Assembly: GCF_010731855.1 (NCBI RefSeq)
Contig: NZ_AP022620.1
Span: 1,922,001 to 1,986,000 of the forward strand
DNA length: 64,000 nucleotides
From: Mycolicibacterium anyangense
GTDB lineage: Bacteria > Actinomycetota > Actinomycetes > Mycobacteriales > Mycobacteriaceae
Direction of reading: 5' to 3'
The position numbers and the translations under genes are program-made. The notes under the pieces were generated by a model that worked only from the letters and a program-made list of their open reading frames with translations, did no database searches and had not been told where the DNA came from. Below are positions 1-64,000 of the stretch, piece by piece; the first letter of the stretch is position 1; each line of letters starts with the position of its first letter.

Positions 1-739
1 ACAGGTTCATCCCGCCCATCTCCTCGATGTAGCGGCGCTCGATCGCATCGAGCCACACCACTTGATCGCAGCCGTGCTCGGCGGCTTCGGCCTGCGCCAG
101 CAGCGAAGCCGCATAATTGCCGCCGAACTTCGCCGCGCCGGTGCCACCGGGGCTGGCACGGACGTACTCGGTGGACAGCCACACACTGACCGGCTTGATA
201 CCGCCCTTGAAGTAGGCACCGGCCGGCGAGGCGATCAGCAGGTAGCGGTACTCGTTCGCCGGCCGCACCCCCAGACCGGGTTCGGTGGCGATGACGAACG
301 GCCGCAGATACAGCGACTCCTCACCACCGGCAGGCGGCACCCACTGCGCGTCGACAGCGATCAGTTGCTGCAGCGACTCGATGAACACCTCGTCGGGCAG
401 TCCCGGGATGGCCAGCCGCCGCGCCGACGTCCGCAGTCGGGCACTGTTGGCCTCCGGCCGGAACGACACGATGGATCCGTCGGCCCAGCGGTAGGCCTTG
501 AGCCCTTCGAAAATTTCCTGCGCGTAGTGCAGGACGATCGCCGAGGGGTCCAGTTCGATCGGCCCGTAGGGCAGCACGCGGGCGTCATGCCAGCCGAGAT
601 CGTGGCTGTAGAGCACCGAGACCATGTGGTCGGTGTGGTAGCGGCCGAAGCCGGGATCGGCCAGGATCTGACCCCGTACCTCATCGCTCACTGGGTTCGC
701 GTTGCGCTCAACCGTGAATGAGAGGGGGCCGTTGGTCAT
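1..739 (-). CDS. ilvE: Branched-chain amino acid aminotransferase, C-terminus cut off by window edge
   Basis: PLP-dependent transaminase that interconverts leucine, isoleucine and valine with their 2-oxo acids in the cytoplasm. The 246 visible residues begin [10 protein letters not shown] from an ATG at 739 and include the substrate-loop motif [10 protein letters not shown] (about residues 75-84) and the PLP lysine in AAKFGGNYA at residue 204, the same number I recall for the M. tuberculosis enzyme. Family members are about 368 residues, so roughly the last third lies outside the window. The gene reads out of the window and is followed upstream by gcvT on the same strand, as in M. tuberculosis (Rv2210c-Rv2211c). 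Identification is secure; only the 3' end is unseen. Confidence 0.96.
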
Positions 740-800
740 AGCTGGAATTGTAGACCGGGGCGCTAGCCGATTTCCCGGGTCGCTTCGCTCCTGCCCGCCG

Positions 801-1901
801 CTACCGAGTTTTGACCTCGACGAACGGCGGCTTGACCACCTCGCACTCCAGCGCCCGGCCGCGCACGTCGACCGTCACCGTCGCGCCGTCCTCGATTCCG
901 GCGTCGGCGTCGATCAGGGCAAGGGCGATACCGACTTTCAGCGTCGGCGAGAAGGTGCCCGATGTCGTCACACCGACCGGGGTGGAGCCGTCGAGCACGG
1001 TCAGGTCCTGCCGGAGCACGCCGCGACCGACGGCCCGCAGGCCGCGCAGCAGCCGCCGGGGGCCGGCCTCCTTCTCGGCCAGCAGCGCGTCGCGGCCCCA
1101 GAAGGTGTCCTTCTTCCAGCCGATCGCCCAGCCGCACCGGGCTTGCAGAGGCGAGATGTCCAGCGACAGTTCGTGACCGTGCAGCGGGTAGCCCATCTCG
1201 GTGCGCAGGGTGTCGCGGGCGCCGAGGCCGGCCAGCTGACCGCCGGCTTCACCGACGGCGGCGACGAGGGCGTCGAACACCGTCGGCGCCGAGTCCCACG
1301 GCGGCAGCAGCTCATAGCCGTGCTCGCCGGTGTATCCGGTGCGGCAGACCCGCACCGGAATTCCGGAGTACTCGGCGTCGGCATAACCCATGTAGTCCAT
1401 GTCGGTGGGCAGTCCCAGTGCGGCCAGCACCTCGGTGGACCGCGGCCCCTGCACGGCCAGGACAGCATGCGACCGGTGTTCATCGGTGACCGAAATGTCT
1501 TGCGGTGCAAACTTTTTCAACTCAGCGACCACCGCAGCGGTGTTGGCGGCGTTGGGCACCAGGAAGATCTCGTCGTCGCTGACGTAGTAGGCGATCAGGT
1601 CGTCGATCACCCCACCGGAGGCCGTGCAGCACAGCGTGTACTGGGCCTTGCCCGGGCCGATCCGGCGCAGGTCGTTGGTCAGCGCGCTGTTGACGAACTC
1701 CGCCGCCCCCGGGCCGACGACCAGTGCCTTGCCGAGGTGGCTGACGTCGAACAAACCGACGGCCTCACGGGTCGCGGTGTGCTCGCCGACGGTGCCCGCA
1801 TAGGACACCGGCATCAGCCAGCCGCCGAAGGGGGCGAACGTGGCCCCCAGCTCGCGGTGCTGGTTTTCCAGGGGGCCGTGCAACAGCTCTGTGTCGGTCA
1901 C
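801..1901 (-). CDS. gcvT: Aminomethyltransferase (glycine cleavage T-protein)
   Basis: T-protein of the glycine cleavage system. It releases ammonia from the aminomethyl group carried on lipoyl-H-protein and passes the one-carbon unit to tetrahydrofolate. The 366-residue product has the family pattern [10 protein letters not shown] near the N-terminus, [11 protein letters not shown], the folate-site [12 protein letters not shown] segment and a C-terminal GCV_T_C region ([13 protein letters not shown]). I chose the GTG at 1901 ([10 protein letters not shown]); an in-frame TTG at 1910 is possible and neither has a strong Shine-Dalgarno. Only 38 nt separate it from pepA on the other strand; the adenylate cyclase gene (Rv2212) that I recall at this spot in M. 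tuberculosis is absent. No glycine riboswitch could fit in this gap. Confidence 0.95.
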
Positions 1902-1939
1902 GGCCAACAAGCCTAGTGCCCCATCGTTAGGGTGAGGTC

Positions 1940-3463
1940 GTGAGCACCGAACCTGGATACCGCGCCCCTGTCGTCACCGTCGCCACCTCGCTGCCCAAGC
2001 GTGGGATCGGCTCGGCGGTGCTGGTCGTCCCCATCGTGACCGGCAGCGTCACCGGGGATGACGACGGCTCGGCCGTGGTGGTCGGCGGTCCGTTCCTGGA
2101 CGCCGAGGCGATCGGCGAGATCGAGGTGGCGCTGCGCGCGCTGGGCGCCAGGGGCGGCGCCGAGCAGGTGACCCGGCTGCACGTGCCGTCGCTGCCGGTC
2201 GGCAGCGTGCTGGCCGTCGGGTTGGGTGCCGACCGGGAGGAATGGCCGGCCGAGACGATCCGGCGCGCCGCGGGCGTGGCCGCCCGCTCGTTGGCCGGCG
2301 TCGCTTCCGTTGTCACCACCCTGACCGAATTGCATCTGGAGGCCGCGATCGAGGGCCTGATCCTGGGCGGCTACCGGTTCACCGAGTTCCGCAGCGCCAA
2401 GACCGCGCCCAAGGATGCGGCGCTGGCCAAGATCACCGCGCTGAGCACGGCCGCGGGCGCCAAGAAGGCCGCGGCGCGGGCCGCTGACATCGCGGTCGCG
2501 GTCAACACCGCGCGCGATCTGGTGAACACGCCGCCGAGCCACCTCTTCCCCGCCGAGTTCGCCAAGCGCGCCAAGGCCCTCGGCGAGGCCGCCGGCCTGG
2601 AGGTCGAGGTGCTCGACGACAAGGCCCTGGCCAAGGCCGGCTACGGCGGCATCGTTGGGGTGGGCAAGGGATCCTCGCGGCTGCCGCGGCTGGTGCGGTT
2701 GACGCACCGGGGAGCTAAGGGGAAGGCAAAGCGCGTCGCACTGGTCGGCAAGGGCGTCACGTTCGACACGGGTGGCATCTCGATCAAGCCGGCCGCCTCG
2801 ATGCACCACATGACCTCCGACATGGGCGGTGCGGCGGCGGTGATCGCCACCGTGGTGCTGGCCGCGCGCCAGCAGCTTCCGATCGACGTGATCGCCACCG
2901 TGCCGATGGCCGAGAACATGCCGTCGTCGACGGCGCAGCGTCCCGGTGACGTGCTGACCCAATACGGCGGCATCACCGTGGAGGTGCTCAACACCGACGC
3001 CGAGGGCCGGTTGATCCTGGCCGACGCCATCGTGCGGGCCTGCGAGGACAACCCCGACTACCTGATCGAGACCTCGACACTGACCGGCGCGCAGACGGTG
3101 GCCCTGGGCGCCCGTACGCCGGGCGTGATGGGCAGCGAGGAGTTCCGCGACCGGGTGGCCGCACTGTCGCAGGCCGAGGGTGAGAACGCCTGGCCCATGC
3201 CGCTGCCCGACGAACTCAAGGACGACCTCAAGTCGTCGGTGGCGGATCTGGCCAACGTCAGCTCGCAGCGCTTCGCCGGCATGCTGGTCGCGGGCGTGTA
3301 CCTGCGGGAGTTCGTCGCCGACGGCGTGCAGTGGGCGCACATCGACATTGCCGGGCCGGCCTACAACACCTCGGGCCCCTGGGGCTACACGCCCAAGGGC
3401 GGTACCGGGGTGCCGACCCGGACGATGTTCGCGGTGCTCGAAGACATCGCCGCCAACGGGTAG
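1940..3463 (+). CDS. pepA: Leucyl aminopeptidase (M17 family)
   Basis: Cytosolic two-metal aminopeptidase that trims N-terminal residues, usually a hexamer; the M. tuberculosis orthologue is called pepB (Rv2213). The 507-residue protein starts at GTG 1940. It carries the N-terminal M17 domain, the metal-site segment [15 protein letters not shown] and the signature NTDAEGRL at residues 351-358, whose Asp and Glu bind the metals. Length is normal. It is divergent to gcvT and convergent with ephD, leaving only 6 nt to the ephD stop. Confidence 0.96.
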
Positions 3464-3469
3464 GCCGGG

Positions 3470-5218
3470 CTAGAGGACCTTGCCGCGGGCGGTGCTGCGC
3501 AGCGCCTGCGGCGCGATCCGCGAGGTGCCGTAGAGCAGATAGGCCTCGGGGGTGACCGGCCGGATCGGCTTGTTCTTCCTGACCGCCGACACGATGGCCT
3601 TGGCCACCTTGTCCGGGGTGTAGCGGCGCAGCTCGAACATCTTCTCCAGTTGCGCGCGCCGACCCGGCACCGCGGCTCGCTTGCCGTCGGGGGCGTGGAA
3701 ATTGGTGGCCGAGACGATGTTGGTGTTGACGACGCCGGGGCAGATCGTGGTGAGACCGATTCCGGCCGAATCGAGTTCGGCGCGCAGGCAGTCGGAGAAC
3801 ATGTAGACCGCGGCCTTGGATGTGCAGTAGGCGTTGAGCGACTGCAGCGGCGCGTAGGCGGCCATCGAGGCGACATTGACGATGTGGCCGCCGGTGCCGC
3901 GGTCGACCAGCCGGCGGGCGAAGGCGCGGCAGCCGTTGACGACGCCGCCGAGGTTGACGTCGAGGACCTTGTCGAACTGCTCGGCCGGGGTGTCCAGGAA
4001 GGCGCCCGCCACACCGATGCCGGCGTTGTTGACGACGATGTCGGGCACCCCGTGAGCGGCGCACACCTCGTCGGCGAACCGTTCGACGGCCTCGCGATCG
4101 GCGACGTCGAGCGGGTAGGGGTGGGCGACGGCGCCGAGGGCGGCGATCCGGCCCGCGGTCTCCTTGAGGCCGACCTCGTCGATATCGCTGACGATCAGCT
4201 CGGCGCCCTCGCGGGCGAAGGCCAGCGCGGTCTCACGGCCGATCCCGCTGCCCGCACCGGTCACCGACACCAGCAGGTCACCGAATTCCCTGCGCGCCCG
4301 GTTGACCTCGGCGCGCAGCAGCGCGCGACCGGCCGGCGCGCCGCCGACGTGCTCGGCGAGCTCGCGCACCGCGGTGGCCAGCACCTGGGGGTGCGAGAAC
4401 GGCGACCAGTGGCCCGCCCGGATCTCCCTGCGCCACAACCGCGACACCCACCGCGGGGTGTCGCGGTAGACGTAGGGCCGCACGTAGGGATCGTCGAGGT
4501 TGACGATCAGCTGCACCGGGACGTCGATGTAGCGGTCGGTGCGGGCCCGCCGCAGCGAGCGGAAGAAATTGGCCCGGTAGATCTTCATCCCGTTGGCCGC
4601 GTCGGTCACGTAGGTATCGCCGTCGTGCACGCGTTCGGCCGGGATGCCGCGAGTCATCAACGACCGCAAGCGCTTTGCCCCCACTTTCATCAGCGCGGGC
4701 GCCACCACCGGCACCGAGAACCCCGCCATGTAACTCAGATGAGCGGCTTGGGACAGCGCGTGGGAGAAGCGCTTTGGCCGGTAGGGCCGCTTGAGGCCGT
4801 CGCGCACATAGCGGCTGAAGTGGTCGGCGCACGGCCCCGACACCGAGGTGAAGGAAGCCACCCGGTCGGCGGCATCGGGCCTGCCCAGGTACTCCCACAT
4901 CCCGGCCGAACCCCAGTCGTGGGCCAGCACGTGCACGCGCTCCCCCGGACTCAGTTCGGCGATGACGGCGGCGAAGTCGTCGGCGAACGACGCCATCACA
5001 TACGACGACGCCGGTGCCGGCGCACCGGAGGCTCCCGCGCCGCGGTTGTCGTAGCGGATGATGCGGAACTCCTCGGCGAGCAGGGGCGCGACGCCGTCCC
5101 ATAGGACATGCGAGTCGGGCCAGCCGTGCACCAGCACCACGGTGGGCCCGTCCGGATTGCCCTCTTCGTAGACCGCGATGCGGGTGCCGTCTTTGCTGTC
5201 GACGTAGCGGGTGGGCAT
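3470..5218 (-). CDS. ephD: EphD: epoxide hydrolase-like alpha/beta hydrolase fused to a short-chain dehydrogenase
   Basis: A two-domain fusion of 582 residues matching Rv2214c (EphD) in order and size. Residues 1-300 are an alpha/beta hydrolase with the oxyanion-loop HGWPDS at 31-36, an epoxide-hydrolase-type nucleophile Asp101 in AHDWGS and a candidate catalytic His270 in AGHWSPF. Residues 315-582 are a classical SDR with TGAGSGIG at 320-327, NNAGIG and the catalytic YCTSK at 464-468. In M. smegmatis EphD has been linked to mycolic acid metabolism. The ATG at 5218 (MPTRYVDSKD) fits the family; the frame stays open 81 nt further upstream but that stretch has no family look. Both active sites appear intact. 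Confidence 0.92.
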   Translation of the reverse strand: MPTRYVDSKDGTRIAVYEEGNPDGPTVVLVHGWPDSHVLWDGVAPLLAEEFRIIRYDNRGAGASGAPAPASSYVMASFADDFAAVIAELSPGERVHVLAHDWGSAGMWEYLGRPDAADRVASFTSVSGPCADHFSRYVRDGLKRPYRPKRFSHALSQAAHLSYMAGFSVPVVAPALMKVGAKRLRSLMTRGIPAERVHDGDTYVTDAANGMKIYRANFFRSLRRARTDRYIDVPVQLIVNLDDPYVRPYVYRDTPRWVSRLWRREIRAGHWSPFSHPQVLATAVRELAEHVGGAPAGRALLRAEVNRARREFGDLLVSVTGAGSGIGRETALAFAREGAELIVSDIDEVGLKETAGRIAALGAVAHPYPLDVADREAVERFADEVCAAHGVPDIVVNNAGIGVAGAFLDTPAEQFDKVLDVNLGGVVNGCRAFARRLVDRGTGGHIVNVASMAAYAPLQSLNAYCTSKAAVYMFSDCLRAELDSAGIGLTTICPGVVNTNIVSATNFHAPDGKRAAVPGRRAQLEKMFELRRYTPDKVAKAIVSAVRKNKPIRPVTPEAYLLYGTSRIAPQALRSTARGKVL

Positions 5219-5320
5219 CAGACCCCTCTCCAGGCGTTTACCTGTAACGGCTAGTAGCTCATACCGTTGGTACCGAACAACTTTGACCCTGCCCGCCACC
5301 GCGAGCCGATGTCAAGACGC

Positions 5321-5665
5321 TCAGCGCTCCTCGAGTTCGTCACGTAGCGCGCGGCGGCGCTCGATGCGCCGCTTGGCGTCATAGTCGCGCATCCGCTGCG
5401 GATACCCGACTTTTTGCACGTCATACACCGGAATCCGGAGCTGCTCGCCGAGCCGGCGCGCCCCGGCGGCACCACCCGCGGGCCGTCGTGTCCATTCCCC
5501 GTCGGCGGCGACGAGCACAACCGTCATCGGTGTGACGCTGGTCTGGGGCTCGACGAACGCCTCGACGCCGGTGCGTTGAGCAGCCCACTCGCGCAGGTGT
5601 TTCTGGTCGGCGGCCGACCCCGAGGCGCCGCGGCGGCCGGATCGGAACCTGTCGAACAATCCCAA
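5321..5665 (-). CDS. Conserved small basic protein, unknown function
   Basis: A 114-residue protein read from a TTG at 5665 (MGLFDRFRSGRRG); the sequence AGAAGGAG lies about nine bases upstream, which is why I choose this start. The middle (TSVTPMTVVLVAADGEWTRR) looks like a beta strand followed by basic turns, and the tail (YPQRMRDYDAKRRIERRRA) is a charged helix. It has no signal peptide or membrane segment. It lies between ephD and the divergent dlaT. The frame stays open far into the opposite strand of dlaT only because that gene is rich in Ala/Pro codons. I do not recognise the family; the protein-like composition plus the Shine-Dalgarno support a real gene. Confidence 0.7.
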   Translation of the reverse strand: MGLFDRFRSGRRGASGSAADQKHLREWAAQRTGVEAFVEPQTSVTPMTVVLVAADGEWTRRPAGGAAGARRLGEQLRIPVYDVQKVGYPQRMRDYDAKRRIERRRALRDELEER

Positions 5666-5807
5666 CTTTTGCTGAACTCCTTCTGAAGGGCTTTCTTCGA
5701 TGGTGCCAGAGAAAGAACGTGCTTCGCCCTGAGTGCATATCAACGGCCCGGTGATGACAGGATGGACAGCGACCCACACGACTGACCGTTCGAGGGAGCC
5801 AACACCT

Positions 5808-7553
5808 ATGGCCGTCTCCGTCCAGATGCCCGCACTCGGTGAGAGCGTGACCGAAGGGACCGTCACCCGCTGGCTCAAGCAAGAGGGTGACACCGTCGAG
5901 GTCGACGAGCCGCTTCTGGAGGTGTCCACCGACAAGGTCGACACCGAGATCCCGTCGCCCGCTTCCGGCGTGCTGACGAAGATCGTCGCGCAGGAAGACG
6001 ACACCGTTGAGGTCGGCGGCGAGTTGGCGATCATCGGTGAGGCCGGCGAGGCCGCACAGTCGGCACCCGCTCCGGCACCGGCCGAGCAGGAGAAGCCCGC
6101 CGAACAGCCGGCCGCCGCACCCGAGCCTGCTGCCGAAGAGGTCGAACCCGCACCGGCCGCCGCGGCGCCCGCCGCGTCGCCGGGCTCGGCGACTCCGGTG
6201 CTGATGCCCGAGCTCGGCGAGTCGGTGACCGAGGGCACCGTCACCCGCTGGCTGAAGAAGGTCGGTGATTCCGTCGCGGTGGACGAGCCGCTCGTCGAGG
6301 TCTCGACCGACAAGGTCGACACCGAGATTCCCTCGCCGGTGGCGGGCACCTTGATCGCCATCACCGCCGAGGAGGACGTGACGGTCCCGGTCGGCGGCGA
6401 GCTGGCCAAGATCGGCGACGCCGCTGCGGCCGCCGCCCCGGCTCCCGCGCCGGCCCCCAAGCCCGAAGCGAAGCCCGAACCCGCGCCCGAACCCAAGGCC
6501 GAGCCGAAACCGGAGCCCAAGCCGGAGCCGGCACCGGCGCCCGCAGCGGCACCGGCCCCCGCGCCGGCGGCAGCCGAGACCGACGGCGGTGCCGATACCG
6601 ACGGCAGCCCCTACGTCACCCCGCTGGTGCGAAAGTTGGCCACCGAGAACGGCGTTGACCTCGCCACGGTCAAGGGCACCGGCGTCGGCGGGCGGATTCG
6701 CAAGCAGGACGTGCTGGCCGCCGCCGAAGCCAAGAAGGCTCCCCCGGCGCCCGCACCCGCAGCGGCACCCGCCGCCGCGCCTGCCGCGTCGGCACCGGCC
6801 CCGGCCGCGGTCGACTCGCCGCTGGCACACCTGCGCGGCACCACGCAGAAGGCCAACCGGATCCGTCAGATCACCGCGAAGAAGACCCGCGAGTCGCTGC
6901 AGACCACCGCGCAGCTGACCCAGACCCACGAGGTCGACATGACCAAGATCGTGGCGCTGCGGGCCAAGGCCAAGAACAAGTTCGCCGAGCGCGAGGGTGT
7001 GAACCTGACGTATCTGCCGTTCATCGCCCGCGCGGTGATCGACGCCCTCAAGGTGCACCCGAACATCAACGCGAGCTACAACGAGGACACCAAGGAGATC
7101 ACCTACTACGACGCCGAGAACCTCGGCTTCGCGGTGGACACCGAGCAGGGCCTGCTCTCCCCGGTGATCCACAATGCCGGTGACCTGTCGCTGGCCGGAC
7201 TGGCCCGGGCGATCAACGACATCGCCTCGCGCGCCCGCTCCGGTGACCTCAAGCCCGACGAGCTGTCCGGCGGCACCTTCACGATCACCAACATCGGCAG
7301 CCAGGGCGCCCTGTTCGACACCCCAATCCTGGTGCCGCCGCAGGCGGCGATGCTGGGTACGGGAGCGATCGTCAAGCGGCCCCGGGTGATCGTCGACGAA
7401 CTCGGCAACGAGTCGATCGGCGTGCGCTCGATCTGCTACCTGCCGCTGACCTACGACCACCGGCTCATCGACGGCGCCGACGCCGGCCGATTCCTGACCA
7501 CCATCAAGCGGCGGCTGGAAGAAGGGGCGTTCGAGGCCGACCTGGGGCTGTAG
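5808..7553 (+). CDS. dlaT: Dihydrolipoamide acyltransferase (E2), two lipoyl domains
   Basis: E2 core of the pyruvate dehydrogenase complex in mycobacteria, also shared with the peroxynitrite reductase system (Rv2215; older name sucB). The 581 residues run: lipoyl domain 1 with Lys43 in STDKVDTE; an Ala/Pro linker; lipoyl domain 2 with Lys169 in the same STDKVDTE motif; a long Ala/Pro/Lys/Glu linker; the peripheral-subunit-binding domain from about 270 ([20 protein letters not shown]); a second linker; and the catalytic domain ending with His551-Arg-Leu-Ile-Asp555-Gly. The ATG at 5808 gives the canonical [13 protein letters not shown] start; the frame is open 75 nt further upstream without family similarity. 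lipB and lipA, which lipoylate it, follow, and the E1 gene aceE ends the window. Confidence 0.97.
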
Positions 7554-7558
7554 ACACC

Positions 7559-8467
7559 ATGGGCGGTTCGGTTCTCGCCATCGCAGGCTCGTCCGGGCTG
7601 ATCGGCTCGGCCTTGGTCTCGGCACTGCGCGCTGCGGACAACCGCGTGATCCGCATCGTGCGGCGCGCCCCGGCCAATGGCGACGAACTGCACTGGAACC
7701 CCGACAGCGGTGAGTTCGACCCCGCCGGGCTCGAGGGCGTCGACGCCGTGGTGAACCTGTGCGGTGTGGGGGTCGGTGACAAGCGGTGGTCGGGCTCGTT
7801 CAAGCAGACCCTGCGGGACAGCCGCATCGCACCCACCGAGGTGATCTCGGCGGCCGTCGTCGACGCCGGGGTGCCGGTGCTCGTCAACGCCAGCGCCGTC
7901 GGCTACTACGGTGACACCCACGGTCACGTCGTCGATGAAACCGCGCCTGCCGGAACGGGTTTCCTGGCCCAGCTCTGCGTGGACTGGGAGGCGGCGACAC
8001 TGCCCGCCGAGGATGCCGGAGTGCGGGTGGTGCTGGCCCGCACCGGGCTGGTGCTCTCTCCCGGCGGCGGCGTGCTGGGTCGGTTGCGCCCGCTGTTCTC
8101 CCTCGGGCTCGGCGGCAGGCTCGGTGGCGGACGCCAGTACATGCCGTGGATCAGCCTGGAGGACGAGATCCGCGCCCTGCTGTTCGCGATCAACTCAGAG
8201 GATGTGGCCGGGCCGGTGAACTTCACCGGCCCCGCGCCGGTCACCAACTCGGAGTTCACCGCCGCCCTGGGCCGAGCCCTGAATCGCCCGACACCGTGGC
8301 TGGTGCCCGGGGTCGCGTTGCGCACCCTGCTCGGGGAGTTCGCCGACGAAGGGCTGCTCGGCGGCCAGCGGGCCATCCCGGCCGTCCTGGAGCGGGCCGG
8401 ATTCGTGTTCCACCACAACACCATCGGCGAGGCGCTGGCGTATGCCACGTCCTCGGCGCAGGGCTAG
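7559..8467 (+). CDS. TIGR01777-type NAD(P)-binding epimerase-family protein (Rv2216 orthologue)
   Basis: A 302-residue extended short-chain dehydrogenase-like protein of the SDR39U/TIGR01777 family, found widely in bacteria without an assigned substrate. The Rossmann motif is near the N-terminus ([17 protein letters not shown]) and the [18 protein letters not shown] and [10 protein letters not shown] segments are typical of the family. A C-terminal DUF1731-like tail ([13 protein letters not shown]) is present. It starts 5 nt after the dlaT stop and is followed by lipB, so it is probably co-transcribed with the lipoate genes. The reaction is unknown. Confidence 0.9.
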
Positions 8468-8480
8468 TAGCGTCGAGGAC

Positions 8481-9167
8481 ATGCGGCAGTCGATCCGATC
8501 CAGCGCCGCGCCCGTCGAGGTGCGCCAGCTCGGAGCTGTCGACTATCTGGCCGCCTGGCAGTTGCAGCGCGAGCTGGCCGACGCCCGGGTGGCCGGCGGC
8601 CCCGACACCCTGCTGCTGCTCGAACACCCGGCGGTCTACACCGCCGGGAAACGCACCGAGGACCACGAACGCCCTGCGGACGGCACCCCCGTCGTCGACA
8701 CCGACCGCGGCGGCAAGATCACCTGGCACGGCCCCGGGCAGCTCGTAGGGTATCCGGTGATCGGCATGGCCGAGCCGCTGGATGTGGTGAATTATGTTCG
8801 ACGACTTGAAGAATCGCTGATCTCGGTGTGTGCCGACCTCGGCGTGGCCACCGGCCGTGTCGAGGGCCGCTCCGGGGTATGGCTGGCCGCCGACGCCACC
8901 CGCCCGGCCCGCAAGATCGCCGCGATCGGCATCCGGGTCGCACGCGGCACCACGTTGCACGGCTTCGCCCTGAATTGCGACTGCGACCTGGCGGCCTACA
9001 CCTCGATCGTGCCGTGCGGCATCGCCGATGCGGGCGTGACGTCACTGAGCGCCGAACTGGGCCGGCCAGTCGGGATCGACGACGTCCGGGCGCGGGTCGC
9101 CGAGGCGGTATGTGACGCACTCGACGGCCGATTGCCGGTGTCCACTCACGTAGCATTGACCTCGTGA
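8481..9167 (+). CDS. lipB: Octanoyl-ACP:protein N-octanoyltransferase
   Basis: Transfers the octanoyl group from acyl carrier protein to lipoyl-domain lysines of E2 and H proteins, the first step of lipoate assembly. The 228-residue product has the BPL/LplA-fold motifs [19 protein letters not shown], the catalytic lysine segment [11 protein letters not shown] and the catalytic cysteine in VPCGI. The ATG at 8481 ([11 protein letters not shown]) gives the normal family length; the open frame upstream overlaps the preceding gene. The stop overlaps the lipA start (GTGA), indicating coupled translation. Confidence 0.96.
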
Positions 9168-10129
9168 GCGTCGAACCCGGTAACCGCAAGTTATTGCGCC
9201 TGGAGGTTCGCAACGCCGAAACCCCGATCGAGCGCAAGCCGCCGTGGATCAAGACCCGCGCGAAGATGGGCCCGGAGTACACCGCGCTGAAGGGCCTGGT
9301 GCGCCGCGAAGGTCTGCACACGGTCTGCGAGGAAGCCGGCTGCCCCAACATCTACGAATGCTGGGAAGACCGCGAGGCGACGTTCCTGATCGGCGGCGAG
9401 CAGTGCACCCGGCGCTGCGATTTCTGCCAGATCGACACCGGTAAGCCGGCCGAACTCGACCGCGACGAGCCGCGCCGGGTCGCCGAGAGCGTCGCGGCGA
9501 TGGGCCTGAAGTACGCCACCGTCACCGGTGTGGCGCGCGACGACCTGCCCGACGGCGGGGCGTGGCTGTACGCCGAGACCGTGCGCGCCATCAAGTCGCT
9601 CAACCCGGCCACCGGGGTGGAGTTGTTGGCCCCGGACTTCAACGGCGATCCCGAACTGCTGCGTGAGGTGTTCGAATCGCGTCCAGAAGTGTTCGCGCAC
9701 AACGTCGAAACCGTGCCGCGCATCTTCAAGCGCATCCGGCCGGCGTTCCGCTACCAGCGCAGCCTGGACGTCATCACCGCCGCGCGTGACTTCGGCCTGG
9801 TGACCAAGAGCAACCTCATCCTCGGGATGGGCGAGACCATCGACGAGGTGCGCACCGCGCTGGCCGACCTGCACGGCGCCGGGTGCGACATCGTCACCAT
9901 CACCCAGTACCTGCGGCCGTCGGCGCGCCATCATCCGGTCGAGCGCTGGGTGCATCCCGACGAGTTCGTCGACCTCGCGGCTTATGCCGAGGGGTTGGGC
10001 TTTGCCGGTGTGCTGGCCGGACCGCTGGTGCGGTCGTCGTACCGGGCGGGACGGCTGTATGCGCAGACCATCGCCGCTCGGCCGCCCACCGGAGCCGCCC
10101 CGGCGGCGACATCGGGCACCACAGCGTGA
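9164..10129 (+). CDS. lipA: Lipoyl synthase, radical SAM
   Basis: Inserts two sulfurs into octanoyl groups on lipoyl domains using two 4Fe-4S clusters. The 321 residues show the auxiliary cluster cysteines Cys55, Cys60 and Cys66 ([13 protein letters not shown]), the radical SAM cysteines Cys81, Cys85 and Cys88 (CTRRCDFC) and the C-terminal RSSY motif that ligates the auxiliary cluster. All expected ligands are present and length is normal. The GTG start at 9164 overlaps the lipB stop by four bases. A DUF4191 membrane protein gene follows 16 nt later. Confidence 0.97.
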
Positions 10130-10145
10130 CCCGTATCCTGTTCTG

Positions 10146-10898
10146 ATGGCGAAATCCCGTACACCCGCCGAGACCAAGGCTGCCAAGGCCGAGGCGAAGG
10201 CCGCCCGCAAGGCCGCGTCCAAGCAACGCCGCGCCCAGCTGTGGCAGGCATTCCAGATGCAGCGCAAGGAAGACAAGCGGCTGCTGCCCTACATGATCGG
10301 CGCATTCGTGCTGGTCGTCGCGGCTTCTGTGGCCGTCGGCGTCTACGCCGGCGGGTTCACGATGTACCTGATGATCCTGCTGGGTGTGGTGCTCGGCGCG
10401 CTGGTGGCCTTCATCATCTTCGGCCGCCGCGCCCAGAAGTCGGTGTACAGCAAGGCCGAGGGCCAGACCGGGGCCGCGGCGTGGGCGCTGGACAACCTGC
10501 GCGGCAAGTGGCGGGTGACTCCCGGTGTCGCGGCGACCGGGCATTTCGACGCCGTGCACCGCGTGATCGGCCGGCCCGGGGTGATCTTCGTGGCCGAAGG
10601 TGTGCCGTCGAGGGTCAAGCCGCTGCTGGCGCAGGAGAAGAAGCGCACCGCCCGGCTGGTCGGCGATGTCCCGATCTACGACGTGATCGTCGGCAATGGC
10701 GAGGGTGAGGTACCGCTGGCCAAGCTGGAGCGTCACCTGACCAAGCTGCCCGCGAACATCACCGTCAAGCAGATGGACACCCTGGAGTCCAAGCTGGTCG
10801 CGCTGGGATCCCGGATGGGCCCGGCCGCCATGCCCAAGGGCCCGCTGCCGGCCCAGGCCAAGATGAAGGGCGTGCAGCGGACGGTGCGCCGCCGCTGA
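10146..10898 (+). CDS. DUF4191 membrane protein (Rv2219 orthologue)
   Basis: A 250-residue protein, the same length I recall for Rv2219. The N-terminal 35 residues are Ala/Lys/Arg-rich and likely helical (AETKAAKAEAKAARKA). Two adjacent membrane segments follow (about 50-72, MIGAFVLVVAASVAVGVYAGG, and about 75-95), and then a soluble domain of about 150 residues. Function is unknown; the constant position after lipA suggests a link with envelope or lipoate metabolism, but this is inference. The stop codon is followed directly by the left 63-nt hairpin repeat (10900-10962), which may act as its terminator. Confidence 0.93.
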   Translation: MAKSRTPAETKAAKAEAKAARKAASKQRRAQLWQAFQMQRKEDKRLLPYMIGAFVLVVAASVAVGVYAGGFTMYLMILLGVVLGALVAFIIFGRRAQKSVYSKAEGQTGAAAWALDNLRGKWRVTPGVAATGHFDAVHRVIGRPGVIFVAEGVPSRVKPLLAQEKKRTARLVGDVPIYDVIVGNGEGEVPLAKLERHLTKLPANITVKQMDTLESKLVALGSRMGPAAMPKGPLPAQAKMKGVQRTVRRR

Positions 10899-10899
10899 G

Positions 10900-10962
10900 C
10901 GTTGATCCAGACCTCACGCTGAGAAAGTGCGGGTAGATCTCTGCGTCAGTTCTGCATCAACG
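10900..10962. repeat. Left copy of a 63-nt near-palindromic repeat flanking the DUF559 gene
   Basis: By eye this copy and the one at 11841-11903 align without gaps over all 63 positions with 51 identities. The element is also internally symmetric. The first 25 nt (starting CGTTGATCCAGACCTCACGC) and the reverse complement of the last 25 nt (starting CGTTGATGCAGAACTGACGC) share 21 of 25 bases around a 13-nt centre, so the single strand should fold into a long hairpin. The stop codon of the leftward DUF559 gene (10957-10959) lies inside it, and the rightward DUF4191 gene ends one base before it. It could serve as a terminator for both genes, as an insertion boundary, or as both. Confidence 0.85.
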
Positions 10963-11835
10963 TGGCCAGACTCGCTCCACGCGTCTGATCACGTCGGGAC
11001 CGCGGTCGCCGGCTAGGACCCTGATCCGCCGCCAGCCGAGCTGCTGGATGTACTCCGAGCGCGTGACATCGCCGCGGTACTGCATTCTGTCGGTGCGATG
11101 CTGCTCGCCGTCGTACTCCACGGCGATCTTGAGGTCAGGCCAGCCGAGGTCGAGGAAGTACCGCGGGTAGCCGTCTGGGGCGAGCACCGGAATCTGGGTC
11201 TGTGGTCTGGGGAAGCCCGCCTCGATGAGTAGCACCCGCAACCAGGATTCCTTCGGTGACTGCGCCCCACCGTCCATGAGGTCGAGAACCTTGGAAATCC
11301 TCCGAACACCGCGCACGTGCGGATGCCGATCGGCGACCGCCAGCACATCGTCAGCCTTGAAACCTGTCGCCCTCGCCAGCGCATCGATGCGTGCGACTGC
11401 TTCAACGATGGAACCTCGGCGAGCCAGATCGAACGCGGTGCGTTCGACGGTCGTCATCGACATGTCCCCCAGTCTTATGACCTCGGCCTCGAACAGTGTC
11501 TCCTGCCGAGCCACGACCCCCTTCGGCGACTTGTTGTTCGAGTAGATCAGCTCGATCGGGGCAGAGTCGTCGATCCACTTGGCGCGATGCAGAGCCGCCG
11601 CCGCCAGGCCAGCGACGACCCCGCGCCGCTTCGACCAGAGCCAGGCGGCGAGGGTCCGGTCCGCCAGTGTCAGCGGCGTGCCCTTCGGGGCGTATACGTC
11701 GGGCAGCAGCCGTTCGAAAGCAGAGCACAGTTCGTACCTGGACACCGCGCCTGCCGCCAACGCCTCGCTGCCGATGAACACCTGCATCCCGGGAACGATG
11801 TCAACGGCGGGCGAATCGCGCCGTCGGCTATCCAC
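10957..11835 (-). CDS. AbiEi-like N-terminal domain plus DUF559 (PD-(D/E)XK/Vsr-like) protein
   Basis: Up to 292 residues. The N-terminal half resembles AbiEi-type antitoxin winged helices (GSEALAAGAVSRYELCSAF, LPDVYAPKG, DRTLAAWLWSKRRGVVAGL). The C-terminal 110 residues match the DUF559 nuclease-like fold, with the acidic residues in YFLDLGWPDLKIAVEYDGEQHR (two runs: a FLDLGWP strand and a VEYDGEQH core) and a final IRRVERVW helix. Whether it cleaves DNA is not shown. The longest start is GTG 11835; an ATG at 11787 (MQVFIGSEAL) matches the usual family start better. It separates genes that are neighbours in M. tuberculosis and is bracketed by 63-nt direct repeats, suggesting insertion as a cassette. 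Confidence 0.85.
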   Translation of the reverse strand: MDSRRRDSPAVDIVPGMQVFIGSEALAAGAVSRYELCSAFERLLPDVYAPKGTPLTLADRTLAAWLWSKRRGVVAGLAAAALHRAKWIDDSAPIELIYSNNKSPKGVVARQETLFEAEVIRLGDMSMTTVERTAFDLARRGSIVEAVARIDALARATGFKADDVLAVADRHPHVRGVRRISKVLDLMDGGAQSPKESWLRVLLIEAGFPRPQTQIPVLAPDGYPRYFLDLGWPDLKIAVEYDGEQHRTDRMQYRGDVTRSEYIQQLGWRRIRVLAGDRGPDVIRRVERVWPR

Positions 11836-11840
11836 ACCCT

Positions 11841-11903
11841 CGTTGAGTCAGACCTCACGCCGAAGAAGTGCGAGTAAACCCCTGCGTGGGTTCTGGATCA
11901 ACG
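11841..11903. repeat. Right copy of the 63-nt near-palindromic repeat
   Basis: This copy lies between the start of the leftward DUF559 gene and the stop of the RDD protein gene (11912). It keeps the motif GACCTCACGC near its left end, AAGTGCG in the centre and ATCAACG at the right end. Its two 25-nt arms share 17 of 25 positions when one is reverse-complemented, weaker than the left copy. On the minus strand it follows the RDD gene by 8 nt and so could terminate it. Confidence 0.85.
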
Positions 11904-11911
11904 CGTACCGG

Positions 11912-12376
11912 TCAACGGCGGACGACGGCCGTCGCCGTCAGCCGGTCGTGCAAGCCGCGGCCGTCGGAGTCAGTGAACAGCGGCGGGATCACGAGGGAGA
12001 GCAACAGCCCCCGCACGATCGCGCGGCCGGTGCCCACGTGCAGGCGGTTGTCTGTCGGCACCACCATCAGGCCGAGCGCGTATTGGCCGGGCGTGAACCC
12101 GAACAGCCGCACCGAGATCACGCCCAGCAGGAACCAGATCACCAGCACCGCGGTGGACAGCATCGCCGTACTCACCACTCCGGCCGCGATCAGCAGACCC
12201 ACCAGGCCGTAGCTGATGAACCAGTCGATGATCAGTGCGCCGAAACGCCGGCCCATCCGCGCCAGCGAGCGCGGACCGGATTCGGGCAGGCCTAAGGCCT
12301 GGCCGGGATAACCGGCAGACCGGTCGGGCTCCACCGATTCCGGCCCCGACAGCCATGAGCCCATTTCACGCGCCAT
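11912..12376 (-). CDS. RDD-family membrane protein (Rv2219A orthologue)
   Basis: A 154-residue membrane protein with the RDD motif segment near residue 45 (RMGRRFGALIIDWFISYG), two closely spaced hydrophobic helices (VGLLIAAGVVS and TAVLVIWFLLGVIS), the GFTPGQYALGLMVV turn and a final helix (RAIVRGLLLSLVIPPLF) ending in DGRGLHDRLTATAVV, typical of the family. The ATG at 12376 (MAREMGSWLSG) is chosen; upstream in-frame codons lie in the glnA1 control region. RDD proteins are proposed transporters or ion-handling proteins; the substrate here is unknown. It is divergent to glnA1. Confidence 0.9.
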   Translation of the reverse strand: MAREMGSWLSGPESVEPDRSAGYPGQALGLPESGPRSLARMGRRFGALIIDWFISYGLVGLLIAAGVVSTAMLSTAVLVIWFLLGVISVRLFGFTPGQYALGLMVVPTDNRLHVGTGRAIVRGLLLSLVIPPLFTDSDGRGLHDRLTATAVVRR

Positions 12377-12424
12377 GGCCCCAGGATAGGTGCACCCCGC
12401 CGGTGACCTGCCGTCCGCAGATGC

Positions 12425-12462
12425 GTAACGTCGGCGCAACACGGGCTTGACTGGCGTGCAAC
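12425..12462. promoter_or_regulatory. Four-half-site GlnR operator upstream of glnA1
   Basis: Reading forward: GTAAC (12425-12429), 6 nt, GCAAC (12436-12440), 6 nt, TTGAC (12447-12451), 6 nt, GCAAC (12458-12462). This matches the spacing of the actinobacterial GlnR box (gTnAc-n6-GaAAc repeated twice, AC-n9-AC core) exactly. It ends 78 nt upstream of the glnA1 start codon. In M. smegmatis GlnR is the nitrogen regulator and glnA1 is among its targets. A TTGACT hexamer at 12447-12452, inside the third half-site, could also be a -35 element. Confidence 0.75.
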
Positions 12463-12540
12463 ATCACCTACCTAGCGTCACCTGCGGGTTAAGAATGTGT
12501 GCCTGGACATGCATGACGGCTGCAACGAAGGAGTGTGTAA

Positions 12541-13977
12541 GTGGCAGAAAAGAACGCTGACGACATCATCAAGTTGATCAAGGACGAGAACGTCGAGTAC
12601 GTCGACATCCGGTTCTGCGATCTGCCCGGTGTAGTCCAGCATTTCTCGATTCCCGCGTCGGCGTTCGACGAGAGCGTGTTCGAGGACGGCCTGGCATTCG
12701 ACGGATCGTCCGTGCGCGGCTTCCAGTCGATCCACGAGTCCGACATGATGCTGCTGCCGGATCCCGAGACCGCCCGCATCGACCCGTTCCGCGCCGCCAA
12801 GACGCTGAACCTCAACTTCTTCGTGCACGACCCGTTCACCCGCGAGGCCTACTCGCGCGACCCGCGCAACGTGGCCCGCAAGGCGGAGAACTACCTGGCC
12901 AGCACGGGCATCGCCGACACCGCCTACTTCGGCGCCGAGGCGGAGTTCTACATCTTCGACTCGATCGCCTTCGACTCGAAGATCAACGGCACCTTCTACG
13001 AGATCGACTCCGAGTCGGGCTGGTGGAACACCGGTGAGCCGTTCGAGGCCGACGGCAGCGCCAACCGCGGCTACAAGGTCCGTCCCAAGGGTGGCTACTT
13101 CCCCGTCGCCCCCTACGACCACTACGTCGATCTGCGCGACGAGATGGCCACTAACCTGATCAACGCCGGGTTCACCCTCGAGCGTGGTCACCACGAGGTG
13201 GGCACCGCCGGCCAGGCCGAGATCAACTACAAGTTCAACACCATGCTGGCCGCCGCCGACGATGTGCTGCTGTTCAAGTACATCATCAAGAACACCGCGT
13301 GGCAGAACGGCAAGACCGTCACCTTCATGCCCAAGCCGCTGTTCGGTGACAACGGGTCCGGCATGCACGTGCACCAGTCGCTGTGGAAGGACGGCAAGCC
13401 GCTGTTCCACGACGAGTCCGGTTACGCCGGTCTGTCCGACATGGCGCGCCACTACATCGGCGGCATCCTGCATCACGCCCCGTCGCTGCTGGCCTTCACC
13501 AACCCGACGGTGAACTCCTACAAGCGTCTGGTGCCGGGCTACGAGGCCCCGATCAACCTGGTGTACAGCCAGCGCAACCGCTCCGCCTGCGTGCGTATCC
13601 CGATCACCGGCAACAACCCGAAGGCCAAGCGTCTCGAGTTCCGCTGCCCGGACAGCTCGGGTAACCCGTACCTGGCGTTCGCGGCCATGCTGATGGCCGG
13701 TATCGACGGCATCAAGAAGAAGATCGAGCCGCAGGCACCGGTCGACAAGGACCTCTACGAGCTCCCGCCGGAGGAGGCCGCCAACATCCCGCAGGCGCCC
13801 ACCTCGCTGTCGGCCGTCATCGACCGGCTGGAAGAGGATCACGACTACCTCACCGAGGGTGGCGTGTTCACTCCCGACCTGATCGAGACCTGGATCTCCT
13901 ACAAGCGTGAGAACGAGATCCTGCCCGTGCAGATCCGTCCTCACCCGTACGAGTTCGCTCTGTACTACGACGTGTAA
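12541..13977 (+). CDS. glnA1: Glutamine synthetase type I, adenylylation-controlled
   Basis: Dodecameric enzyme that makes glutamine from glutamate, ammonia and ATP; in pathogenic mycobacteria it is also exported. The 478 residues carry the N-terminal latch region, [10 protein letters not shown], the metal-binding EAEFYIFD segment, the ATP-site [16 protein letters not shown] and the glutamate-flap region. The adenylylation tyrosine is Tyr406 in DLYELPPEE (codon 13756-13758), so GlnE (22100-25072) can regulate it. The start is GTG 12541 with the purine-rich GAAGGAG about ten bases upstream. A GlnR operator precedes it and a hairpin terminator follows. Confidence 0.98.
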
Positions 13978-13996
13978 CTCGTCGCAGTAAGCCTGC

Positions 13997-14046
13997 CGAG
14001 CCCATCCGCTCCGCGACACCTCCGAGTCGCGCTGCGGGTGGGCTCG
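13997..14046 (+). terminator. Rho-independent-type hairpin after glnA1
   Basis: The arms CGAGCCCATCCGC (13997-14009) and GCGGGTGGGCTCG (14034-14046) pair over 13 bases with one G-U pair, 20 nt after the glnA1 stop. No T-run follows, as is common for mycobacterial terminators. Confidence 0.65.
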
Positions 14047-14115
14047 CTGGCGTTCACGGTTCGTTCAGTCGTCAAGCTATCCGGACCGCGGTCCGGATAT
14101 AGTAGGCTTCCGGTC

Positions 14116-14517
14116 ATGTCAGAGAAATTGGACGCCCGCCTCACCTCCTTCCACTCCCCTGTGCTCGGCGTGTTCCGGATCGTCATCGGCTTCCTGTTCA
14201 CCATCCACGGCACGGTGAAGCTCTTCGACTGGCCGATCTCCCAGGGCGGCCCCGCACCCGTCGGCGCGTGGCCGTACTGGTATGCCGGCGTGATCGAAGT
14301 GGTCGTCGGCATCCTGGTGATCCTGGGCGTTGGCATCATCACCCGCATCGCCGCGATCATCGGCTCCGGCGAGATGGCCTTTGCCTACTTCACCCAGCAC
14401 CAGCCCCAAGCACTGTGGCCCGTCGAGAACGGCGGCGAGCTCGCCATCCTGTACTGCTTCTCGCTGTTCCTGATCGCGTTCGCAGGCGTCGGCGCCTTCG
14501 CCGTACGGAGCAGATAG
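14116..14517 (+). CDS. DoxX-family membrane protein, copy 1
   Basis: A 133-residue protein with four predicted membrane helices: about 15-38 (VLGVFRIVIGFLFTIHG), 58-75 (YAGVIEVVVGILVILGVG), 78-96 and 105-127 (LAILYCFSLFLIAFAGVGAF). The pattern GxxxGxxFxxHG near the first helix and the MAFAYFTQHQP loop are typical of DoxX. In M. tuberculosis a DoxX protein joins a membrane oxidoreductase complex for thiol and oxidative stress; whether this one does is unknown. The ATG at 14116 gives the same MSxxLDARL start as the second copy. It follows glnA1 but is separated from it by a terminator. Confidence 0.9.
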   Translation: MSEKLDARLTSFHSPVLGVFRIVIGFLFTIHGTVKLFDWPISQGGPAPVGAWPYWYAGVIEVVVGILVILGVGIITRIAAIIGSGEMAFAYFTQHQPQALWPVENGGELAILYCFSLFLIAFAGVGAFAVRSR

Positions 14518-14583
14518 CCGTCACCGAACGGCACCAGTTCGGCTGAGTGACCGGTCTTTTGGCACCAAATCCAGCCGATCGGC

Positions 14584-14596
14584 CGTCACGGTGACG
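14584..14596. promoter_or_regulatory. Small palindrome between the two doxX genes
   Basis: CGTCACGGTGACG has perfect 6-base arms around one central base. It lies 38 nt upstream of the second doxX start codon, where a repressor or activator could bind. No regulator can be assigned, and such short palindromes also arise by chance in GC-rich DNA. Confidence 0.3.
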
Positions 14597-14633
14597 CTAC
14601 GGAGACGACCGCGAGACGGGTAGGGTCGATCGC

Positions 14634-15035
14634 ATGAGCCACAACCTTGACGCTCGCCTCTCCTCGTATTCACCTGCAGTACTCAGCGTGTTCCGCGTCG
14701 TCTTCGGACTGCTGTTCACCGGGCACGGGTCGAGCCTGTTGTTCGGCTGGCCGATGGGCCCGGCCGCAGAGTTCGGGACGTGGCCCGATTTCTTCGGCGG
14801 TGTCATCGAGTTCGTCACGGGACTGCTTGTGACGAGCGGGCTGTTCACCCGGCTTGCGGCGTTCATCGCCTCCGGTGCAATGGCTTTCACCTATTTCACC
14901 ATGCACCAGCCGGACGGGTTACTCCCCCTGACCAACAACGGTGAGCTCTCGGTGCTGTACTGCTTCGCCTTCTTCCTCCTGGTCTTCACCGGCGGCGGCG
15001 CCTATGCACTGGACGCTGTACGGGGACGGCGGTAA
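14634..15035 (+). CDS. DoxX-family membrane protein, copy 2
   Basis: A 133-residue paralogue of the preceding gene, starting MSHNLDARLSSY at ATG 14634. The four helices align one for one with copy 1, and LFTGHG, GGVIEFVTGLL, MAFTYFTMHQP and ELSVLYCFAFFLLVF are shared in pattern. The two genes are identical in length and about half identical by eye, so they come from a local duplication. The 116-nt gap with a palindrome suggests separate control. The tail reads ALDAVRGRR. Function is unknown beyond the DoxX family assignment. Confidence 0.9.
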   Translation: MSHNLDARLSSYSPAVLSVFRVVFGLLFTGHGSSLLFGWPMGPAAEFGTWPDFFGGVIEFVTGLLVTSGLFTRLAAFIASGAMAFTYFTMHQPDGLLPLTNNGELSVLYCFAFFLLVFTGGGAYALDAVRGRR

Positions 15036-15064
15036 CGCGATGGGACCCCGTCAGCTGTAGCCGT

Positions 15065-15673
15065 TCAGACGCACTCCAGCAGCGAGTCGCCCGGCTCCCC
15101 GACCGCGCCGACGGTGGCGTAGGGATGAATTCGGCCATCGTGATCGGTTGTCGCGCAGACGATTCCGCACACGCCGGCATCGACGCGCCGGGCCACCACC
15201 GGTGACTTCTCCAGCAGCGACATCCCGACGGAGACGATGTGCGCGGCGGACACCGCATCGACGCTGTCGGCAGCCGACCCGCGCCGGACGATCGAGGACA
15301 GCGCCTGCTCGATGGCCAGCCGGCTGGCGCCGTCCGGAACCTCGGCGGTGTCCCAGGCCCGCAGCGCCGCTTGCATCGCACTGCAGTTGTGGTGACCGAG
15401 CACCACGATCAACGGCACGTTGTAGGTTTCGACGGCATGCTCGAGGGTTCCGAGCACACCGGTGTCCACCACGTGGCCCCAGGTGCTCAGATCCATCAGC
15501 GACCCCCAGCTCTGGCCGAACACCACCTCACTGGCGACCTCGGCGTCCGCGCACCGGAACACCGCCGCCAGCGGAGCACCCTCGTGGAAGTTGTGCCGCT
15601 GTGAGCGCACCGGGCGGAAGAACATCTCGTTGCCGGCACGCAGTCGCTGCCAGGCGGTCATCGGATCAGACAT
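15065..15673 (-). CDS. Beta-carbonic anhydrase homologue with altered active-site dyad, last gene of the dab operon
   Basis: A 202-residue beta-class carbonic anhydrase homologue. The zinc ligands are kept: Cys41 (CADAE), His94 and Cys97 (GHHNCSA). The usual C-x-D-S-R becomes Cys41-Ala-Asp43-Ala-Glu45, so the arginine that pairs with the Asp to activate water is a glutamate. The usual (V)VRTAG near it is LSTWG, and GHxxCGA is GHHNCSA. It may have altered or no hydration activity. ATG 15673 is chosen because GAAAGG lies about nine bases upstream; GTG 15682 is too close to that site. It starts 25 nt after the PII-like gene and is probably co-transcribed with dabB-dabA. Confidence 0.85.
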   Translation of the reverse strand: MSDPMTAWQRLRAGNEMFFRPVRSQRHNFHEGAPLAAVFRCADAEVASEVVFGQSWGSLMDLSTWGHVVDTGVLGTLEHAVETYNVPLIVVLGHHNCSAMQAALRAWDTAEVPDGASRLAIEQALSSIVRRGSAADSVDAVSAAHIVSVGMSLLEKSPVVARRVDAGVCGIVCATTDHDGRIHPYATVGAVGEPGDSLLECV

Positions 15674-15698
15674 GTTGTGCACCTTTCGGGTTGGCGGA

Positions 15699-16022
15699 TC
15701 AGGAGAAGTAGTCGGGACGGCTGACGTAGGTCTCGGTCACGAACATCACGCCGGATGAGGCGTCGAGCAGCGGCCGCAGACCGGCAAGCAGAGCATCGAC
15801 CTTGTCTTCTGGCACCACGGTGATCAGCAGTTCCAGCGCTGCTTGCTGGTTGAACAGCAACCGGCCCTGGTGGTAACCGTTGTGCCCGAGCCCGGACACC
15901 CCGGACAGGCTGGTGAACCCGGTGGCACCGACACTCTGGATGAGCTCGCGTACCGCCGGTGCGTCGCTGCCGGCGACGACCACCTCTATCTTGATCATCT
16001 TGGTCAGCGTCGGTGCTGTCAT
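15699..16022 (-). CDS. PII-like signalling protein of the DAB operon (CPII type)
   Basis: A 107-residue PII-fold protein (MTAPTLTKMIKIEVVVAGSD) with beta-alpha-beta repeats: IKIEVVVAG, the short T-loop region GVSGLGHNGYHQGR, LELLITVVPEDKVDALLAGL and a C-terminal SGVMFVTETYVSR strand. The canonical uridylylation tyrosine loop of GlnB is missing, so it is not a normal nitrogen PII. Carbon-related PII proteins next to DAB or bicarbonate transporter genes bind adenine nucleotides and bicarbonate in the cases studied. The ATG at 16022 overlaps the dabA stop (ATGA), so translation is coupled. Its likely job is to gate the DabAB pump. Confidence 0.85.
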   Translation of the reverse strand: MTAPTLTKMIKIEVVVAGSDAPAVRELIQSVGATGFTSLSGVSGLGHNGYHQGRLLFNQQAALELLITVVPEDKVDALLAGLRPLLDASSGVMFVTETYVSRPDYFS

Positions 16023-18589
16023 CGGACCATCTCCTCCTTGTCGAGAACTTCTGGTGTACTGGTGGTTTCGGCCCAGGAGCGCCATCCCGACGGCGTCCAG
16101 CGTTGCCATTCCTGCTCCGGTTCCCCGCGGGCCGCGACGCTGACCCACCCGTTGCCGAAGAGCCGCTGCAGGATCGGGTTGCGGGCGACGATCATGTCGA
16201 TCCGCTCCAGGGGCGCCTGGACCACGGCCAGCAGTCGCATCGGCTCGTGGATGAGCCGGCCGCCGGCGGCCACCGACTGCCAGGGCAGACCGAGTCGAAG
16301 ATCGCCTTCGTGGCCGGCGATGACTCCTGCGGTTCCGACCACGTTGTGGATGGTCTTGGTGCCGGCACCGAAGACCTCCGGTGCCACCGCGGAGAAGTAG
16401 TACTGGCAGTTGATCCACTGCGCGACCACCAGCGGTGCGGTCAGGATGGTCTCCAGTGCACTGCCATCGGGGTCGACATCGGCGTCATAGGAGTGCAGGA
16501 ATGTCCTGCGCTGCAGGTTGATTCCCTGCGACATGCCGCGTGGTCCGACCAGGAAGGCGGCGTTGCCCGCCAACCCCCATTCCGGGTAGACCTGCGCCCA
16601 GTCCAGCGACCGGCCCGCGACGTGGCGGGCGGCCCGCGCCGGTGACATCTGGCGCGGGGCGCCGGGCAGCTGCGCGCTGCGTTCGGCGGCCAGCGCGGCC
16701 CCGGCCGACGCCACCGCCTCCTGCAGCCGGCCCACCTGGTCGCGATGCGAGGCCGGGATCAGGTGGTGGTCGAGCACAGTGACCCGGTCGGTGGCGGTGT
16801 CGTGCTGAGCGGCGACGAACCAGGTCCCGTCCGGGATGTCGATGCCCAGCGGCCGCAATTCGTCGCGGACGTCGGCCTGGTTGAGGATGGCCGCCGCGGT
16901 ACGGGCGTTCGGGCCGCCGGCCTGGCCACCGCACGCCCCGCAGTCCAGGGACGCCTGGTAGGGGTTGTTCTCGGTAGTGCTGCCATGCCCGCACAGCACC
17001 ACCAGCCTGCCGAAATCCCGGGTCAGGCCCATGGTGGTCAGTGCCACCTGAGCGAACAGCGCCCGCTGGTCCAGCGGGAGCGCACCGACGGTGAGCTCGG
17101 TCGGCGCCTGCGGTGCCAACAGGTCGCGCAGCCGCTTGCGCAGCCGCCCGCTGGTGGCCGGCGCCAGGGTCTTGGCCGCCGACAACGGTGCGGCAGCCCA
17201 GCCCGCCGCTTCGGCAAGCGTGAACGGCGCTGCCAGAGCATCTTTGGCGGCGTGGAAGGCCGACTCGGCACCCGCGAGGCCCTTGACGCCCGACACCCGG
17301 CGCGCCGCGGCACCGGCGGCCCCGGCGGCGGGTACCTCGTGGATCTCATGGTTCGGCTCGATCAGCACCGGGCACAGGTCGCATGAGGCGCCGCCGAGCA
17401 GGTCGGTGAACCGGATGGCGACCGCGAAGAAGCCTGCGAAGCCGAAGGTTTCGTACCCGTCGAGCGATTCCAGATGCCGGCGCAACCCCTCGGAGCGGGT
17501 GTCGATGCAGGTGACCACCTGGGTGTGTGGGGTGCCGGAGGGCAGCACTTCCCCGGTCCGGGCAAGTGCGTCGAGCAGCCCGTCCCGGTAATGACCCTCG
17601 AAGGCGTTCTGCCACACCATCTCCCGGGATCCCACCGGCAGGGCCGCGAGCACCCGGGCGGCGGCGGTCAGGTCGTTGTCGGCGACCTCACCCACACCCC
17701 AGACCCCGGCGAGGTGGATCGCGCGCTGCCGGGCGGCGGGCGCGCGCTCATCCTGTGGCTCGACCACCGGGCCGTGCTTGGGCCCGGCGAGCAGGACCAC
17801 CTCGTAGGTCAGCCGCATCGCCAGGTAGCCGACCAGGTCGATACCCTCCCCGCGTCCGGCGCACCACTGGATGTGGGCCGCCCAGCCGGGTAGCGAGGTC
17901 AAGTGCGCCTGCAGGTAGGCGGCGCGCTCGTCGTCGCCGATCTTGAGATCCGAAAGAGCCTCTAGCACAGCATCTTCGGGACGCTCCGGCACCGAGCGCA
18001 GCCCAGTCCGCGACCGGCGTGACAGTGTCGGGTCGGCGGCCGCCAGGCCGCGCCATGCCGGGTAGAAGCCGCGATCCCGACCGGGCATCGCCCAGCCCGC
18101 CGAGCCGAAGAATGCCGAGCACCATTTGGCTGCCTGTGCATCGATGATCCGGGCGGCCTCGGGAGCCAGCCGCTCGGCGCTGGTCCGGTACCGCCGGGCG
18201 GGCTGGGGCGTGCCGGTGCCGTGCAGAAGGTCACCGCGCAGCAGTTCGGCCGGGGTGACCTCACGATCGCCGAACCGCAGCCCCGGTTCGGCGAGCAGGC
18301 GTGGATAGCGCCGCGCCAGGACCCGGTCGAGGTCGGCGTCGGTGATGCGGCCCGCGCGGTACAGGTCCCGAAAACCCTGCTCGGTCAGCGTGCCCCGCAT
18401 GCCATAGAGGTCACCGGCACGCCGGACAGCCTGCTCGAACGGGAGGTTCTCCAGGCCTGCCAGCGGGTTGACCGCGATGAAGGTCTCCAGGGGGTAGTGG
18501 GTGGGAAGAACCCGGGCGGCCAGGGTGATGTCACTGCGCAGCAGCGAGCGCCGTTGGGCGAGGCCGGGTTCGAGGTAGGCAGTCGTCAT
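16019..18589 (-). CDS. dabA: DabA, carbonic-anhydrase-like subunit of the inorganic carbon uptake complex (DUF2309)
   Basis: An 856-residue DUF2309/UPF0753 protein. DabA pairs with the membrane protein DabB and hydrates CO2 vectorially to concentrate bicarbonate. The zinc-site pattern is complete: Cys361 and Asp363 with Arg365 in TCIDTRSEG, His535 in CGHGSTTENNPY and Cys550 in LDCGACGG. Spacing between them (2, 172 and 15) almost equals that of the studied Halothiobacillus DabA (Cys351, Asp353, His524, Cys539). No membrane helices are obvious. Both ends overlap neighbours by ATGA: dabB upstream and the PII-like gene downstream. The family assignment is firm; the activity here is inferred. Confidence 0.93.
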   Translation of the reverse strand: MTTAYLEPGLAQRRSLLRSDITLAARVLPTHYPLETFIAVNPLAGLENLPFEQAVRRAGDLYGMRGTLTEQGFRDLYRAGRITDADLDRVLARRYPRLLAEPGLRFGDREVTPAELLRGDLLHGTGTPQPARRYRTSAERLAPEAARIIDAQAAKWCSAFFGSAGWAMPGRDRGFYPAWRGLAAADPTLSRRSRTGLRSVPERPEDAVLEALSDLKIGDDERAAYLQAHLTSLPGWAAHIQWCAGRGEGIDLVGYLAMRLTYEVVLLAGPKHGPVVEPQDERAPAARQRAIHLAGVWGVGEVADNDLTAAARVLAALPVGSREMVWQNAFEGHYRDGLLDALARTGEVLPSGTPHTQVVTCIDTRSEGLRRHLESLDGYETFGFAGFFAVAIRFTDLLGGASCDLCPVLIEPNHEIHEVPAAGAAGAAARRVSGVKGLAGAESAFHAAKDALAAPFTLAEAAGWAAAPLSAAKTLAPATSGRLRKRLRDLLAPQAPTELTVGALPLDQRALFAQVALTTMGLTRDFGRLVVLCGHGSTTENNPYQASLDCGACGGQAGGPNARTAAAILNQADVRDELRPLGIDIPDGTWFVAAQHDTATDRVTVLDHHLIPASHRDQVGRLQEAVASAGAALAAERSAQLPGAPRQMSPARAARHVAGRSLDWAQVYPEWGLAGNAAFLVGPRGMSQGINLQRRTFLHSYDADVDPDGSALETILTAPLVVAQWINCQYYFSAVAPEVFGAGTKTIHNVVGTAGVIAGHEGDLRLGLPWQSVAAGGRLIHEPMRLLAVVQAPLERIDMIVARNPILQRLFGNGWVSVAARGEPEQEWQRWTPSGWRSWAETTSTPEVLDKEEMVR

Positions 18590-20178
18590 GAACGGGCTCC
18601 TGTCAGTGCGGTGGCGGGTCTGGTCGGTGACGGCGGTGCGATGTGCCCGGCGCTCAGGGCGCGGGTGTAGAGGGTGCGTTGCAGCCGGTTGCCGCCAGGC
18701 GCCCAGCGCACTGCACCCAGTCCGACCAGCACCGTGAGCGCTGCACCGGTGATGAGCCAGGTCGCGGCGGCGGGCAGTATCGCGGTGGGCAGCGCCGGGG
18801 CCAGGAATCCTCCGACCGTCGCGACCAGGCCGACGTAGGCAGTGGCGGCTGGCAACAGGAAGGCGGCGGCACCGAACACTCCCCCGCTACCGGGGCGTCG
18901 AGCGAGCCAGCCCCAGGTGGCGGCGGTGCCGGTCACCCAGGCGAAGATCAGCAGTGCCCATTCGGCCAGGTGGTCGCCGGGCCCGCTCGGGACCACCGCC
19001 ACCGCGAGCCCGAGGGCCGCCGCGGGCAGGACCGGCGCCGCGACCAGAGCCACTCGCCGCTGCGAGGCGGTGGGTGTGGCGGCCGGCAGCATCACCTTGC
19101 GGCGCCGGTAGGCGATCGCCGACCCGGAGGACAGGAACAGGGTGGCCTTGTAGAAGCCGTGAGCGACCAGATGGAAGACCGCCGCCGCCCAGAGCCCCAG
19201 TCCGCAGGTGAGGATCATGAAGCCCATCTGCGCCATGGTCGAATGTGCCAGCGCCCCTTTGATATCCGGCTTCACCAGCATGACTACCGCACCGTAGGCC
19301 AGGGTGGCGATACCGGCGAGAATGGTCAGCGCCTGGGCCAGTCCGGAGGCGGCCATCAGGGGGCTCAGCTTGATCAGCAGGATGCCGCCCGCGTTGACCA
19401 CGCCGGCGTGCAGCATTGCCGAGACGGGCGTGGGGGCGGCCAGGGTGGCGGGCAGCCAGCGGTGGAAGGGTATCTGCGCGGACCTCGACAGCGCGGCGGC
19501 GACCACCAGGCAGGCGGCGATCACCACTGTGGTGCCGGCCAGTGGTTGGGCGCGCAGCGCACCGAGGTCGACGGTGCCCGCGTGGGTAGCGACGATGCCG
19601 ACCGCGACCCACAGCGCGAGGTCGCCGATCAGGAAGGCGGTGGCGGTGCGTCGCACGCCGTCACGTGCGGCAGGCAGCGGCCAGTAGGTCGCGAGTAGCA
19701 GGCACAGCGCCACTCCCGCGACGGTCCACCCGATGGCCAGCACCCACAGGGTCTGCGCGGTCATCAGCAGGGCGGAGCCGGTGGTGAGCAGCCCGGCACC
19801 GGCGGTGAACCAGCCGGCCCGGGCGTCTTCGGCCAGGTAGCGCACCGCGAAGGCCTGCACGATGGTGCTGACCCCGAAGACCAGCATCAGCAGGACCACC
19901 GCAAGCCGGTCGGCCGACACGGCGAGGATCGCCTGTCCGTCGGCGCCATGCGCCGTCACGGACACCGCGTCGCCCCGAGCGGAGGCGACGGCAAGAGCGG
20001 CCGCCCCGAGGAAGGCCAGACCGGAGCCGACCGCACCGAGTCGGCCGACCAGTCGAGCGTTGCGCCGGCCCGCGAGCGCGGCCAGCGCAGCGATCGCCGC
20101 CGGCCCGAGCACACTGACCCCCAGCACTGCGTTCATGACCGGAGACCCGGTCGTCGTGGTCTCGATTCCGCTCAACAT
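18586..20178 (-). CDS. dabB: DabB, proton-antiporter-like membrane subunit of the inorganic carbon uptake complex
   Basis: A 530-residue integral membrane protein of the NADH dehydrogenase subunit L/Mrp antiporter superfamily, with about a dozen hydrophobic helices. Signature stretches include FHRWLPATLAAPTPVSAMLHAG, split across the conserved lysine-type helix (PFHRWLP) and the PTPVSAMLHAGVVNAGG loop, and AHSTMAQMGFMILTCG. In complex I and Mrp relatives these helices carry protons; in DAB systems the proton gradient drives DabA. Next to DUF2309 this is DabB rather than NuoL. ATG 20178 is only nine bases from a TGTAAT -10 element, so the message may be leaderless; ATG 20136 is an alternative start. 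Confidence 0.92.
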   Translation of the reverse strand: MLSGIETTTTGSPVMNAVLGVSVLGPAAIAALAALAGRRNARLVGRLGAVGSGLAFLGAAALAVASARGDAVSVTAHGADGQAILAVSADRLAVVLLMLVFGVSTIVQAFAVRYLAEDARAGWFTAGAGLLTTGSALLMTAQTLWVLAIGWTVAGVALCLLLATYWPLPAARDGVRRTATAFLIGDLALWVAVGIVATHAGTVDLGALRAQPLAGTTVVIAACLVVAAALSRSAQIPFHRWLPATLAAPTPVSAMLHAGVVNAGGILLIKLSPLMAASGLAQALTILAGIATLAYGAVVMLVKPDIKGALAHSTMAQMGFMILTCGLGLWAAAVFHLVAHGFYKATLFLSSGSAIAYRRRKVMLPAATPTASQRRVALVAAPVLPAAALGLAVAVVPSGPGDHLAEWALLIFAWVTGTAATWGWLARRPGSGGVFGAAAFLLPAATAYVGLVATVGGFLAPALPTAILPAAATWLITGAALTVLVGLGAVRWAPGGNRLQRTLYTRALSAGHIAPPSPTRPATALTGARS

Positions 20179-20215
20179 ACGACCGAAATTACATGTGTTT
20201 TGTTTCGCGTGTCAA
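20179..20215 (-). promoter_or_regulatory. Consensus promoter of the dab operon, predicted leaderless
   Basis: On the minus strand TTGACA (20215-20210) and TGTAAT (20193-20188) are separated by 16 nt, close to the sigma-70/SigA ideal. Nine bases follow before the dabB ATG at 20178, so transcription should start at or almost at the A of ATG, and no Shine-Dalgarno is present. The region is markedly AT-richer than its surroundings. Confidence 0.7.
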
Positions 20216-20301
20216 TCTTCGGGAAATATGAATCTTGTTTGTGTTGCCGGGTGTCCCGGTAAAACCGGAGATGGTTGTTTCCTGATACAGCGTTGACGAC
20301 C

Positions 20302-20307
20302 TAGGAT
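20302..20307 (+). promoter_or_regulatory. -10 element of the divergent winged-helix gene
   Basis: TAGGAT fits the mycobacterial -10 pattern TANNNT and lies six bases before the ATG at 20314, so this gene may also be leaderless. No clear -35 is visible. The 135-nt divergent region (20179-20313) contains the direct repeat AATCTT (20214-20219 and 20231-20236) and CCGGTAAAACCGG (20256-20268), which are candidate regulator sites. Confidence 0.45.
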
Positions 20308-20313
20308 TCCGGT

Positions 20314-20598
20314 ATGGCAGAGTGGACGTTTCTCACCAATCACGCCCACACCCTGCTGTGTATCGCCCGTGATCCCGGGATCCGACTGCGCGACGTGGCC
20401 GAACGGGTCGGCGTCACCGAACGCGCCGCCCAGCGCATCGTCAGCGACCTGGTCGAGGCCGGCTATCTGGACCGGCTTCGCGACGGCAGGCGCAACTACT
20501 ACAAGGTGAAATCCGACCGGCCGCTACGGCACCCGGTAGAGCGGGGCCACGATATCGGCGAAATCCTGTCGGTCCTGCACGAGGCGGACGCGACCTAA
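20314..20598 (+). CDS. Small winged-helix transcriptional regulator, divergent to the dab operon
   Basis: A 94-residue protein made almost entirely of a MarR/IclR-like winged helix: HTH around residues 24-47 (RLRDVAERVGVTERAAQRIVSDL) and a wing at RLRDGRRNYYKVKSD. No ligand-binding domain is present, though the last 25 residues (HPVERGHDIGEILSVLH) may form a dimer helix. It is transcribed away from dabB from a shared 135-nt region and is the natural candidate to regulate the DAB operon. The stop overlaps the stop of the convergent LLM oxidoreductase gene by four bases (CTAA). Confidence 0.85.
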   Translation: MAEWTFLTNHAHTLLCIARDPGIRLRDVAERVGVTERAAQRIVSDLVEAGYLDRLRDGRRNYYKVKSDRPLRHPVERGHDIGEILSVLHEADAT

Positions 20599-21455
20599 GC
20601 GTCCAGCTTCAGGTCGTTGCGGAACCGGCGCATGCCGTCGATCTTCTCGGCCACCGTGGCATCGGGCCCGCAGTAGAACACCCACGGCATCGTGATGATG
20701 CCGTGGATCCCGGCTGCCGCCGCACGGTCGTAGTGTTCGGGCAGGAAGGCATCCGACAGCGGCGTCACCACCGTGTAGCCGTCCATGGTCAGACCCTTCT
20801 CGGCGCGCAGCGCCCGCACCTTCTCGACCCGCTCGACGGCCTGGTCCAGCGTGATCAGGTCACCGATCCAGCCGTCGAGCCCGGCGGCGCGGCGCAGTGC
20901 GATATCGGAGAGTCCCCCGCTGTAGACCGGAATCGGCGGCGGCGTAGGCGTCATCTCCAGGCGGGGAGTCTGGTAGAACTCACCGTCGAACTCCGTCCAG
21001 CCGGGCTCCCACAGCGTCCGCATCAACCGGATCATCTCGTCAGTTCGCTTGCCGCGCTTGGCGAACTGCTGGCCCATCAGAGTGAATTCCTCTTCGCACC
21101 AGCCGACGCCGATGCCGAGCTCGACGCGGCCGTCGGCCAGATAGGCAGCGGTGCCGATGGCCTTGGCAGCCGAGTACGGGTCACGCATGGCCGGGATGTA
21201 GACCGTGGTGAGGAACTTCAGCCGCTCGGTTGCCTGCGCCAGGGCACCGACGAGCACCCACGGATCGGGCCAGTCGGTGAACGGCTGCCAGCGACGCTCA
21301 CCGTCGGGCGTGTACGGGTACGGCGTGGCCAGCTTCTCGAGGTTCACTACATGATCCGGAATGCCCAGGCCCTCATAGCCCAGATCGTCTGCGGCCTTAG
21401 CGATCTCGATGACATCACTGGTCTTCAGGAATGCGCAGCTGACGTAGAACTTCAT
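20595..21455 (-). CDS. LLM-class F420-dependent oxidoreductase
   Basis: A 286-residue luciferase-like monooxygenase-fold protein, TIGR03619-like. Mycobacteria have many such enzymes using coenzyme F420. Visible family features are the N-terminal ADDLGYEGLGIPDHV, the ERLKFLTTVYIPAMRDP strand, GRVELGIGVGWCEEEF (the usual G-x-G-W pattern) and PIPVYSGGLSDIALRRAA. The substrate cannot be read from sequence. The ATG at 21455 (MKFYVSCAF) is preceded by GAGGGG at a good distance and overlaps the thioesterase stop by ATGA. It appears to be the last gene of a glnE-thioesterase-LLM group. Confidence 0.9.
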   Translation of the reverse strand: MKFYVSCAFLKTSDVIEIAKAADDLGYEGLGIPDHVVNLEKLATPYPYTPDGERRWQPFTDWPDPWVLVGALAQATERLKFLTTVYIPAMRDPYSAAKAIGTAAYLADGRVELGIGVGWCEEEFTLMGQQFAKRGKRTDEMIRLMRTLWEPGWTEFDGEFYQTPRLEMTPTPPPIPVYSGGLSDIALRRAAGLDGWIGDLITLDQAVERVEKVRALRAEKGLTMDGYTVVTPLSDAFLPEHYDRAAAAGIHGIITMPWVFYCGPDATVAEKIDGMRRFRNDLKLDA

Positions 21456-22090
21456 CCCGTTGTACCCCTCGCCCACGCCGGCATGATGAAGACTCCTTCT
21501 GCTTCCACGGTGGTGCCCTCGGCGTCGCTCAACGAGCCGCGTGCGTACGTCTTGTGACCGTCGATGCGCTCCACCCAGGCTTGAGCCCGCAGCGGCCCCA
21601 AGGGGGTGCCCCGCAGATACCTGAGCGTGATCGTGCCGGTGAATTTCGCCTCGGTCAGCTTGTTGGTGGCCGCCTCCCCGAGGATCTGGTCCATGAGCAG
21701 TGCGCAGATCCCGCCGTGCACCATTCCCGGCGGACCTTCATAGACGGGCCCCAGGGTGAACTCACTCCAGCACCGGCCATCCGGATCCTGGTGCACGGTC
21801 ATCGACGGTGCTATCGGATTGTGCCGTCCGACAGCGGGATTCGCCCAGACCACCGGACGCCCGGTATCGGCGTGGCGCAGGATGCGCGGCCGCTGCGCGG
21901 GGGTGTCTTCGAGGGCCTGGCTGACGCGGTCGATCGTCATGCGGGCCTGCTCGATCGTGTCGGTGTCGGCCCCGGCGTGAACGGTGGCGTGGATCAACCG
22001 GCGTACCGCCTGTGCCAACGGCTCATGCAGCGAGGCTATCCGTTCATAGTCTTCGGCGGTGATGAAGTCCCACTCGGATTCTGAGTTCAT
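21452..22090 (-). CDS. PaaI-type hotdog thioesterase
   Basis: A 212-residue protein with an extra N-terminal helical part of about 85 residues and a C-terminal hotdog fold. The PaaI/4HBT signature is GPPGMVHGGICALLMDQILG, split here as MVHGG and ALLMDQILG; the Asp or nearby residues activate water for thioester hydrolysis. The strands ITLRYLRGTPLGPL and DAEGTTVEAEGVFIMP complete the fold. It starts 9 nt after glnE ends and overlaps the LLM gene, so it is in one transcript with both. The acyl-CoA substrate is unknown. Confidence 0.88.
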   Translation of the reverse strand: MNSESEWDFITAEDYERIASLHEPLAQAVRRLIHATVHAGADTDTIEQARMTIDRVSQALEDTPAQRPRILRHADTGRPVVWANPAVGRHNPIAPSMTVHQDPDGRCWSEFTLGPVYEGPPGMVHGGICALLMDQILGEAATNKLTEAKFTGTITLRYLRGTPLGPLRAQAWVERIDGHKTYARGSLSDAEGTTVEAEGVFIMPAWARGTTG

Positions 22091-22099
22091 CAGCGTCGG

Positions 22100-25072
22100 T
22101 CAACCTCCGAAGACTTTGAGCACCACAGTCTTTGCCCGGCGTGTCACGCGCAGGTAGTTGTCCAGGAACTCGCCACCATCATCGGTGGGCCAGCCGGCCG
22201 CCACCGCGACCGCATTGAGCTGGCGTCCGGGGCCGGGCAGCTGGTCGGTGGGCTTGCCACGCACCAGCACCAGCGCGTTGCGTGCCCGGGTAGCCGTCAG
22301 CCAGGCCTGGCGCAGCAGGTCCACGTCGTCCTCGGCCAGCAGCTCGGCGGCGCCGATCGCGTCCAGGGTTTCCAGCGTCGAAGTGTTGTGCAGGGCGGGC
22401 ACCTCGTGGGCGTGGCGCAATTGCAGCAGCTGGACCGTCCACTCGATATCGGCCAGCCCGCCGCGGCCGAGCTTGGTGTGGGTGTTGGGATCGGCTCCGC
22501 GCGGCAGCCGCTCGGCATCCACCCGCGCCTTGATCCGCCGGATCTCCTGCACTGCCTCGGCCGACACCCCGCCGCCGGGATAGCGGGTCTTGTCCACCAT
22601 CAGCAGGAAGCGGTGGCCGAGTTCGAGATCACCGGCCACCCGGTGCGCTCGCAGCAGCGCCTGAATCTCCCACGGCTGCGCCCACTGGTCGTAGTACGCC
22701 TCGTAGGAGGCCAGGGTGCGCACCAACGGTCCCTGCCTGCCCTCGGGCCGCAGGTTGGCGTCGACTTCGAGCGGCGGGTCGGCACTGGGCGTGCCCAGCA
22801 GCGCGCGGACCTGCTCGGCGATCGACACCGACCACTTCACCGCCCGGGACTCCTCGATCCCGGCGTTCGGTTCACAGACGAACATCACGTCGGCGTCCGA
22901 GCCGTATCCCAGTTCGCCGCCGCCCAGCCGGCCCATCCCGATGACGGCAATCCTGGCCGGAACACCGTCGGCCGGGGTGTTGGCCCGAATCACCACTTCC
23001 AGCGCCGACTGCAGCACCGCCACCCAGATGGAGGTCAGCGCCCCACAGACCTGCCGGACCTCGAGCATGCCGAGCAGATCCGCCGACGCAATCCGGGCCA
23101 GTTCCCGGCGGCGCAACGTCCGCGCGGCCGCGATCGCGCGGACCGGGTCGGGATGCCGTGCCGCCGAGGCGATCAGCGCACGGGCCACCCCGTCGGGCTC
23201 GACGTCGAGCAGTTTGGGGCCGGTCGGTCCGTCGGCGTACTGCTGGATCACCTCCGGTGCCCGCATGAGCAGTTCGGGCACGAAGGCCGAGGTGCCCAGC
23301 ACCCGCATCAACCGCTTGGCCACCGCGCTCTCGTCACGCAGGGTGGCCAGATACCACCGGTGCTCGGCGAGCGCCTCGCTGACACGGCGATAGGCCAGCA
23401 GGCCGCTGTCCGGATCCGGGGTGTCCGACAGCCAGTCCAGCAGGCGCGGCAGCAGCACCGACTGCACCCGCCCACGACGGCCACTCTCGTTGACCAGCGC
23501 ACTCAGATGCGTCAGCGCGGTCTGCGGTCCTTCGTAACCCAGTGCGGCGAGCTGTCTTTCGGCCGCGGCCGGCGTCAGGCCGCCGGCGATGCCCACCGAC
23601 GGGCCGACCGACTCGAGCAGCGGTTGGTAGAACAGCTTGGCGTGCAGCCGGGACACCCGCAGGTTCTGGCGTTTGATCTCCTCCCGCAGCACGCCGAGCG
23701 CGTCGTGAGTGCCGTCGGGCCGCATGTGCGCGGCACGGGCCAGCCAGCGCAACGCCTCGTCATCATCGGGTGCGGGCAACATGTGTGTTCTCTTGAGCCG
23801 CTGTAGCTGCAGCCGATGCTCGAGCAGCCGCAGGAACTCGTACGATGCGGTCAGGTTCGCCGCGTCGTCACGCCCGACGTATCCCCCTTCTCCCAGCGCC
23901 GCCAGCGCGGCCAGTGTCGAGGACACATGCAACGAATCGTCGGTGCGGCCATGCACCAGCTGCAGCAGCTGCACGGCGAACTCGACGTCGCGCAGACCGC
24001 CGGTGCCCAGCTTGATCTCGCGATCCCGGACCTCCGCCGGGACCAGGGCCTCGACCCGGCGGCGCATGGCCTGCACCTCGGGCACGAAATCCTCACGCTC
24101 ACAGGCCGTCCAGACCATCGGCATCAGTGCCTCGATGTACTGCCTGCCGAGTTCCGCGTCGCCCACGGCGGGACGGGCCTTCAGCAGCGCCTGGAACTCC
24201 CACGTCTTGGCCCACCGCTGGTAGTAGGCGACGTGCGACTCCAGCGTGCGCACCAGCGCACCCTGCTTGCCCTCGGGCCGCAGTGCGGCGTCCACCTCGA
24301 AGAAGCTGTCCGAAGCCAGCCGCATCATCTCGCCGGCCACCCTGGTGGTGACGGCATCGGCGCTCTCACCGACGAAGATAACGTCGACGTCGCTGACGTA
24401 GTTCAGTTCGCGGGCACCGCATTTACCCATGGCGATGACGGCCAGCCGCGGCGCGGCGGTCTCACCCTTGCAGACCGTCGCGACGGCCACCTGCAGGGCG
24501 GCGTGCAGTGCGGTGTCGGCCATGTCGGCCAGGTGCGCGCCGACGGTCTGGAACGGCAGCACGGGTTCGTTCTCGACGGTCGGCGCCAAGTCCAGTGCGG
24601 CCAGGATCAACAGCTGGTCGCGGTACAGGTCGCGCAGCTTCGGCATGATCGTGGCTGCGGCAGTGCCGAATTCGGCGATGCAGCTGTCGAAGGAGCGGCG
24701 CAGCTGATCGGCGTCGGGCAGGGTCACCGCACCGTCGAGCAGATGCCAGGACACCGGATTGGCCACCAGATGATCGCCGAGCGCCAGTGAGGAGCCGAGC
24801 ACCGAGAACAGCCGGCCACGCAGTCCGCGGTCTTTGAGCAGGGCGGTGTTCAGCTGCTGCCAGTCCGGGCCGAGCGCCTCGGCCAGCCGGACCATGGTGT
24901 GCAGCGCGGCGTCGGCGTCGGGCGCCCGGGACAGCGACCACAACAACTCGACGTGGGCATCGGTATCCCAGCCCAGCGTCGCCAGGTCGGCAGCCGCGGA
25001 CCGGTCGACCAAACCGAGTCGGCCCACGCCGGGTACGCGTGGACGCTGCGTCGCTGGTTTGGCCACGCCCAC
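22100..25072 (-). CDS. glnE: Bifunctional glutamine synthetase adenylyltransferase/deadenylase
   Basis: Adds AMP to, and removes it from, Tyr406 of GlnA1, tuning glutamine synthetase to nitrogen supply. The 990 residues hold two nucleotidyltransferase domains with helical regions between: the first with [18 protein letters not shown] (about residue 215), normally the deadenylase, and the second with [18 protein letters not shown] (about residue 715), normally the adenylylase. Both keep the S-D-x-D metal motif. Length matches the M. tuberculosis enzyme. The start is GTG 25072, with a second GTG two codons in. It lies 33 nt downstream of glnA2 and is probably co-transcribed. Confidence 0.96.
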
Positions 25073-25105
25073 GACGGTATCGCACCGGCCGCGGGCAACC
25101 GGTCA

Positions 25106-26446
25106 TCAGAGCGAGAGGTAAGCCTTGAGTTCGAACGGCGTGACGTTGCTGCGGTAGTCCTCCCACTCCTTGCGCTTGTTGCGCAGGAAGTAGTCGAAGA
25201 CGTGCTCGCCGAGCGCCTCGGCCACCAGTTCGGAGCCCTCCATCTCGGACAGCGCCATGCCCAGACTGGATGGCAGTTCGCGATAGCCCATCGCGCGCCG
25301 CTCCTCGGGGGTCAGCATCCAGACGTTGTCCTCGGCCTGCGGGCCCAGCACGTAGTTCTTCTCGACGCCGCGCAGCCCGGCGGCCAGCAGCACCGCGAAG
25401 GTCAGGTACGGGTTGCACGCCGAATCGGGGCTGCGCACCTCGATGCGCCGCGACGACGCCTTGCGCGGGGTGTACATCGGTACCCGCACCAGCGCGGAGC
25501 GGTTGGACGCACCCCAGGAGGCCGCGGTCGGCGCCTCGCCGCCGTGCACCAGCCGCTTGTAGGAGTTCACCCACTGATTGGTGATCGCACTGATCTCGCT
25601 GGCGTGCTCGAGGATGCCGGCGATGAACGACTTGGCGACGTCGGACAGCTGCAGCGGGTCCTCAGGACTGTGGAAGGCATTGGTCTCGCCCTCGAACAGG
25701 CTCATGTGGGTGTGCATGGCCGAGCCGGGGTATTCGGCGAAAGGCTTGGGCATGAACGACGCCCGGACCCCTTCGGCCAGGGCGACCTCCTTGACGACGT
25801 AGCGGAACGTCATCACGTTGTCGGCCATGGACAGCGCGTCGGCGTAGCGCAGGTCGATCTCCTGCTGGCCGGGTGCGCCCTCGTGGTGGCTGAACTCCAC
25901 CGAGATGCCCATCTGCTCGAGGGCGTCGATGGCGTGGCGGCGGAAGTTGGGTGCCGAGTCGTGCACGGCCTGGTCGAAGTAGCCGCCGTTGTCGGCGGGG
26001 ACGGGCACGCTGCCGTCATATGGCCCGGGCTCGAGCAGGAAGAACTCGATCTCCGGGTGGACGTAGCAGGAGAAGCCGAGATCCGAAGCCTTGGCCAGCT
26101 GGCGGCGCAGCACGTGCCGGCTGTCGGCCCACGACGGCGATCCGTCGGGCATGGTGATGTCGCAGAACATCCGTGCCGAATGGTGCTGACCACCGCTGGT
26201 GGTCCAGGGCAGCACCTGGAAGGTCGACGGATCGGGGCGGGCGACGGTGTCGGATTCGAAGACCCGCGCGAAACCCTCGATGGACGAGCCGTCGAACCCG
26301 ATGCCCTCTTCGAAGGCGCCCTCCAACTCGGCGGGCGCGATGGCGACCGATTTGAGGTAGCCGAGCACGTCGGTGAACCACAACCGGACGAACCGGATAT
26401 CGCGTTCCTCCAGCGTACGCAGCACGAATTCCTTCTGGCGGTCCAT
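25106..26446 (-). CDS. glnA2: GlnA2, glutamine synthetase-like enzyme without adenylylation tyrosine
   Basis: A 446-residue glutamine synthetase-fold protein. It has FDGSSIEGFARV, the metal residues in HPEIEFFLLEPG, SFMPKPFAEYPGSAMHTHMS and RRIEVRSPDSACNPYLTF, but nothing like the DLYELP adenylylation loop of GlnA1. In Streptomyces the orthologue acts as a gamma-glutamylpolyamine synthetase, so a non-ammonium substrate is possible here. The ATG at 26446 begins MDRQKEFVLRTLEERDI. Upstream, GTAAC-n6-TTAAC on the minus strand (26484-26469) resembles one GlnR half-box, a weak match. glnE follows. Confidence 0.94.
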   Translation of the reverse strand: MDRQKEFVLRTLEERDIRFVRLWFTDVLGYLKSVAIAPAELEGAFEEGIGFDGSSIEGFARVFESDTVARPDPSTFQVLPWTTSGGQHHSARMFCDITMPDGSPSWADSRHVLRRQLAKASDLGFSCYVHPEIEFFLLEPGPYDGSVPVPADNGGYFDQAVHDSAPNFRRHAIDALEQMGISVEFSHHEGAPGQQEIDLRYADALSMADNVMTFRYVVKEVALAEGVRASFMPKPFAEYPGSAMHTHMSLFEGETNAFHSPEDPLQLSDVAKSFIAGILEHASEISAITNQWVNSYKRLVHGGEAPTAASWGASNRSALVRVPMYTPRKASSRRIEVRSPDSACNPYLTFAVLLAAGLRGVEKNYVLGPQAEDNVWMLTPEERRAMGYRELPSSLGMALSEMEGSELVAEALGEHVFDYFLRNKRKEWEDYRSNVTPFELKAYLSL

Positions 26447-26550
26447 GACGCGAGCGTAGGCACCGGCTGTTAATTCCGTGTTACACGCGGGGTAAATGCC
26501 GCATCACCAGGGCAATTGCGGGTGTCGCCGCGACGAGCGCTGGCCGCCGA

Positions 26551-28089
26551 CTAGCAGCGTAGGTTTGCCGGCACCGTCCGGTCGACGAAGTACCGGAAGA
26601 TCGCCGAGTCGACGCACACGTCGCCGTTGAACACCGCGGTGTGCTGAGTGCCGTCGAAGGTGATCAGTGGCGCGCCCAGCTGCCGGGCCAGGTTGACCCC
26701 GGCCTCGTACGGGGTGGCCGGGTCGTGTGTGGTGGAGACGACGACGACACTGCCGGGCGGAGCCGGTGCGGCGGGGTGCGGGGACGACGTCGGCGGCACC
26801 GGCCAGAACGCACAGATGTCACGCGGTGCGTAACCGGTGAACTGCCCGTAGGACTGGAACGGCGCCAGTTCCCGGGTGCGCTGGTCGATACCGGCCCACA
26901 CCGCCGGGTCGGTGGGCGTCGGATCGTCCACACAGCGGATGGCGTTGAAGGCGTCCTGACCGTTGTTGTACTGGCCGGCCGGGTTGCGGCCCTGGTACTC
27001 GTCGGCGAGCAGCAGCAGATCGCCGGCGTCGCTGTGCCGCTGCAATCCGAGCAGCCCGCTGGTGAGGAACTTCCAGTACTGCGGCGCGTAGAGCGCATTG
27101 AACGTTCCGGTGATCGCGTCCTGGTAACTCAGCCCACGCGGGTCCGACGTCGGCCCCGGTGCGGCCACCAGCGGATCGACCAGCTGGTGGAATCGAGCCA
27201 CCCACTGCGTCGAGTCGGTGCCCAGCGGGCAGCCCGCTGACCTGGCGCAGTCCGCGGCGTAATCGTTGAACGCCACCTGGAATCCGGTCATCTGCTCGAT
27301 CACCGAGTCAACGGTGTCCTGGGCTGGATCGATCGCGCCGTCGAGCACCATCGTGCGCACCCGGTCGGGGTAGCGCTCCACATAAGCGGTACCCAGCTCG
27401 GTGCCGTAGCTGAAGCCGAGGTAGTTGATCTGCTCGTCGCCCAGCACCTGCCGGACGGTGTCCATATCCCGTGCCGCCGAGGCGGTTCCGACGCCGGCCA
27501 GGAACGCGGTGCCCAGTTTGTCGGCACACTCCTGGGCGTAGTCCCGGTAGATCTGCTCGATCGCGGCCACGCCCTGCGGGCTGTAGTCCACCATCGGGTT
27601 GCGCCGCCAGGCGTCGAACTCGGCATCGGTGCGGCACCGCAGTTGCGGCGTGGAGTAACCCACTCCGCGGGGATCGAAGCCGACGAGGTCGAAGTGCTCG
27701 CTGATCGGCGTGCCCGCCAGCGCGTACCCCATGGCCGCCGTAGCGTCCACGGCTGAGGCGCCGGGACCTCCGGGGTTGATGAACAGCGAGCCGATGCGCT
27801 GTCCCGTCGCCGGGATCTTGATGACGGCCAGTTGTGCTTGCGCCCCAGCGGGATCCGCGTCATCGATCGGGACACCGATGCTGGTGCACACCGCGGTGGG
27901 AAGCTCACGGGAGTCCGTGCCGAGGAAGCGTGCACAGCTTCCCCAGACAGCCTGTGGCACCGTCGTCTGACCGGCTCCCGGTTCGGTGGCAGCGGCCGGC
28001 GGGGCCGTGACACCGAGGGCGAGCATGGTGCAGAGGAACCCGGAGGACAGAGCCGAGCCCAGTCGACTCATGCGTCCCATGGGTGTCAT
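26551..28089 (-). CDS. Secreted alpha/beta hydrolase, CaeA/Hip1 paralogue (Rv2223c orthologue)
   Basis: A secreted serine hydrolase of about 510 residues, tandem paralogue of the next gene upstream. The signal sequence is visible (ALSSGFLCTMLALGVTAP then AAA). The fold markers are LFINPGGPGASAVDA (oxyanion hole), FDLVGFDPRGVGYSTP, the nucleophile serine in YLGFSYGTELGTAYVE, VSTTHDPATPYEAG with the acid and GTQHTAVFNGDVCVD with the catalytic His. It lacks the lipobox cysteine that its neighbour has. Starts at 28131, 28089, 28080 and 28071 are all possible; I use 28089. The substrate is unknown; the neighbour is a cell-wall-associated protease/esterase. Confidence 0.9.
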   Translation of the reverse strand: MTPMGRMSRLGSALSSGFLCTMLALGVTAPPAAATEPGAGQTTVPQAVWGSCARFLGTDSRELPTAVCTSIGVPIDDADPAGAQAQLAVIKIPATGQRIGSLFINPGGPGASAVDATAAMGYALAGTPISEHFDLVGFDPRGVGYSTPQLRCRTDAEFDAWRRNPMVDYSPQGVAAIEQIYRDYAQECADKLGTAFLAGVGTASAARDMDTVRQVLGDEQINYLGFSYGTELGTAYVERYPDRVRTMVLDGAIDPAQDTVDSVIEQMTGFQVAFNDYAADCARSAGCPLGTDSTQWVARFHQLVDPLVAAPGPTSDPRGLSYQDAITGTFNALYAPQYWKFLTSGLLGLQRHSDAGDLLLLADEYQGRNPAGQYNNGQDAFNAIRCVDDPTPTDPAVWAGIDQRTRELAPFQSYGQFTGYAPRDICAFWPVPPTSSPHPAAPAPPGSVVVVSTTHDPATPYEAGVNLARQLGAPLITFDGTQHTAVFNGDVCVDSAIFRYFVDRTVPANLRC

Positions 28090-28213
28090 CGTCGCACGGC
28101 CGCGCCCCGAAGGTGACAGCGAGCCGGTCACGCCTGGATCTCAGATGGGGCCGACTTCGATAACAATGGTTGACGAAGGTGTAAAACCGTTGTTGCGCTG
28201 GGACTTTCGTTGA

Positions 28214-29779
28214 TCAGCAGGTCGCACCCGGCGGCGGCAGGGTGAGGTCCACCAGGTAGGCGGCGGCATAGTTGTCGACACAGGTGTTGCCCTGGAACAC
28301 CACCGTGTGCTGGGTTCCGTTGAACGTCAGCAGCGATCCGCCGAGCTGCTTGGCCAGGTCGACACCGGCCTGGTAGGGCGTCGCCGGGTCGTTGGTGGTG
28401 GACACCACCAGAACCGGGGGCAGGCCCGGCGCCGAGACCGCGTGCGGGGTACTGGTCGGCGGCACCGGCCAGAAGGCACACGTGCTCAGCGGGGCGTGAC
28501 CGGTGAACTCGCCGTAGCTCATGAAGGGCGCGACCTCGCGCATCTTCTTGTCCTCGGCCACGACCTTGTCGCGGTCGGTGATCGGCGGCTGGTCCACACA
28601 GTTGACGGCGATGCGCGCGTCGGTGGCGTTGGTGTAGTGGCCCTGCGGGTCACGGCGCATGTACATGTCGGCCAGCGCCAGCATGGTGTCGCCGCGCCCG
28701 TTGGTCATCTCGGTCAGCGCCTGGGTGAGGTGACGCCACAGGTTCGGTGAGTACAGCGCCATGATGGTGCCGATGATCGCGTCGCTGTAGCCCAACCCGC
28801 GCGGGTCGGCGGTGGGCAGCGGCTTGTTCACCAGCGGATCCACCAGGTTGCGGTAGACGTCGACAGCCTTGGCCGGGTCGGTGCCCAGCGGGCAGCTCGG
28901 GTCCTTGGCGCAGTCGGCGGCGTAATCGTTGAACGCCTGCTGGAAAGCGGCCGCCTGGTCGATGTCGGCCTGAATCGGGTCGGCGTTGGGATCCACCGCG
29001 CCGTCGAGGATCATCGCGCGGACCTTGTCCGGGAACTCCTCGGCGTAGGCCGAACCGATCCGGGTGCCGTAGGAGTAGCCCAGGTAGGTGATCTTGTCGT
29101 CGCCGACGGCAGCGCGCAGCGAGTCCATGTCCTTGACCACGCTGGCGGTTCCGATATTGGCCAGGAAGTCCTTGCCCATCTTGTCGACGCAGCGCTGGAC
29201 GAACGCCTTGGTGGTGTTCTCGATGTGCTCGATGCCCTGGGGGCTGTAGTCCACCTGGGGGTCGGCGCGGATGGCGTCGTTGTCGGCATCGGAGTTGCAC
29301 CACAGGGCAGGGGTGGACGCTCCGACACCGCGCGGATCGAACCCGACCAGGTCGAACTTCTGCCGCACGTTGGCGGGCAGGTTCTCGACGATGCTGGCCG
29401 CCGCCTCGATGCCGGACTCCCCCGGCCCGCCGGGGTTGATGATCAGCGAGCCGATCTTGTCGCCGGTGGCGGGGAACCGGATCAGTGCCAGGGCGGCCGT
29501 CGCGCCGTCGGGTTTGGAGTAGTCGACCGGGACGGCGATCTTGCCGCACTGCGCACCCGCCGGGATCGGCAGCGCGTTACCCCCGCCACCGCCGGCCACC
29601 CGGCACGGACCCCACTGCACGGGCTGACCGATCTGGGGTTCGGCGATGATCGCCCGTCCCGTCACCATGGTGCTGCAGCCGGCGCTCGCAACGAGCCCGG
29701 CCACGGCAGCGAGCACCGCAGCGGTGCGGACGACGCGCGGGCGTTGGGGTTGGCGGGGGGACTGCCTCATGGCAAACAT
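28214..29779 (-). CDS. caeA: Cell-envelope serine hydrolase CaeA/Hip1, lipoprotein
   Basis: Orthologue of Rv2224c (CaeA/Hip1), a serine protease/esterase of the envelope that in M. tuberculosis cleaves GroEL2 and affects host responses. The signal peptide ends in a lipobox, AGLVASAGC, so the mature protein should be lipid-anchored. The hydrolase domain has LIINPGGPGESGIEAA, FDLVGFDPRGVGAS, the nucleophile serine at residue 236 in LGYSYGTRIGSAYAEEF, STTNDPATPYQAG and the histidine in GTQHTVVFQGNTC. Six or more cysteines suggest disulfides. I use ATG 29779; ATG 29770 gives an equally good signal peptide and GTG 29809 is less likely. Confidence 0.94.
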   Translation of the reverse strand: MFAMRQSPRQPQRPRVVRTAAVLAAVAGLVASAGCSTMVTGRAIIAEPQIGQPVQWGPCRVAGGGGGNALPIPAGAQCGKIAVPVDYSKPDGATAALALIRFPATGDKIGSLIINPGGPGESGIEAAASIVENLPANVRQKFDLVGFDPRGVGASTPALWCNSDADNDAIRADPQVDYSPQGIEHIENTTKAFVQRCVDKMGKDFLANIGTASVVKDMDSLRAAVGDDKITYLGYSYGTRIGSAYAEEFPDKVRAMILDGAVDPNADPIQADIDQAAAFQQAFNDYAADCAKDPSCPLGTDPAKAVDVYRNLVDPLVNKPLPTADPRGLGYSDAIIGTIMALYSPNLWRHLTQALTEMTNGRGDTMLALADMYMRRDPQGHYTNATDARIAVNCVDQPPITDRDKVVAEDKKMREVAPFMSYGEFTGHAPLSTCAFWPVPPTSTPHAVSAPGLPPVLVVSTTNDPATPYQAGVDLAKQLGGSLLTFNGTQHTVVFQGNTCVDNYAAAYLVDLTLPPPGATC

Positions 29780-29859
29780 GCTGCCATGCTCGGCGGGGGT
29801 GACTTGCACACCGACCCGCCGACGTCGGCCGTGACGTCAGGCGTGACGTCGGCCGGCGG

Positions 29860-31290
29860 TCACTTCCGCCCTTGTTTGGCGGCCGGTTTCGTCGCGTCGA
29901 GCAGTTCCTTCATGCCCACGGCGAAGTCGTCGGCCATATCCCACAGATCGGGCAGCAGCTCGGGGCAGGAGATCAGCCCCACGTCGAGCTTGCCGTTGAG
30001 CGACATCACGGTGATGTTAAGTCCCGAGCCGTGGAAGATGGGGCCGAGCGGGTACATCGCCGTCACTTCGGCGCCCAGGAAGTACAGCGGGATCTGCGGG
30101 CCGGGCACGTTGGAGACGACGAGGTTGTGCACCGGTCGCGCCTCGGTGAGCCGACTTCGGGCGTAGACCCGCATCGCGACGCCGAAGATCGCCGGGCCGG
30201 CGAACTGACTCCAGTCCTGCAGCAGGGTGGCCCCGATCGCCGAGCTGTGTTCCTTGGCCAGGTCGTTGGCTTCGGCGATGGCCGCCAGCCGGGTGGCGGG
30301 ATCTTCGATCTGCGTCTCGAGTTTGGAGAACATGCCCGAAACCTGGTTGCGGCCGGGCCGGTCCGAGCGGTCGTGCACCGACACCGGGATCATCGCCACC
30401 AGTGAGGAGTCCGGCAACTCACCACGGTCGAGCAGGAACTGCCGCAGCACACCGGCCACCAGCGCCATCACCACGTCGTTGACCTTGACGCCGAAGTGGT
30501 TCTTGACCTTCTTGATGTCGTCGAGTTCGAGCTGCGCGAAGGCGACGTTGCGGTGCGCGGTGACGCTGGCGTTGAACCGGGTCTGGGGCGCGGCGAACGG
30601 GGCGGCCATCGCGCGGCCGCCGACCGCCCGTTTGACGGTGTCGAAGACGGTGGTCACCGTCGCGGGCAGCACATTGGTCGCCAGATGCAGTGGCCGGGAG
30701 ACGAAGTTGCCGAGCCCGCCCAACGCGATCCGCAGTGGGTTGGCATCGCCGTGTCCGTCGACCGGCGCCGGCGGTGGGGCGTCGGGCTCGGTGGAGCACA
30801 GCTGCGACATCAGGTTCGCGCCGGTGACACCGTCGACGGCGGCGTGGTGCACCTTGGTCAGGACGGCGAGCCGGCCGCCCTCGCGGGCGTCGGTGCCGGC
30901 CACTCCCTCGATCACCCACATCTCCCACAGCGGGTGCCGGCGGTCCAGCGGAAGCGACGCCAAATGGCCGCAGATTTCACCCAGTTCGACACGGCCGCCG
31001 GGTGCGGGCAGACCGATGCGGTGCACATGCCGGTCGATGTCGAAGTGCTCGTCCTCCACCCACACCGGATGGTCGAGGTTCAGGAAGCTGTTGGCCAGCT
31101 TCTCGCGGAAATTCGGCATCGCCTTGATCCGCAGTTGCAACGCATCGCGCAGCCGGTCGAAGCTGTAGCCGCCCGGAATCGTGGCGGCGTCCAACTCCAG
31201 CACCGAGCACACATGCAAAGGCTGAGAGGGAGTTTCGAGATAGAGGAAACTTGCGTCGAGTCCGCTGAGCCGCTGCAGGTGTTGGACCAT
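29860..31290 (-). CDS. Wax ester synthase/diacylglycerol acyltransferase (WS/DGAT)
   Basis: A 476-residue acyltransferase that makes triacylglycerol or wax esters from acyl-CoA. The catalytic HHxxxDG is present as His148-His149-AAV-Asp153-Gly, and the N-terminus has the family LSGLDASFLYLETPSQPLHVC pattern (two pieces: LSGLDASFLYLE and QPLHVC). The NDVVMALVAGVLR and NLVVSNVPGP segments, including the conserved ND and NVPGP motifs, are intact. The ATG at 31290 (MVQHLQRLSG) matches the family start. It sits between caeA and panB, which are adjacent in M. tuberculosis, so it is an insertion or a loss in the other lineage. It is divergent to panB across 202 nt. Confidence 0.93.
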   Translation of the reverse strand: MVQHLQRLSGLDASFLYLETPSQPLHVCSVLELDAATIPGGYSFDRLRDALQLRIKAMPNFREKLANSFLNLDHPVWVEDEHFDIDRHVHRIGLPAPGGRVELGEICGHLASLPLDRRHPLWEMWVIEGVAGTDAREGGRLAVLTKVHHAAVDGVTGANLMSQLCSTEPDAPPPAPVDGHGDANPLRIALGGLGNFVSRPLHLATNVLPATVTTVFDTVKRAVGGRAMAAPFAAPQTRFNASVTAHRNVAFAQLELDDIKKVKNHFGVKVNDVVMALVAGVLRQFLLDRGELPDSSLVAMIPVSVHDRSDRPGRNQVSGMFSKLETQIEDPATRLAAIAEANDLAKEHSSAIGATLLQDWSQFAGPAIFGVAMRVYARSRLTEARPVHNLVVSNVPGPQIPLYFLGAEVTAMYPLGPIFHGSGLNITVMSLNGKLDVGLISCPELLPDLWDMADDFAVGMKELLDATKPAAKQGRK

Positions 31291-31492
31291 GCGCCGATGG
31301 TAAGTCCGGCGAGTTGTCGGGCGAGCCGGATTCGCCCAACACCGGGGGCAGCGGGTCGAATGCGGTGTGACAAAGTCCACTTCACCGGCCGTTCACCTTT
31401 GCCAGGGGTCGGTGGCAGACTGGGCAGGTCAGACGAACCCGGGGACCCGGATGGGCCACGAGGATCGACCCGACCATCACATAGGGACAATG

Positions 31493-32335
31493 ATGTCTGA
31501 GCAGACTGTCTATGGTGGCGCCGGCACGCCGTCCGCGCCGCGCGTCAAGATCCGCACTCCGCACCTGCACAAGTGGAAGACCGAGGGCCACAAGTGGGCC
31601 ATGCTGACGGTCTACGACTACTCCACCGCCCGGGCTTTCGACGAGGCCGAGATTCCGGTGCTGCTGGTCGGTGATTCGGCTGCCAATGTCGTCTACGGCT
31701 ACGACACCACGGTGCCGATCTCGATCGACGAGCTGATCCCGCTGGTGCGCGGCGTGGTCCGCGGCGCCGAGCACGCCCTGGTGGTCGCCGACCTGCCGTT
31801 CGGCAGCTATGAGGAGAGCCCTGCACAAGCCCTCCGAACGGCCACCCGGTTCCTGAAGGAAGCCGGCGCGCATGCGGTCAAGCTCGAGGGCGGCGAGCGG
31901 GTGGCCGATCAGATCGCCACGCTGACCGCCGCGGGTATCCCGGTGATGGCCCACATCGGGTTCACGCCGCAGAGTGTCAACGGCCTGGGCGGGTTCCGGG
32001 TGCAGGGCCGCGGCGATGCCGCCGAGCAGACCATCCACGACGCCATCGCGGTCCAGGAGGCCGGCGCGTTCGCCGTGGTGATGGAGATGGTGCCTGCCGA
32101 GCTGGCCACCCAGATCACCGGCAAGCTGACCATCCCGACCGTGGGCATCGGCGCCGGACCCAACTGCGACGCCCAGGTTCTGGTGTGGCAGGACATGGCC
32201 GGGCTGACCAGCGGCAAGACCGCGAAGTTCGTCAAGCGATTCGGCGATGTCGGCGGCGAATTACGCCGTGCCGCAACACAATACGCCAACGAGGTGGCCA
32301 CCGGCGCGTTCCCGGCCGAGGAGCACAGCTTCTAG
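31493..32335 (+). CDS. panB: 3-methyl-2-oxobutanoate hydroxymethyltransferase
   Basis: Adds a hydroxymethyl group from methylene-tetrahydrofolate to 2-oxoisovalerate, the first committed step of pantothenate synthesis. The 280 residues include [17 protein letters not shown] (metal-site Asp), [19 protein letters not shown] with the substrate lysine, [11 protein letters not shown] and [11 protein letters not shown]. The start ATG 31493 (MSEQTVYGG) matches the M. tuberculosis protein; ATG 31490 directly precedes it and AGGG lies about seven bases upstream. The stop codon overlaps the stop of the convergent enoyl-CoA hydratase gene in a 4-base CTAG. Confidence 0.97.
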
Positions 32336-33114
32336 CTGAAGTTGGGCGCCCGCTTGTTCAGGAACGCGTCGATACCCTCGTGGCCGTCCGGGCTGTCGGC
32401 GCAGGCACCGATCAGTTCGGCCTCCAGCTCCATCTGGTCCTCGATGGTGCTACCGAACGACGCCAGCAGCAGCTTCTTGACCGAACCACTGGAACCCTTT
32501 GCCGCAGAGGCGATCTGAGCGGACAGCTCGTCAGCCCTGGCGGCCAGACCGGCAGCCGGGACGACCTCGTTGACCAACCCCCACTGCAGCGCGTCCGACG
32601 CACTCAACGTGCGGTTGGTCAGCATCAGCTCGGCGGCCCGGCGTACCCCGACCAGGCGCGGCAGGTAGTAGGACGCGCTGCCGTCCGGGCTCAGCCCAGC
32701 CCTGGTGTAGGCCATGGTGAACGACGCAGTGTCGGCGGCCAGTACCAGATCAGCTGCCACCGCGATGCTGAAGCCCGCGCCCGCAGCCGCCCCGTTGACC
32801 GCGCTGATGAGCACGGCGTCCATCCTGGCGAAGGTCGCGATGGCCCGGTGCAGGTCGTCGGCAATGCCCTTGACGAAGCGGCCCGGCCCCAGCGGGGAGG
32901 CGGCCATCGCCTTCAGATCGCCACCGGCACAGAAGAATCGGCCCGCACCGGTCAGCACCACGGCCTTGACCTCCGGCGCCGTGCACTGCTGCGCGACGGC
33001 GGCGAGTTCGCGGGTCATGGCATCATTCATGCCGTTGGCGGCATCCGGGCGGTCGAGCACGACGGTGACGATCGGGCCCGCCTGCTCGACGCTCAGCGTC
33101 TCGTATTCGCTCAC
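32332..33114 (-). CDS. Enoyl-CoA hydratase/isomerase family protein
   Basis: A 260-residue crotonase-fold protein starting at GTG 33114 ([11 protein letters not shown]). The CoA-binding and oxyanion-hole segments are visible as [18 protein letters not shown] and [24 protein letters not shown]. The position that usually carries the second catalytic glutamate reads [21 protein letters not shown], with an Asp in that loop, so the reaction may be isomerisation rather than hydration. It neighbours a TetR regulator transcribed the same way and 10 nt upstream; the pair may form an operon. The exact substrate is unknown. Confidence 0.9.
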
Positions 33115-33124
33115 GCGGCACACG

Positions 33125-33802
33125 TTAACCGGTGACCGCGGGCTCCCCACACCGGGCCTGCAACCGAGCGGCACTGCACCGGCGCAGTGCGGCGGTATCC
33201 CCCTGCCAGCCCAGGATGCGCACCGCGCCGTCGGCGATGATCCACGGCGTCTCCGGCGGGCACGTCCCGTCGTCGGACCGGCGGTTGATCACCGATTCGA
33301 CGAGCCGGAAGGGAAGATCGTCGGCGTCCGCCACCCCGTCGCACTCCACGATCACCGCGGCCGCCAGCTGCCGGTACCGGCCGCGCAGCTGTTCCCGGTT
33401 GAGCCGGAACTGCCCGAAGCGGTCCACCCGCAGTTCGGGTAATAGGTACAGCGCACCAAGGTTCCACCGCTTGGCACACAGCTGGGACACGTCACCGACC
33501 ACCAGCGCGTGCAGCCGCTCGGCCGCCGGACCGGGCTGATCCAGCAGATCGGCCGCCAGCGCCAGCGGCTCGTCGACCGTTCCGGCCAGCAACGCCTCGA
33601 GGATGTCGTCCTTGGTGGGGAAATGGTGATACAGCGAGGCCTGCCGCATCCCGACTGCGTCGGCGATCCGGCGGGTGGACGTCGCGGCGTAACCGACGGT
33701 GGTGAACAGTTCGGCTGCCGCATCGAGGATCTCCTCGCGGGCTGTGTTGCCCGGTCGGCGGGATTGTTCGAGCCGCGGCCGGCCCCGCCCCTCGCTGCGC
33801 AT
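33125..33802 (-). CDS. TetR-family transcriptional regulator
   Basis: A 225-residue regulator with a TetR DNA-binding domain at about residues 20-68 (AREEILDAAAELFTTVGYAATSTRRIADAVGMRQASLYHHF, in parts ILDAAAELFTTVGY and STRRIADAVGMRQASLYHHF). The C-terminal ligand domain is not recognisable. It is divergent to the DUF1989-carboxyltransferase operon across an AT-rich 154-nt region with an inverted repeat, so it probably represses that operon. It may also control the enoyl-CoA hydratase downstream. The ATG at 33802 gives MRSEGRGRPR, a typical basic N-terminus. Confidence 0.9.
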   Translation of the reverse strand: MRSEGRGRPRLEQSRRPGNTAREEILDAAAELFTTVGYAATSTRRIADAVGMRQASLYHHFPTKDDILEALLAGTVDEPLALAADLLDQPGPAAERLHALVVGDVSQLCAKRWNLGALYLLPELRVDRFGQFRLNREQLRGRYRQLAAAVIVECDGVADADDLPFRLVESVINRRSDDGTCPPETPWIIADGAVRILGWQGDTAALRRCSAARLQARCGEPAVTG

Positions 33803-33834
33803 ACGACATTGTTACATTCCCGACATGCCGGAAT

Positions 33835-33926
33835 AACTGTCATTTGATAGAAATATAGTCAACGCAGTCGTTACATCGGTGATACTCGCCGGGAACCGCG
33901 CCGCAGAAAACTTTCAAGTGACAGTT
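33835..33926. promoter_or_regulatory. Inverted repeat pair in the TetR-operon divergent region
   Basis: AACTGTCATTTG (33835-33846) and CAAGTGACAGTT (33915-33926) are reverse complements with one mismatch, separated by 68 nt. The second copy is 30 nt before the start of the DUF1989 operon and the first is 33 nt before the TetR start. Two identical half-operators at the two promoters would suit the divergent TetR regulator. Function is inferred from position only. Confidence 0.45.
33870..33896 (+). promoter_or_regulatory. Candidate GlnR site upstream of the DUF1989 operon
   Basis: GTTAC (33870-33874), 6 nt, GATAC (33881-33885), 6 nt, GGAAC (33892-33896) fit three consecutive GlnR half-sites (AC-n9-AC rule satisfied for the first pair). 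A fourth half-site is not present at the next position. Nitrogen-limitation control of a guanidine/urea-type operon would make sense, but the match is partial. Confidence 0.4.
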
Positions 33927-33956
33927 AATCGGGTTCGCCCGGACAGGAGTGACACC

Positions 33957-34709
33957 ATGACCACCGCGTCGACCGACGGCGCCCGCTCGCACGCCCGTTC
34001 ACAGGCGGCGGCAGCGGATATGCGCATCCCGGCCCTGCCGGACGGTGTGGACGACACTGCCCTCGTGTGGTCGGAGGCCGTGCCCGCCGGCTCCTACGCC
34101 ACCCGCGTGCTCGGCCGCGGAACACGACTGAGGTTCGCCGACCCCGACGGCGGCGCCTGCGCGCACCTGCTGCTGTTCCGCGCCGACGCGTCCTGGGAGC
34201 GGCTCAACATCGCCGACACCATGAAGGTGCCGTGGCAGGCCTACCTTGGCCCCGGTCATCCCCTGCTCTCCGATCAGGGCCGGGTGCTGGCCACCGTCGT
34301 CGCCGACACCTCCGGCCATCACGACATGCTGTGCGGCCTACCGCCGTCGGCCCGCCCGACGATGCTGCTCGCGGCGCTCAAACACGGCATGGACATCCGG
34401 GACGTCGCGCCGTCGGCCACCCTGTTCAAGGGTGCCCGGGTGGAAGAGTCCGGAGCCTTGACCTTCACCGGCTCGGCAGGCCCCGGCGCCGCGATCGACC
34501 TGCTGATCCACCTGCCGGTGATCGTCGCGGTGGTCAACACCGCCCATCCCCTCGATCCCGCGCCCGCCGTCACCGGTCTCGACATCGTCGCCTGGCGCGC
34601 GCCCGAGGAACTGACCACCCCGGTCAACGACGACCCGGAATATCTCAGGGCCCTGTTCAACACCGAATCAACTTGGGCCGCAGCACAATCCAGTGAGGAA
34701 CTTCGATGA
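33957..34709 (+). CDS. DUF1989 protein, first subunit (urea-carboxylase-associated/carboxyguanidine deiminase type)
   Basis: A 250-residue member of the DUF1989 family, previously called urea-amidolyase-associated proteins. In Pseudomonas a pair of these proteins forms a carboxyguanidine deiminase that turns carboxyguanidine into allophanate. Segments include AVPAGSYATRVLGRGTRLRF, DTMKVPWQAYLGPGHPLLSD and the histidine pair in DTSGHHDMLCG. Unlike the next gene product it lacks the cysteine-rich NCPQ-type tail, so it may be the non-catalytic subunit. The ATG at 33957 has AGGAG eight bases upstream. It overlaps the next gene by ATGA. Confidence 0.88.
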   Translation: MTTASTDGARSHARSQAAAADMRIPALPDGVDDTALVWSEAVPAGSYATRVLGRGTRLRFADPDGGACAHLLLFRADASWERLNIADTMKVPWQAYLGPGHPLLSDQGRVLATVVADTSGHHDMLCGLPPSARPTMLLAALKHGMDIRDVAPSATLFKGARVEESGALTFTGSAGPGAAIDLLIHLPVIVAVVNTAHPLDPAPAVTGLDIVAWRAPEELTTPVNDDPEYLRALFNTESTWAAAQSSEELR

Positions 34710-35368
34710 CAACCGCAGCACCGACGGCAATCTCCGACGAGGTCGTGGCCGCTTGCGCACCGTGGTCGGCGATTCTGCGGACCGGCCAGACCCTGCAGAT
34801 CATCGACCTGCACGGCAACCAGGCGGTCGACACCCTGTTCTACGCCGTCGACGGTGACCGGGTGGATCCCACCGGCCGCTACAGCGCCCAGACCACCATC
34901 GCCGCCCAGCGCAACATCTTCCTGACCACCGGCTCGGTGTTGCGCGCGGCCGATGGCCGGCCCCTGGTGAGCATCGTGGCCGACGAAGTCGGCAACCATG
35001 ACACCATCGCCGGCGCCTGCTCCAAGGAGTCCAACACCCTGCGCTACGGCCACCACACCGTCCACCAGCACGCCTGCGCCGAGAACTTCCTGGCCGAGGC
35101 CGCCAAGTGGGGCATGGGCAAGCGCGACATCGTCTCCAACGTGAACTTCTTCATGAACGTCCCGGTTGAAGCCGACGGCACCCTCGGCATCGTCGACGGC
35201 TTGTCCGCACCCGGTAAGTCGCTGACGCTGCGCGCCGAGAGCGACACCCTGGTACTGGTGTCCAACTGCCCGCAGATCAACAACCCCTGCAACGGTTTCG
35301 ACCCCACGCCGGTGCGAATGGTGATCACCTCGCCGGAGTCCGATGTCGCGGGTCGGTCCGCTCCGTGA
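34706..35368 (+). CDS. DUF1989 protein, second subunit
   Basis: A 220-residue partner of the preceding protein. The family core is intact: [55 protein letters not shown] and the cysteine signature [18 protein letters not shown] near the C-terminus. Conserved His and Cys residues in [14 protein letters not shown] and NCPQ could bind a metal or act in catalysis. It is translationally coupled to both neighbours: an ATGA overlap upstream and GTGA downstream. Together the two proteins should make one enzyme. Confidence 0.88.
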
Positions 35369-37365
35369 CGACCATCGAGGTGATCCGGCCGGGAATGCTC
35401 ACCACCGTCCAGGACTGGCCCGGCCGGATCGGCTACTGGCATGTCGGCGTACCGCCGTCGGGCCCGATGGACGACCTGTCGTTCCGGATCGGCAACCGGG
35501 TCCTGGGCAATCCCGAAGGAGCCGGTGGACTGGAGTGTACCAAAGCCGGTCCGGCCCTACGGTTTCCGGACGGCGCACGGGTGTGTGTCACCGGCGCGCC
35601 GGTGCCGGTGACCCTGGACGGCACCCCGGTGCCGCAGTGGCAGTCGGTCACCGTTGCGGCCGGCGGCGTCCTGGACGTCGGTATGGTCGACGGTCCGGGG
35701 ATGCGCTGCTACATCCTGATCGCAGGCGGACTCACCGAGCCCGAATATCTCGGCAGCACAGCCACCTTCACCCTGGGCACCTTCGGCGGGCACGACGGCA
35801 GGCCGTTGCGCGCCGGCGACCAGTTGACCGCCGCCGAGGACCCCGGGCCGGTATCGAGCCGGCCGGCCCGCGCCGCAATCGAGGAGCAGCCCTCGATCGG
35901 GCACCGCTGGGAAGTCGCCGTCACCGAGGGCCCGCACGCGGCTCCGGAGTTCTTCACCCGCGCCGATATCGACACGCTGGTCAGCACCGACTACACCGTG
36001 CACTTCAACTCCGACCGCACCGGTGTCCGGCTGGAGGGCCCCAAGCCGCAGTGGGCCCGCACCGATGGCGGCGAGGCCGGCCTGCACCCGTCGAATATCC
36101 ACGACAATGCCTACTGCGTCGGCACTTTGGACTTCACCGGCGATACCCCCATCCTGCTGGGCCCGGACGGCCCGAGCCTCGGCGGCTTCGTCTGCCCGGT
36201 GACCGTGGTCCGCGGCGACCGGTGGAAATTGGGCCAGATGGCGCCCGGTGACACCGTCCGCTTCGTCCCGGTCCGGGCCGACCGCGCCCCCTCCCTGGGC
36301 AGTATCGACGCCGATCGCCGGGCGTCGCTACCCCTGGTGATCTCGACCGCCGGCGACCAGGACGACGGTGTGCTGACCCGGTTCACCGCTGCCGACGACA
36401 CCGCTGTCACCGTCCGGCGTGACGGCGACGGCGGCCTGCTCGTCGAGTACGGGCCGATGGTGCTCGACCTGGCCATGCGCGCGCGGGTGCACGTGCTCTA
36501 CGAGCAGATGCTGGCCAGCGCGGTGCCCGGTGTCACCGAGCTCACCCCGGGTGTGCGCTCGCTGCAGGTGCAGTTCGATCCCGCGGTGATCGCCATGCCC
36601 GAGCTCGTCGACCTGCTGGCCCGCACCGACGAATCCCTGCCCGCCACAGACGAACTCGTGCTACCGAGCCGCACCGTGCGGTTACCGCTGTCGTGGGACG
36701 ACCCGGCCACCCACGAAGCGATCCAGCGTTACATCCACGGCGTGCGCGCCGACGCACCATGGTGCCCGTGGAACATCGAGTTCATCCGCCGGATCAATGG
36801 TCTGGCTGACGTCGATGCCGTCCACGACATCGTGTACAACGCCCAATACCTGGTGCTCGGCCTCGGCGACGTCTACCTGGGTGCCCCGGTGGCCACTCCC
36901 CTGGATCCACGCCACCGTCTGGTGACCACGAAGTACAACCCGGCACGCACCTGGACACCGGAGAACGCCGTCGGTATCGGCGGTGCCTATCTGTGCATCT
37001 ACGGGATGGAGGGCCCGGGCGGCTATCAGTTCGTCGGGCGCACCACGCAGGTGTGGAATCATCAGCACCCCAACGATTCCCAGTCCTTCGAGCCGGGCAC
37101 ACCCTGGCTGCTGCGCTACTTCGACCGGATCAGCTTCTACCCGGTCAGCGCCGAGGAACTCCTCGACTTACGGGCCGACATGGCAGCCGGACGCGGCAAC
37201 GTCGAGATCGGTGACGGCGAGTTCTCGATGTCGGAGTATGAGCGGTTCCTTGCGGGCAACGCCGAGAGCATCGCGACATTTCGCGCCCAGCAGGCCGAGG
37301 CGTTCACCGCTGAACGGCGGGCCTGGGACAAGGCGGGCGAGTTCGCCGGTCAGCTGGCCAGCTAA
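35365..37365 (+). CDS. Stand-alone carboxyltransferase (AHS2-AHS1) related to urea/guanidine carboxylase
   Basis: A 666-residue protein equal to only the carboxyltransferase part of urea/guanidine carboxylase. Residues 1-310 are the AHS2/KipA half ([22 protein letters not shown] in parts VQDWPGR and VPPSGPMDD, plus [14 protein letters not shown]). Residues 330-560 are the AHS1/KipI half ([38 protein letters not shown]). The tail from about 600 is the helix that normally leads into the biotin carrier. No biotin carboxylase domain, no biotinylated lysine motif and no allophanate hydrolase gene are found nearby. GTG 35365 overlaps the previous stop. Full-length relatives are about 1200 residues. 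Confidence 0.88.
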
Positions 37366-39203
37366 CGCGAGCCGAGCAGCCCCGACAGGTACTCCGCGCG
37401 GCAGGCCCGGCGGGCCAGCTTGCCGCTGGTGGTCCGCGGAATCGCCCCGGCGGCGACCAGCAGGATGTCGGCCACCGGCAGGGCGTGCTGACGGGACACC
37501 GCGGCGCGGATCGCCTCGACGATGGGCTCGGGGTCGGCCTTGCCCGCCCCCGGTCCGCGCTCGGCGATCACCACCAGACGCTCACCGGTGCCTTCGGGTC
37601 CAGGCACCGAGAAGGCCGCCACGAACCCGCGGCGTACCGCACTCGACGCATCGGCGACGGTGGCCTCGATGTCCTGTGGGTAGTGATTGCGGCCGTCGAT
37701 GATCACCAAATCCTTGATCCGGCCGGTGATGTACAGCTCGCCGCCGAGGTAGACGCCCATGTCGCCGGTGCGAAACCACATTGCGTTGGGCGCGACGCCG
37801 TCGGCGTGGCTGCCACTGTCCAACCGCACCTGAAGCTTGTTGCGGAACGACTGGTCGGTCTCGCGTTCGCGGCCCCAGTATCCGCGGCCGACGTTCTCCC
37901 CGTGCAGCCAGATCTCGCCGACCCGGCCGTCGGGCAGCTCGGACTCCGAGTCGGGGTCGACGATCACCGCCCACTGGCTGCGGGCGACCCGCCCGCACGA
38001 CACCTGCGGGACGGCGTTGGGTGCATCTGGTGCGACCACCACGGCACGGCCCAGGCCGAGTTCCTCGCGGTCCAGGTAGATGGCCGTCGCCCGGTCATCG
38101 GAGCCGATGGTGGACACGAACAGCGTCGCCTCGGCCATCCCGTAGGACGGTTTCACCGCATTCGGTGACAGCCCATACGGCCCGAACACGGCATTGAACC
38201 TGTCGATGGAGGTGATGTTCACCGGTTCGGACCCGTTGATCAGGCCGGCGACATTGCTCAGGTCGAGGTCTTCCCCGGCAGGCGGCACACCGCGCTGGGC
38301 GGCCAGCTCGAAGGCGAAGTTCGGCGCCGCGGCGAAGGTCCGCCCGCGCTGGGCTTCCACGGCGAGCTCTTTGATCCAGCGGTGTGGGCGGCGCACGAAC
38401 GCCGTCGGCGACATCAACGTCAGATGGCCGCCGAACAACGCCGGGAACATGATCATCAGCAGGCCCATGTCGTGGAACAGCGGCAGCCAGCTGACGCTGG
38501 CGGTGTCCCAGTCCAGGCCCACCGAGATGATCATCTGCACCACGTTGGTGAGCACCGCCCGGTGGGTGATCTCCACACCGGCCGGGCTGCGCGTCGATCC
38601 CGAGGTGTACTGCAGATAGGCGATGCCGTTGCTGTCCAGCGCCGCGGGCACGAACGTCTGGCCGACCGAATCGGGCACCGCGTCGATGGCGATCACCCGC
38701 GGGCGGCGGGTGCGCGGAAGCTTGCGGACGAAGGCCTGGGCAGCCTCGGCGGCCGCCGTCGTGGTCAGCACCGCCGACGGCAGAGCATCGGAGAGCACCG
38801 CATCCAGGCGTTCGGCGTGGCCGGGCAGTTCCGGGGCGAACAGCGGCACCGCGATGTTGCCGGCCTGGATCGCAGCGAAGAAGCCGAGGACATAGTCGAC
38901 GCCCTGGGGAGCCAGGATCGCCACCCGGTCGCCGGGCTGGGTGACCTGTTGCAGACGCGCCCCCACGGCGCGCAGCCGCAGGCCGAGTTCGCGCCAGGTC
39001 AGCTCGATGGGTGTGCCCGCTGCGTCGTGCTCGAAGTCCAGGTAGCGGTAGGCGGCGGTGTCACCGAACTGGTCGATGTTGTGGTCGAGGAAGCGGGTGA
39101 TCGTCAGGTCGGCAGGCAAAGCGATGTTCCCGTCACCGTCGAGGTAATCCTCGAGCTTGAGCCGAATCCCCTGACCGGTGGCAGCTGTGGGTTCGTGACT
39201 CAT
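37362..39203 (-). CDS. Fatty-acyl-AMP ligase (FadD-type)
   Basis: A 613-residue adenylate-forming enzyme similar to mycobacterial fatty-acyl-AMP ligases such as FadD32, which activate fatty acids and pass them to polyketide synthases. Motifs are the P-loop-like [81 protein letters not shown] with the hinge and [20 protein letters not shown] end ([15 protein letters not shown]) with the catalytic lysine. The start is ATG 39203. No polyketide synthase or acyl carrier gene lies nearby, so its partner is elsewhere. Its stop overlaps the carboxyltransferase stop tail to tail (CTAA). Confidence 0.9.
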
Positions 39204-39376
39204 GAGCGAATTTTACGATCGGCCAGCACGTTTCCTCGGCTGCCGCGCCACGGTTTGGCGTGGCGCGATTCGTCGCAGCGGCGGCTGCCGACATCGAAGC
39301 GCGACTTCGTGTTCACTTGGATGTGACACCCTCTGCGGCACACAGGCCGCCAACGGAGTCACTAGCGAAGGTGGAA

Positions 39377-40897
39377 ATGGCTGCAAAAGCTGCGGGTTCG
39401 TCCCGCCACGTCGAGGTTGAGCAGAAGTTCGACGTCCCCCCGGCAACGGTGTTCCCGTCCTTCGAGGGGCTGACGTTCGTCTCGCGGGTCGAGCGGCTGC
39501 CGTCACAATCCCTGGACGCGGTGTACTTCGACACATCAGACCAGGACCTGGCCCGGCGGCGTGTCACCCTGCGCCGACGCACCGGTGGCCCGGATGCCGG
39601 CTGGCACCTGAAACTGCCGGCCGGTCCGGATGCCCGCACCGAGGTGCACGCGCCGCTGGAGAGTGGCGACCACGCCGCGGCCGGCGAGGTGCCCGAGGAA
39701 CTCGTCGACATTGTGCTGGCGATCGTGCGCGACCGCCCGCTGGTGCCGGTCGCCCGGATCTCGACCACCCGCAACGTGGTGATGGTCTACGGCACGGACG
39801 GAGCCGCATTGGCCGAGTTCTGCGACGACGAGGTCACCGCATCGGCCCTCGATCCCGTTGACAGCAGCCCGGGCGAGGAGCAGCGCTGGCACGAGTGGGA
39901 GCTAGAACTCGTCGACGGCGAGGTCAAGGGCGGCAAGGAAGTGCTGCGCCGGCTGGGTAACCGGCTGCTCGACGCCGGCGCCGCCCCCGCCGGGCACGGC
40001 TCGAAGCTGGCCAAGGTGCTGCAGGCCGGGCTGCCCGCCCCCGCCCGCCCCGAGCCATCCGCCGACCCGGTGCACCGCGCGGTGGCCGAGCAGGTGGACC
40101 AGATGATGGAGTGGGACCGGGCGGTGCGGGCCGACACCTGGGATTCGGTGCACCAGATGCGGGTGACCACCCGCAAGATCCGCAGCCTGCTGCAGGCCTC
40201 GGAGGACGCCTTCGGCCTCACCGACGACGCCTGGGTGCTCGATGAACTGCGCCAGCTCGCCGGGGTGCTCGGGGTGGCGCGCGACGCCGAGGTGCTCGCC
40301 GAGCGCTATCAGCGGGCGCTGGACGAGTTGGCGCCGGAGCTGGTCCGCGGCCAGGTGCGGGAGCGGCTGGTGGATGGTGCCAACCGGCGCTACCAGGCCG
40401 GATTGCGCCGCTCGTTGGCCGCGATGCGCTCGCCGCGCTACTTCCGCCTGCTCGACGCGCTGGAGGCACTGGTGGCCGCCGAGCCGGCGCCGCCTGCCCC
40501 CGGCGAGGAGCACGCACCGGTGACCATCGACTCGGCGTACAAGCGGATCCGCAAGGCCGCCAGGACGGCCGCACACGCCGAGGAAGAACACAAAGACGAG
40601 GCGCTGCACCGAATTCGCAAGGGCGCCAAGCGCCTTCGCTATGTCGCAGCAGCCACCGGCGAGTCGAAGGTGTCCGAGCGCGCCAAGGTGATCCAGACCC
40701 TGCTCGGCGACCACCAGGACAGCGTGGTCAGCCGCACCCACCTGAGCCAGCAGGCCGAGGCCGCCCACGCCGCCGGCGAGGACACCTTCACCTACGGACT
40801 GCTGTATCAGCAGGAGGACGACCTGGCCCGCCGGTCCCGTGAACAACTGGACGAGGCACTGGGCGCCCTGAAGAAGGCGGTGGCCAAGGCGCACTAG
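39377..40897 (+). CDS. CYTH and CHAD domain protein (Rv2226 orthologue)
   Basis: A 506-residue protein with an N-terminal CYTH (triphosphate tunnel) domain and a C-terminal CHAD domain, which bind triphosphates and polyphosphate. The CYTH signature ExExK is HVEVEQKF at about residues 11-18, followed by RRVTLRRRTGG and a basic/acidic strand array. CHAD is histidine- and arginine-rich: SVHQMRVTTRKIRSLLQ near 255 and ALHRIRKGAKRLRYVAAA near 410. The ATG at 39377 (MAAKAAGSSRHVE) places the domain normally; the open frame runs 117 nt further upstream. Probable role is polyphosphate binding or inorganic triphosphatase activity. rnpB follows on the opposite strand. Confidence 0.93.
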   Translation: MAAKAAGSSRHVEVEQKFDVPPATVFPSFEGLTFVSRVERLPSQSLDAVYFDTSDQDLARRRVTLRRRTGGPDAGWHLKLPAGPDARTEVHAPLESGDHAAAGEVPEELVDIVLAIVRDRPLVPVARISTTRNVVMVYGTDGAALAEFCDDEVTASALDPVDSSPGEEQRWHEWELELVDGEVKGGKEVLRRLGNRLLDAGAAPAGHGSKLAKVLQAGLPAPARPEPSADPVHRAVAEQVDQMMEWDRAVRADTWDSVHQMRVTTRKIRSLLQASEDAFGLTDDAWVLDELRQLAGVLGVARDAEVLAERYQRALDELAPELVRGQVRERLVDGANRRYQAGLRRSLAAMRSPRYFRLLDALEALVAAEPAPPAPGEEHAPVTIDSAYKRIRKAARTAAHAEEEHKDEALHRIRKGAKRLRYVAAATGESKVSERAKVIQTLLGDHQDSVVSRTHLSQQAEAAHAAGEDTFTYGLLYQQEDDLARRSREQLDEALGALKKAVAKAH

Positions 40898-40906
40898 GCG
40901 CGCGGG

Positions 40907-41311
<405 letters not shown>

Positions 41312-41354
41312 CAACAACGTAGCGCCTCAGCGGGCTGTTCCGTAATCGACTCGG

Positions 41355-41975
41355 CTATCTGCGGCGAAGTTCGATGACGTTGTCGAGCAGTTCGGCCTGC
41401 TGACCATCCGGCCCGGTGGCGTGCCGCGGCACGCTGTCCACCCGGACCCGCTCCCACTGCCCCGGGTCCAACGCCAGGCCCTCGACCACCTCGTCGGCCG
41501 ACGGGAAGACGTGGTGGCGCACCTCCTCGGGCGCCCAGGGCGGCGCCCCGCCGTGGTCGACGATCAGCAGCGTGCCACCGGGTGCCACGGTGGCCGCGGC
41601 GCGGCGCAGGATGGCCGGGCGGTCCATGTCGACCATGCTGTGGAAGAACTGCGCCGACACCAGATCGAACGGTCCCTCCGGCAGGGTCTGGGTCAGGTCG
41701 TGCTGTTGAAAGTCGATGTGCGACAACACTCCCCGCTTGTCGGCTTCCTTGGCGGCGCGGGCCAGCGCGGTGCTGGAGACGTCCACGGCCACCACCTCCC
41801 AGCCGTGTTCGGCGAACCAGATGGCGTCCCCGCCCTCACCGCAGCCCAGATCCAGCACGACGTCGCCATCGAGCTGCGGGACGATCTCTTCGAGCCGGGC
41901 GTTGACCCGTCCGCTCCAGATCTGCGGCTTCTCGGCGTAGCGCTGTTCCCAATGGCTGTGGTGTTCGTTGTCCAT
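41355..41975 (-). CDS. SAM-dependent methyltransferase, class I
   Basis: A 206-residue methyltransferase with motif I VVLDLGCGEGGDAIWFAEHG at about 39-58, the acidic SAM ribose strand VVAVDVSSTAL, DFQQHDLTQ and the PPGG-type post-motif APGGTLLIVDHG. The start is ATG 41975 (MDNEHHSHWEQRYAEKPQIWSG, in two parts MDNEHHSHWEQRY and KPQIWSG). The HWEQRY opening resembles TehB/thiopurine-type small-molecule methyltransferases. It is divergent to an XRE-cupin regulator with 47 nt between start codons and an operator there, so that regulator probably controls it. The substrate is unknown; a detoxification role is possible. Confidence 0.9.
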   Translation of the reverse strand: MDNEHHSHWEQRYAEKPQIWSGRVNARLEEIVPQLDGDVVLDLGCGEGGDAIWFAEHGWEVVAVDVSSTALARAAKEADKRGVLSHIDFQQHDLTQTLPEGPFDLVSAQFFHSMVDMDRPAILRRAAATVAPGGTLLIVDHGGAPPWAPEEVRHHVFPSADEVVEGLALDPGQWERVRVDSVPRHATGPDGQQAELLDNVIELRRR

Positions 41976-42006
41976 ACCGGCAAGCTTGCCGCGCCCCATC
42001 CCGACT

Positions 42007-42034
42007 GGCAATGTTGTTTGCCATGCAGGCAAAC
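42007..42034. promoter_or_regulatory. Operator overlapping the start of the XRE-cupin gene
   Basis: GTTTGCCATGCAGGCAAAC (42016-42034) has perfect 7-base arms around ATGCA, and the ATG in the centre is the chosen start codon at 42023. A third half-site GGCAA lies at 42007-42011, one helical turn upstream of TTGCC at 42018-42022. Three evenly spaced half-sites in a 47-nt divergent gap indicate autoregulation by the XRE protein together with control of the methyltransferase. Confidence 0.6.
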
Positions 42035-42598
42035 ACCGATGATGACGTCGACCTCCGGGTGCGCCGAAGGCTGCGCGAGTTGCGCGCCCGCCACGGCATG
42101 ACACTCGACGACGTCGCCTCGCGGGCCGGTATCGACGTCTCGACGCTGAGCAGGCTGGAGTCGGGCAAGCGACGGCTGGCGCTGGACCACCTGCCCCGGC
42201 TTGCCGCAGCGCTGTCGGTGAGCAGCGATGAGCTGCTCGGAACGCATGAGGCCGTCGACCCACGGGTGCGGAGCACCTCGCACACCCGCCATCTGGTCAC
42301 CTATTGGCCGCTGACCCGCGGCGGCGGGGCGGGCGGCCTGCAGGCCTTCAAGATCCGCATCAGCGCCCGGCGCCGCACCCCGCCTGCCGAACTCCCCACC
42401 CACGAAGGCCACGAATGGCTCTACGTCTTGTCGGGCCGGCTTCAGCTGATCCTGGGCGAGCGCCAGTTCGTCATCGACCCGGGCGAGGCGGTGGAGTTCA
42501 GCACCTGGACACCGCACTGGTTCGGCACCGTCGACTCCCCCGTGGAGGCCATCATCCTGTTCGGCCCGCACGGCGAACGGGTGCACCTGCGCGATTAG
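42023..42598 (+). CDS. XRE-family regulator with C-terminal cupin
   Basis: A 191-residue regulator with an N-terminal lambda-repressor-type HTH (LRARHGMTLDDVASRAGIDVSTLSRLESGKR, in parts MTLDDVASRAGI and STLSRLESGKR; residues about 20-50) and a cupin domain at about 110-190 (HEGHEWLYVLSGRL, DPGEAVEFSTWTPHWFG) that may bind a small ligand. ATG 42023 (MQANTDDDV) and ATG 42011 are both possible; the first is preferred because the operator palindrome is centred on it. Without a Shine-Dalgarno the message may be leaderless. It is divergent to the methyltransferase gene. Confidence 0.9.
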   Translation: MQANTDDDVDLRVRRRLRELRARHGMTLDDVASRAGIDVSTLSRLESGKRRLALDHLPRLAAALSVSSDELLGTHEAVDPRVRSTSHTRHLVTYWPLTRGGGAGGLQAFKIRISARRRTPPAELPTHEGHEWLYVLSGRLQLILGERQFVIDPGEAVEFSTWTPHWFGTVDSPVEAIILFGPHGERVHLRD

Positions 42599-42620
42599 CC
42601 GATCCGGGTCCGCCGGAGTC

Positions 42621-42655
42621 CGTCGCACTGCGACGATGCCGTTAATCTCGTAGGC
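42621..42655 (+). promoter_or_regulatory. Promoter of the nitrilase-LacI pair, predicted leaderless, with a small palindrome
   Basis: TAATCT (42643-42648) is a good -10 hexamer, and only seven bases follow before the GTG at 42656, so the transcript is probably leaderless. Just upstream, CGTCGCACTGCGACG (42621-42635) has perfect 6-base arms and overlaps where a -35 would be; it could be an operator or the end hairpin of the preceding gene. Confidence 0.5.
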
Positions 42656-43468
42656 GTGACAGCTCATGACCACACCGATCACGGTGCCGGCGGTCCACGT
42701 GAAATCAGGGTTGTCTCAGTTCAATGCAGCCCGTCGCCGCGAAATCTGGACGCGAACGCCTCCTACGCGGCCGCCGTCTTGAGCAACCACCCCGATGCAG
42801 ATGTGTGCGTGTTCCCGGAGCTCTTCTTGAGCGGCTACACCACCGTAGACCTGAACGAGATCGCAATCGGGCGCTCACATCCGCTCGTCCATCGCCTCGG
42901 TGCACTGTGTCGCGAGCACCGAACCGCTCTCATGCTGGGCTTCGTCGAAGACGATGTCGCAGGGTATTTCAACTCACTGTTGATCATCGACCGGGACGGT
43001 GACCTCGCGGCGGTCTATCGCAAGACTCATCTGTTCGGCGAGGAGAAGCACGCCTTCGTCGCCGGCGACGAGATCCACACAGTCGAGGTCGCCGGTGTGG
43101 CCGTAGGTCCGATGATCTGTTTCGAAACCGAGATTCCGGAGATCGCACGCACTCTCCGCCGGACTGGCGCTGAAGTCCTGACCACAGTCGCTGCGAACAT
43201 GAAACCGTACGGACCGGATCACGAACTCGCCGTCCGCGCGCGCGCCCTGGACAACAGGATTCCCCACGTCTACGTCAACCGGGTGGGACACGAATCGGGA
43301 TTCGAGTTCGCGGGAGGATCACTGGTCGCCAGTTCTGACGGGACGACCCAGGCATCCTGCGGCACCGGGGAGAATGTGACCGAAGCGGTGGTCCGCGTGG
43401 GCGACCGGGTGCCGAGCGTCATCGACTACATCCACCATCTGCGGCCCGCGCTGTACGGACATCGATGA
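42656..43468 (+). CDS. Carbon-nitrogen hydrolase (nitrilase superfamily)
   Basis: A 270-residue amidase of the nitrilase superfamily with the catalytic triad visible: Glu55 in FPELFLSGY, Lys123 in YRKTHLFG and Cys155 in GPMICFETEIPE. The usual CYDxxFPE around the cysteine is CFETEIPE, which is uncommon. Likely activity is hydrolysis of a small amide or carbamoyl compound in the cytoplasm. The start is GTG 42656 just behind a -10 element. It overlaps the LacI regulator gene by ATGA and begins a catabolic group with a permease and an M24 hydrolase. Base use appears less GC-rich than its neighbours, hinting at transfer. Confidence 0.88.
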   Translation: MTAHDHTDHGAGGPREIRVVSVQCSPSPRNLDANASYAAAVLSNHPDADVCVFPELFLSGYTTVDLNEIAIGRSHPLVHRLGALCREHRTALMLGFVEDDVAGYFNSLLIIDRDGDLAAVYRKTHLFGEEKHAFVAGDEIHTVEVAGVAVGPMICFETEIPEIARTLRRTGAEVLTTVAANMKPYGPDHELAVRARALDNRIPHVYVNRVGHESGFEFAGGSLVASSDGTTQASCGTGENVTEAVVRVGDRVPSVIDYIHHLRPALYGHR

Positions 43469-44472
43469 AGAAGTCACGGGTCACCATTCGTGATGTGGCC
43501 GCCGCTGCCGGGGTATCCACCACCACCGTCTCCGCAGCGCTGAGCGGACATGGGCGGCTGCCCGAAGGCACCCGAATCCGGGTGCGGGCGGTCGCCGAAA
43601 AGCTGCAGTACAAGCCCAGTTTGAGTGCACAAAATCTGCCCTCCGGCCGGACCGGGGTCATTCTGGCGGCTATCGCATCACCCGGAGCGGCGCTGACCGC
43701 AACCTTCGATGTGGATTACTTCGTCCAAGTGTTGAGTTCTGCGGCCGACGCCGCTGCCCAGCGCGGCGTGGTCCTGGCACTGGTTCCGCTGTTGTCGGCC
43801 AACGCGCAACACCCGAACATTCCCTCGGATGGGGTCATCATCGTCGATCCCGTTCCCGAGTTCCCGCTCCTGCGTGAGGCGGTGTCCCGCCACCTTCCGC
43901 TGGTAACAGCGGGTCGTGCCACCGGCGTTGACGTGGCTTTCGTCGACAGCAACTTCTCGGAGGTGGTCCCCGAAGGACTGAACTTCTTGCGGGCATCCGG
44001 GGCGACCGCCCCCGCTCTACTCACCAGCGAGAGTTCAGCGTCCTATGTGCACGACTGCACGACCGCCTACCTGGCCTGGTGCGCCGATCACGAGGTGTCA
44101 CCCCGGATCTGTAGCATCGCCGGCGCCCTCACCGAGGAAGCCGCTCGGGTGGCGGCGACCAGACTGCTCGCCGACACCAAGCCGCCGGACGCCTTCTTCG
44201 CCACCTTGGACAGGCTCGCGTTGGGCGCTTACGCAGCGCTGCGCAGTCGCGATCTTCCCCTCGACGGCAGGGTGCTGAGTCTCGGCGACAGCCGATCATT
44301 GGAAACCGACACCGTCCGCATCTCCGCGATCGACCTATCCCCAGCCGCCATCGGCGCCGCATGCGTCGAGGTCCTGCTCGACGTGATCAACCAACAAGCC
44401 GGCCCGACCGAGGTGATCATTCCAGGTCGCCTCATTGCGCGCACGACCGGTGCGGCCGGCGCGACAACCTGA
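43465..44472 (+). CDS. LacI-family transcriptional regulator
   Basis: A 335-residue regulator with the LacI HTH and hinge at residues 5-60 (VTIRDVAAAAGVSTTTVSAALSGHG in parts VTIRDVAAAAGVS and TTTVSAALSGHG) and a periplasmic-binding-protein-like sensor domain (GVILAAIASPGAAL, DGVIIVDPVPEFPLL, PPDAFFATLDRLALGAYAAL). It is coupled to the nitrilase gene by an ATGA overlap. A perfect LacI-type operator at 44661-44678, between this gene and the permease, is its probable target. The effector is expected to be the imported substrate or its breakdown product. Confidence 0.92.
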   Translation: MKKSRVTIRDVAAAAGVSTTTVSAALSGHGRLPEGTRIRVRAVAEKLQYKPSLSAQNLPSGRTGVILAAIASPGAALTATFDVDYFVQVLSSAADAAAQRGVVLALVPLLSANAQHPNIPSDGVIIVDPVPEFPLLREAVSRHLPLVTAGRATGVDVAFVDSNFSEVVPEGLNFLRASGATAPALLTSESSASYVHDCTTAYLAWCADHEVSPRICSIAGALTEEAARVAATRLLADTKPPDAFFATLDRLALGAYAALRSRDLPLDGRVLSLGDSRSLETDTVRISAIDLSPAAIGAACVEVLLDVINQQAGPTEVIIPGRLIARTTGAAGATT

Positions 44473-44632
44473 AAAGTCCGAATACCGCGGACCGCGCGAT
44501 GATCTAATTGCCTTGTATTGCAGTGCATTTCGACTGGCAACTACGCACTCAGCGAAGCACTGCGCACACCAGCTGCGACCAGCCGGGGCAGCTCCGCTCG
44601 TAAACACTCCGTTACCGAACACTCTCCGGATC

Positions 44633-44678
44633 TTGACTCCGGCGCGGAAGCGACCATACTTGCGGAAACGTTTCCGCA
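44633..44678 (+). promoter_or_regulatory. Permease promoter with perfect LacI-family operator at the start site
   Basis: TTGACT (44633-44638) and CATACT (44655-44660) are spaced by 16 nt. Immediately after lies TGCGGAAACGTTTCCGCA (44661-44678), a perfect 18-bp palindrome with the central CG typical of LacI/GalR operators. Binding there would cover the transcription start. The permease ATG is 50 nt downstream. The rest of the 255-nt gap 44473-44727 shows no gene. Confidence 0.8.
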
Positions 44679-44727
44679 CGCTCGCGAAGACGCCATCCCA
44701 CCGGCACAGCGTTCCAAGGAGAGGCTC

Positions 44728-46188
44728 ATGGCAATCGGATCGGACGGGTCCCAAACCGCCACCATGAAGCGGGAGTTCGGGATGTGGTCAGCCGCATCAC
44801 TGGCGTTCATGTTCGTCTCGCCGATCGTGGCCATGTACGCGATCTTCAGCATCGGCCTGGCCACCGTGGGACCCGGGTTCTGGTGGGGATGGGTCGTGTG
44901 TCTCGCCGGCCAAACCCTGGTAGCAGTCACCTTCGGCGTCCTCGCCTCGCGCTGGCCCTTCGCAGGTGGCGTGTATCAGTGGTCCCGGCGTCTTCTTGGC
45001 GCCCCATACGGGTGGGCAGCGAGCTGGACCTACTCGTGGGCACTGCTGATCGCACTGAGTTCGGTCGCCTACGGTGGAGCATTCTTCATCGCCGTCCTGT
45101 TCGGACTCGATCCGGCGAACACGGTCGTCCGCACCGGACTGGCGGTGGGAATGCTCGTCGTGGCAACCGCGGTGAACCTCATCGGGCGCTCAGCAGTCAA
45201 GATCACCTCGGTCGCGTGTGTCGCTGCCGAGGTCCTCGGATCACTCGGCGTGGGCGCCTATCTGCTGTTCTTCGGCCGCCTGCAGCAGCCGTCGATAGTC
45301 CTCGAAGGGCTGCATGCCGCACCCGGTACAGCGCTCATGATGACCCCGCTCATCGTCGCCGTCTCCTTTGCCGGGTGGTCATTTCTCGGCTTCGAATCCG
45401 CCAGCGCCATCGCGGAGGAGGTCCGAGAACCCGCCCGCGCCGTCCCGCGCGCGATCGTCGTGTCGCTGCTCGCGGTCGGAGCGCTGGTGCTCTTCACGTC
45501 ATTCGGAATCATCATGGCCACACCGGATCTCGCCGCGATTCTGGCAAGCGGACAAGATCCCGTCATCGCGATCCTGGCGTATCACTTCTCCCCCACGATG
45601 GTCGACGTCATCCTCGTGCTGTTCATCATCGCGTTCGTCGCGACGCTCATCGGCGTCCAGGCCTCGGTGTCGCGGGTGATCTGGGCCAACGCCCGTGAAG
45701 GTGAACTCGCCGGTGCCGCTTGGCTGCGACGCCTCAGCGGCGAACAGCGGATGCCCCGCAACGCGGTTCTCGTGACGGCAGTCATCTCGATCGCGCTGTT
45801 CATCCCACTGCAGAACGCCGACATGAACACTGTGCTCATCGCGTTCACCACGACCGGGTTCTTCCTGGCGTTCCTCTTCCCGGTGGCGGCCCTGGTCATC
45901 GCCTACCTCCGCGGCCGATGGCAACCCAGCGAGCCGACATTCGCCGGCCGCGCTGGAATACCCTGCGCCTTCTTGGCTCTTGCCTGGCTCGTACTCGAAA
46001 CGGTCAACGTTCTCTGGCCACGTGGGACAGCCGATCAATGGCTTCTCAATTGGTCCCCGGTGATCGCGACAGCGGTGATCGCAGCCCTCGGGCTGCTGGC
46101 CTACTTCACCGCTCCCGCGCACCGGGAAGCCGCCAAGCCGATCACCGCACCGTTGACAGAGCCCGACACCGCACTGCCCACGCTCTAG
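44728..46188 (+). CDS. APC-superfamily amino acid/amine permease
   Basis: A 486-residue membrane transporter with about twelve helices. The first helix has the APC pattern (MWSAASLAFMFVSPIVAMYAIF in parts), followed by GPGFWWGWVVCLAGQTLVAV and RWPFAGGVYQWSRRLLGAPYGW, where FAGGVYQW is characteristic of amino acid/GABA-type permeases. FLGFESASAIAEEVREPAR matches the consensus substrate/ion loop. The ATG at 44728 follows AAGGAGAG at a good distance; the longer open frame upstream covers the promoter and operator and is not translated. It probably imports the compound that the nitrilase and M24 enzyme degrade. Confidence 0.92.
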   Translation: MAIGSDGSQTATMKREFGMWSAASLAFMFVSPIVAMYAIFSIGLATVGPGFWWGWVVCLAGQTLVAVTFGVLASRWPFAGGVYQWSRRLLGAPYGWAASWTYSWALLIALSSVAYGGAFFIAVLFGLDPANTVVRTGLAVGMLVVATAVNLIGRSAVKITSVACVAAEVLGSLGVGAYLLFFGRLQQPSIVLEGLHAAPGTALMMTPLIVAVSFAGWSFLGFESASAIAEEVREPARAVPRAIVVSLLAVGALVLFTSFGIIMATPDLAAILASGQDPVIAILAYHFSPTMVDVILVLFIIAFVATLIGVQASVSRVIWANAREGELAGAAWLRRLSGEQRMPRNAVLVTAVISIALFIPLQNADMNTVLIAFTTTGFFLAFLFPVAALVIAYLRGRWQPSEPTFAGRAGIPCAFLALAWLVLETVNVLWPRGTADQWLLNWSPVIATAVIAALGLLAYFTAPAHREAAKPITAPLTEPDTALPTL

Positions 46189-46232
46189 ACCAAACACTCA
46201 CCCGGACAACGACTCCCCGAGAGGAACTGAAC

Positions 46233-47408
46233 ATGCCCGTCAGCTTCGAATGGCCGACAGTCGACTTCGCCCTCCTTCATCGCCAGCGATGGGAGCGGGT
46301 GGAGGCGCTCATGCGGGAACAGCGATTGGACCATCTGCTCCTCACCGGCGCCGACCACATCCGCTACGTAACCGACTTCCGCGCACAGATCACCAACGAG
46401 CCGGACTGGTTCGTCGCCGTCGTCTCCTCCGATGGCTCCGCCGACCTGATGGTGCCCTACGTCGACGAAGTGGTCGCCGCCGATTTCCCCGACAAGCCGT
46501 GGATCAAGCACCTCCGCCCGCTGCCTTCATGGTCGCCTCCGGCCGCGCATCCGGCCACCTGGGTGCGTGCCGTCCAGTCAGCACTCGGTTCGGGCGCCCG
46601 TCGGGTCGGGGTCGACGCGATTGACACCGCACTGCTGAGCGGGCTTCGTCAAGCGGCACCGCAACTGGACATCCACAGCGTCTCTGGAGCGTTGTTCGGG
46701 CTGCGCCGCTTCAAACTGGACGCCGAGATCGTACTGTTGGAAGCGGCTTCCCACGTCAACACCGCCGCCATGGAGGCGGCCGCCCTCGCGGCGGTGCCCG
46801 GCGCCACCGACCACGACGTGCTCGCTGCCGCAATGGCCTATCAGCAGTCAGCCGGGGTCGAGTTCGTCACGCACTCGGTGTGCAATCTGCGCAACGGAAG
46901 TGGCGACTGGTTCGCCGCGGGCCGCGAATTCGTCGATGGAGATCCGTTCTTCTTCGACATCGGCTGCTACGGCGTCGGCGGTTACGCGTCAGATGCAGCC
47001 AGGACCGCGTTCGTGGGCGAGCCCCGAAAGCACCACGCCGAAGCCTATGCCACGCTGCTGGAGTGCCATGAACTGATTCAGTCGGCGGCGCGGCCCGGGG
47101 CACGCGCATCAGAACTTCAACGAATCGCCAAGAAATTCCTCGTCGGCAAAGGCTATTTCGGCACACCGTATGCAGTCGGCCACGGTGTCGGTCTGCGACT
47201 GTGCGAGCTGCCGTCGATCTACACCACGCAGCACATGGACGAGGACGCCGTCCTCGTCGAAGGCGAGGTCATCGCCATCGAGCCCGAATTGAGCTACCAG
47301 CGGGACGGTAAGACCACCGTGTTGAAGATCGAGGACAACTTCGTGGTCACCGCGAACGGACTCCGCAAGCTGACGGTGGCACCCGAGGTGACCGCGGCGA
47401 AACCCTAG
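46233..47408 (+). CDS. M24-family metallohydrolase (Xaa-Pro peptidase/ectoine-hydrolase-like)
   Basis: A 391-residue pita-bread-fold enzyme with a creatinase-type N-terminal domain (residues 1-155) and the M24 catalytic domain. All five metal ligands are present: Asp242 and Asp254 (FFDIGCYGVGGYASDAAR), His317 (VGHGVGLRL), Glu350 (IEPELSY) and Glu367 (KIEDNFVV). True creatinase lacks these metals, so this is a metal-dependent peptidase or amide/ring hydrolase. The ATG at 46233 has GAGAGGAA upstream. It follows the permease by 44 nt and completes the LacI-controlled group. Its stop overlaps the convergent RNase H gene stop in CTAG. Confidence 0.9.
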   Translation: MPVSFEWPTVDFALLHRQRWERVEALMREQRLDHLLLTGADHIRYVTDFRAQITNEPDWFVAVVSSDGSADLMVPYVDEVVAADFPDKPWIKHLRPLPSWSPPAAHPATWVRAVQSALGSGARRVGVDAIDTALLSGLRQAAPQLDIHSVSGALFGLRRFKLDAEIVLLEAASHVNTAAMEAAALAAVPGATDHDVLAAAMAYQQSAGVEFVTHSVCNLRNGSGDWFAAGREFVDGDPFFFDIGCYGVGGYASDAARTAFVGEPRKHHAEAYATLLECHELIQSAARPGARASELQRIAKKFLVGKGYFGTPYAVGHGVGLRLCELPSIYTTQHMDEDAVLVEGEVIAIEPELSYQRDGKTTVLKIEDNFVVTANGLRKLTVAPEVTAAKP

Positions 47409-48487
47409 TCGCCCAGATACGAGGTCTGGTTCACCAGTCGCACCGACGACCCGCCGTCGGGGTAGAACTCGGCGATGCTCAGCGAGGCCAGGTCCAGGTG
47501 CAGCCGGTGCAGAATGCTCGCGCCGGCGTCCAACGCCAGGCGCAGCAGGGTTTTGATCGGCGTCACGTGCGAGACCACCAGGACCGTCTGGCCCGCGTTC
47601 TCAGCGATGATGCGGTCCTGGGCACGGCGCACCCGCACGGCGACGTCGTCGAAACTCTCCCCGCCGGGCGGCCGCAGGCTGGTGTCGCGCAGCCAGTTTC
47701 CGTGCAGATCAGGGTCACGCGTGGCGGCCTCGGAGAACGTCAGCCCCTCCCAGGCACCGAAATCCGTCTCGATCAGGTCCTCGTCGATCGACACCGGCAA
47801 TCCCAGTGCGGACGCCGCCGCCGTCGCCGTCTGCACGCAACGCTGCAGCGGCGAGGACACCACTGCGGTCACGCCACCGCGTCCACCCAGATACCGGGCG
47901 GCCGCCTCGGCCTGCCGCCGGCCGGTGTCGGTCAGTTCCGGGTTGCCGCGTCCCGAATAGCGCCGCGCGACCGACAGCGCGGTCTGGCCGTGCCGCAACA
48001 GCAACAGCTGGGTCGGGGCGCCGCGGTTGCCCGTCCAGGCTGACGGCGGCACGGCGACCGCCCCCGCCGGTGGGTCGGCGATCGTGGCGGGCTGGTCCAT
48101 CGCCTCGTTGGCCAGCCGGTCGGCATGGGAGTTTTGCTCGCGCGGAATCCACTGGTAGCTCACCGCATCGAGGGTCGATGCCAGCGCCCGGGCCTGCTGA
48201 TGCAGCTCGGCCATGGCGGCGTGCTTGACCTTCCACCGTCCGGCCATCTGCTCAATGACGAGTTTGGAATCCATGAACACCGCGACCTCGGTGGCACCCA
48301 GTCTGCGCGCCTCCTCCAACCCGGCGATCAGGCCGCGGTATTCCGCGACGTTGTTGGTGGCCACCCCGATGGTCGCGCCGTGCTCGGCCAGTACGGTCTG
48401 GTGATCGGCCGACCACACCACACAGCCGTAGCCGGCGGGTCCGGGGTTTCCCCGCGACCCGCCATCGGCCTCGAGGATCACCTTCAT
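47405..48487 (-). CDS. Bifunctional RNase HI and acid phosphatase (Rv2228c orthologue)
   Basis: A 360-residue fusion. Residues 1-135 are RNase HI, degrading RNA in RNA-DNA hybrids, with catalytic acids in ILEADGGSRGNPG, NNVAEYRGLI, VFMDSKLV and HADRLANEAMD. Residues 165-360 are a histidine phosphatase with LLLRHGQTALS and a second His in VLVVSHVTPIKTLL. The M. tuberculosis protein has both activities, the phosphatase part being linked to alpha-ribazole phosphate (cobalamin) metabolism. The ATG at 48487 ([10 protein letters not shown]) overlaps the stop of the zinc-ribbon gene (ATGA). Length is as expected (364 in M. tuberculosis). Confidence 0.95.
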   Translation of the reverse strand: MKVILEADGGSRGNPGPAGYGCVVWSADHQTVLAEHGATIGVATNNVAEYRGLIAGLEEARRLGATEVAVFMDSKLVIEQMAGRWKVKHAAMAELHQQARALASTLDAVSYQWIPREQNSHADRLANEAMDQPATIADPPAGAVAVPPSAWTGNRGAPTQLLLLRHGQTALSVARRYSGRGNPELTDTGRRQAEAAARYLGGRGGVTAVVSSPLQRCVQTATAAASALGLPVSIDEDLIETDFGAWEGLTFSEAATRDPDLHGNWLRDTSLRPPGGESFDDVAVRVRRAQDRIIAENAGQTVLVVSHVTPIKTLLRLALDAGASILHRLHLDLASLSIAEFYPDGGSSVRLVNQTSYLGD

Positions 48488-49221
48488 CGGCTGAAACCGG
48501 TGAAACGCAACAGAATTGCGCCGCATTCGGGACAGCGCACCACTTCGTCCTCGGCCGCCGCCGAGATCCGGGCCATCTCGCCCCGATCGATCTCGATCCG
48601 GCACGCGCCGCACCGCGAACCCTGCAGCCGGGCCGCACCGACACCGGACGACGCGCGTTGCCGTTCGTAGAGTTGAACCAGCGCACTGTCCAGTCCGGCC
48701 AGTACCTCGCCGCGGTGCGCCGTGCGCTGGGTGCGCACCGCGTCGATCTCCTCGGTCGCCGCATCCCGGCCGGCCTTCGCGGTGGCCAGATCATGCTGGC
48801 GCGCTTCGACTTTCGCCGACGCTTCGGACTGCTCGGCGACCAGTTGTTCGCGGCGCTCCATCACCTCGAGCAGCGAGTCCTCCAGGCTGGCCTGCCTGCG
48901 CTCGAGGGTCTCCAGCTCGTGGGACAGTTCCTCGAGCTGTTTGGGGTTGACGGTGCCCGAGTCCAGCAGGCCGCGGTCGCGGTCCTCACGCTGGCGCACC
49001 CCGTCGATCTCGGACTCGAACCGGGCGACCTGGGCGTCGAGGTCCTCGATCGCCAGGGTCAGGGCGGCCAGCTGGTCACCGGCGGCACGGTGGTCGGACT
49101 GGGCCTGCTCGTAGGCCTGCTGCTCGGGCATGTTGGCCGCACGGTGCTCGGTGCGGGACAGCTCGGCATCCAGCTCGGCCAGCTCCAGCAGCGAACGCTG
49201 CTGGGTCACATCAGCTTTCAC
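48484..49221 (-). CDS. Coiled-coil zinc-ribbon protein (Rv2229c orthologue)
   Basis: A 245-residue protein, mostly a long antiparallel coiled coil (residues about 10-180, rich in Glu, Ala, Arg, Leu), ending in a C4 zinc ribbon (CGACRIEI and CPECGAIL). This architecture (DUF164/CT398 type) has been linked to secretion or nucleic-acid binding elsewhere, without a firm function in mycobacteria. The start is GTG 49221 ([11 protein letters not shown]), overlapping the Nif3 stop by GTGA; it overlaps the RNase H start at its own end. It is part of a conserved three-gene operon. Confidence 0.92.
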
Positions 49222-50039
49222 AAGCCGCCTTTCGACGATGAGTACTCGATGTTCCAGGGATCGGTTCGGATGTCGCACACGGTGACGGGCAGCGCCGCGC
49301 CGAAGTGGGCGCTCAGCAGCGCGGCGGCCTGGCCGCACCAGGGGAATTCGCTGGCCCAGTGGGCGACGTCGACAAGCGCCGGGCCGCCGGTGCGGCGATG
49401 CTCGTCGGCCGGGTGGTGACGTAGGTCGGCGGTCAGATAGACGTCCACGCCCGCCGCCGAGGCCGCGCCCAGCAGCGAGTCACCGGCACCCCCGCAGACC
49501 GCGATCCGCGACACCAGGGCATCCGGGTCGCCGGAGCCCCGGACCCCCCAGGTCGTGCGGGGCAGCAGCGCGTCCGCGCGGGCGACGAAGTCGGCGAAGC
49601 GCACCGGCTCGGCGAGGCGGCCGATCCGCCCGATCCCGATATCCGGTCCCTCGGCCGCCGGTTCGAGCGCTGACTCGACCGTCAGGCCCAACGCATCGGC
49701 CAGGGCGTCGGATACCCCGGGGGTGGCGGCGTCGGCGTTGGTGTGCGCGGTGAAGAGGGCGGCACCGCGACGGATCAGCTGGTGGATCAGCGCACCCTTC
49801 GGGGTACTGGCCGCCACGGTGTCCACTCCGCGCAGCAGCAGCGGGTGGTGGGCGAGTAACAGCCCACGCTCGGGCACCGTCGCCACCACCTCCGCGGTCG
49901 GGTCGACGGCAACGGTGACGCAGTCCACGGTGTCTGCCGGATCACCGCATACCAGGCCCACCGAATCCCAGCTGTGCGCCAGCGCGGGCGGGTAGGCGGC
50001 ATCGAGCACGGCGATGATCTCGGCGAGTGCTGCGCTCAT
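49218..50039 (-). CDS. Nif3-like dinuclear metal centre protein (Rv2230c orthologue)
   Basis: A 273-residue member of the NIF3/YbgI family, hexameric proteins with a two-metal site often annotated as GTP cyclohydrolase I type 2-like. Metal ligands are in [11 protein letters not shown] (His-His), [13 protein letters not shown] (His, Asp) and near the C-terminus DVAHWASEF (His) with the following acidic residues. The ATG at 50039 ([11 protein letters not shown]) is the family start. In M. tuberculosis cobC lies just upstream; here the next gene is the divergent ptkA, 58 nt away, so cobC is missing from this spot. The function remains unsettled in the literature. Confidence 0.93.
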
Positions 50040-50097
50040 CGGATCATCTCCACCACGTGAAGCACAGTACCGTCGGGCGATCAGGGACAATGGAGCC

Positions 50098-50769
50098 GTG
50101 ACCCGCACGGCCTCCGACACCCGCCCGCAATTGGTGCTGTTCGATCTCGACGGCACCCTGACCGACTCGGCGGACGGCATCGTCGCCAGCTTCCGGCATG
50201 CGCTGGCCGCGGTGGGCGCCGAGGTTCCCGCCGGCGATCTGGCCAGCCGGATCGTCGGACCGCCGATGCACGTCACGCTGCGGGGCATGGGGCTGGGTGA
50301 GCTGGCGGGTGACGCGATCGCCGCCTACCGGGCCGACTACACCACCCGCGGATGGGCGATGAACAGGCTGTTCGACGGTATCCCGCAGCTGCTGGCCGAC
50401 CTGCGGGCCGCCGGGGTGCGGCTGGCGGTGGCCACCTCCAAGGCCGAGCCCACCGCGCGCCGGATCCTGGAGCACTTCGGCCTGGCCGACGCGTTCGACG
50501 TGATCGCCGGGGCCAGCGTCGACGGCACCCGGTCCAGCAAGGCCGACGTGGTGGCGCATGCGCTGGCCCAGCTGCAGCCGCTGCCGCAGCGGGTGGTCAT
50601 GGTCGGTGACCGCGCCCATGACGTCGAGGGGGCCGCCGAGCACGGTATCGACACCGTCGTCGTCGGGTGGGGCTACGGCGCGAATGACTTCACCGACCCG
50701 GAGGCAGCCGCCGCGGCCGCCGCCCACGTGACGAGCGTGTCGGCGTTGCGGGAGGTGCTCGGTGTCTGA
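50098..50769 (+). CDS. ptkA: HAD-superfamily protein, PtkA-type
   Basis: A 223-residue HAD hydrolase-fold protein with motif [10 protein letters not shown] at residues 14-22, a helical cap, motif [13 protein letters not shown] and motif [13 protein letters not shown]. The M. tuberculosis orthologue PtkA (Rv2232) is described as a protein tyrosine kinase that phosphorylates the neighbouring phosphatase PtpA; the M. tuberculosis protein has an N-terminal extension that is not seen here. The GTG at 50098 is chosen ([11 protein letters not shown]). The gene overlaps ptpA by 8 nt. Without the extension, a phosphoglycolate-phosphatase-like activity is an alternative. Confidence 0.87.
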
Positions 50770-51265
50770 CCCACAGTCGCTCCTTCACGTCACGTTCGTC
50801 TGCTCGGGCAATATCTGCCGCTCCCCGATGGCCGAGAAGATGTTCGGCCACCAGATCGCCCAGCGCGGCCTGGCCGACGTGGTGCGGGTGAGCAGCGCGG
50901 GGACGGGCCACTGGCACGTCGGTGAAGGTGCCGACCGTCGCGCCAACGCGGTGCTGCGCCAGCACGGCTACCCGACCGACCATCGGGCGGCCCGCCTGGA
51001 CGACGACCACCTGGGCGCCGATCTGGTGATCGCACTGGGCCGCAATCACCTGCGGTTCCTCTCCGACCTCGGAGTCGAGCCGGACCGGCTGCGGCTGTTG
51101 CGCTCCTTCGACCCGCGCTCCGGTGCGCACGCACCGGACGTCGAGGACCCCTACTACGGCGACCACGCAGACTTCGAGGAGACGTTCACCGTCATCGAGG
51201 CGTCCCTGCCGGGCCTGCACACCTGGGTCGAAGCGCGACTGTCCGCCGAGGGTCTGGCGGGCTAG
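50762..51265 (+). CDS. ptpA: Low-molecular-weight protein tyrosine phosphatase
   Basis: A 167-residue phosphatase. The P-loop CSGNICRSP near residue 17 holds the nucleophile Cys and the Arg, and the general-acid loop is DVEDPYYGDHADFEE near residue 129, where the two tyrosines are the PtkA targets in M. tuberculosis. PtpA of M. tuberculosis is secreted and blocks phagosome acidification; in a free-living species the role is unknown. The start is GTG 50762, inside the end of ptkA. The SURF1 gene begins directly after its stop. Confidence 0.95.
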   Translation: MSDPQSLLHVTFVCSGNICRSPMAEKMFGHQIAQRGLADVVRVSSAGTGHWHVGEGADRRANAVLRQHGYPTDHRAARLDDDHLGADLVIALGRNHLRFLSDLGVEPDRLRLLRSFDPRSGAHAPDVEDPYYGDHADFEETFTVIEASLPGLHTWVEARLSAEGLAG

Positions 51266-52087
51266 ATGAAGCGGTGGTCGTTCCTGCTGAAGCCAGGCTG
51301 GTGGGCGCTGGGGCTGGTGGTCGTGGCGTTCGCTTACCTGTGCTTCACGGTGCTGGCCCCGTGGCAGCTGGGCAAGAACACCAAGACCGAGCGGGAGAAC
51401 CAGCAGATCCAGTCGTCGCTGTCCGCGGAGCCCGTTGCGCTGACAACCTATCTCCCACACCAGAATTCGGCTGCCCCGGATGCCCAGTGGCGGCGTGTCA
51501 CCGCGACCGGCCACTACCTGACCGACGCCCAGGTGCTGGCCCGGCTGCGGGTGGTCGGCGGCGATCCGGCCTACGAGGTACTGGTGCCGTTCGCCGTCGA
51601 CGGCGGGCCCACCGTGCTCGTCGACCGGGGCTATGTGCGTCCGGTGAAGGGCACCTCGGTACCCGAGATCGCGCCCGCGCCGTCCGGCACGGTGTCGATC
51701 ACCGCCCGGCTGCGCGATTCGGAGACCGCGCCGCCGGACAAGGGGGCGTTCACCGAGAACGGCATCACCCAGGTCTACGCCATCGACACTCGCGCCGTCT
51801 CGGCCACTACCCGGGTCCCGCTGGCGGGGTCCTATCTGCAACTGGTGGAGAACCAGCCCGGTGTGCTCGGTGTCGCCGAACTCCCCCATCTGGACTCCGG
51901 ACCGTTCCTGTCCTACGGCATCCAGTGGATCGCGTTCGGCATCGTGGCACCGATCGGCCTCGGCTACTTCATCTACTCCGAGGTCAAGGCGCGCCGCCGC
52001 GAGGCCGAGACGGCCGCGGCCGTCACATCCGCCGAGCCGCTCACCGTCGAGGACAAGCTCGCCGACCGCTACGGCCGGCGGCGCTGA
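51266..52087 (+). CDS. SURF1-family cytochrome c oxidase assembly protein (Rv2235 orthologue)
   Basis: A 273-residue membrane protein with helices near both ends (about 13-31, WALGLVVVAFAYLCFTVLAP, and about 212-232, IQWIAFGIVAPIGLGYFIY). A SURF1 domain lies between them, outside the membrane (WRRVTATGHYLTDAQVLARLR, VLVDRGYVRPVKGT). SURF1 proteins help assemble the haem-copper oxidase. The ATG at 51266 directly follows the ptpA stop. The last 47 nt overlap the convergent cobD gene, an unusually long tail-to-tail overlap. Confidence 0.93.
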   Translation: MKRWSFLLKPGWWALGLVVVAFAYLCFTVLAPWQLGKNTKTERENQQIQSSLSAEPVALTTYLPHQNSAAPDAQWRRVTATGHYLTDAQVLARLRVVGGDPAYEVLVPFAVDGGPTVLVDRGYVRPVKGTSVPEIAPAPSGTVSITARLRDSETAPPDKGAFTENGITQVYAIDTRAVSATTRVPLAGSYLQLVENQPGVLGVAELPHLDSGPFLSYGIQWIAFGIVAPIGLGYFIYSEVKARRREAETAAAVTSAEPLTVEDKLADRYGRRR

Positions 52088-53006
52088 GCCCGACGGCCAG
52101 CGCGGCGGTCGCCAACTGAACCACCCGGGACAGCACCACCGAGCGGCGCAGGTCGTCGACCTGCGGCACCCGTCCGTCACCCAGGGTCGGACGGATCTCC
52201 AACTCATGCCGGTACTGGGTCGGACCGCCCAGACGCACCCCCAGCGCACCGGCGAACGTCGCCTCGACCACTCCGGCGTTGGGGCTGGGGTGCCGAGCCG
52301 CATCACGGCGCCAGGCCCGCAGGGCTCCCGTCGGCGAGCCCCCGATCAGCGGTGCGCACAGCACCACCAGTGCACCGCCCACCCGCGCCGCGACGTAGTT
52401 GGCGGCGTCGTCCAATCGTGCTGCAGCCCAACCGAACTGGGCATATCGCGGCGACCGGTTGCCGATCATCGCGTCCAGCGTGTTGATCCCGCGGTACATG
52501 AGCACACCCGGGACCCCGGCCACCGCCGCCCATAGCACCGGGGCGACGTGCGCGTCGGAGGTGTTCTCGGCCACCGACTCCAGCGCGGCACGAGCCAGCC
52601 CGTCGGCGTCGAGCACCGAGGGGTCGCGCCCGCACAGCGAGGGCAGCAGCTGCCGGGCACCGTTGATATCGCCGGCATCGAGCAGGTCGGCCAGCCGGGT
52701 GCCGGTCCGGGCCAGTGTGGTGCCCCCGAGCGCCACCCAGGTCGATGCGGCGGTCACCGCACCCAGCGCCGGGCCGCCCCGCGCGGCGCGCTGCAGCACC
52801 GTTCCCAGCACCCCCAGCCCGCCCACCAGAACGGCGACGTGCAGCACACCGGCGGCCCGGCTGTCGCGGTAGGTCCTGGCTTCGAGTGCGGCTGCGCACC
52901 AACCGAACCCCGCGACCGGGTGGCGGCGAGCCGGGTCGGCGAAGGTCGTGTCGGCCAACTGACCGAGTGCGATCCCGGCGGCACGCCACGGTCTGCCCAC
53001 AATCAC
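52041..53006 (-). CDS. cobD: Adenosylcobinamide-phosphate synthase (CobD/CbiB)
   Basis: An integral membrane enzyme of 321 residues that attaches aminopropanol phosphate to cobyric acid in cobalamin synthesis. Features are DPARRHPVAGFGW near the N-terminus, GLARAALESVAENTSDAHVAPVLW with the conserved SVAENTSD, VPGVLMYRGINTLDAMIG and DAARHPSPNAGVVEA. The hydrophobic helices lie at about 55-70, 80-95 and 150-165. The basic C-terminal tail GRSGRRACPRR is encoded within the SURF1 gene overlap. The start is ATG 53006. Confidence 0.94.
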   Translation of the reverse strand: MIVGRPWRAAGIALGQLADTTFADPARRHPVAGFGWCAAALEARTYRDSRAAGVLHVAVLVGGLGVLGTVLQRAARGGPALGAVTAASTWVALGGTTLARTGTRLADLLDAGDINGARQLLPSLCGRDPSVLDADGLARAALESVAENTSDAHVAPVLWAAVAGVPGVLMYRGINTLDAMIGNRSPRYAQFGWAAARLDDAANYVAARVGGALVVLCAPLIGGSPTGALRAWRRDAARHPSPNAGVVEATFAGALGVRLGGPTQYRHELEIRPTLGDGRVPQVDDLRRSVVLSRVVQLATAALAVGLSAAGRSGRRACPRR

Positions 53007-53068
53007 CCCGGCACTCTCTCACACGTGGTGTACTGCCCCGAGGGTGCAGTTGACCAAGGGGGAAATCC

Positions 53069-54781
53069 ATGTCCAGCCAGATCGTCACGGCAGGAACCGT
53101 CATCACGATGGATCCGGGCCATCCTCGGGCGCAGGCCGTCGCCGTCACCGACGGGCGGATCGCAGCGGTGGGGTCACTCGACGAATGCCGGGCGGCCTGC
53201 CCGGACGCCGAGGTCGTCGACACCGGCGTGGCCGCGCTGCTCCCCGGCTTCGTCGAACCGCACAGCCACCCGGTGATGAGCGGCGTGGCCACCCAGCAAC
53301 CGGCACGGTCCATCGCCCCCTGGGTGGCCTCGTCGTGGGCGGAGGTCGAGGCGATCATCGCCGACGCGATCGCCACCACGAATCCGGCCACCCCGCTACT
53401 GTTCGCCGGGTTCGACGCACTGCTGCACGGCCGGCCCTCCCCCAAGGCCGACGAACTCGACCGGATCTTCGGCGACCGGATCGCGGTAATCACCGATAAC
53501 TCCGGTCACGGCGCCTACTTCACGACCGCGCTGATCAAGCGCAATGGCTGGGACGTGACGGCCCCGCCAGACCCGGTCGGTGGCCACTTCGGCCGCAACC
53601 CCGACGGCAGCCTCAACGGCCAGGCTTTCGAGACGCCCGCCATCATGTCCATCGCCGCCCCGGTGATGGCCCAGATCGGCGGCAATCCTCTGGCCAGCGC
53701 TGCGCAGTACTACGCGTGGATGGCGCGCGGCGGCTACACGTCCACCTCGGACATGACCTACGACCGCGCCATCAAGCCGGCCTACGAGGCGCTGGCCGCC
53801 GCACCGTCGTGCCCACTGCGGATCAGCATGTGGGAGATGTCGACCTCGCAGGGCTTCGCCGACCCGGAGAGTTTCGCCGCGGGTGAGGCGCTGCTGGTCA
53901 AGCGTGGTGTGAAGCTGTGGACCGACGGCTCGCCGTGGATCGGCAACATCGCGATCTCGTTTCCCTATCTGAGCAACGACACCACCCGCGACGCCGGTAT
54001 CGACCCGGCGGTGGCCGGCGGTGTCGGATCGATGAACTACACCCGCGAACAGCTCGACGCCACGCTCGACCAGGCGGCACCGGCAGGTTGGCAGATGTCG
54101 TTCCATGCCAACGGCGACCTCGCGATCGATCTGGCGCTGGATGCCTACGAGGCGGCGCTGCACCGGCACAACCTGATCGGTACCGACCATCGCTGGCGGC
54201 TGGAACATCTCGGGGCCGGTACCCGGGCGCAGTTCGAGCGGGCCGCCGCTCTCGGGGTGTACGTCTCGATGGCGCCGTTTCAGTACTACTTCTGGGGTGA
54301 CCTGCTGGACGGCAAGCTATTCGATCACGAGCACGGCAGCCGGTGGCAGGCCTTCGGGGACGCGGTCGCAGCCGGTGCGGTGGTGTCACTGCACAACGAC
54401 GGGTCGGTGTCTCCGCCGACACCGCTGCTCAACATCCAGACGGCGGTCAGCAGGCGCACCAGGGCGGGCACCGTGCACGGTCCCGAGCAGGCCATCTCGC
54501 TGGACGCCGCGTTACGCGCCCACACCATCGACGCCGCCCGCACCCTGCACCGCGAGGACTTGGTCGGCTCCATCAGTGTCGGCAAGCTCGCCGATTTCAC
54601 CGAGCTGACGGGTGATCCGTACACCGTCGAGCCTGCCGCGCTGGCCGAGCAGGTTCAGGTGAGTGGAACATGGTTGAGCGGCAAGCGAATCGACCTCGAA
54701 GCCTTCCTCGGAGCCGTCAACGGAATCGACACCGACGCACACGCCCACCTCAACGACACGGCACACCGCACCTGCTGCTGA
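53069..54781 (+). CDS. YtcJ-like amidohydrolase (Amidohydro_3 family)
   Basis: A 570-residue metal-dependent amidohydrolase. The first metal motif is FVEPHSHPVMSG (HxH), later metal residues include the HANGDLAIDLAL and WRLEHLGAG histidines, and SLHNDGSVSPPTPLLNIQTAV holds the catalytic Asp. The C-terminal ELTGDPYTVEPAALAEQVQVSGTWLSGKR (in parts) closes the composite beta domain. Family members hydrolyse N-acyl or amide compounds, and the substrate is not predictable. The ATG at 53069 has AAGGGGGAA upstream. No signal peptide is present. It stands alone, divergent to cobD and convergent with a phosphatase gene. Confidence 0.9.
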   Translation: MSSQIVTAGTVITMDPGHPRAQAVAVTDGRIAAVGSLDECRAACPDAEVVDTGVAALLPGFVEPHSHPVMSGVATQQPARSIAPWVASSWAEVEAIIADAIATTNPATPLLFAGFDALLHGRPSPKADELDRIFGDRIAVITDNSGHGAYFTTALIKRNGWDVTAPPDPVGGHFGRNPDGSLNGQAFETPAIMSIAAPVMAQIGGNPLASAAQYYAWMARGGYTSTSDMTYDRAIKPAYEALAAAPSCPLRISMWEMSTSQGFADPESFAAGEALLVKRGVKLWTDGSPWIGNIAISFPYLSNDTTRDAGIDPAVAGGVGSMNYTREQLDATLDQAAPAGWQMSFHANGDLAIDLALDAYEAALHRHNLIGTDHRWRLEHLGAGTRAQFERAAALGVYVSMAPFQYYFWGDLLDGKLFDHEHGSRWQAFGDAVAAGAVVSLHNDGSVSPPTPLLNIQTAVSRRTRAGTVHGPEQAISLDAALRAHTIDAARTLHREDLVGSISVGKLADFTELTGDPYTVEPAALAEQVQVSGTWLSGKRIDLEAFLGAVNGIDTDAHAHLNDTAHRTCC

Positions 54782-54796
54782 TCACACTGGGCCCGG

Positions 54797-56089
54797 TCAC
54801 GCGGCCGGGCGGATCCGATCCGAACGTGCCGACCGCCCTGCCGAGGCCGCTGACGCGGGCGCCTTGGCGGCCTTGGTGGTGGATGGGCTTGCGGTCCGGC
54901 TGCCGGCGGCCGCCGTCCTCGGCGTGATCGGGACGGCGGCGGCACCGCGCACCTTTGCGGCGCCGGCCGTTCGCGCTGACGTGAGCCGCGTGCTCGCGGT
55001 CGATACCGGTGCGCCCGCGAGTGCCGGCGGGCGGATCGCGTCGGCGATCGCGGATGCGACGTCACCCACTACCTTGCCCGGTAGCACTGCGGTCGCTTTC
55101 ACTACCGCGCCCGCACCCTCGACCACCTTCTGCAGCACCAGAGCCGGATCCCCGGCCGCCATCGCGAGCTGGACGTCGTAGACCGCGCGCGATCCCGCCA
55201 GGGCCCAATCGCGATAATCGACGAACAGCGCGGTCGCCAGCGACGGGTGTTCTGGAACCGCAATTCCATTCCAACTGACCAATGTCCATCCGTCGGTCGG
55301 ATTACCTTTGACGACAACGATTCCGGTGTTTCCCAGGAAATTCTTGTTGACGAAGTCGAGGCTCGGCGGATTCTTGACGTTCATCATCACCCAGCTGGTG
55401 ATGGTGCCGTTGTGCGAGAACGCAAGTGGGTTGGCATCGGGGTTGAGAGCATCGGCGGTGAAGGACGAGTACTTGTTCATCTCGTCCCAGTAGATCTTCT
55501 GGATCGCCGCGTTGGTGCGGTCGAAGAATGCGATCCCGTTGACATCGCCGTTCGCCAACGTCGGTGTGGGGCTTTGCGGCATCGGAGTCAGCCAGCTGGC
55601 AAGGCGCCACCGGTCCTGGACGTCGACGTAGGACGTCATTCGCGGGTCGACGAATGTGCCGTCGGGGTTCGTCAGGGTGCTGGCCAATTCATTGGCACCG
55701 GCGCGGACCTCGAGCAGTCCGTTCAGAGCCACCGGCGTCAGCCCGGCGTACTGCGCGTAGGGTGCGGCGGTCTGTGCGGTTCGGATCAGGGTTGAGGTGT
55801 AGATGGCGTCGTAGGCCACACCTTTGGCGATCAGAGTGTCCTTGAGCGCCTGCGCCTGGGTTTGCCCCAGCGGACTCAGATCCGGCCCGGGCGGGATCGA
55901 GCCGAGGATGTTCTCCACGTTCTCCATCGACTGGGCGTGCCGAACGAAGGTCAACGTCATGGACGTGGCCGCCCAGGCCGCTGCGGAGGAGGCGACGAGC
56001 ATGCCGACGGCGAGGACGACGACACACAATCGCTTCAGCCAACAGGAGAACGCACGAATCGGACGGTCACGTACAGCGAGAACAGACAT
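54797..56089 (-). CDS. Secreted histidine-phosphatase-family protein
   Basis: A protein of 430 residues with a signal peptide (LCVVVLAVGMLVASSAAAWA, cleavage near residue 42), then a histidine phosphatase domain opening with TLTFVRHAQSMENVENILG (RHG motif as RHA) and the second histidine in LAFSHNGTITSWVMM. From about residue 330 the chain becomes a low-complexity Ala/Pro/Ser/Thr/Arg tail, possibly embedding it in the envelope. The ATG at 56089 is preferred over GTG 56095 because of a G-rich site. The RHG glycine is an alanine, seen in some family members. The substrate is unknown. Confidence 0.88.
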   Translation of the reverse strand: MSVLAVRDRPIRAFSCWLKRLCVVVLAVGMLVASSAAAWAATSMTLTFVRHAQSMENVENILGSIPPGPDLSPLGQTQAQALKDTLIAKGVAYDAIYTSTLIRTAQTAAPYAQYAGLTPVALNGLLEVRAGANELASTLTNPDGTFVDPRMTSYVDVQDRWRLASWLTPMPQSPTPTLANGDVNGIAFFDRTNAAIQKIYWDEMNKYSSFTADALNPDANPLAFSHNGTITSWVMMNVKNPPSLDFVNKNFLGNTGIVVVKGNPTDGWTLVSWNGIAVPEHPSLATALFVDYRDWALAGSRAVYDVQLAMAAGDPALVLQKVVEGAGAVVKATAVLPGKVVGDVASAIADAIRPPALAGAPVSTASTRLTSARTAGAAKVRGAAAVPITPRTAAAGSRTASPSTTKAAKAPASAASAGRSARSDRIRPAA

Positions 56090-56222
56090 CGACACCCCCG
56101 TAGTCGTCAGCCAAGACGCACTGGTTCTACCAGTTTGTCCGGTCGGGTGCAGACTAACGGACCGAGGAGCCGAGCGGAAGGACTCCCTGCGACGGTTCGA
56201 GGAAGTCCGGCTAGACGTATCG

Positions 56223-57797
56223 CTAGGCCAACGTGGTCTTCATCAGCGCCACGTTGTAGTCACCCCACAGCGACAGGTTCCAGTAGATGTCCTGGCCGGT
56301 GGACAGCGGATCCATCATGGGCGCGTACAACCCCGGGTATTGCAGCGAATTGACCAGCGGGGTGGCCGAGGACCAGGTGCCCTGCGGGGAATCGGAGGTC
56401 CGCATCACCACGGTGCCGGTGCCGTCGGAGTACATCGCGACGTACTTGCTGAGATAGGTGTTGTACTGCACCGACATCTCACTGACGTGTCCGTTGGGTC
56501 CGCCGACGCCGAAGATGCCCGCCACCCAGCTGCCGAAGAACAGACCGAGCTGTCCCAGGAAGCCGCCGGCGTTCTGGTTCTGCGCGGTCGGCGGCAGGAT
56601 CGGCACCGCGGCCGACGGGTCGTTGACGGTCCACGAGGAGCCGTTCCAGTACTCGTACTTGGTGAGATCGAGAATGTTGGCGTCGGCGACCCGGGAGACG
56701 TAGGCCGAACCCATCCGGCCCGACGGCGTGCCGTAGGAGTAGACGTACCCGGCGTCCGGTGAGTCGGCGGGCGGCTTGACGAACGCGCCCTGCTGAAAGT
56801 TCTGGTTGCCGTAGACGAATGGCCGGCTGGAGCGCAGCCAGCTGGCCGCCCGGACGGTCTGCGGTGCGACGGTCCAGTTCTGCCCGTTGTCGTCGGAGTA
56901 GGCGATCGCCGAGTAGTTGGTGGTCCACTGCCCGCCGTAGTCCCAGGAGCGCACCGACATGAAGTTGACGTATTGCCTTGCGCCGTAGGCATTGTCGTAG
57001 GGCACCGAGATCGCCGCGGTGGGGATGACGGTCACCTCCGAGCCGAAGATACCCAGATAGCCGGGATTGCCCCGGATCACCTGCTTGGACATTCCCGGCG
57101 AACTCAACGGCGAGCCGGCGAAGGGATCGGTGAGCGAGCCGGTGGCGAACGTCCGGGTGATCGGGTCGGTGGTGCGCAGCAGGACGTTGGAACGCCACAC
57201 CCCGCTCTGATTGGGCCCGCTGAAGGTGTCACCGAAGATCATCAGCACCTGATGCTGGTCGCCGGTCATTCCGTTGTCCCACATGATTCCGACATCGGTG
57301 CCGTAGATGCCGAATCTCGCGGGTGTGCCGTTGCCGGGCCCGGTGACCCAGCCGACCTTGGTGGTGACCGGTGCGGCGGTGACCGCCGTCTGGGAGGTGG
57401 TGGCAGTGGGCGCCGCGGTGGTGGTGGTCTCCGGTTCGCGGCCGGTCCAGGATGCCAGTGCCACCAACGCAGAAGGATCGACGGGGTCCACCGGGCGGTT
57501 GGGGGCGAATCTGCCGGTACTCCGAGAGACGTTGACCGGCAACGCCTTCGGCGTGCTCACCGGGTCAGTGGCGGCCGCCGCTCTGGCTGCGGTCGGGACA
57601 CCGGCCGCCGGGCTCACCGGCTTGGCCGCCTTGGGCGTGGCCGCGCCATGTTGACTGCGTGGTGAGTGCGCGGTCGAGGACGTGCTAGCCGTCGAATCAC
57701 CGGGATCCGCCGAGGCGACCCCGGTGGCCACAGCGGTACCCACCCCCAGGGCTATCGCCAGCCCACCGATTCGACAGACGTACGCCGCTGTTCGCAT
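56223..57797 (-). CDS. Secreted DUF4185 protein, candidate endo-D-arabinanase (GH183 family)
   Basis: A 524-residue secreted protein with a signal peptide (IGGLAIALGVGTAVATGVASA), then a 110-residue Ala/Pro/Thr linker, then a DUF4185 beta-propeller domain from about residue 145 to the end. Markers are the opening VTGPGNGTPARFGIYGTDVG, with an acidic residue in TDVGIMWDNG, IFGDTFSGPNQSG, SWDYGGQWTTNYSAIAYSDDNG and MYSDGTGTVVMRTSDSPQGTW. DUF4185 proteins were shown in mycobacteria to be endo-D-arabinanases acting on arabinogalactan or lipoarabinomannan. That activity is therefore the best guess. The start is at 57797 (MRTAAYVCRIGG). Confidence 0.88.
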   Translation of the reverse strand: MRTAAYVCRIGGLAIALGVGTAVATGVASADPGDSTASTSSTAHSPRSQHGAATPKAAKPVSPAAGVPTAARAAAATDPVSTPKALPVNVSRSTGRFAPNRPVDPVDPSALVALASWTGREPETTTTAAPTATTSQTAVTAAPVTTKVGWVTGPGNGTPARFGIYGTDVGIMWDNGMTGDQHQVLMIFGDTFSGPNQSGVWRSNVLLRTTDPITRTFATGSLTDPFAGSPLSSPGMSKQVIRGNPGYLGIFGSEVTVIPTAAISVPYDNAYGARQYVNFMSVRSWDYGGQWTTNYSAIAYSDDNGQNWTVAPQTVRAASWLRSSRPFVYGNQNFQQGAFVKPPADSPDAGYVYSYGTPSGRMGSAYVSRVADANILDLTKYEYWNGSSWTVNDPSAAVPILPPTAQNQNAGGFLGQLGLFFGSWVAGIFGVGGPNGHVSEMSVQYNTYLSKYVAMYSDGTGTVVMRTSDSPQGTWSSATPLVNSLQYPGLYAPMMDPLSTGQDIYWNLSLWGDYNVALMKTTLA

Positions 57798-57967
57798 CCA
57801 TGCCCCCCTTGATCGCCCGTCCAGTATTGGCCACCAGGGTCACGATCCGGACGTGATTGTCGAACGGGTCAGAAACGCTGATGTCCGCTGATAGGAGGCA
57901 GGCCGGGGCGGCGCAGTATTCATTTCCAGCCGCTCGAGAAGAAGCGGACCAAGACTTGGAGGACACC

Positions 57968-58204
57968 ATGACCACACAGATTTCCAAGCGCGCCGCAGGA
58001 ATTCTCGCCAGTGCCGTCGCGGCTGGCGGACTGGCCCTGGGCCTCGGCTTCGCACCCACCGCCGGCGCCGCCGACAACTGCGGCTACGGCTACCACCTGG
58101 CCGGCGGCAGCTGCATCGCCAATGCGCCCGGTCCCGGCGCCCAGGTCGATCCCGGCCATCCCAACTGCTGGATCAACGACAACGGCGACCAGCGCTGCTA
58201 CTAA
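57968..58204 (+). CDS. Tiny secreted four-cysteine protein, copy 1 of 3
   Basis: A 78-residue precursor. Residues 1-35 are a signal peptide (MTTQISKRAAGILASAVAAG then LALGLGFAPTAGAA). The mature part of about 43 residues is DNCGYGYHLAGGSC, a Pro/Gly stretch NAPGPGAQVDPGHP and NCWINDNGDQRCY. Four cysteines could make two disulfides. The ATG at 57968 has GGAGGA seven to eight bases upstream. Two paralogues follow in the same direction. I do not recognise the family; the NCWINDNGDxRCY motif is its clearest signature. Copy 1 has two extra residues (PGHP) before that motif and ends at the tyrosine. Confidence 0.85.
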   Translation: MTTQISKRAAGILASAVAAGGLALGLGFAPTAGAADNCGYGYHLAGGSCIANAPGPGAQVDPGHPNCWINDNGDQRCY

Positions 58205-58230
58205 CCCTCCCCCACATCGAATATCGAATC

Positions 58231-58263
58231 CATCCCGCCCGGGCCGTCGGCCCGGGCGGGATG
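58231..58263 (+). terminator. Perfect 15-bp hairpin after copy 1
   Basis: CATCCCGCCCGGGCC (58231-58245), loop GTC, and GGCCCGGGCGGGATG (58249-58263) form a perfect stem 27 nt after the stop of copy 1. No T-run follows, so this is the stem-only terminator type common in mycobacteria. Confidence 0.75.
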
Positions 58264-58407
58264 ACGGCTGTCCGAATCACGGGTGCGGAACCTATTGATC
58301 TGCTGCGCACGCGGCGAATTCCCCCCGCGCCGCGCACGCTGCAGAACTACACTCAACCGTCTCGCGCCTCGCTCGGCCCGAGCGGGGGAAATTCGGGGAG
58401 GACAATC

Positions 58408-58644
58408 ATGACTGGATCAATCCGTAAACGGACGGCAGTGTTCTTCGCAGGCGCCATGGCAGCCGGCGCGCTGACGGCGGGAATGAACTTCGCGCCCAAC
58501 GCCGGCGCCGCCGACGGCTGCGGTATCGGATTTCATCTCGAGAACGGCAACTGCGTGGTGAACATCCCCGGCCCGGGTGCTCGCTTCGTCAGTCCCAACT
58601 GTTGGATCAACGACAACGGCGACGAGCGCTGCTACGCACCGTAA
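58408..58644 (+). CDS. Tiny secreted four-cysteine protein, copy 2 of 3
   Basis: A 78-residue precursor with a signal peptide (AVFFAGAMAAGALTAGMNFAPNAGAA) and the mature part DGCGIGFHLENGNC, VVNIPGPGARFVSP, NCWINDNGDERCYAP. All four cysteines and the C-terminal motif are shared with copies 1 and 3, while the signal peptide and middle have drifted. The ATG at 58408 follows GGGGAGGA at a good distance. A TACACT hexamer at 58348-58353 may be its -10 element. It is followed by a hairpin with a T-run, so it has its own transcript. Confidence 0.85.
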   Translation: MTGSIRKRTAVFFAGAMAAGALTAGMNFAPNAGAADGCGIGFHLENGNCVVNIPGPGARFVSPNCWINDNGDERCYAP

Positions 58645-58666
58645 CTCGACGGCATTGTCACACCAC

Positions 58667-58704
58667 TCCCGCTCGGACCGCACAGTCCGAGCGGGATTTT
58701 CTTT
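58667..58704 (+). terminator. Intrinsic terminator after copy 2
   Basis: TCCCGCTCGGAC (58667-58678) and GTCCGAGCGGGA (58685-58696) form a perfect 12-bp stem with a 6-nt loop, followed by TTTTCTTT. This is a classical L-shaped intrinsic terminator, uncommon in mycobacteria. Confidence 0.85.
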
Positions 58705-58732
58705 AAAAGTACTGCGCTACAATACTTTTAAA
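58702..58732. promoter_or_regulatory. AT-rich palindrome and -10 element between copies 2 and 3
   Basis: TTTAAAAGTA (58702-58711) and TACTTTTAAA (58723-58732) are perfect 10-base arms around an 11-nt spacer. The spacer and right arm contain TACAAT (58718-58723), a good -10 hexamer for copy 3. Such an AT-rich inverted repeat is striking in this GC-rich DNA and looks like a regulator site lying over a promoter. It would give a 5' leader of about 185 nt. The rest of the 271-nt gap 58645-58915 shows no gene. Confidence 0.5.
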
Positions 58733-58915
58733 CATCCAGGACGGCCAGTGGCGGTCGCCGCCACCCAGGCCGTCGTCCACCGATCGTAGGACACCGGATT
58801 CCCTCCAGATCCGGTCCGGTTGGCGGACATACACCGGCTGTGGGCCAGCGCACTATTCATCTCGAGCCCGCTCATCCCGAGCCCGCCCACAAGACATAGA
58901 ACAACTGGAGACATC

Positions 58916-59155
58916 ATGACGACCACGATCATCAAGCGTGCGGTAGGAATTCTCACCGGCACCTTCGCCGCCGGCGCACTCGCCCTGGGCATCGGCATGG
59001 CCCCGACAGCCAGCGCGGCCGACGGCTGTGGCTACGGCTACCACCTCGACGGGGGCACCTGCGTGCTGAACGCGCCTGGCCCCGGCGCCCACTTCATCAG
59101 CCCGAACTGCTGGATCAACGACAACGGCGACGAGCGCTGCTACGCCGGTAGCTGA
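58916..59155 (+). CDS. Tiny secreted four-cysteine protein, copy 3 of 3
   Basis: A 79-residue precursor: signal peptide (RAVGILTGTFAAGALALGIG then MAPTASAA) and mature part DGCGYGYHLDGGTC, VLNAPGPGAHFISP, NCWINDNGDERCYAGS. It is closest to copy 1 in the CGYGYHL segment and to copy 2 in NGDERCY, which suits duplication followed by drift. The ATG at 58916 follows CTGGAG at about six bases. A perfect hairpin lies between it and the convergent transporter gene. Confidence 0.85.
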   Translation: MTTTIIKRAVGILTGTFAAGALALGIGMAPTASAADGCGYGYHLDGGTCVLNAPGPGAHFISPNCWINDNGDERCYAGS

Positions 59156-59170
59156 TCCACCGAACACGCC

Positions 59171-59204
59171 CGAGCCCGCCCGTGACGATCACCGGGCGGG
59201 CTCG
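59171..59204. terminator. Bidirectional hairpin between copy 3 and the MFS gene
   Basis: CGAGCCCGCCCG (59171-59182) and CGGGCGGGCTCG (59193-59204) form a perfect 12-bp stem with a 10-nt loop. It lies between two converging genes and can serve both. Confidence 0.75.
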
Positions 59205-59225
59205 CGGCGTGAGAGCACTTCCCAC

Positions 59226-60452
59226 TCAGACGTAGCGGCGACGCCCGGCCAGCACGCCGGTGACGATCTGGACGAGGTAGACGGCCAGCACCAGCAGCCA
59301 GGGAACCGTCCAGCCGCCGGACACATCGTGGAGCATCCCGAACAGGAACGGCCCGACCCCGGCGAGCAGATACCCGAATCCTTGTGACATGGCCGAGAGC
59401 TGCACGGTGTCCTCCTGGGTGCGGGCCCGCAATCCGATCACCGTCAGCGCCAACGAGAACACGCTCATGCCGACACCGACCAGAAAGCTCCACAACAGCG
59501 GACTGAAATCCGGTGCGACGAGCAGCCCGACCACACCGGCGACGCCGGCGACACCGAGGGCCGCGATCCAGCCACTCTGATGGGTACCCCTGGCGGCGAT
59601 CGGCGCCAGGATCAGGCTGATCGGCACCGCGATCACCGAGAGCAGGCCGACCAGCAGTCCGGCGTTCGTCTTGCTGACGCCGTGGTCGATGAACACCTCG
59701 GGCAACCAGCCCAGCATGATGTAGGCCAGCATCGCCTGCGCACCGAAGAACAGGGTGACGGTCCAGGCCAGCCGGTTGCGCAGGAGCGAGCGGCGCGCGA
59801 CCGGCCCGTCGACGCGCTCCGGCGGACGGCTGCCGCCACGGGAAGCCAACAGCCACAGCATCAATGCTGCGACCGCCAACACAGCCCAGCTGCCCAATGC
59901 CGGCCGCCAACCACCGCACAGAGTTTCCAGGGGCGGCGTGGCGGCCGAGCCCAGCGCCCCTCCGCCCTGCAGCGCCGCGGTGTAGATACCGGTCATCATG
60001 CCGAGCCGAGCCGGAAACGATTCCTTGATGACGGCCGGGATGAGCACGTTGACGACGGCGATCCCCGAGCTCGCGATCAGCGTTCCGCCGATGACGACCC
60101 ATGGACCGTCGACCACGCGGATCAGCAGACCGACAACCAGTGCGAGCAGCGCCAGACCGATCGAGCGAACCAGCCCGAATCGGCGCGATACCTGCGCCGC
60201 CGCCAAGCCCGCCCCCGCGAAGCACAACCCGGGCAAGGCCGTCAGCACGCCGGCCCACACGGCCGACGCCCCCATGGCCCGCTGCATGTCGCCGAGGACG
60301 GGACCGACGGCGGTGACCGCCGGACGCAGATTGATCGCCACCAGCACTACCGCGACGACCAGAAGGGCACTCGCCGTCAGGCGTCCCACGTCGGGCACCT
60401 CGACCGCGCCGTCCAGTTCGACGGTGATGTCGGGCTCGCGGCGGTTCACCAC
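59226..60452 (-). CDS. MFS transporter, CynX/NimT-like
   Basis: A 408-residue major facilitator protein with twelve predicted helices and a 25-residue acidic N-terminal tail. It opens its membrane part with LVVAVVLVAINLRPAVTAVGP, where NLRPAVTAVGP is the hallmark of the cyanate/nitroimidazole (CynX/NimT) subfamily. Other family stretches are MMTGIYTAALQGGGALGSA and LLVGLLSVIAVPISLILAP. Substrates in this subfamily include cyanate and nitroimidazoles; none is indicated here by neighbouring genes. The start is GTG 60452, with a second GTG directly after. Confidence 0.92.
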   Translation of the reverse strand: MVNRREPDITVELDGAVEVPDVGRLTASALLVVAVVLVAINLRPAVTAVGPVLGDMQRAMGASAVWAGVLTALPGLCFAGAGLAAAQVSRRFGLVRSIGLALLALVVGLLIRVVDGPWVVIGGTLIASSGIAVVNVLIPAVIKESFPARLGMMTGIYTAALQGGGALGSAATPPLETLCGGWRPALGSWAVLAVAALMLWLLASRGGSRPPERVDGPVARRSLLRNRLAWTVTLFFGAQAMLAYIMLGWLPEVFIDHGVSKTNAGLLVGLLSVIAVPISLILAPIAARGTHQSGWIAALGVAGVAGVVGLLVAPDFSPLLWSFLVGVGMSVFSLALTVIGLRARTQEDTVQLSAMSQGFGYLLAGVGPFLFGMLHDVSGGWTVPWLLVLAVYLVQIVTGVLAGRRRYV

Positions 60453-60608
60453 GCCAGCCTGTCATACCCGCCTGGGCGCGCTCGAAGCACTTGAGGCACA
60501 ACGCGATTAACGGCACACACCCCAAAGCTTGGCACTATGTCGAACACATGTTCTAATGGTGTGCCCGGCCCGCATCGCGGGCGACGTTCACCCGGAAAGC
60601 GCCATCCG

Positions 60609-60989
60609 ATGACTGTAGAGACCCTGACCACCCCGCTGCTCCGTTCGGTTGAAGGCCCGGCCCCCGAACCCGTCGAGATCGCTCCTGCCATGGCGCCCGC
60701 GAAACGGGGTGCCGGGCGCAAGGCCAAGACGCTGGAGCTGACGCTGACCGTGACCGGCACCGCCGACGGTGAATGGCGGGCCGAACTCAAGCAGGGCGGC
60801 AGCTATCTGGCCCGCGATCTCGCCGTCGCGGCGGCGGCCGTCTCGCGTGCGGCCAAGGAACTGCACGAGGATCTCTCGGCGCCCATCGACGAGGTGATCG
60901 AAGAGGCCCGCGCTCAGCAGGCCGCCCGGGTCAGCGCCCTGGAAGCCGAACTCGAAGCTGCCCGTAAGGCACTGGCCGATCTCGCGTGA
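60609..60989 (+). CDS. Conserved actinobacterial protein with C-terminal coiled coil (possibly DUF6319)
   Basis: A 126-residue protein from ATG 60609 (MTVETLTTPLL). The first 50 residues are Pro/Ala/Lys-rich and disordered. A beta segment follows (KTLELTLTVTGTADGEWRAEL), then a long amphipathic helix or coiled coil (AVAAAAVSRAAKELHEDLS and AARVSALEAELEAARKALADLA). Basic PAKRGAGRKAK could bind nucleic acid. The family name is a recollection, not a match I can run. The stop codon lies in the loop of a strong hairpin (60971-61000). It is divergent to the MFS gene. Confidence 0.75.
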   Translation: MTVETLTTPLLRSVEGPAPEPVEIAPAMAPAKRGAGRKAKTLELTLTVTGTADGEWRAELKQGGSYLARDLAVAAAAVSRAAKELHEDLSAPIDEVIEEARAQQAARVSALEAELEAARKALADLA

Positions 60990-61000
60990 GATCGGCCAGT
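60971..61000 (+). terminator. Hairpin overlapping the end of the 60609-60989 gene
   Basis: ACTGGCCGATCTC (60971-60983) and GAGATCGGCCAGT (60988-61000) form a perfect 13-bp stem with loop GCGT; the stop codon TGA straddles the loop. It also separates this gene from the tRNA gene on the other strand. Confidence 0.75.
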
Positions 61001-61008
61001 GTCTGGTG

Positions 61009-61083
61009 TGGTGGGCGCGGAGGGTTTCGAACCCCCGACCGCTGGTGTGTAAAACCAGAGCTCTACCACTGAGCTACACGCCC
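61009..61083 (-). tRNA. tRNA-Val (anticodon UAC), CCA encoded
   Basis: On the minus strand the gene runs GGGCGTGTAGCTCAGTGG, with the D-loop GCTCAGTGGTAGAGC, anticodon stem CTGGT and loop TTTACAC (anticodon TAC at its centre), the T-arm GGTTCGAAACC and the 3' acceptor CGCGCCC followed by A and CCA. The acceptor stem pairs fully, with one G-U pair. The UAC anticodon reads valine GUA and related codons. Confidence 0.97.
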
Positions 61084-61130
61084 GTGCCCGGGCAGGTTAC
61101 ACGGACTGCGCGGGTGCAGGGAAATCCAGG

Positions 61131-61607
61131 TCAGGCGTCCACCGCAGCGAGCGCCTCGGTCCACACCGACTGGTCGCGGGCCTCGCCGGGCTGCTTGCAT
61201 TCGGCGAACCGGATCACTCCCGCGCGGTCGATCACGAAGGTTCCGCGGTTGGGATAGCCGGCGTCGTCGTTGAACACGCCGTAGGCCTGGGCCACCGCGC
61301 CGTGCGGCCAGAAATCGGACAGCACGGGAAACAGGAATCCACTCTGGACGGCCCAGATCTTGTGCGTGGGCGGTGGCCCCACCGAGATGGCCAGCGTGGC
61401 GGTGTCGTCGTTCTCGAACTCGGGTAGGTGATCGCGAACGTAGTCGAGTTCGCCCTGACAGATTCCGGTGAACGCGAGTGGGAAGAACACCAGCAGCACG
61501 TTCTTGCGCCCGCGGAAATCGCTGAGTGTGACGGGCTGGCCGTTCTGGTCCTTGAGGGTGAAGTCCGGCGCCGCAGAACCGATCAGACCCTCGGCAGGGT
61601 CCGTCAC
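61131..61607 (-). CDS. ahpE: Peroxiredoxin AhpE
   Basis: A 158-residue thiol peroxidase of the AhpE type that reduces peroxides and peroxynitrite. The peroxidatic Cys50 is in [12 protein letters not shown] (the PxxxT/SxxC motif) and the conserved Arg is in [12 protein letters not shown]. tuberculosis AhpE is a one-Cys enzyme; this protein has a second cysteine, Cys137 in FAECKQPGE, where I recall methionine in M. tuberculosis. The start is GTG 61607, overlapping the stop of the DUF3052 gene (GTGA), so the two are co-translated. Confidence 0.95.
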
Positions 61608-62032
61608 GAATGCCGTCCGGCGGCCTTCGATTTCGGTTGCACCAGCCGACTGGCGCTCCAGTCACCCAGGTTGGCCGACGAGGTCGGCATCAGACCCGCG
61701 GTCGGCGCCGACTCGGCGATCTCGGCGGGAGCCACATGGCCGGGTTTTCCGGTCTTGGGTGTCAGCACCCAGATGATGCCGTCGTCCGCCAGTGGCGCGA
61801 TCGCGTCCATCAGCCGGTCTACCAGGTCACCGTCGCCGTCCCGCCACCACAGCAGAACCACGTCCACAACCTCGTCGGCATCCTCGTCCAGCAATTCGGA
61901 TCCGCTGGCATCCTCGACGTCGGCCCTAATGTCGTCGTCAGTGTCCTCGTCCCAGCCCAACTCCTGAACGACCTGATCTTTGTGTATGCCCAGCTTCTGG
62001 GCATAGTTGGGGGGGCCACCCTCCGCGACCAC
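61604..62032 (-). CDS. DUF3052 protein (Rv2239c orthologue)
   Basis: A 142-residue acidic protein of the actinobacterial DUF3052 family. Conserved features are [19 protein letters not shown] near the N-terminus, a run of Asp/Glu around residue 35-55 and [18 protein letters not shown]. It has no signal peptide or membrane helix. Always found with ahpE in mycobacteria as far as I recall, but its role is unknown. The start is GTG 62032; the ahpE start overlaps its stop. Confidence 0.93.
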
Positions 62033-62118
62033 CGTCAGGACCTCCTCATATCGTCAGGATCGGCTGTCTAGGGCTATCGTCGCACGACACGCGAGATTCC
62101 ACGCCGCGCGGTACGGAC

Positions 62119-62742
62119 TCAGTACGTCGCGTCGCACAGGCTCAACGCGTTGGACCTGGTGTCGTTCAGGTCGCCGATGGTCTTGTTGAACTCGTCAGCC
62201 GGGGCCTGGGCGGTGATCGCCTTGGCGGTGGCGCGAGCCCCGTCCACCCAGTCGGTCAGCGCTTGACGCAGGTCGGCCGGGATGGCATCGGTGATGCTGC
62301 CCTGCACCGCGTCCGCGCTCTGGTTGAGCGCATCGACAGCCGGCCCCTCGGTGGCGGCGGTATTTCCGCCGCCCTGATTGAAGGCGCCGACGTAGGTGTT
62401 GACCGCGTCGATGGCGTCGGCACTGGTGGTCGACAGCGTCTCGCAGGTGTCATGCATGGCCTTGGTCGTTTCCGACGCCTGGCGCTCGGACTCGCGGGCA
62501 CTCGACGAGGCCGCCGACTCGGACAACGAGACCGACACCGAGGTCCGGTAAGCGGGGGCGTCACCGGCGTTGACCCGGGCGGTGCCGTCGCTGACCGTCG
62601 TGCAACCCACCACGCCCATGGCGATGGCAGCGGCGCTGCCGGCCAGCAGTCCGCCGATCCGCAGCCTGGAAGCCGTTGTGATCAGCACAGCCCGAGAGGT
62701 TACCGGCAAACTGCCCAGCTCGGCGCGGCGCGAAGAATTCAA
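62119..62742 (-). CDS. Putative lipoprotein (Rv2240c orthologue)
   Basis: Up to 207 residues with a hydrophobic signal segment LAGSAAAIAMGVVGC whose end VVGC resembles a lipobox, so it is probably a lipid-anchored envelope protein. The rest is a Ser/Ala-rich acidic helix (SESAASSSARESERQASETTKAM) followed by helical repeats with two cysteines (DTCETL and LSLCDATY) that may form a disulfide. The longest start is TTG 62742; GTG 62688 (MLITTASRLRIG) gives a more usual signal peptide. Function is unknown. Confidence 0.8.
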   Translation of the reverse strand: MNSSRRAELGSLPVTSRAVLITTASRLRIGGLLAGSAAAIAMGVVGCTTVSDGTARVNAGDAPAYRTSVSVSLSESAASSSARESERQASETTKAMHDTCETLSTTSADAIDAVNTYVGAFNQGGGNTAATEGPAVDALNQSADAVQGSITDAIPADLRQALTDWVDGARATAKAITAQAPADEFNKTIGDLNDTRSNALSLCDATY

Positions 62743-62803
62743 TCAACCCTCTAGTTGACTACTCGTCGGTACCGGCCCAAGTGCGGCACGATAGGGGTCA
62801 GAG

Positions 62804-62820
62804 GGTGCAAAACCTGCACC
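62804..62820. promoter_or_regulatory. Inverted repeat just upstream of aceE
   Basis: GGTGCA (62804-62809) and TGCACC (62815-62820) are perfect 6-base arms around AAACC, ending 16 nt before the aceE start. The position suits an operator or a short leader hairpin. A TTGACT at 62755-62760 may be a -35 but no matching -10 is obvious. Confidence 0.4.
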
Positions 62821-62836
62821 AGCTACTAAGGAGCTG

Positions 62837-64000
<1,164 letters not shown>

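What the first reader, a model, noticed from the sequence alone, without database searches (positions are those of the whole stretch)
57968..59155. Array of three tiny secreted four-cysteine proteins of an unrecognised family
Three tandem genes of 237-240 nt encode signal peptide plus a mature part of about 43 residues with four fixed cysteines and the motif NCWINDNGDxRCY. Each copy has its own Shine-Dalgarno and a following hairpin, so each is separately expressed. Signal peptides diverge while the C-terminal motif is nearly invariant, which points to selection on the mature peptide. Small disulfide-rich secreted proteins are often toxins, signals, inhibitors or envelope ligands. They lie beside a secreted DUF4185 glycan hydrolase candidate and a secreted phosphatase, all likely acting outside the membrane.
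Basis: partly seen in the sequence, partly recalled or inferred. Interest (0 to 1): 0.75.

Follow-up and report, generated by a model that had tools for sequence, protein, structure and literature searches.

The report
Tandem secreted four-cysteine mini-proteins, unknown role
Three side-by-side genes in an environmental mycobacterium encode tiny exported proteins, each predicted to fold into two small cysteine-bearing hairpins, of a kind found here in full length only in some mycobacteria and in Legionella; they are real genes of a named but uncharacterised family, and their role is still unknown.

Summary
In detail: three genes (57968-58204, 58408-58644, 58916-59155) encode a signal peptide plus a 43-44 residue mature part with four fixed cysteines. 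pN/pS between copies is 0.40-0.42. 'Unrecognised' is too strong: NCBIfam NF047412 (GCG_CRPN) covers the first half, though only copy 3 passes its cut-off, and NCBI already gives that name to relatives. Full-length forms appeared in 17 of 297 mycobacterial genomes (1-3 copies) and in 63 of 140 genomes of Legionella's order (three of them weak or partial). Other sampled Actinomycetota and Pseudomonadota gave none full-length. AlphaFold2 gives a confident two-hairpin mature domain; no solved fold matched. The divergent neighbour is a DUF4185/GH183 arabinanase homologue; close orthologues occur in 6 of 8 array genomes against 1 of 90 others, not phylogeny-corrected. Best guess: an exported, non-enzymatic envelope-glycan ligand; this is inference with low confidence. 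Stronger selection on the mature part was not supported.

The parts
57968..58204 (+). copy 1 (c1), 78 aa: signal peptide + 43-residue mature four-cysteine mini-protein, GHP-insert type
   Evidence: GHP-insert copies come first in the arrays that hold both types
58408..58644 (+). copy 2 (c2), 78 aa; NF047412 23.6 bits (cut-off 24)
   Evidence: own clade with the L042 and L044 middle copies, support 1.0
58916..59155 (+). copy 3 (c3), 79 aa; NF047412 24.6 bits (over cut-off 24)
57958..57962 (+). Shine-Dalgarno of c1 (GGAGG)
   Evidence: read by eye
58395..58401 (+). Shine-Dalgarno of c2 (GGGGAGG)
   Evidence: read by eye
58906..58910 (+). Shine-Dalgarno of c3 (TGGAG)
   Evidence: read by eye
58825..58858 (+). 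conserved bipartite upstream element of c3, GGACATAC-N15-GCGCACTATTC, possible promoter/operator; the only exact match of the pattern in the genome
57911..57921 (+). downstream half of the same element before c1 (GCGCAGTATTC); upstream half not recognisable
58348..58353 (+). TACACT, -10-like hexamer before c2, which lacks the bipartite element
   Evidence: read by eye; inference
58231..58263 (+). GC-rich inverted repeat after c1
   Evidence: read by eye
58667..58696 (+). terminator-like hairpin with T-run after c2
59171..59204 (+). GC-rich inverted repeat after c3
   Evidence: read by eye
56223..57797 (-). divergent neighbour: DUF4185 / GH183 endo-D-arabinanase homologue with a signal-like N-terminus
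   Evidence: Pfam PF13810 313.5 bits; PDB 8hhv endo-alpha-D-arabinanase E 5.4e-43; family activity in PMC10115798 (passages)
54797..56095 (-). secreted histidine-phosphatase-superfamily protein (His_Phos_1); no match in the 26 related loci, so probably not part of the system

Best explanation
Shown: three paralogous, separately started, export-type mini-proteins made of a GCG-type cysteine half followed by a CW-type cysteine half, one family with a mostly single-copy Legionella protein, and sharing only the first half with alphaproteobacterial-type GCG_CRPN proteins. Inferred mechanism: after Sec export and signal cleavage the 4.5 kDa acidic domain folds with disulfides C38-C49 and C65-C75 and works outside the membrane as a non-enzymatic binding module, presenting the conserved residues H43 (near-invariant), N52, W66 and R74 (invariant in the alignment) to a ligand. 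In these mycobacteria the ligand is most likely the arabinan-containing envelope glycans that the divergent GH183 endo-D-arabinanase cuts, so the peptides would guide, protect against or mop up after that enzyme. The paralogues are kept as separate types with partly different upstream signals, which suggests division of labour.
For: C, G, N, W, R and frame conserved over 73 sequences. AlphaFold2 blocks 41-79 have mean pLDDT 91, 93, 93, 89, with short strands at 42-45/48-51 and 65-67/73-75; the Legionella protein gives strands at the matching places at lower confidence (blocks 80-87). Disulfide pairing is inferred because relatives hold either one or two cysteine pairs: of 30 loci fetched, 20 non-Legionella-type rows could be read, 13 with two cysteines and 7 with four; a Rhizobium copy has two. 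A DUF4185 orthologue lies upstream on the opposite strand in 13 of the 17 mycobacterial loci (in L009 and L015 it is 1.6 and 3.6 kb off, not adjacent). Close orthologues occur in 6 of 8 array genomes against 1 of 90 others. The DUF4185 protein aligns with a solved endo-alpha-D-arabinanase, including the TDxGIMWD and FGDTF stretches. c1 and c3 types are orthologous across four genomes, c2 across three.
Against: No binding, expression or localisation data. The GH183 link is not obligatory: L011 (M. litorale F4) keeps the array without that gene in the stretch held, L004, L019 and L025 lack it there too (the L004 genome has it at its second locus, L014), and G093 has the gene with no copy in the 1.5 kb flanks searched. 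Species carrying both may simply be one clade; no correction was made. The Legionella loci have no constant neighbour: a GH5 cellulase-type gene in 4 of 10 loci, others unrelated, and Legionella has no arabinogalactan (established knowledge), so the glycan reading would need another ligand there. Disulfide pairing was not read from a model. No solved fold matches.
Confidence: 0.27

Rival explanations
1. Host-interface peptide: a secreted factor used by amoeba-associated bacteria (environmental mycobacteria and Legionella) against or inside protozoa, spread between them by horizontal transfer.
For: In a one-pattern scan of one genome per species all 26 confirmed loci were Mycobacterium/Mycobacteriaceae (17) or Legionella (9); no full-length hit elsewhere in the samples; coexistence in one amoeba and gene sharing between the two groups are reported in PMC3325273 (passages).
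Against: No expression or secretion data; no secretion-system signal tested; most Legionella and mycobacterial genes neighbouring it differ; direction and timing of transfer are not resolved by a tree of such short proteins, which I rooted on Legionella by choice.
Confidence: 0.2
2. Inhibitor or regulator of the neighbouring GH183 arabinanase or of an extracytoplasmic protease.
For: Small, four-cysteine, acidic, divergent from an exported hydrolase homologue.
Against: Array copies exist without the GH183 gene in the stretches held of L011, L004, L019 and L025; Legionella has no constant hydrolase partner.
Confidence: 0.15
3. Antibacterial peptide (bacteriocin-like toxin) array.
For: Tandem paralogues, signal peptides, four cysteines.
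Against: No obvious immunity gene among the four neighbours checked with Pfam (no dedicated search was made); purifying selection; mostly single-copy retention in Legionella's order; no excess of replacement change in the GCG or CW halves (the linker alone has pN/pS 0.82).
Confidence: 0.1
4. Metal or redox (thiol) protein of the envelope.
For: Four cysteines and a near-invariant histidine; in L004 FeoA/FeoB-like genes (recognised by eye, not by a family search) lie about 3 kb upstream.
Against: Cysteines come as one or two pairs in the 20 relatives read, as for disulfide hairpins; no metal-related gene among the four window neighbours checked; the L004 genes are two genes away from the peptide and were not seen in the other five loci read by eye.
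Confidence: 0.1

Closest known systems
NCBIfam NF047412, GCG_CRPN prefix-to-repeats domain-containing proteins
   Same: Position just after the signal peptide and pattern GCGxGxH...C..N; 62 of 73 aligned members match at E up to 0.1; NCBI already names some mycobacterial and Legionella relatives so.
   Different: The model covers only 23 residues; c1 does not match and c2 is just below cut-off. No repetitive His/Trp/Arg/Pro-rich tail; instead a second cysteine half and at most a few residues more.
Legionella GCG_CRPN protein
   Same: Full-length match with both cysteine pairs and invariant C, N, C, W, R, C; 63 of 140 genomes of its order, 62 with one match and one with two.
   Different: About 35-49% identical to c3; tail of the type CWRNxWGxLRCYR in place of CWINDNGDERCY; no match to the window's neighbouring genes in the 9 Legionella loci.
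   Same: Same first half and a second C-x10-C pair with Trp.
   Different: Long Val/Pro/Arg spacer; the second half is not matched by the full-length profile.
GH183 (DUF4185) endo-D-arabinanases
   Same: The divergent neighbour belongs here; activity of the family is published (PMC10115798, passages and section 18).
   Different: It is the neighbour, not the mini-proteins.

Membership tests
NCBIfam NF047412 (GCG_CRPN) | Model score at or above 24 bits | tested here: inconclusive
   c3 24.6 (met), c2 23.6 (not met), c1 no match at E up to 1
NCBIfam NF047412 (GCG_CRPN) | Cysteine module GCGxGxH...C..N directly after the signal peptide | tested here: met
   alignment of 73 sequences; c1 has NCG for GCG; signal peptide read by eye
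NCBIfam NF047412 (GCG_CRPN) | Module is a prefix to a repetitive tail (taken from the family's name) | tested here: not met
   26-27 residues follow N52, no repeat, a second cysteine pair
Any Pfam-A family | Match over gathering score | tested here: not met
   0 families for each of the three at E up to 1; only scattered weak matches, at most 4 members per family, among 73 relatives
GH183 / DUF4185 (neighbour) | PF13810 over cut-off | tested here: met
   313.5 bits, cut-off 39.5
GH183 / DUF4185 (neighbour) | Two catalytic aspartates | tested here: inconclusive
   TDVGIMWD and FGDTF align with 8hhv; residue numbers of PMC10115798 section 18 were not mapped one by one
GH183 / DUF4185 (neighbour) | Endo-D-arabinanase activity | not testable with these tools
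Bacteriocin / toxin array | Cognate immunity gene and killing activity | tested here: inconclusive
   No obvious immunity gene among four neighbours checked with Pfam; no dedicated search; activity not testable

The most novel reading that the evidence does not exclude
A compact two-hairpin secreted peptide is shared across phyla by two amoeba-dwelling lineages, Legionella and environmental mycobacteria, passed by horizontal transfer, duplicated in mycobacteria beside an arabinanase, and serves at the bacterium-protozoan or bacterium-envelope interface.
Probability: 0.18. Interest if true: 0.72.

Novelty: new variant of a known kind. Interest (0 to 1): 0.47.

Why it matters
It describes the two-hairpin form of a widespread but uncharacterised family, shows which species to study (three-copy, two-copy, one-copy and zero-copy relatives exist), ties it to mycobacterial D-arabinan turnover by gene neighbourhood, and gives an unusual full-length link between mycobacteria and Legionella that can be tested.

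Tried and rejected

Limits of counts: one search scored only 7994 candidates; one search used a single peptide pattern; only part of the first-look candidates per genome was scored. In one search, 21 of 297 genomes passed E 0.001; I count 17 and dropped G153, G208, G257 and G285, whose only matches scored 22-25 bits over part of the profile (lesser fragments in G018, G175 and G288 are not counted as copies). In one search, 4 of 396 passed; G496 (23.9 bits, profile 7-45) was dropped. In one search, 63 of 140 passed, three of them weak or partial (G1038, G1046, G1062). Of the 30 loci, 20 besides the Legionella one (L144) were read in a frame that shows the module; the other 9 were not.

Full report
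What is there. The window lies in a 5.70 Mb single-contig genome, a Mycobacterium in the GTDB sense (inferred: genomes marked 'same genus' share contig lengths with Mycobacterium records, as listed). Three + strand genes, c1 57968-58204, c2 58408-58644 and c3 58916-59155, encode 78, 78 and 79 residues. Identity of c2 and c3 to c1 is 62% and 72%, and 42 alignment columns are invariant, among them four cysteines and NCWINDNGD.RCY. Mature parts, if cut after AxAA, are 43, 43 and 44 residues, 4.5-4.6 kDa, pI 4.3-4.5. No signal-peptide predictor was available; the signal is read from the sequence. GC at third positions is 0.77-0.89.

Are they genes? Yes. The pN/pS between copies is 0.40-0.42 over the whole gene. 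The alignment profile finds exactly these three places in the genome. Relatives keep frame, length and cysteines in other species, with a few decayed copies noted below. An earlier run on 33 sequences gave 0.45 (signal) and 0.49 (mature); for the window's three pairs alone the mature part is lower than the signal (0.28-0.42 against 0.44-0.55).

Family. No Pfam family matches. NCBIfam NF047412, a 23-residue model named GCG_CRPN prefix-to-repeats, matches c3 at 24.6 bits (cut-off 24), c2 at 23.6, and c1 not at all; 62 of 73 relatives match it at E up to 0.1. NCBI names some mycobacterial and Legionella relatives after it. So the family is named; the model's name is in none of the open-access papers held. 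No solved structure is related by sequence.

Distribution. Of 297 mycobacterial genomes, 17 have convincing members (85 bits or more): 8 with one copy, 5 with two, 4 with three (four genomes with only 22-25 bit matches are dropped). In one of the four three-copy genomes (G155) the copies lie at two loci. Of 396 Actinomycetota genomes 3 had full matches, all in this genus; a fourth, G496, matched weakly and partially. A scan of one genome per species with one peptide pattern confirmed 26 loci, 17 Mycobacterium/Mycobacteriaceae and 9 Legionella. In the order of a Legionella genome (Legionellales by recall; the tool names no group) 63 of 140 genomes match, 62 of them with one match, three of the 63 weak or partial; in its class 3 of 274. 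In 289 genomes of its phylum the full-length profile matched 14, of which only the Legionella genome matched over the full length; the other 13 matched only the signal-plus-GCG part, ending at column 57 or before. NF047412 alone matched 25 of the 289. Of 30 loci fetched there, 20 besides the Legionella one could be read: 13 have only the first cysteine pair, 7 have a second pair, in several as C-x10-C after a long spacer. The Rhizobium plasmid copy that I looked at (one of three Rhizobium records hit) likewise shares only the first half. Thus the compact full-length protein is, in these samples, a Mycobacterium plus Legionella form.

Paralogue types. A protein tree (rooted by me on Legionella) groups c1 and c3 with their counterparts in L005, L042 and L044 (supports 0.74 and 0.94), and c2 with those in L042 and L044 (1.0). 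The array was therefore probably made before these species split and its members have been kept apart. Decayed copies exist: a truncated copy in L015, and in L018 (P0027) a copy whose signal peptide is replaced by unrelated sequence.

Expression signals. A bipartite element GGACA(G/T)AC - N15 - GCGCA(C/G)NATTC, whose second half begins 56-79 nt before the start codon, is found before 27 of 32 copies tested; the spacer is 15 in 26 and 16 in one. I drew the pattern by eye from the same sequences and allowed 1 and 2 mismatches, so the fixed spacing rather than the count is the evidence. It is missing before the c2 types, where TACACT or TAAACT stands at that place, before one L011 copy, and before c1 of the window only the second half is recognisable. 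In the window's genome the exact pattern occurs only before c3. The simple sigma-70 scan found no promoter. A short stem follows in the leader: 87.6% of cells paired against 28.8-49.1% for slid versions, but only 2 of 8 pairs show changes on both sides and RNAalifold predicts none.

Neighbourhood. The divergent gene 56223-57797 is DUF4185 (313.5 bits) and aligns with the solved endo-alpha-D-arabinanase 8hhv at E 5.4e-43. DUF4185 was shown to be an endo-D-arabinofuranase family, GH183, active on mycobacterial arabinogalactan and lipoarabinomannan (PMC10115798; abstract and passages seen, section 18 read). Of the 17 mycobacterial loci a DUF4185 orthologue lies upstream on the opposite strand in 13 (L005-L010, L012-L018) and is absent from the stretch held in 4 (L004, L011, L019, L025); in L009 and L015 it is 1.6 and 3.6 kb from the peptide gene. 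The L004 genome carries it at its other locus, L014. Across 98 genomes 7 have a DUF4185 gene scoring over 700 bits; 6 of these 7 are among the 8 array genomes of that set and one (G093) is not; Fisher p 1.8e-7, which ignores that the species are related. DUF4185 genes as such are common: 97 of the 98 genomes have some match. No copy is visible in the flanks of the G093 gene. I assume that the 98 genomes are among the 297, as the handles suggest. The secreted phosphatase at 54797-56095 has no match in the 26 loci. In Legionella the neighbours vary; a GH5 cellulase-type gene (Pfam-tested in L021, the others by clustering with it) is next in 4 of 10 loci.

How it probably works. The shown part is export-type mini-proteins with a conserved, confidently predicted two-hairpin layout. 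The inferred part is that they bind something outside the cell with the conserved H, N, W and R, and that in mycobacteria this is connected with D-arabinan turnover. I rate the mechanism at 0.27. Rivals (host interface, enzyme inhibitor, antibacterial peptide, metal site) are listed with their tests.

Novel reading. PMC3325273 (passages) reports other genes that group mycobacteria with Legionella and shows both living together in one amoeba for five days. A full-length peptide shared by just these two lineages in the samples fits transfer of that kind. The tree cannot give direction, and sampling with the profile was limited to Actinomycetota and Pseudomonadota, apart from the one-pattern scan.

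Noticed in passing
window 40908-41304 (-): Bacterial RNase P class A RNA, 291.7 bits.
   Followed up: no
window 61012-61083 (-): tRNA match, 69.6 bits, close to the AhpE-like gene 61131-61607 (label recalled).
   Followed up: no
L018 5917-6150 (Mycobacterium sp. ENV421): A copy whose signal peptide is replaced by unrelated sequence reading from near the DUF4185 start; mature part intact, probably no longer exported.
   Followed up: partly
L015 4969-5265: Truncated second copy, cysteine module broken off after GCGYG: array copies decay.
   Followed up: partly
upstream of 27 of 32 array copies, e.g. window 58825-58858: Rigid bipartite element GGACA(G/T)AC-N15-GCGCA(C/G)NATTC, in many copies preceded by a CCGCTNGGCGG-like palindrome (by eye); regulator unknown.
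   Followed up: partly
L021, L022, L023, L028: GH5 cellulase-type gene directly downstream of the Legionella homologue in one subgroup.
   Followed up: partly
CW half (residues 64-76) of 30 mycobacterial copies: Low synonymous change (pS 0.16 against 0.43 in the GCG half): codon bias or gene conversion.
   Followed up: no
L004 577-2831: FeoA/FeoB-like genes (recognised by eye) about 3 kb upstream of the solitary copy in Mycolicibacterium sp. CH28.
   Followed up: no
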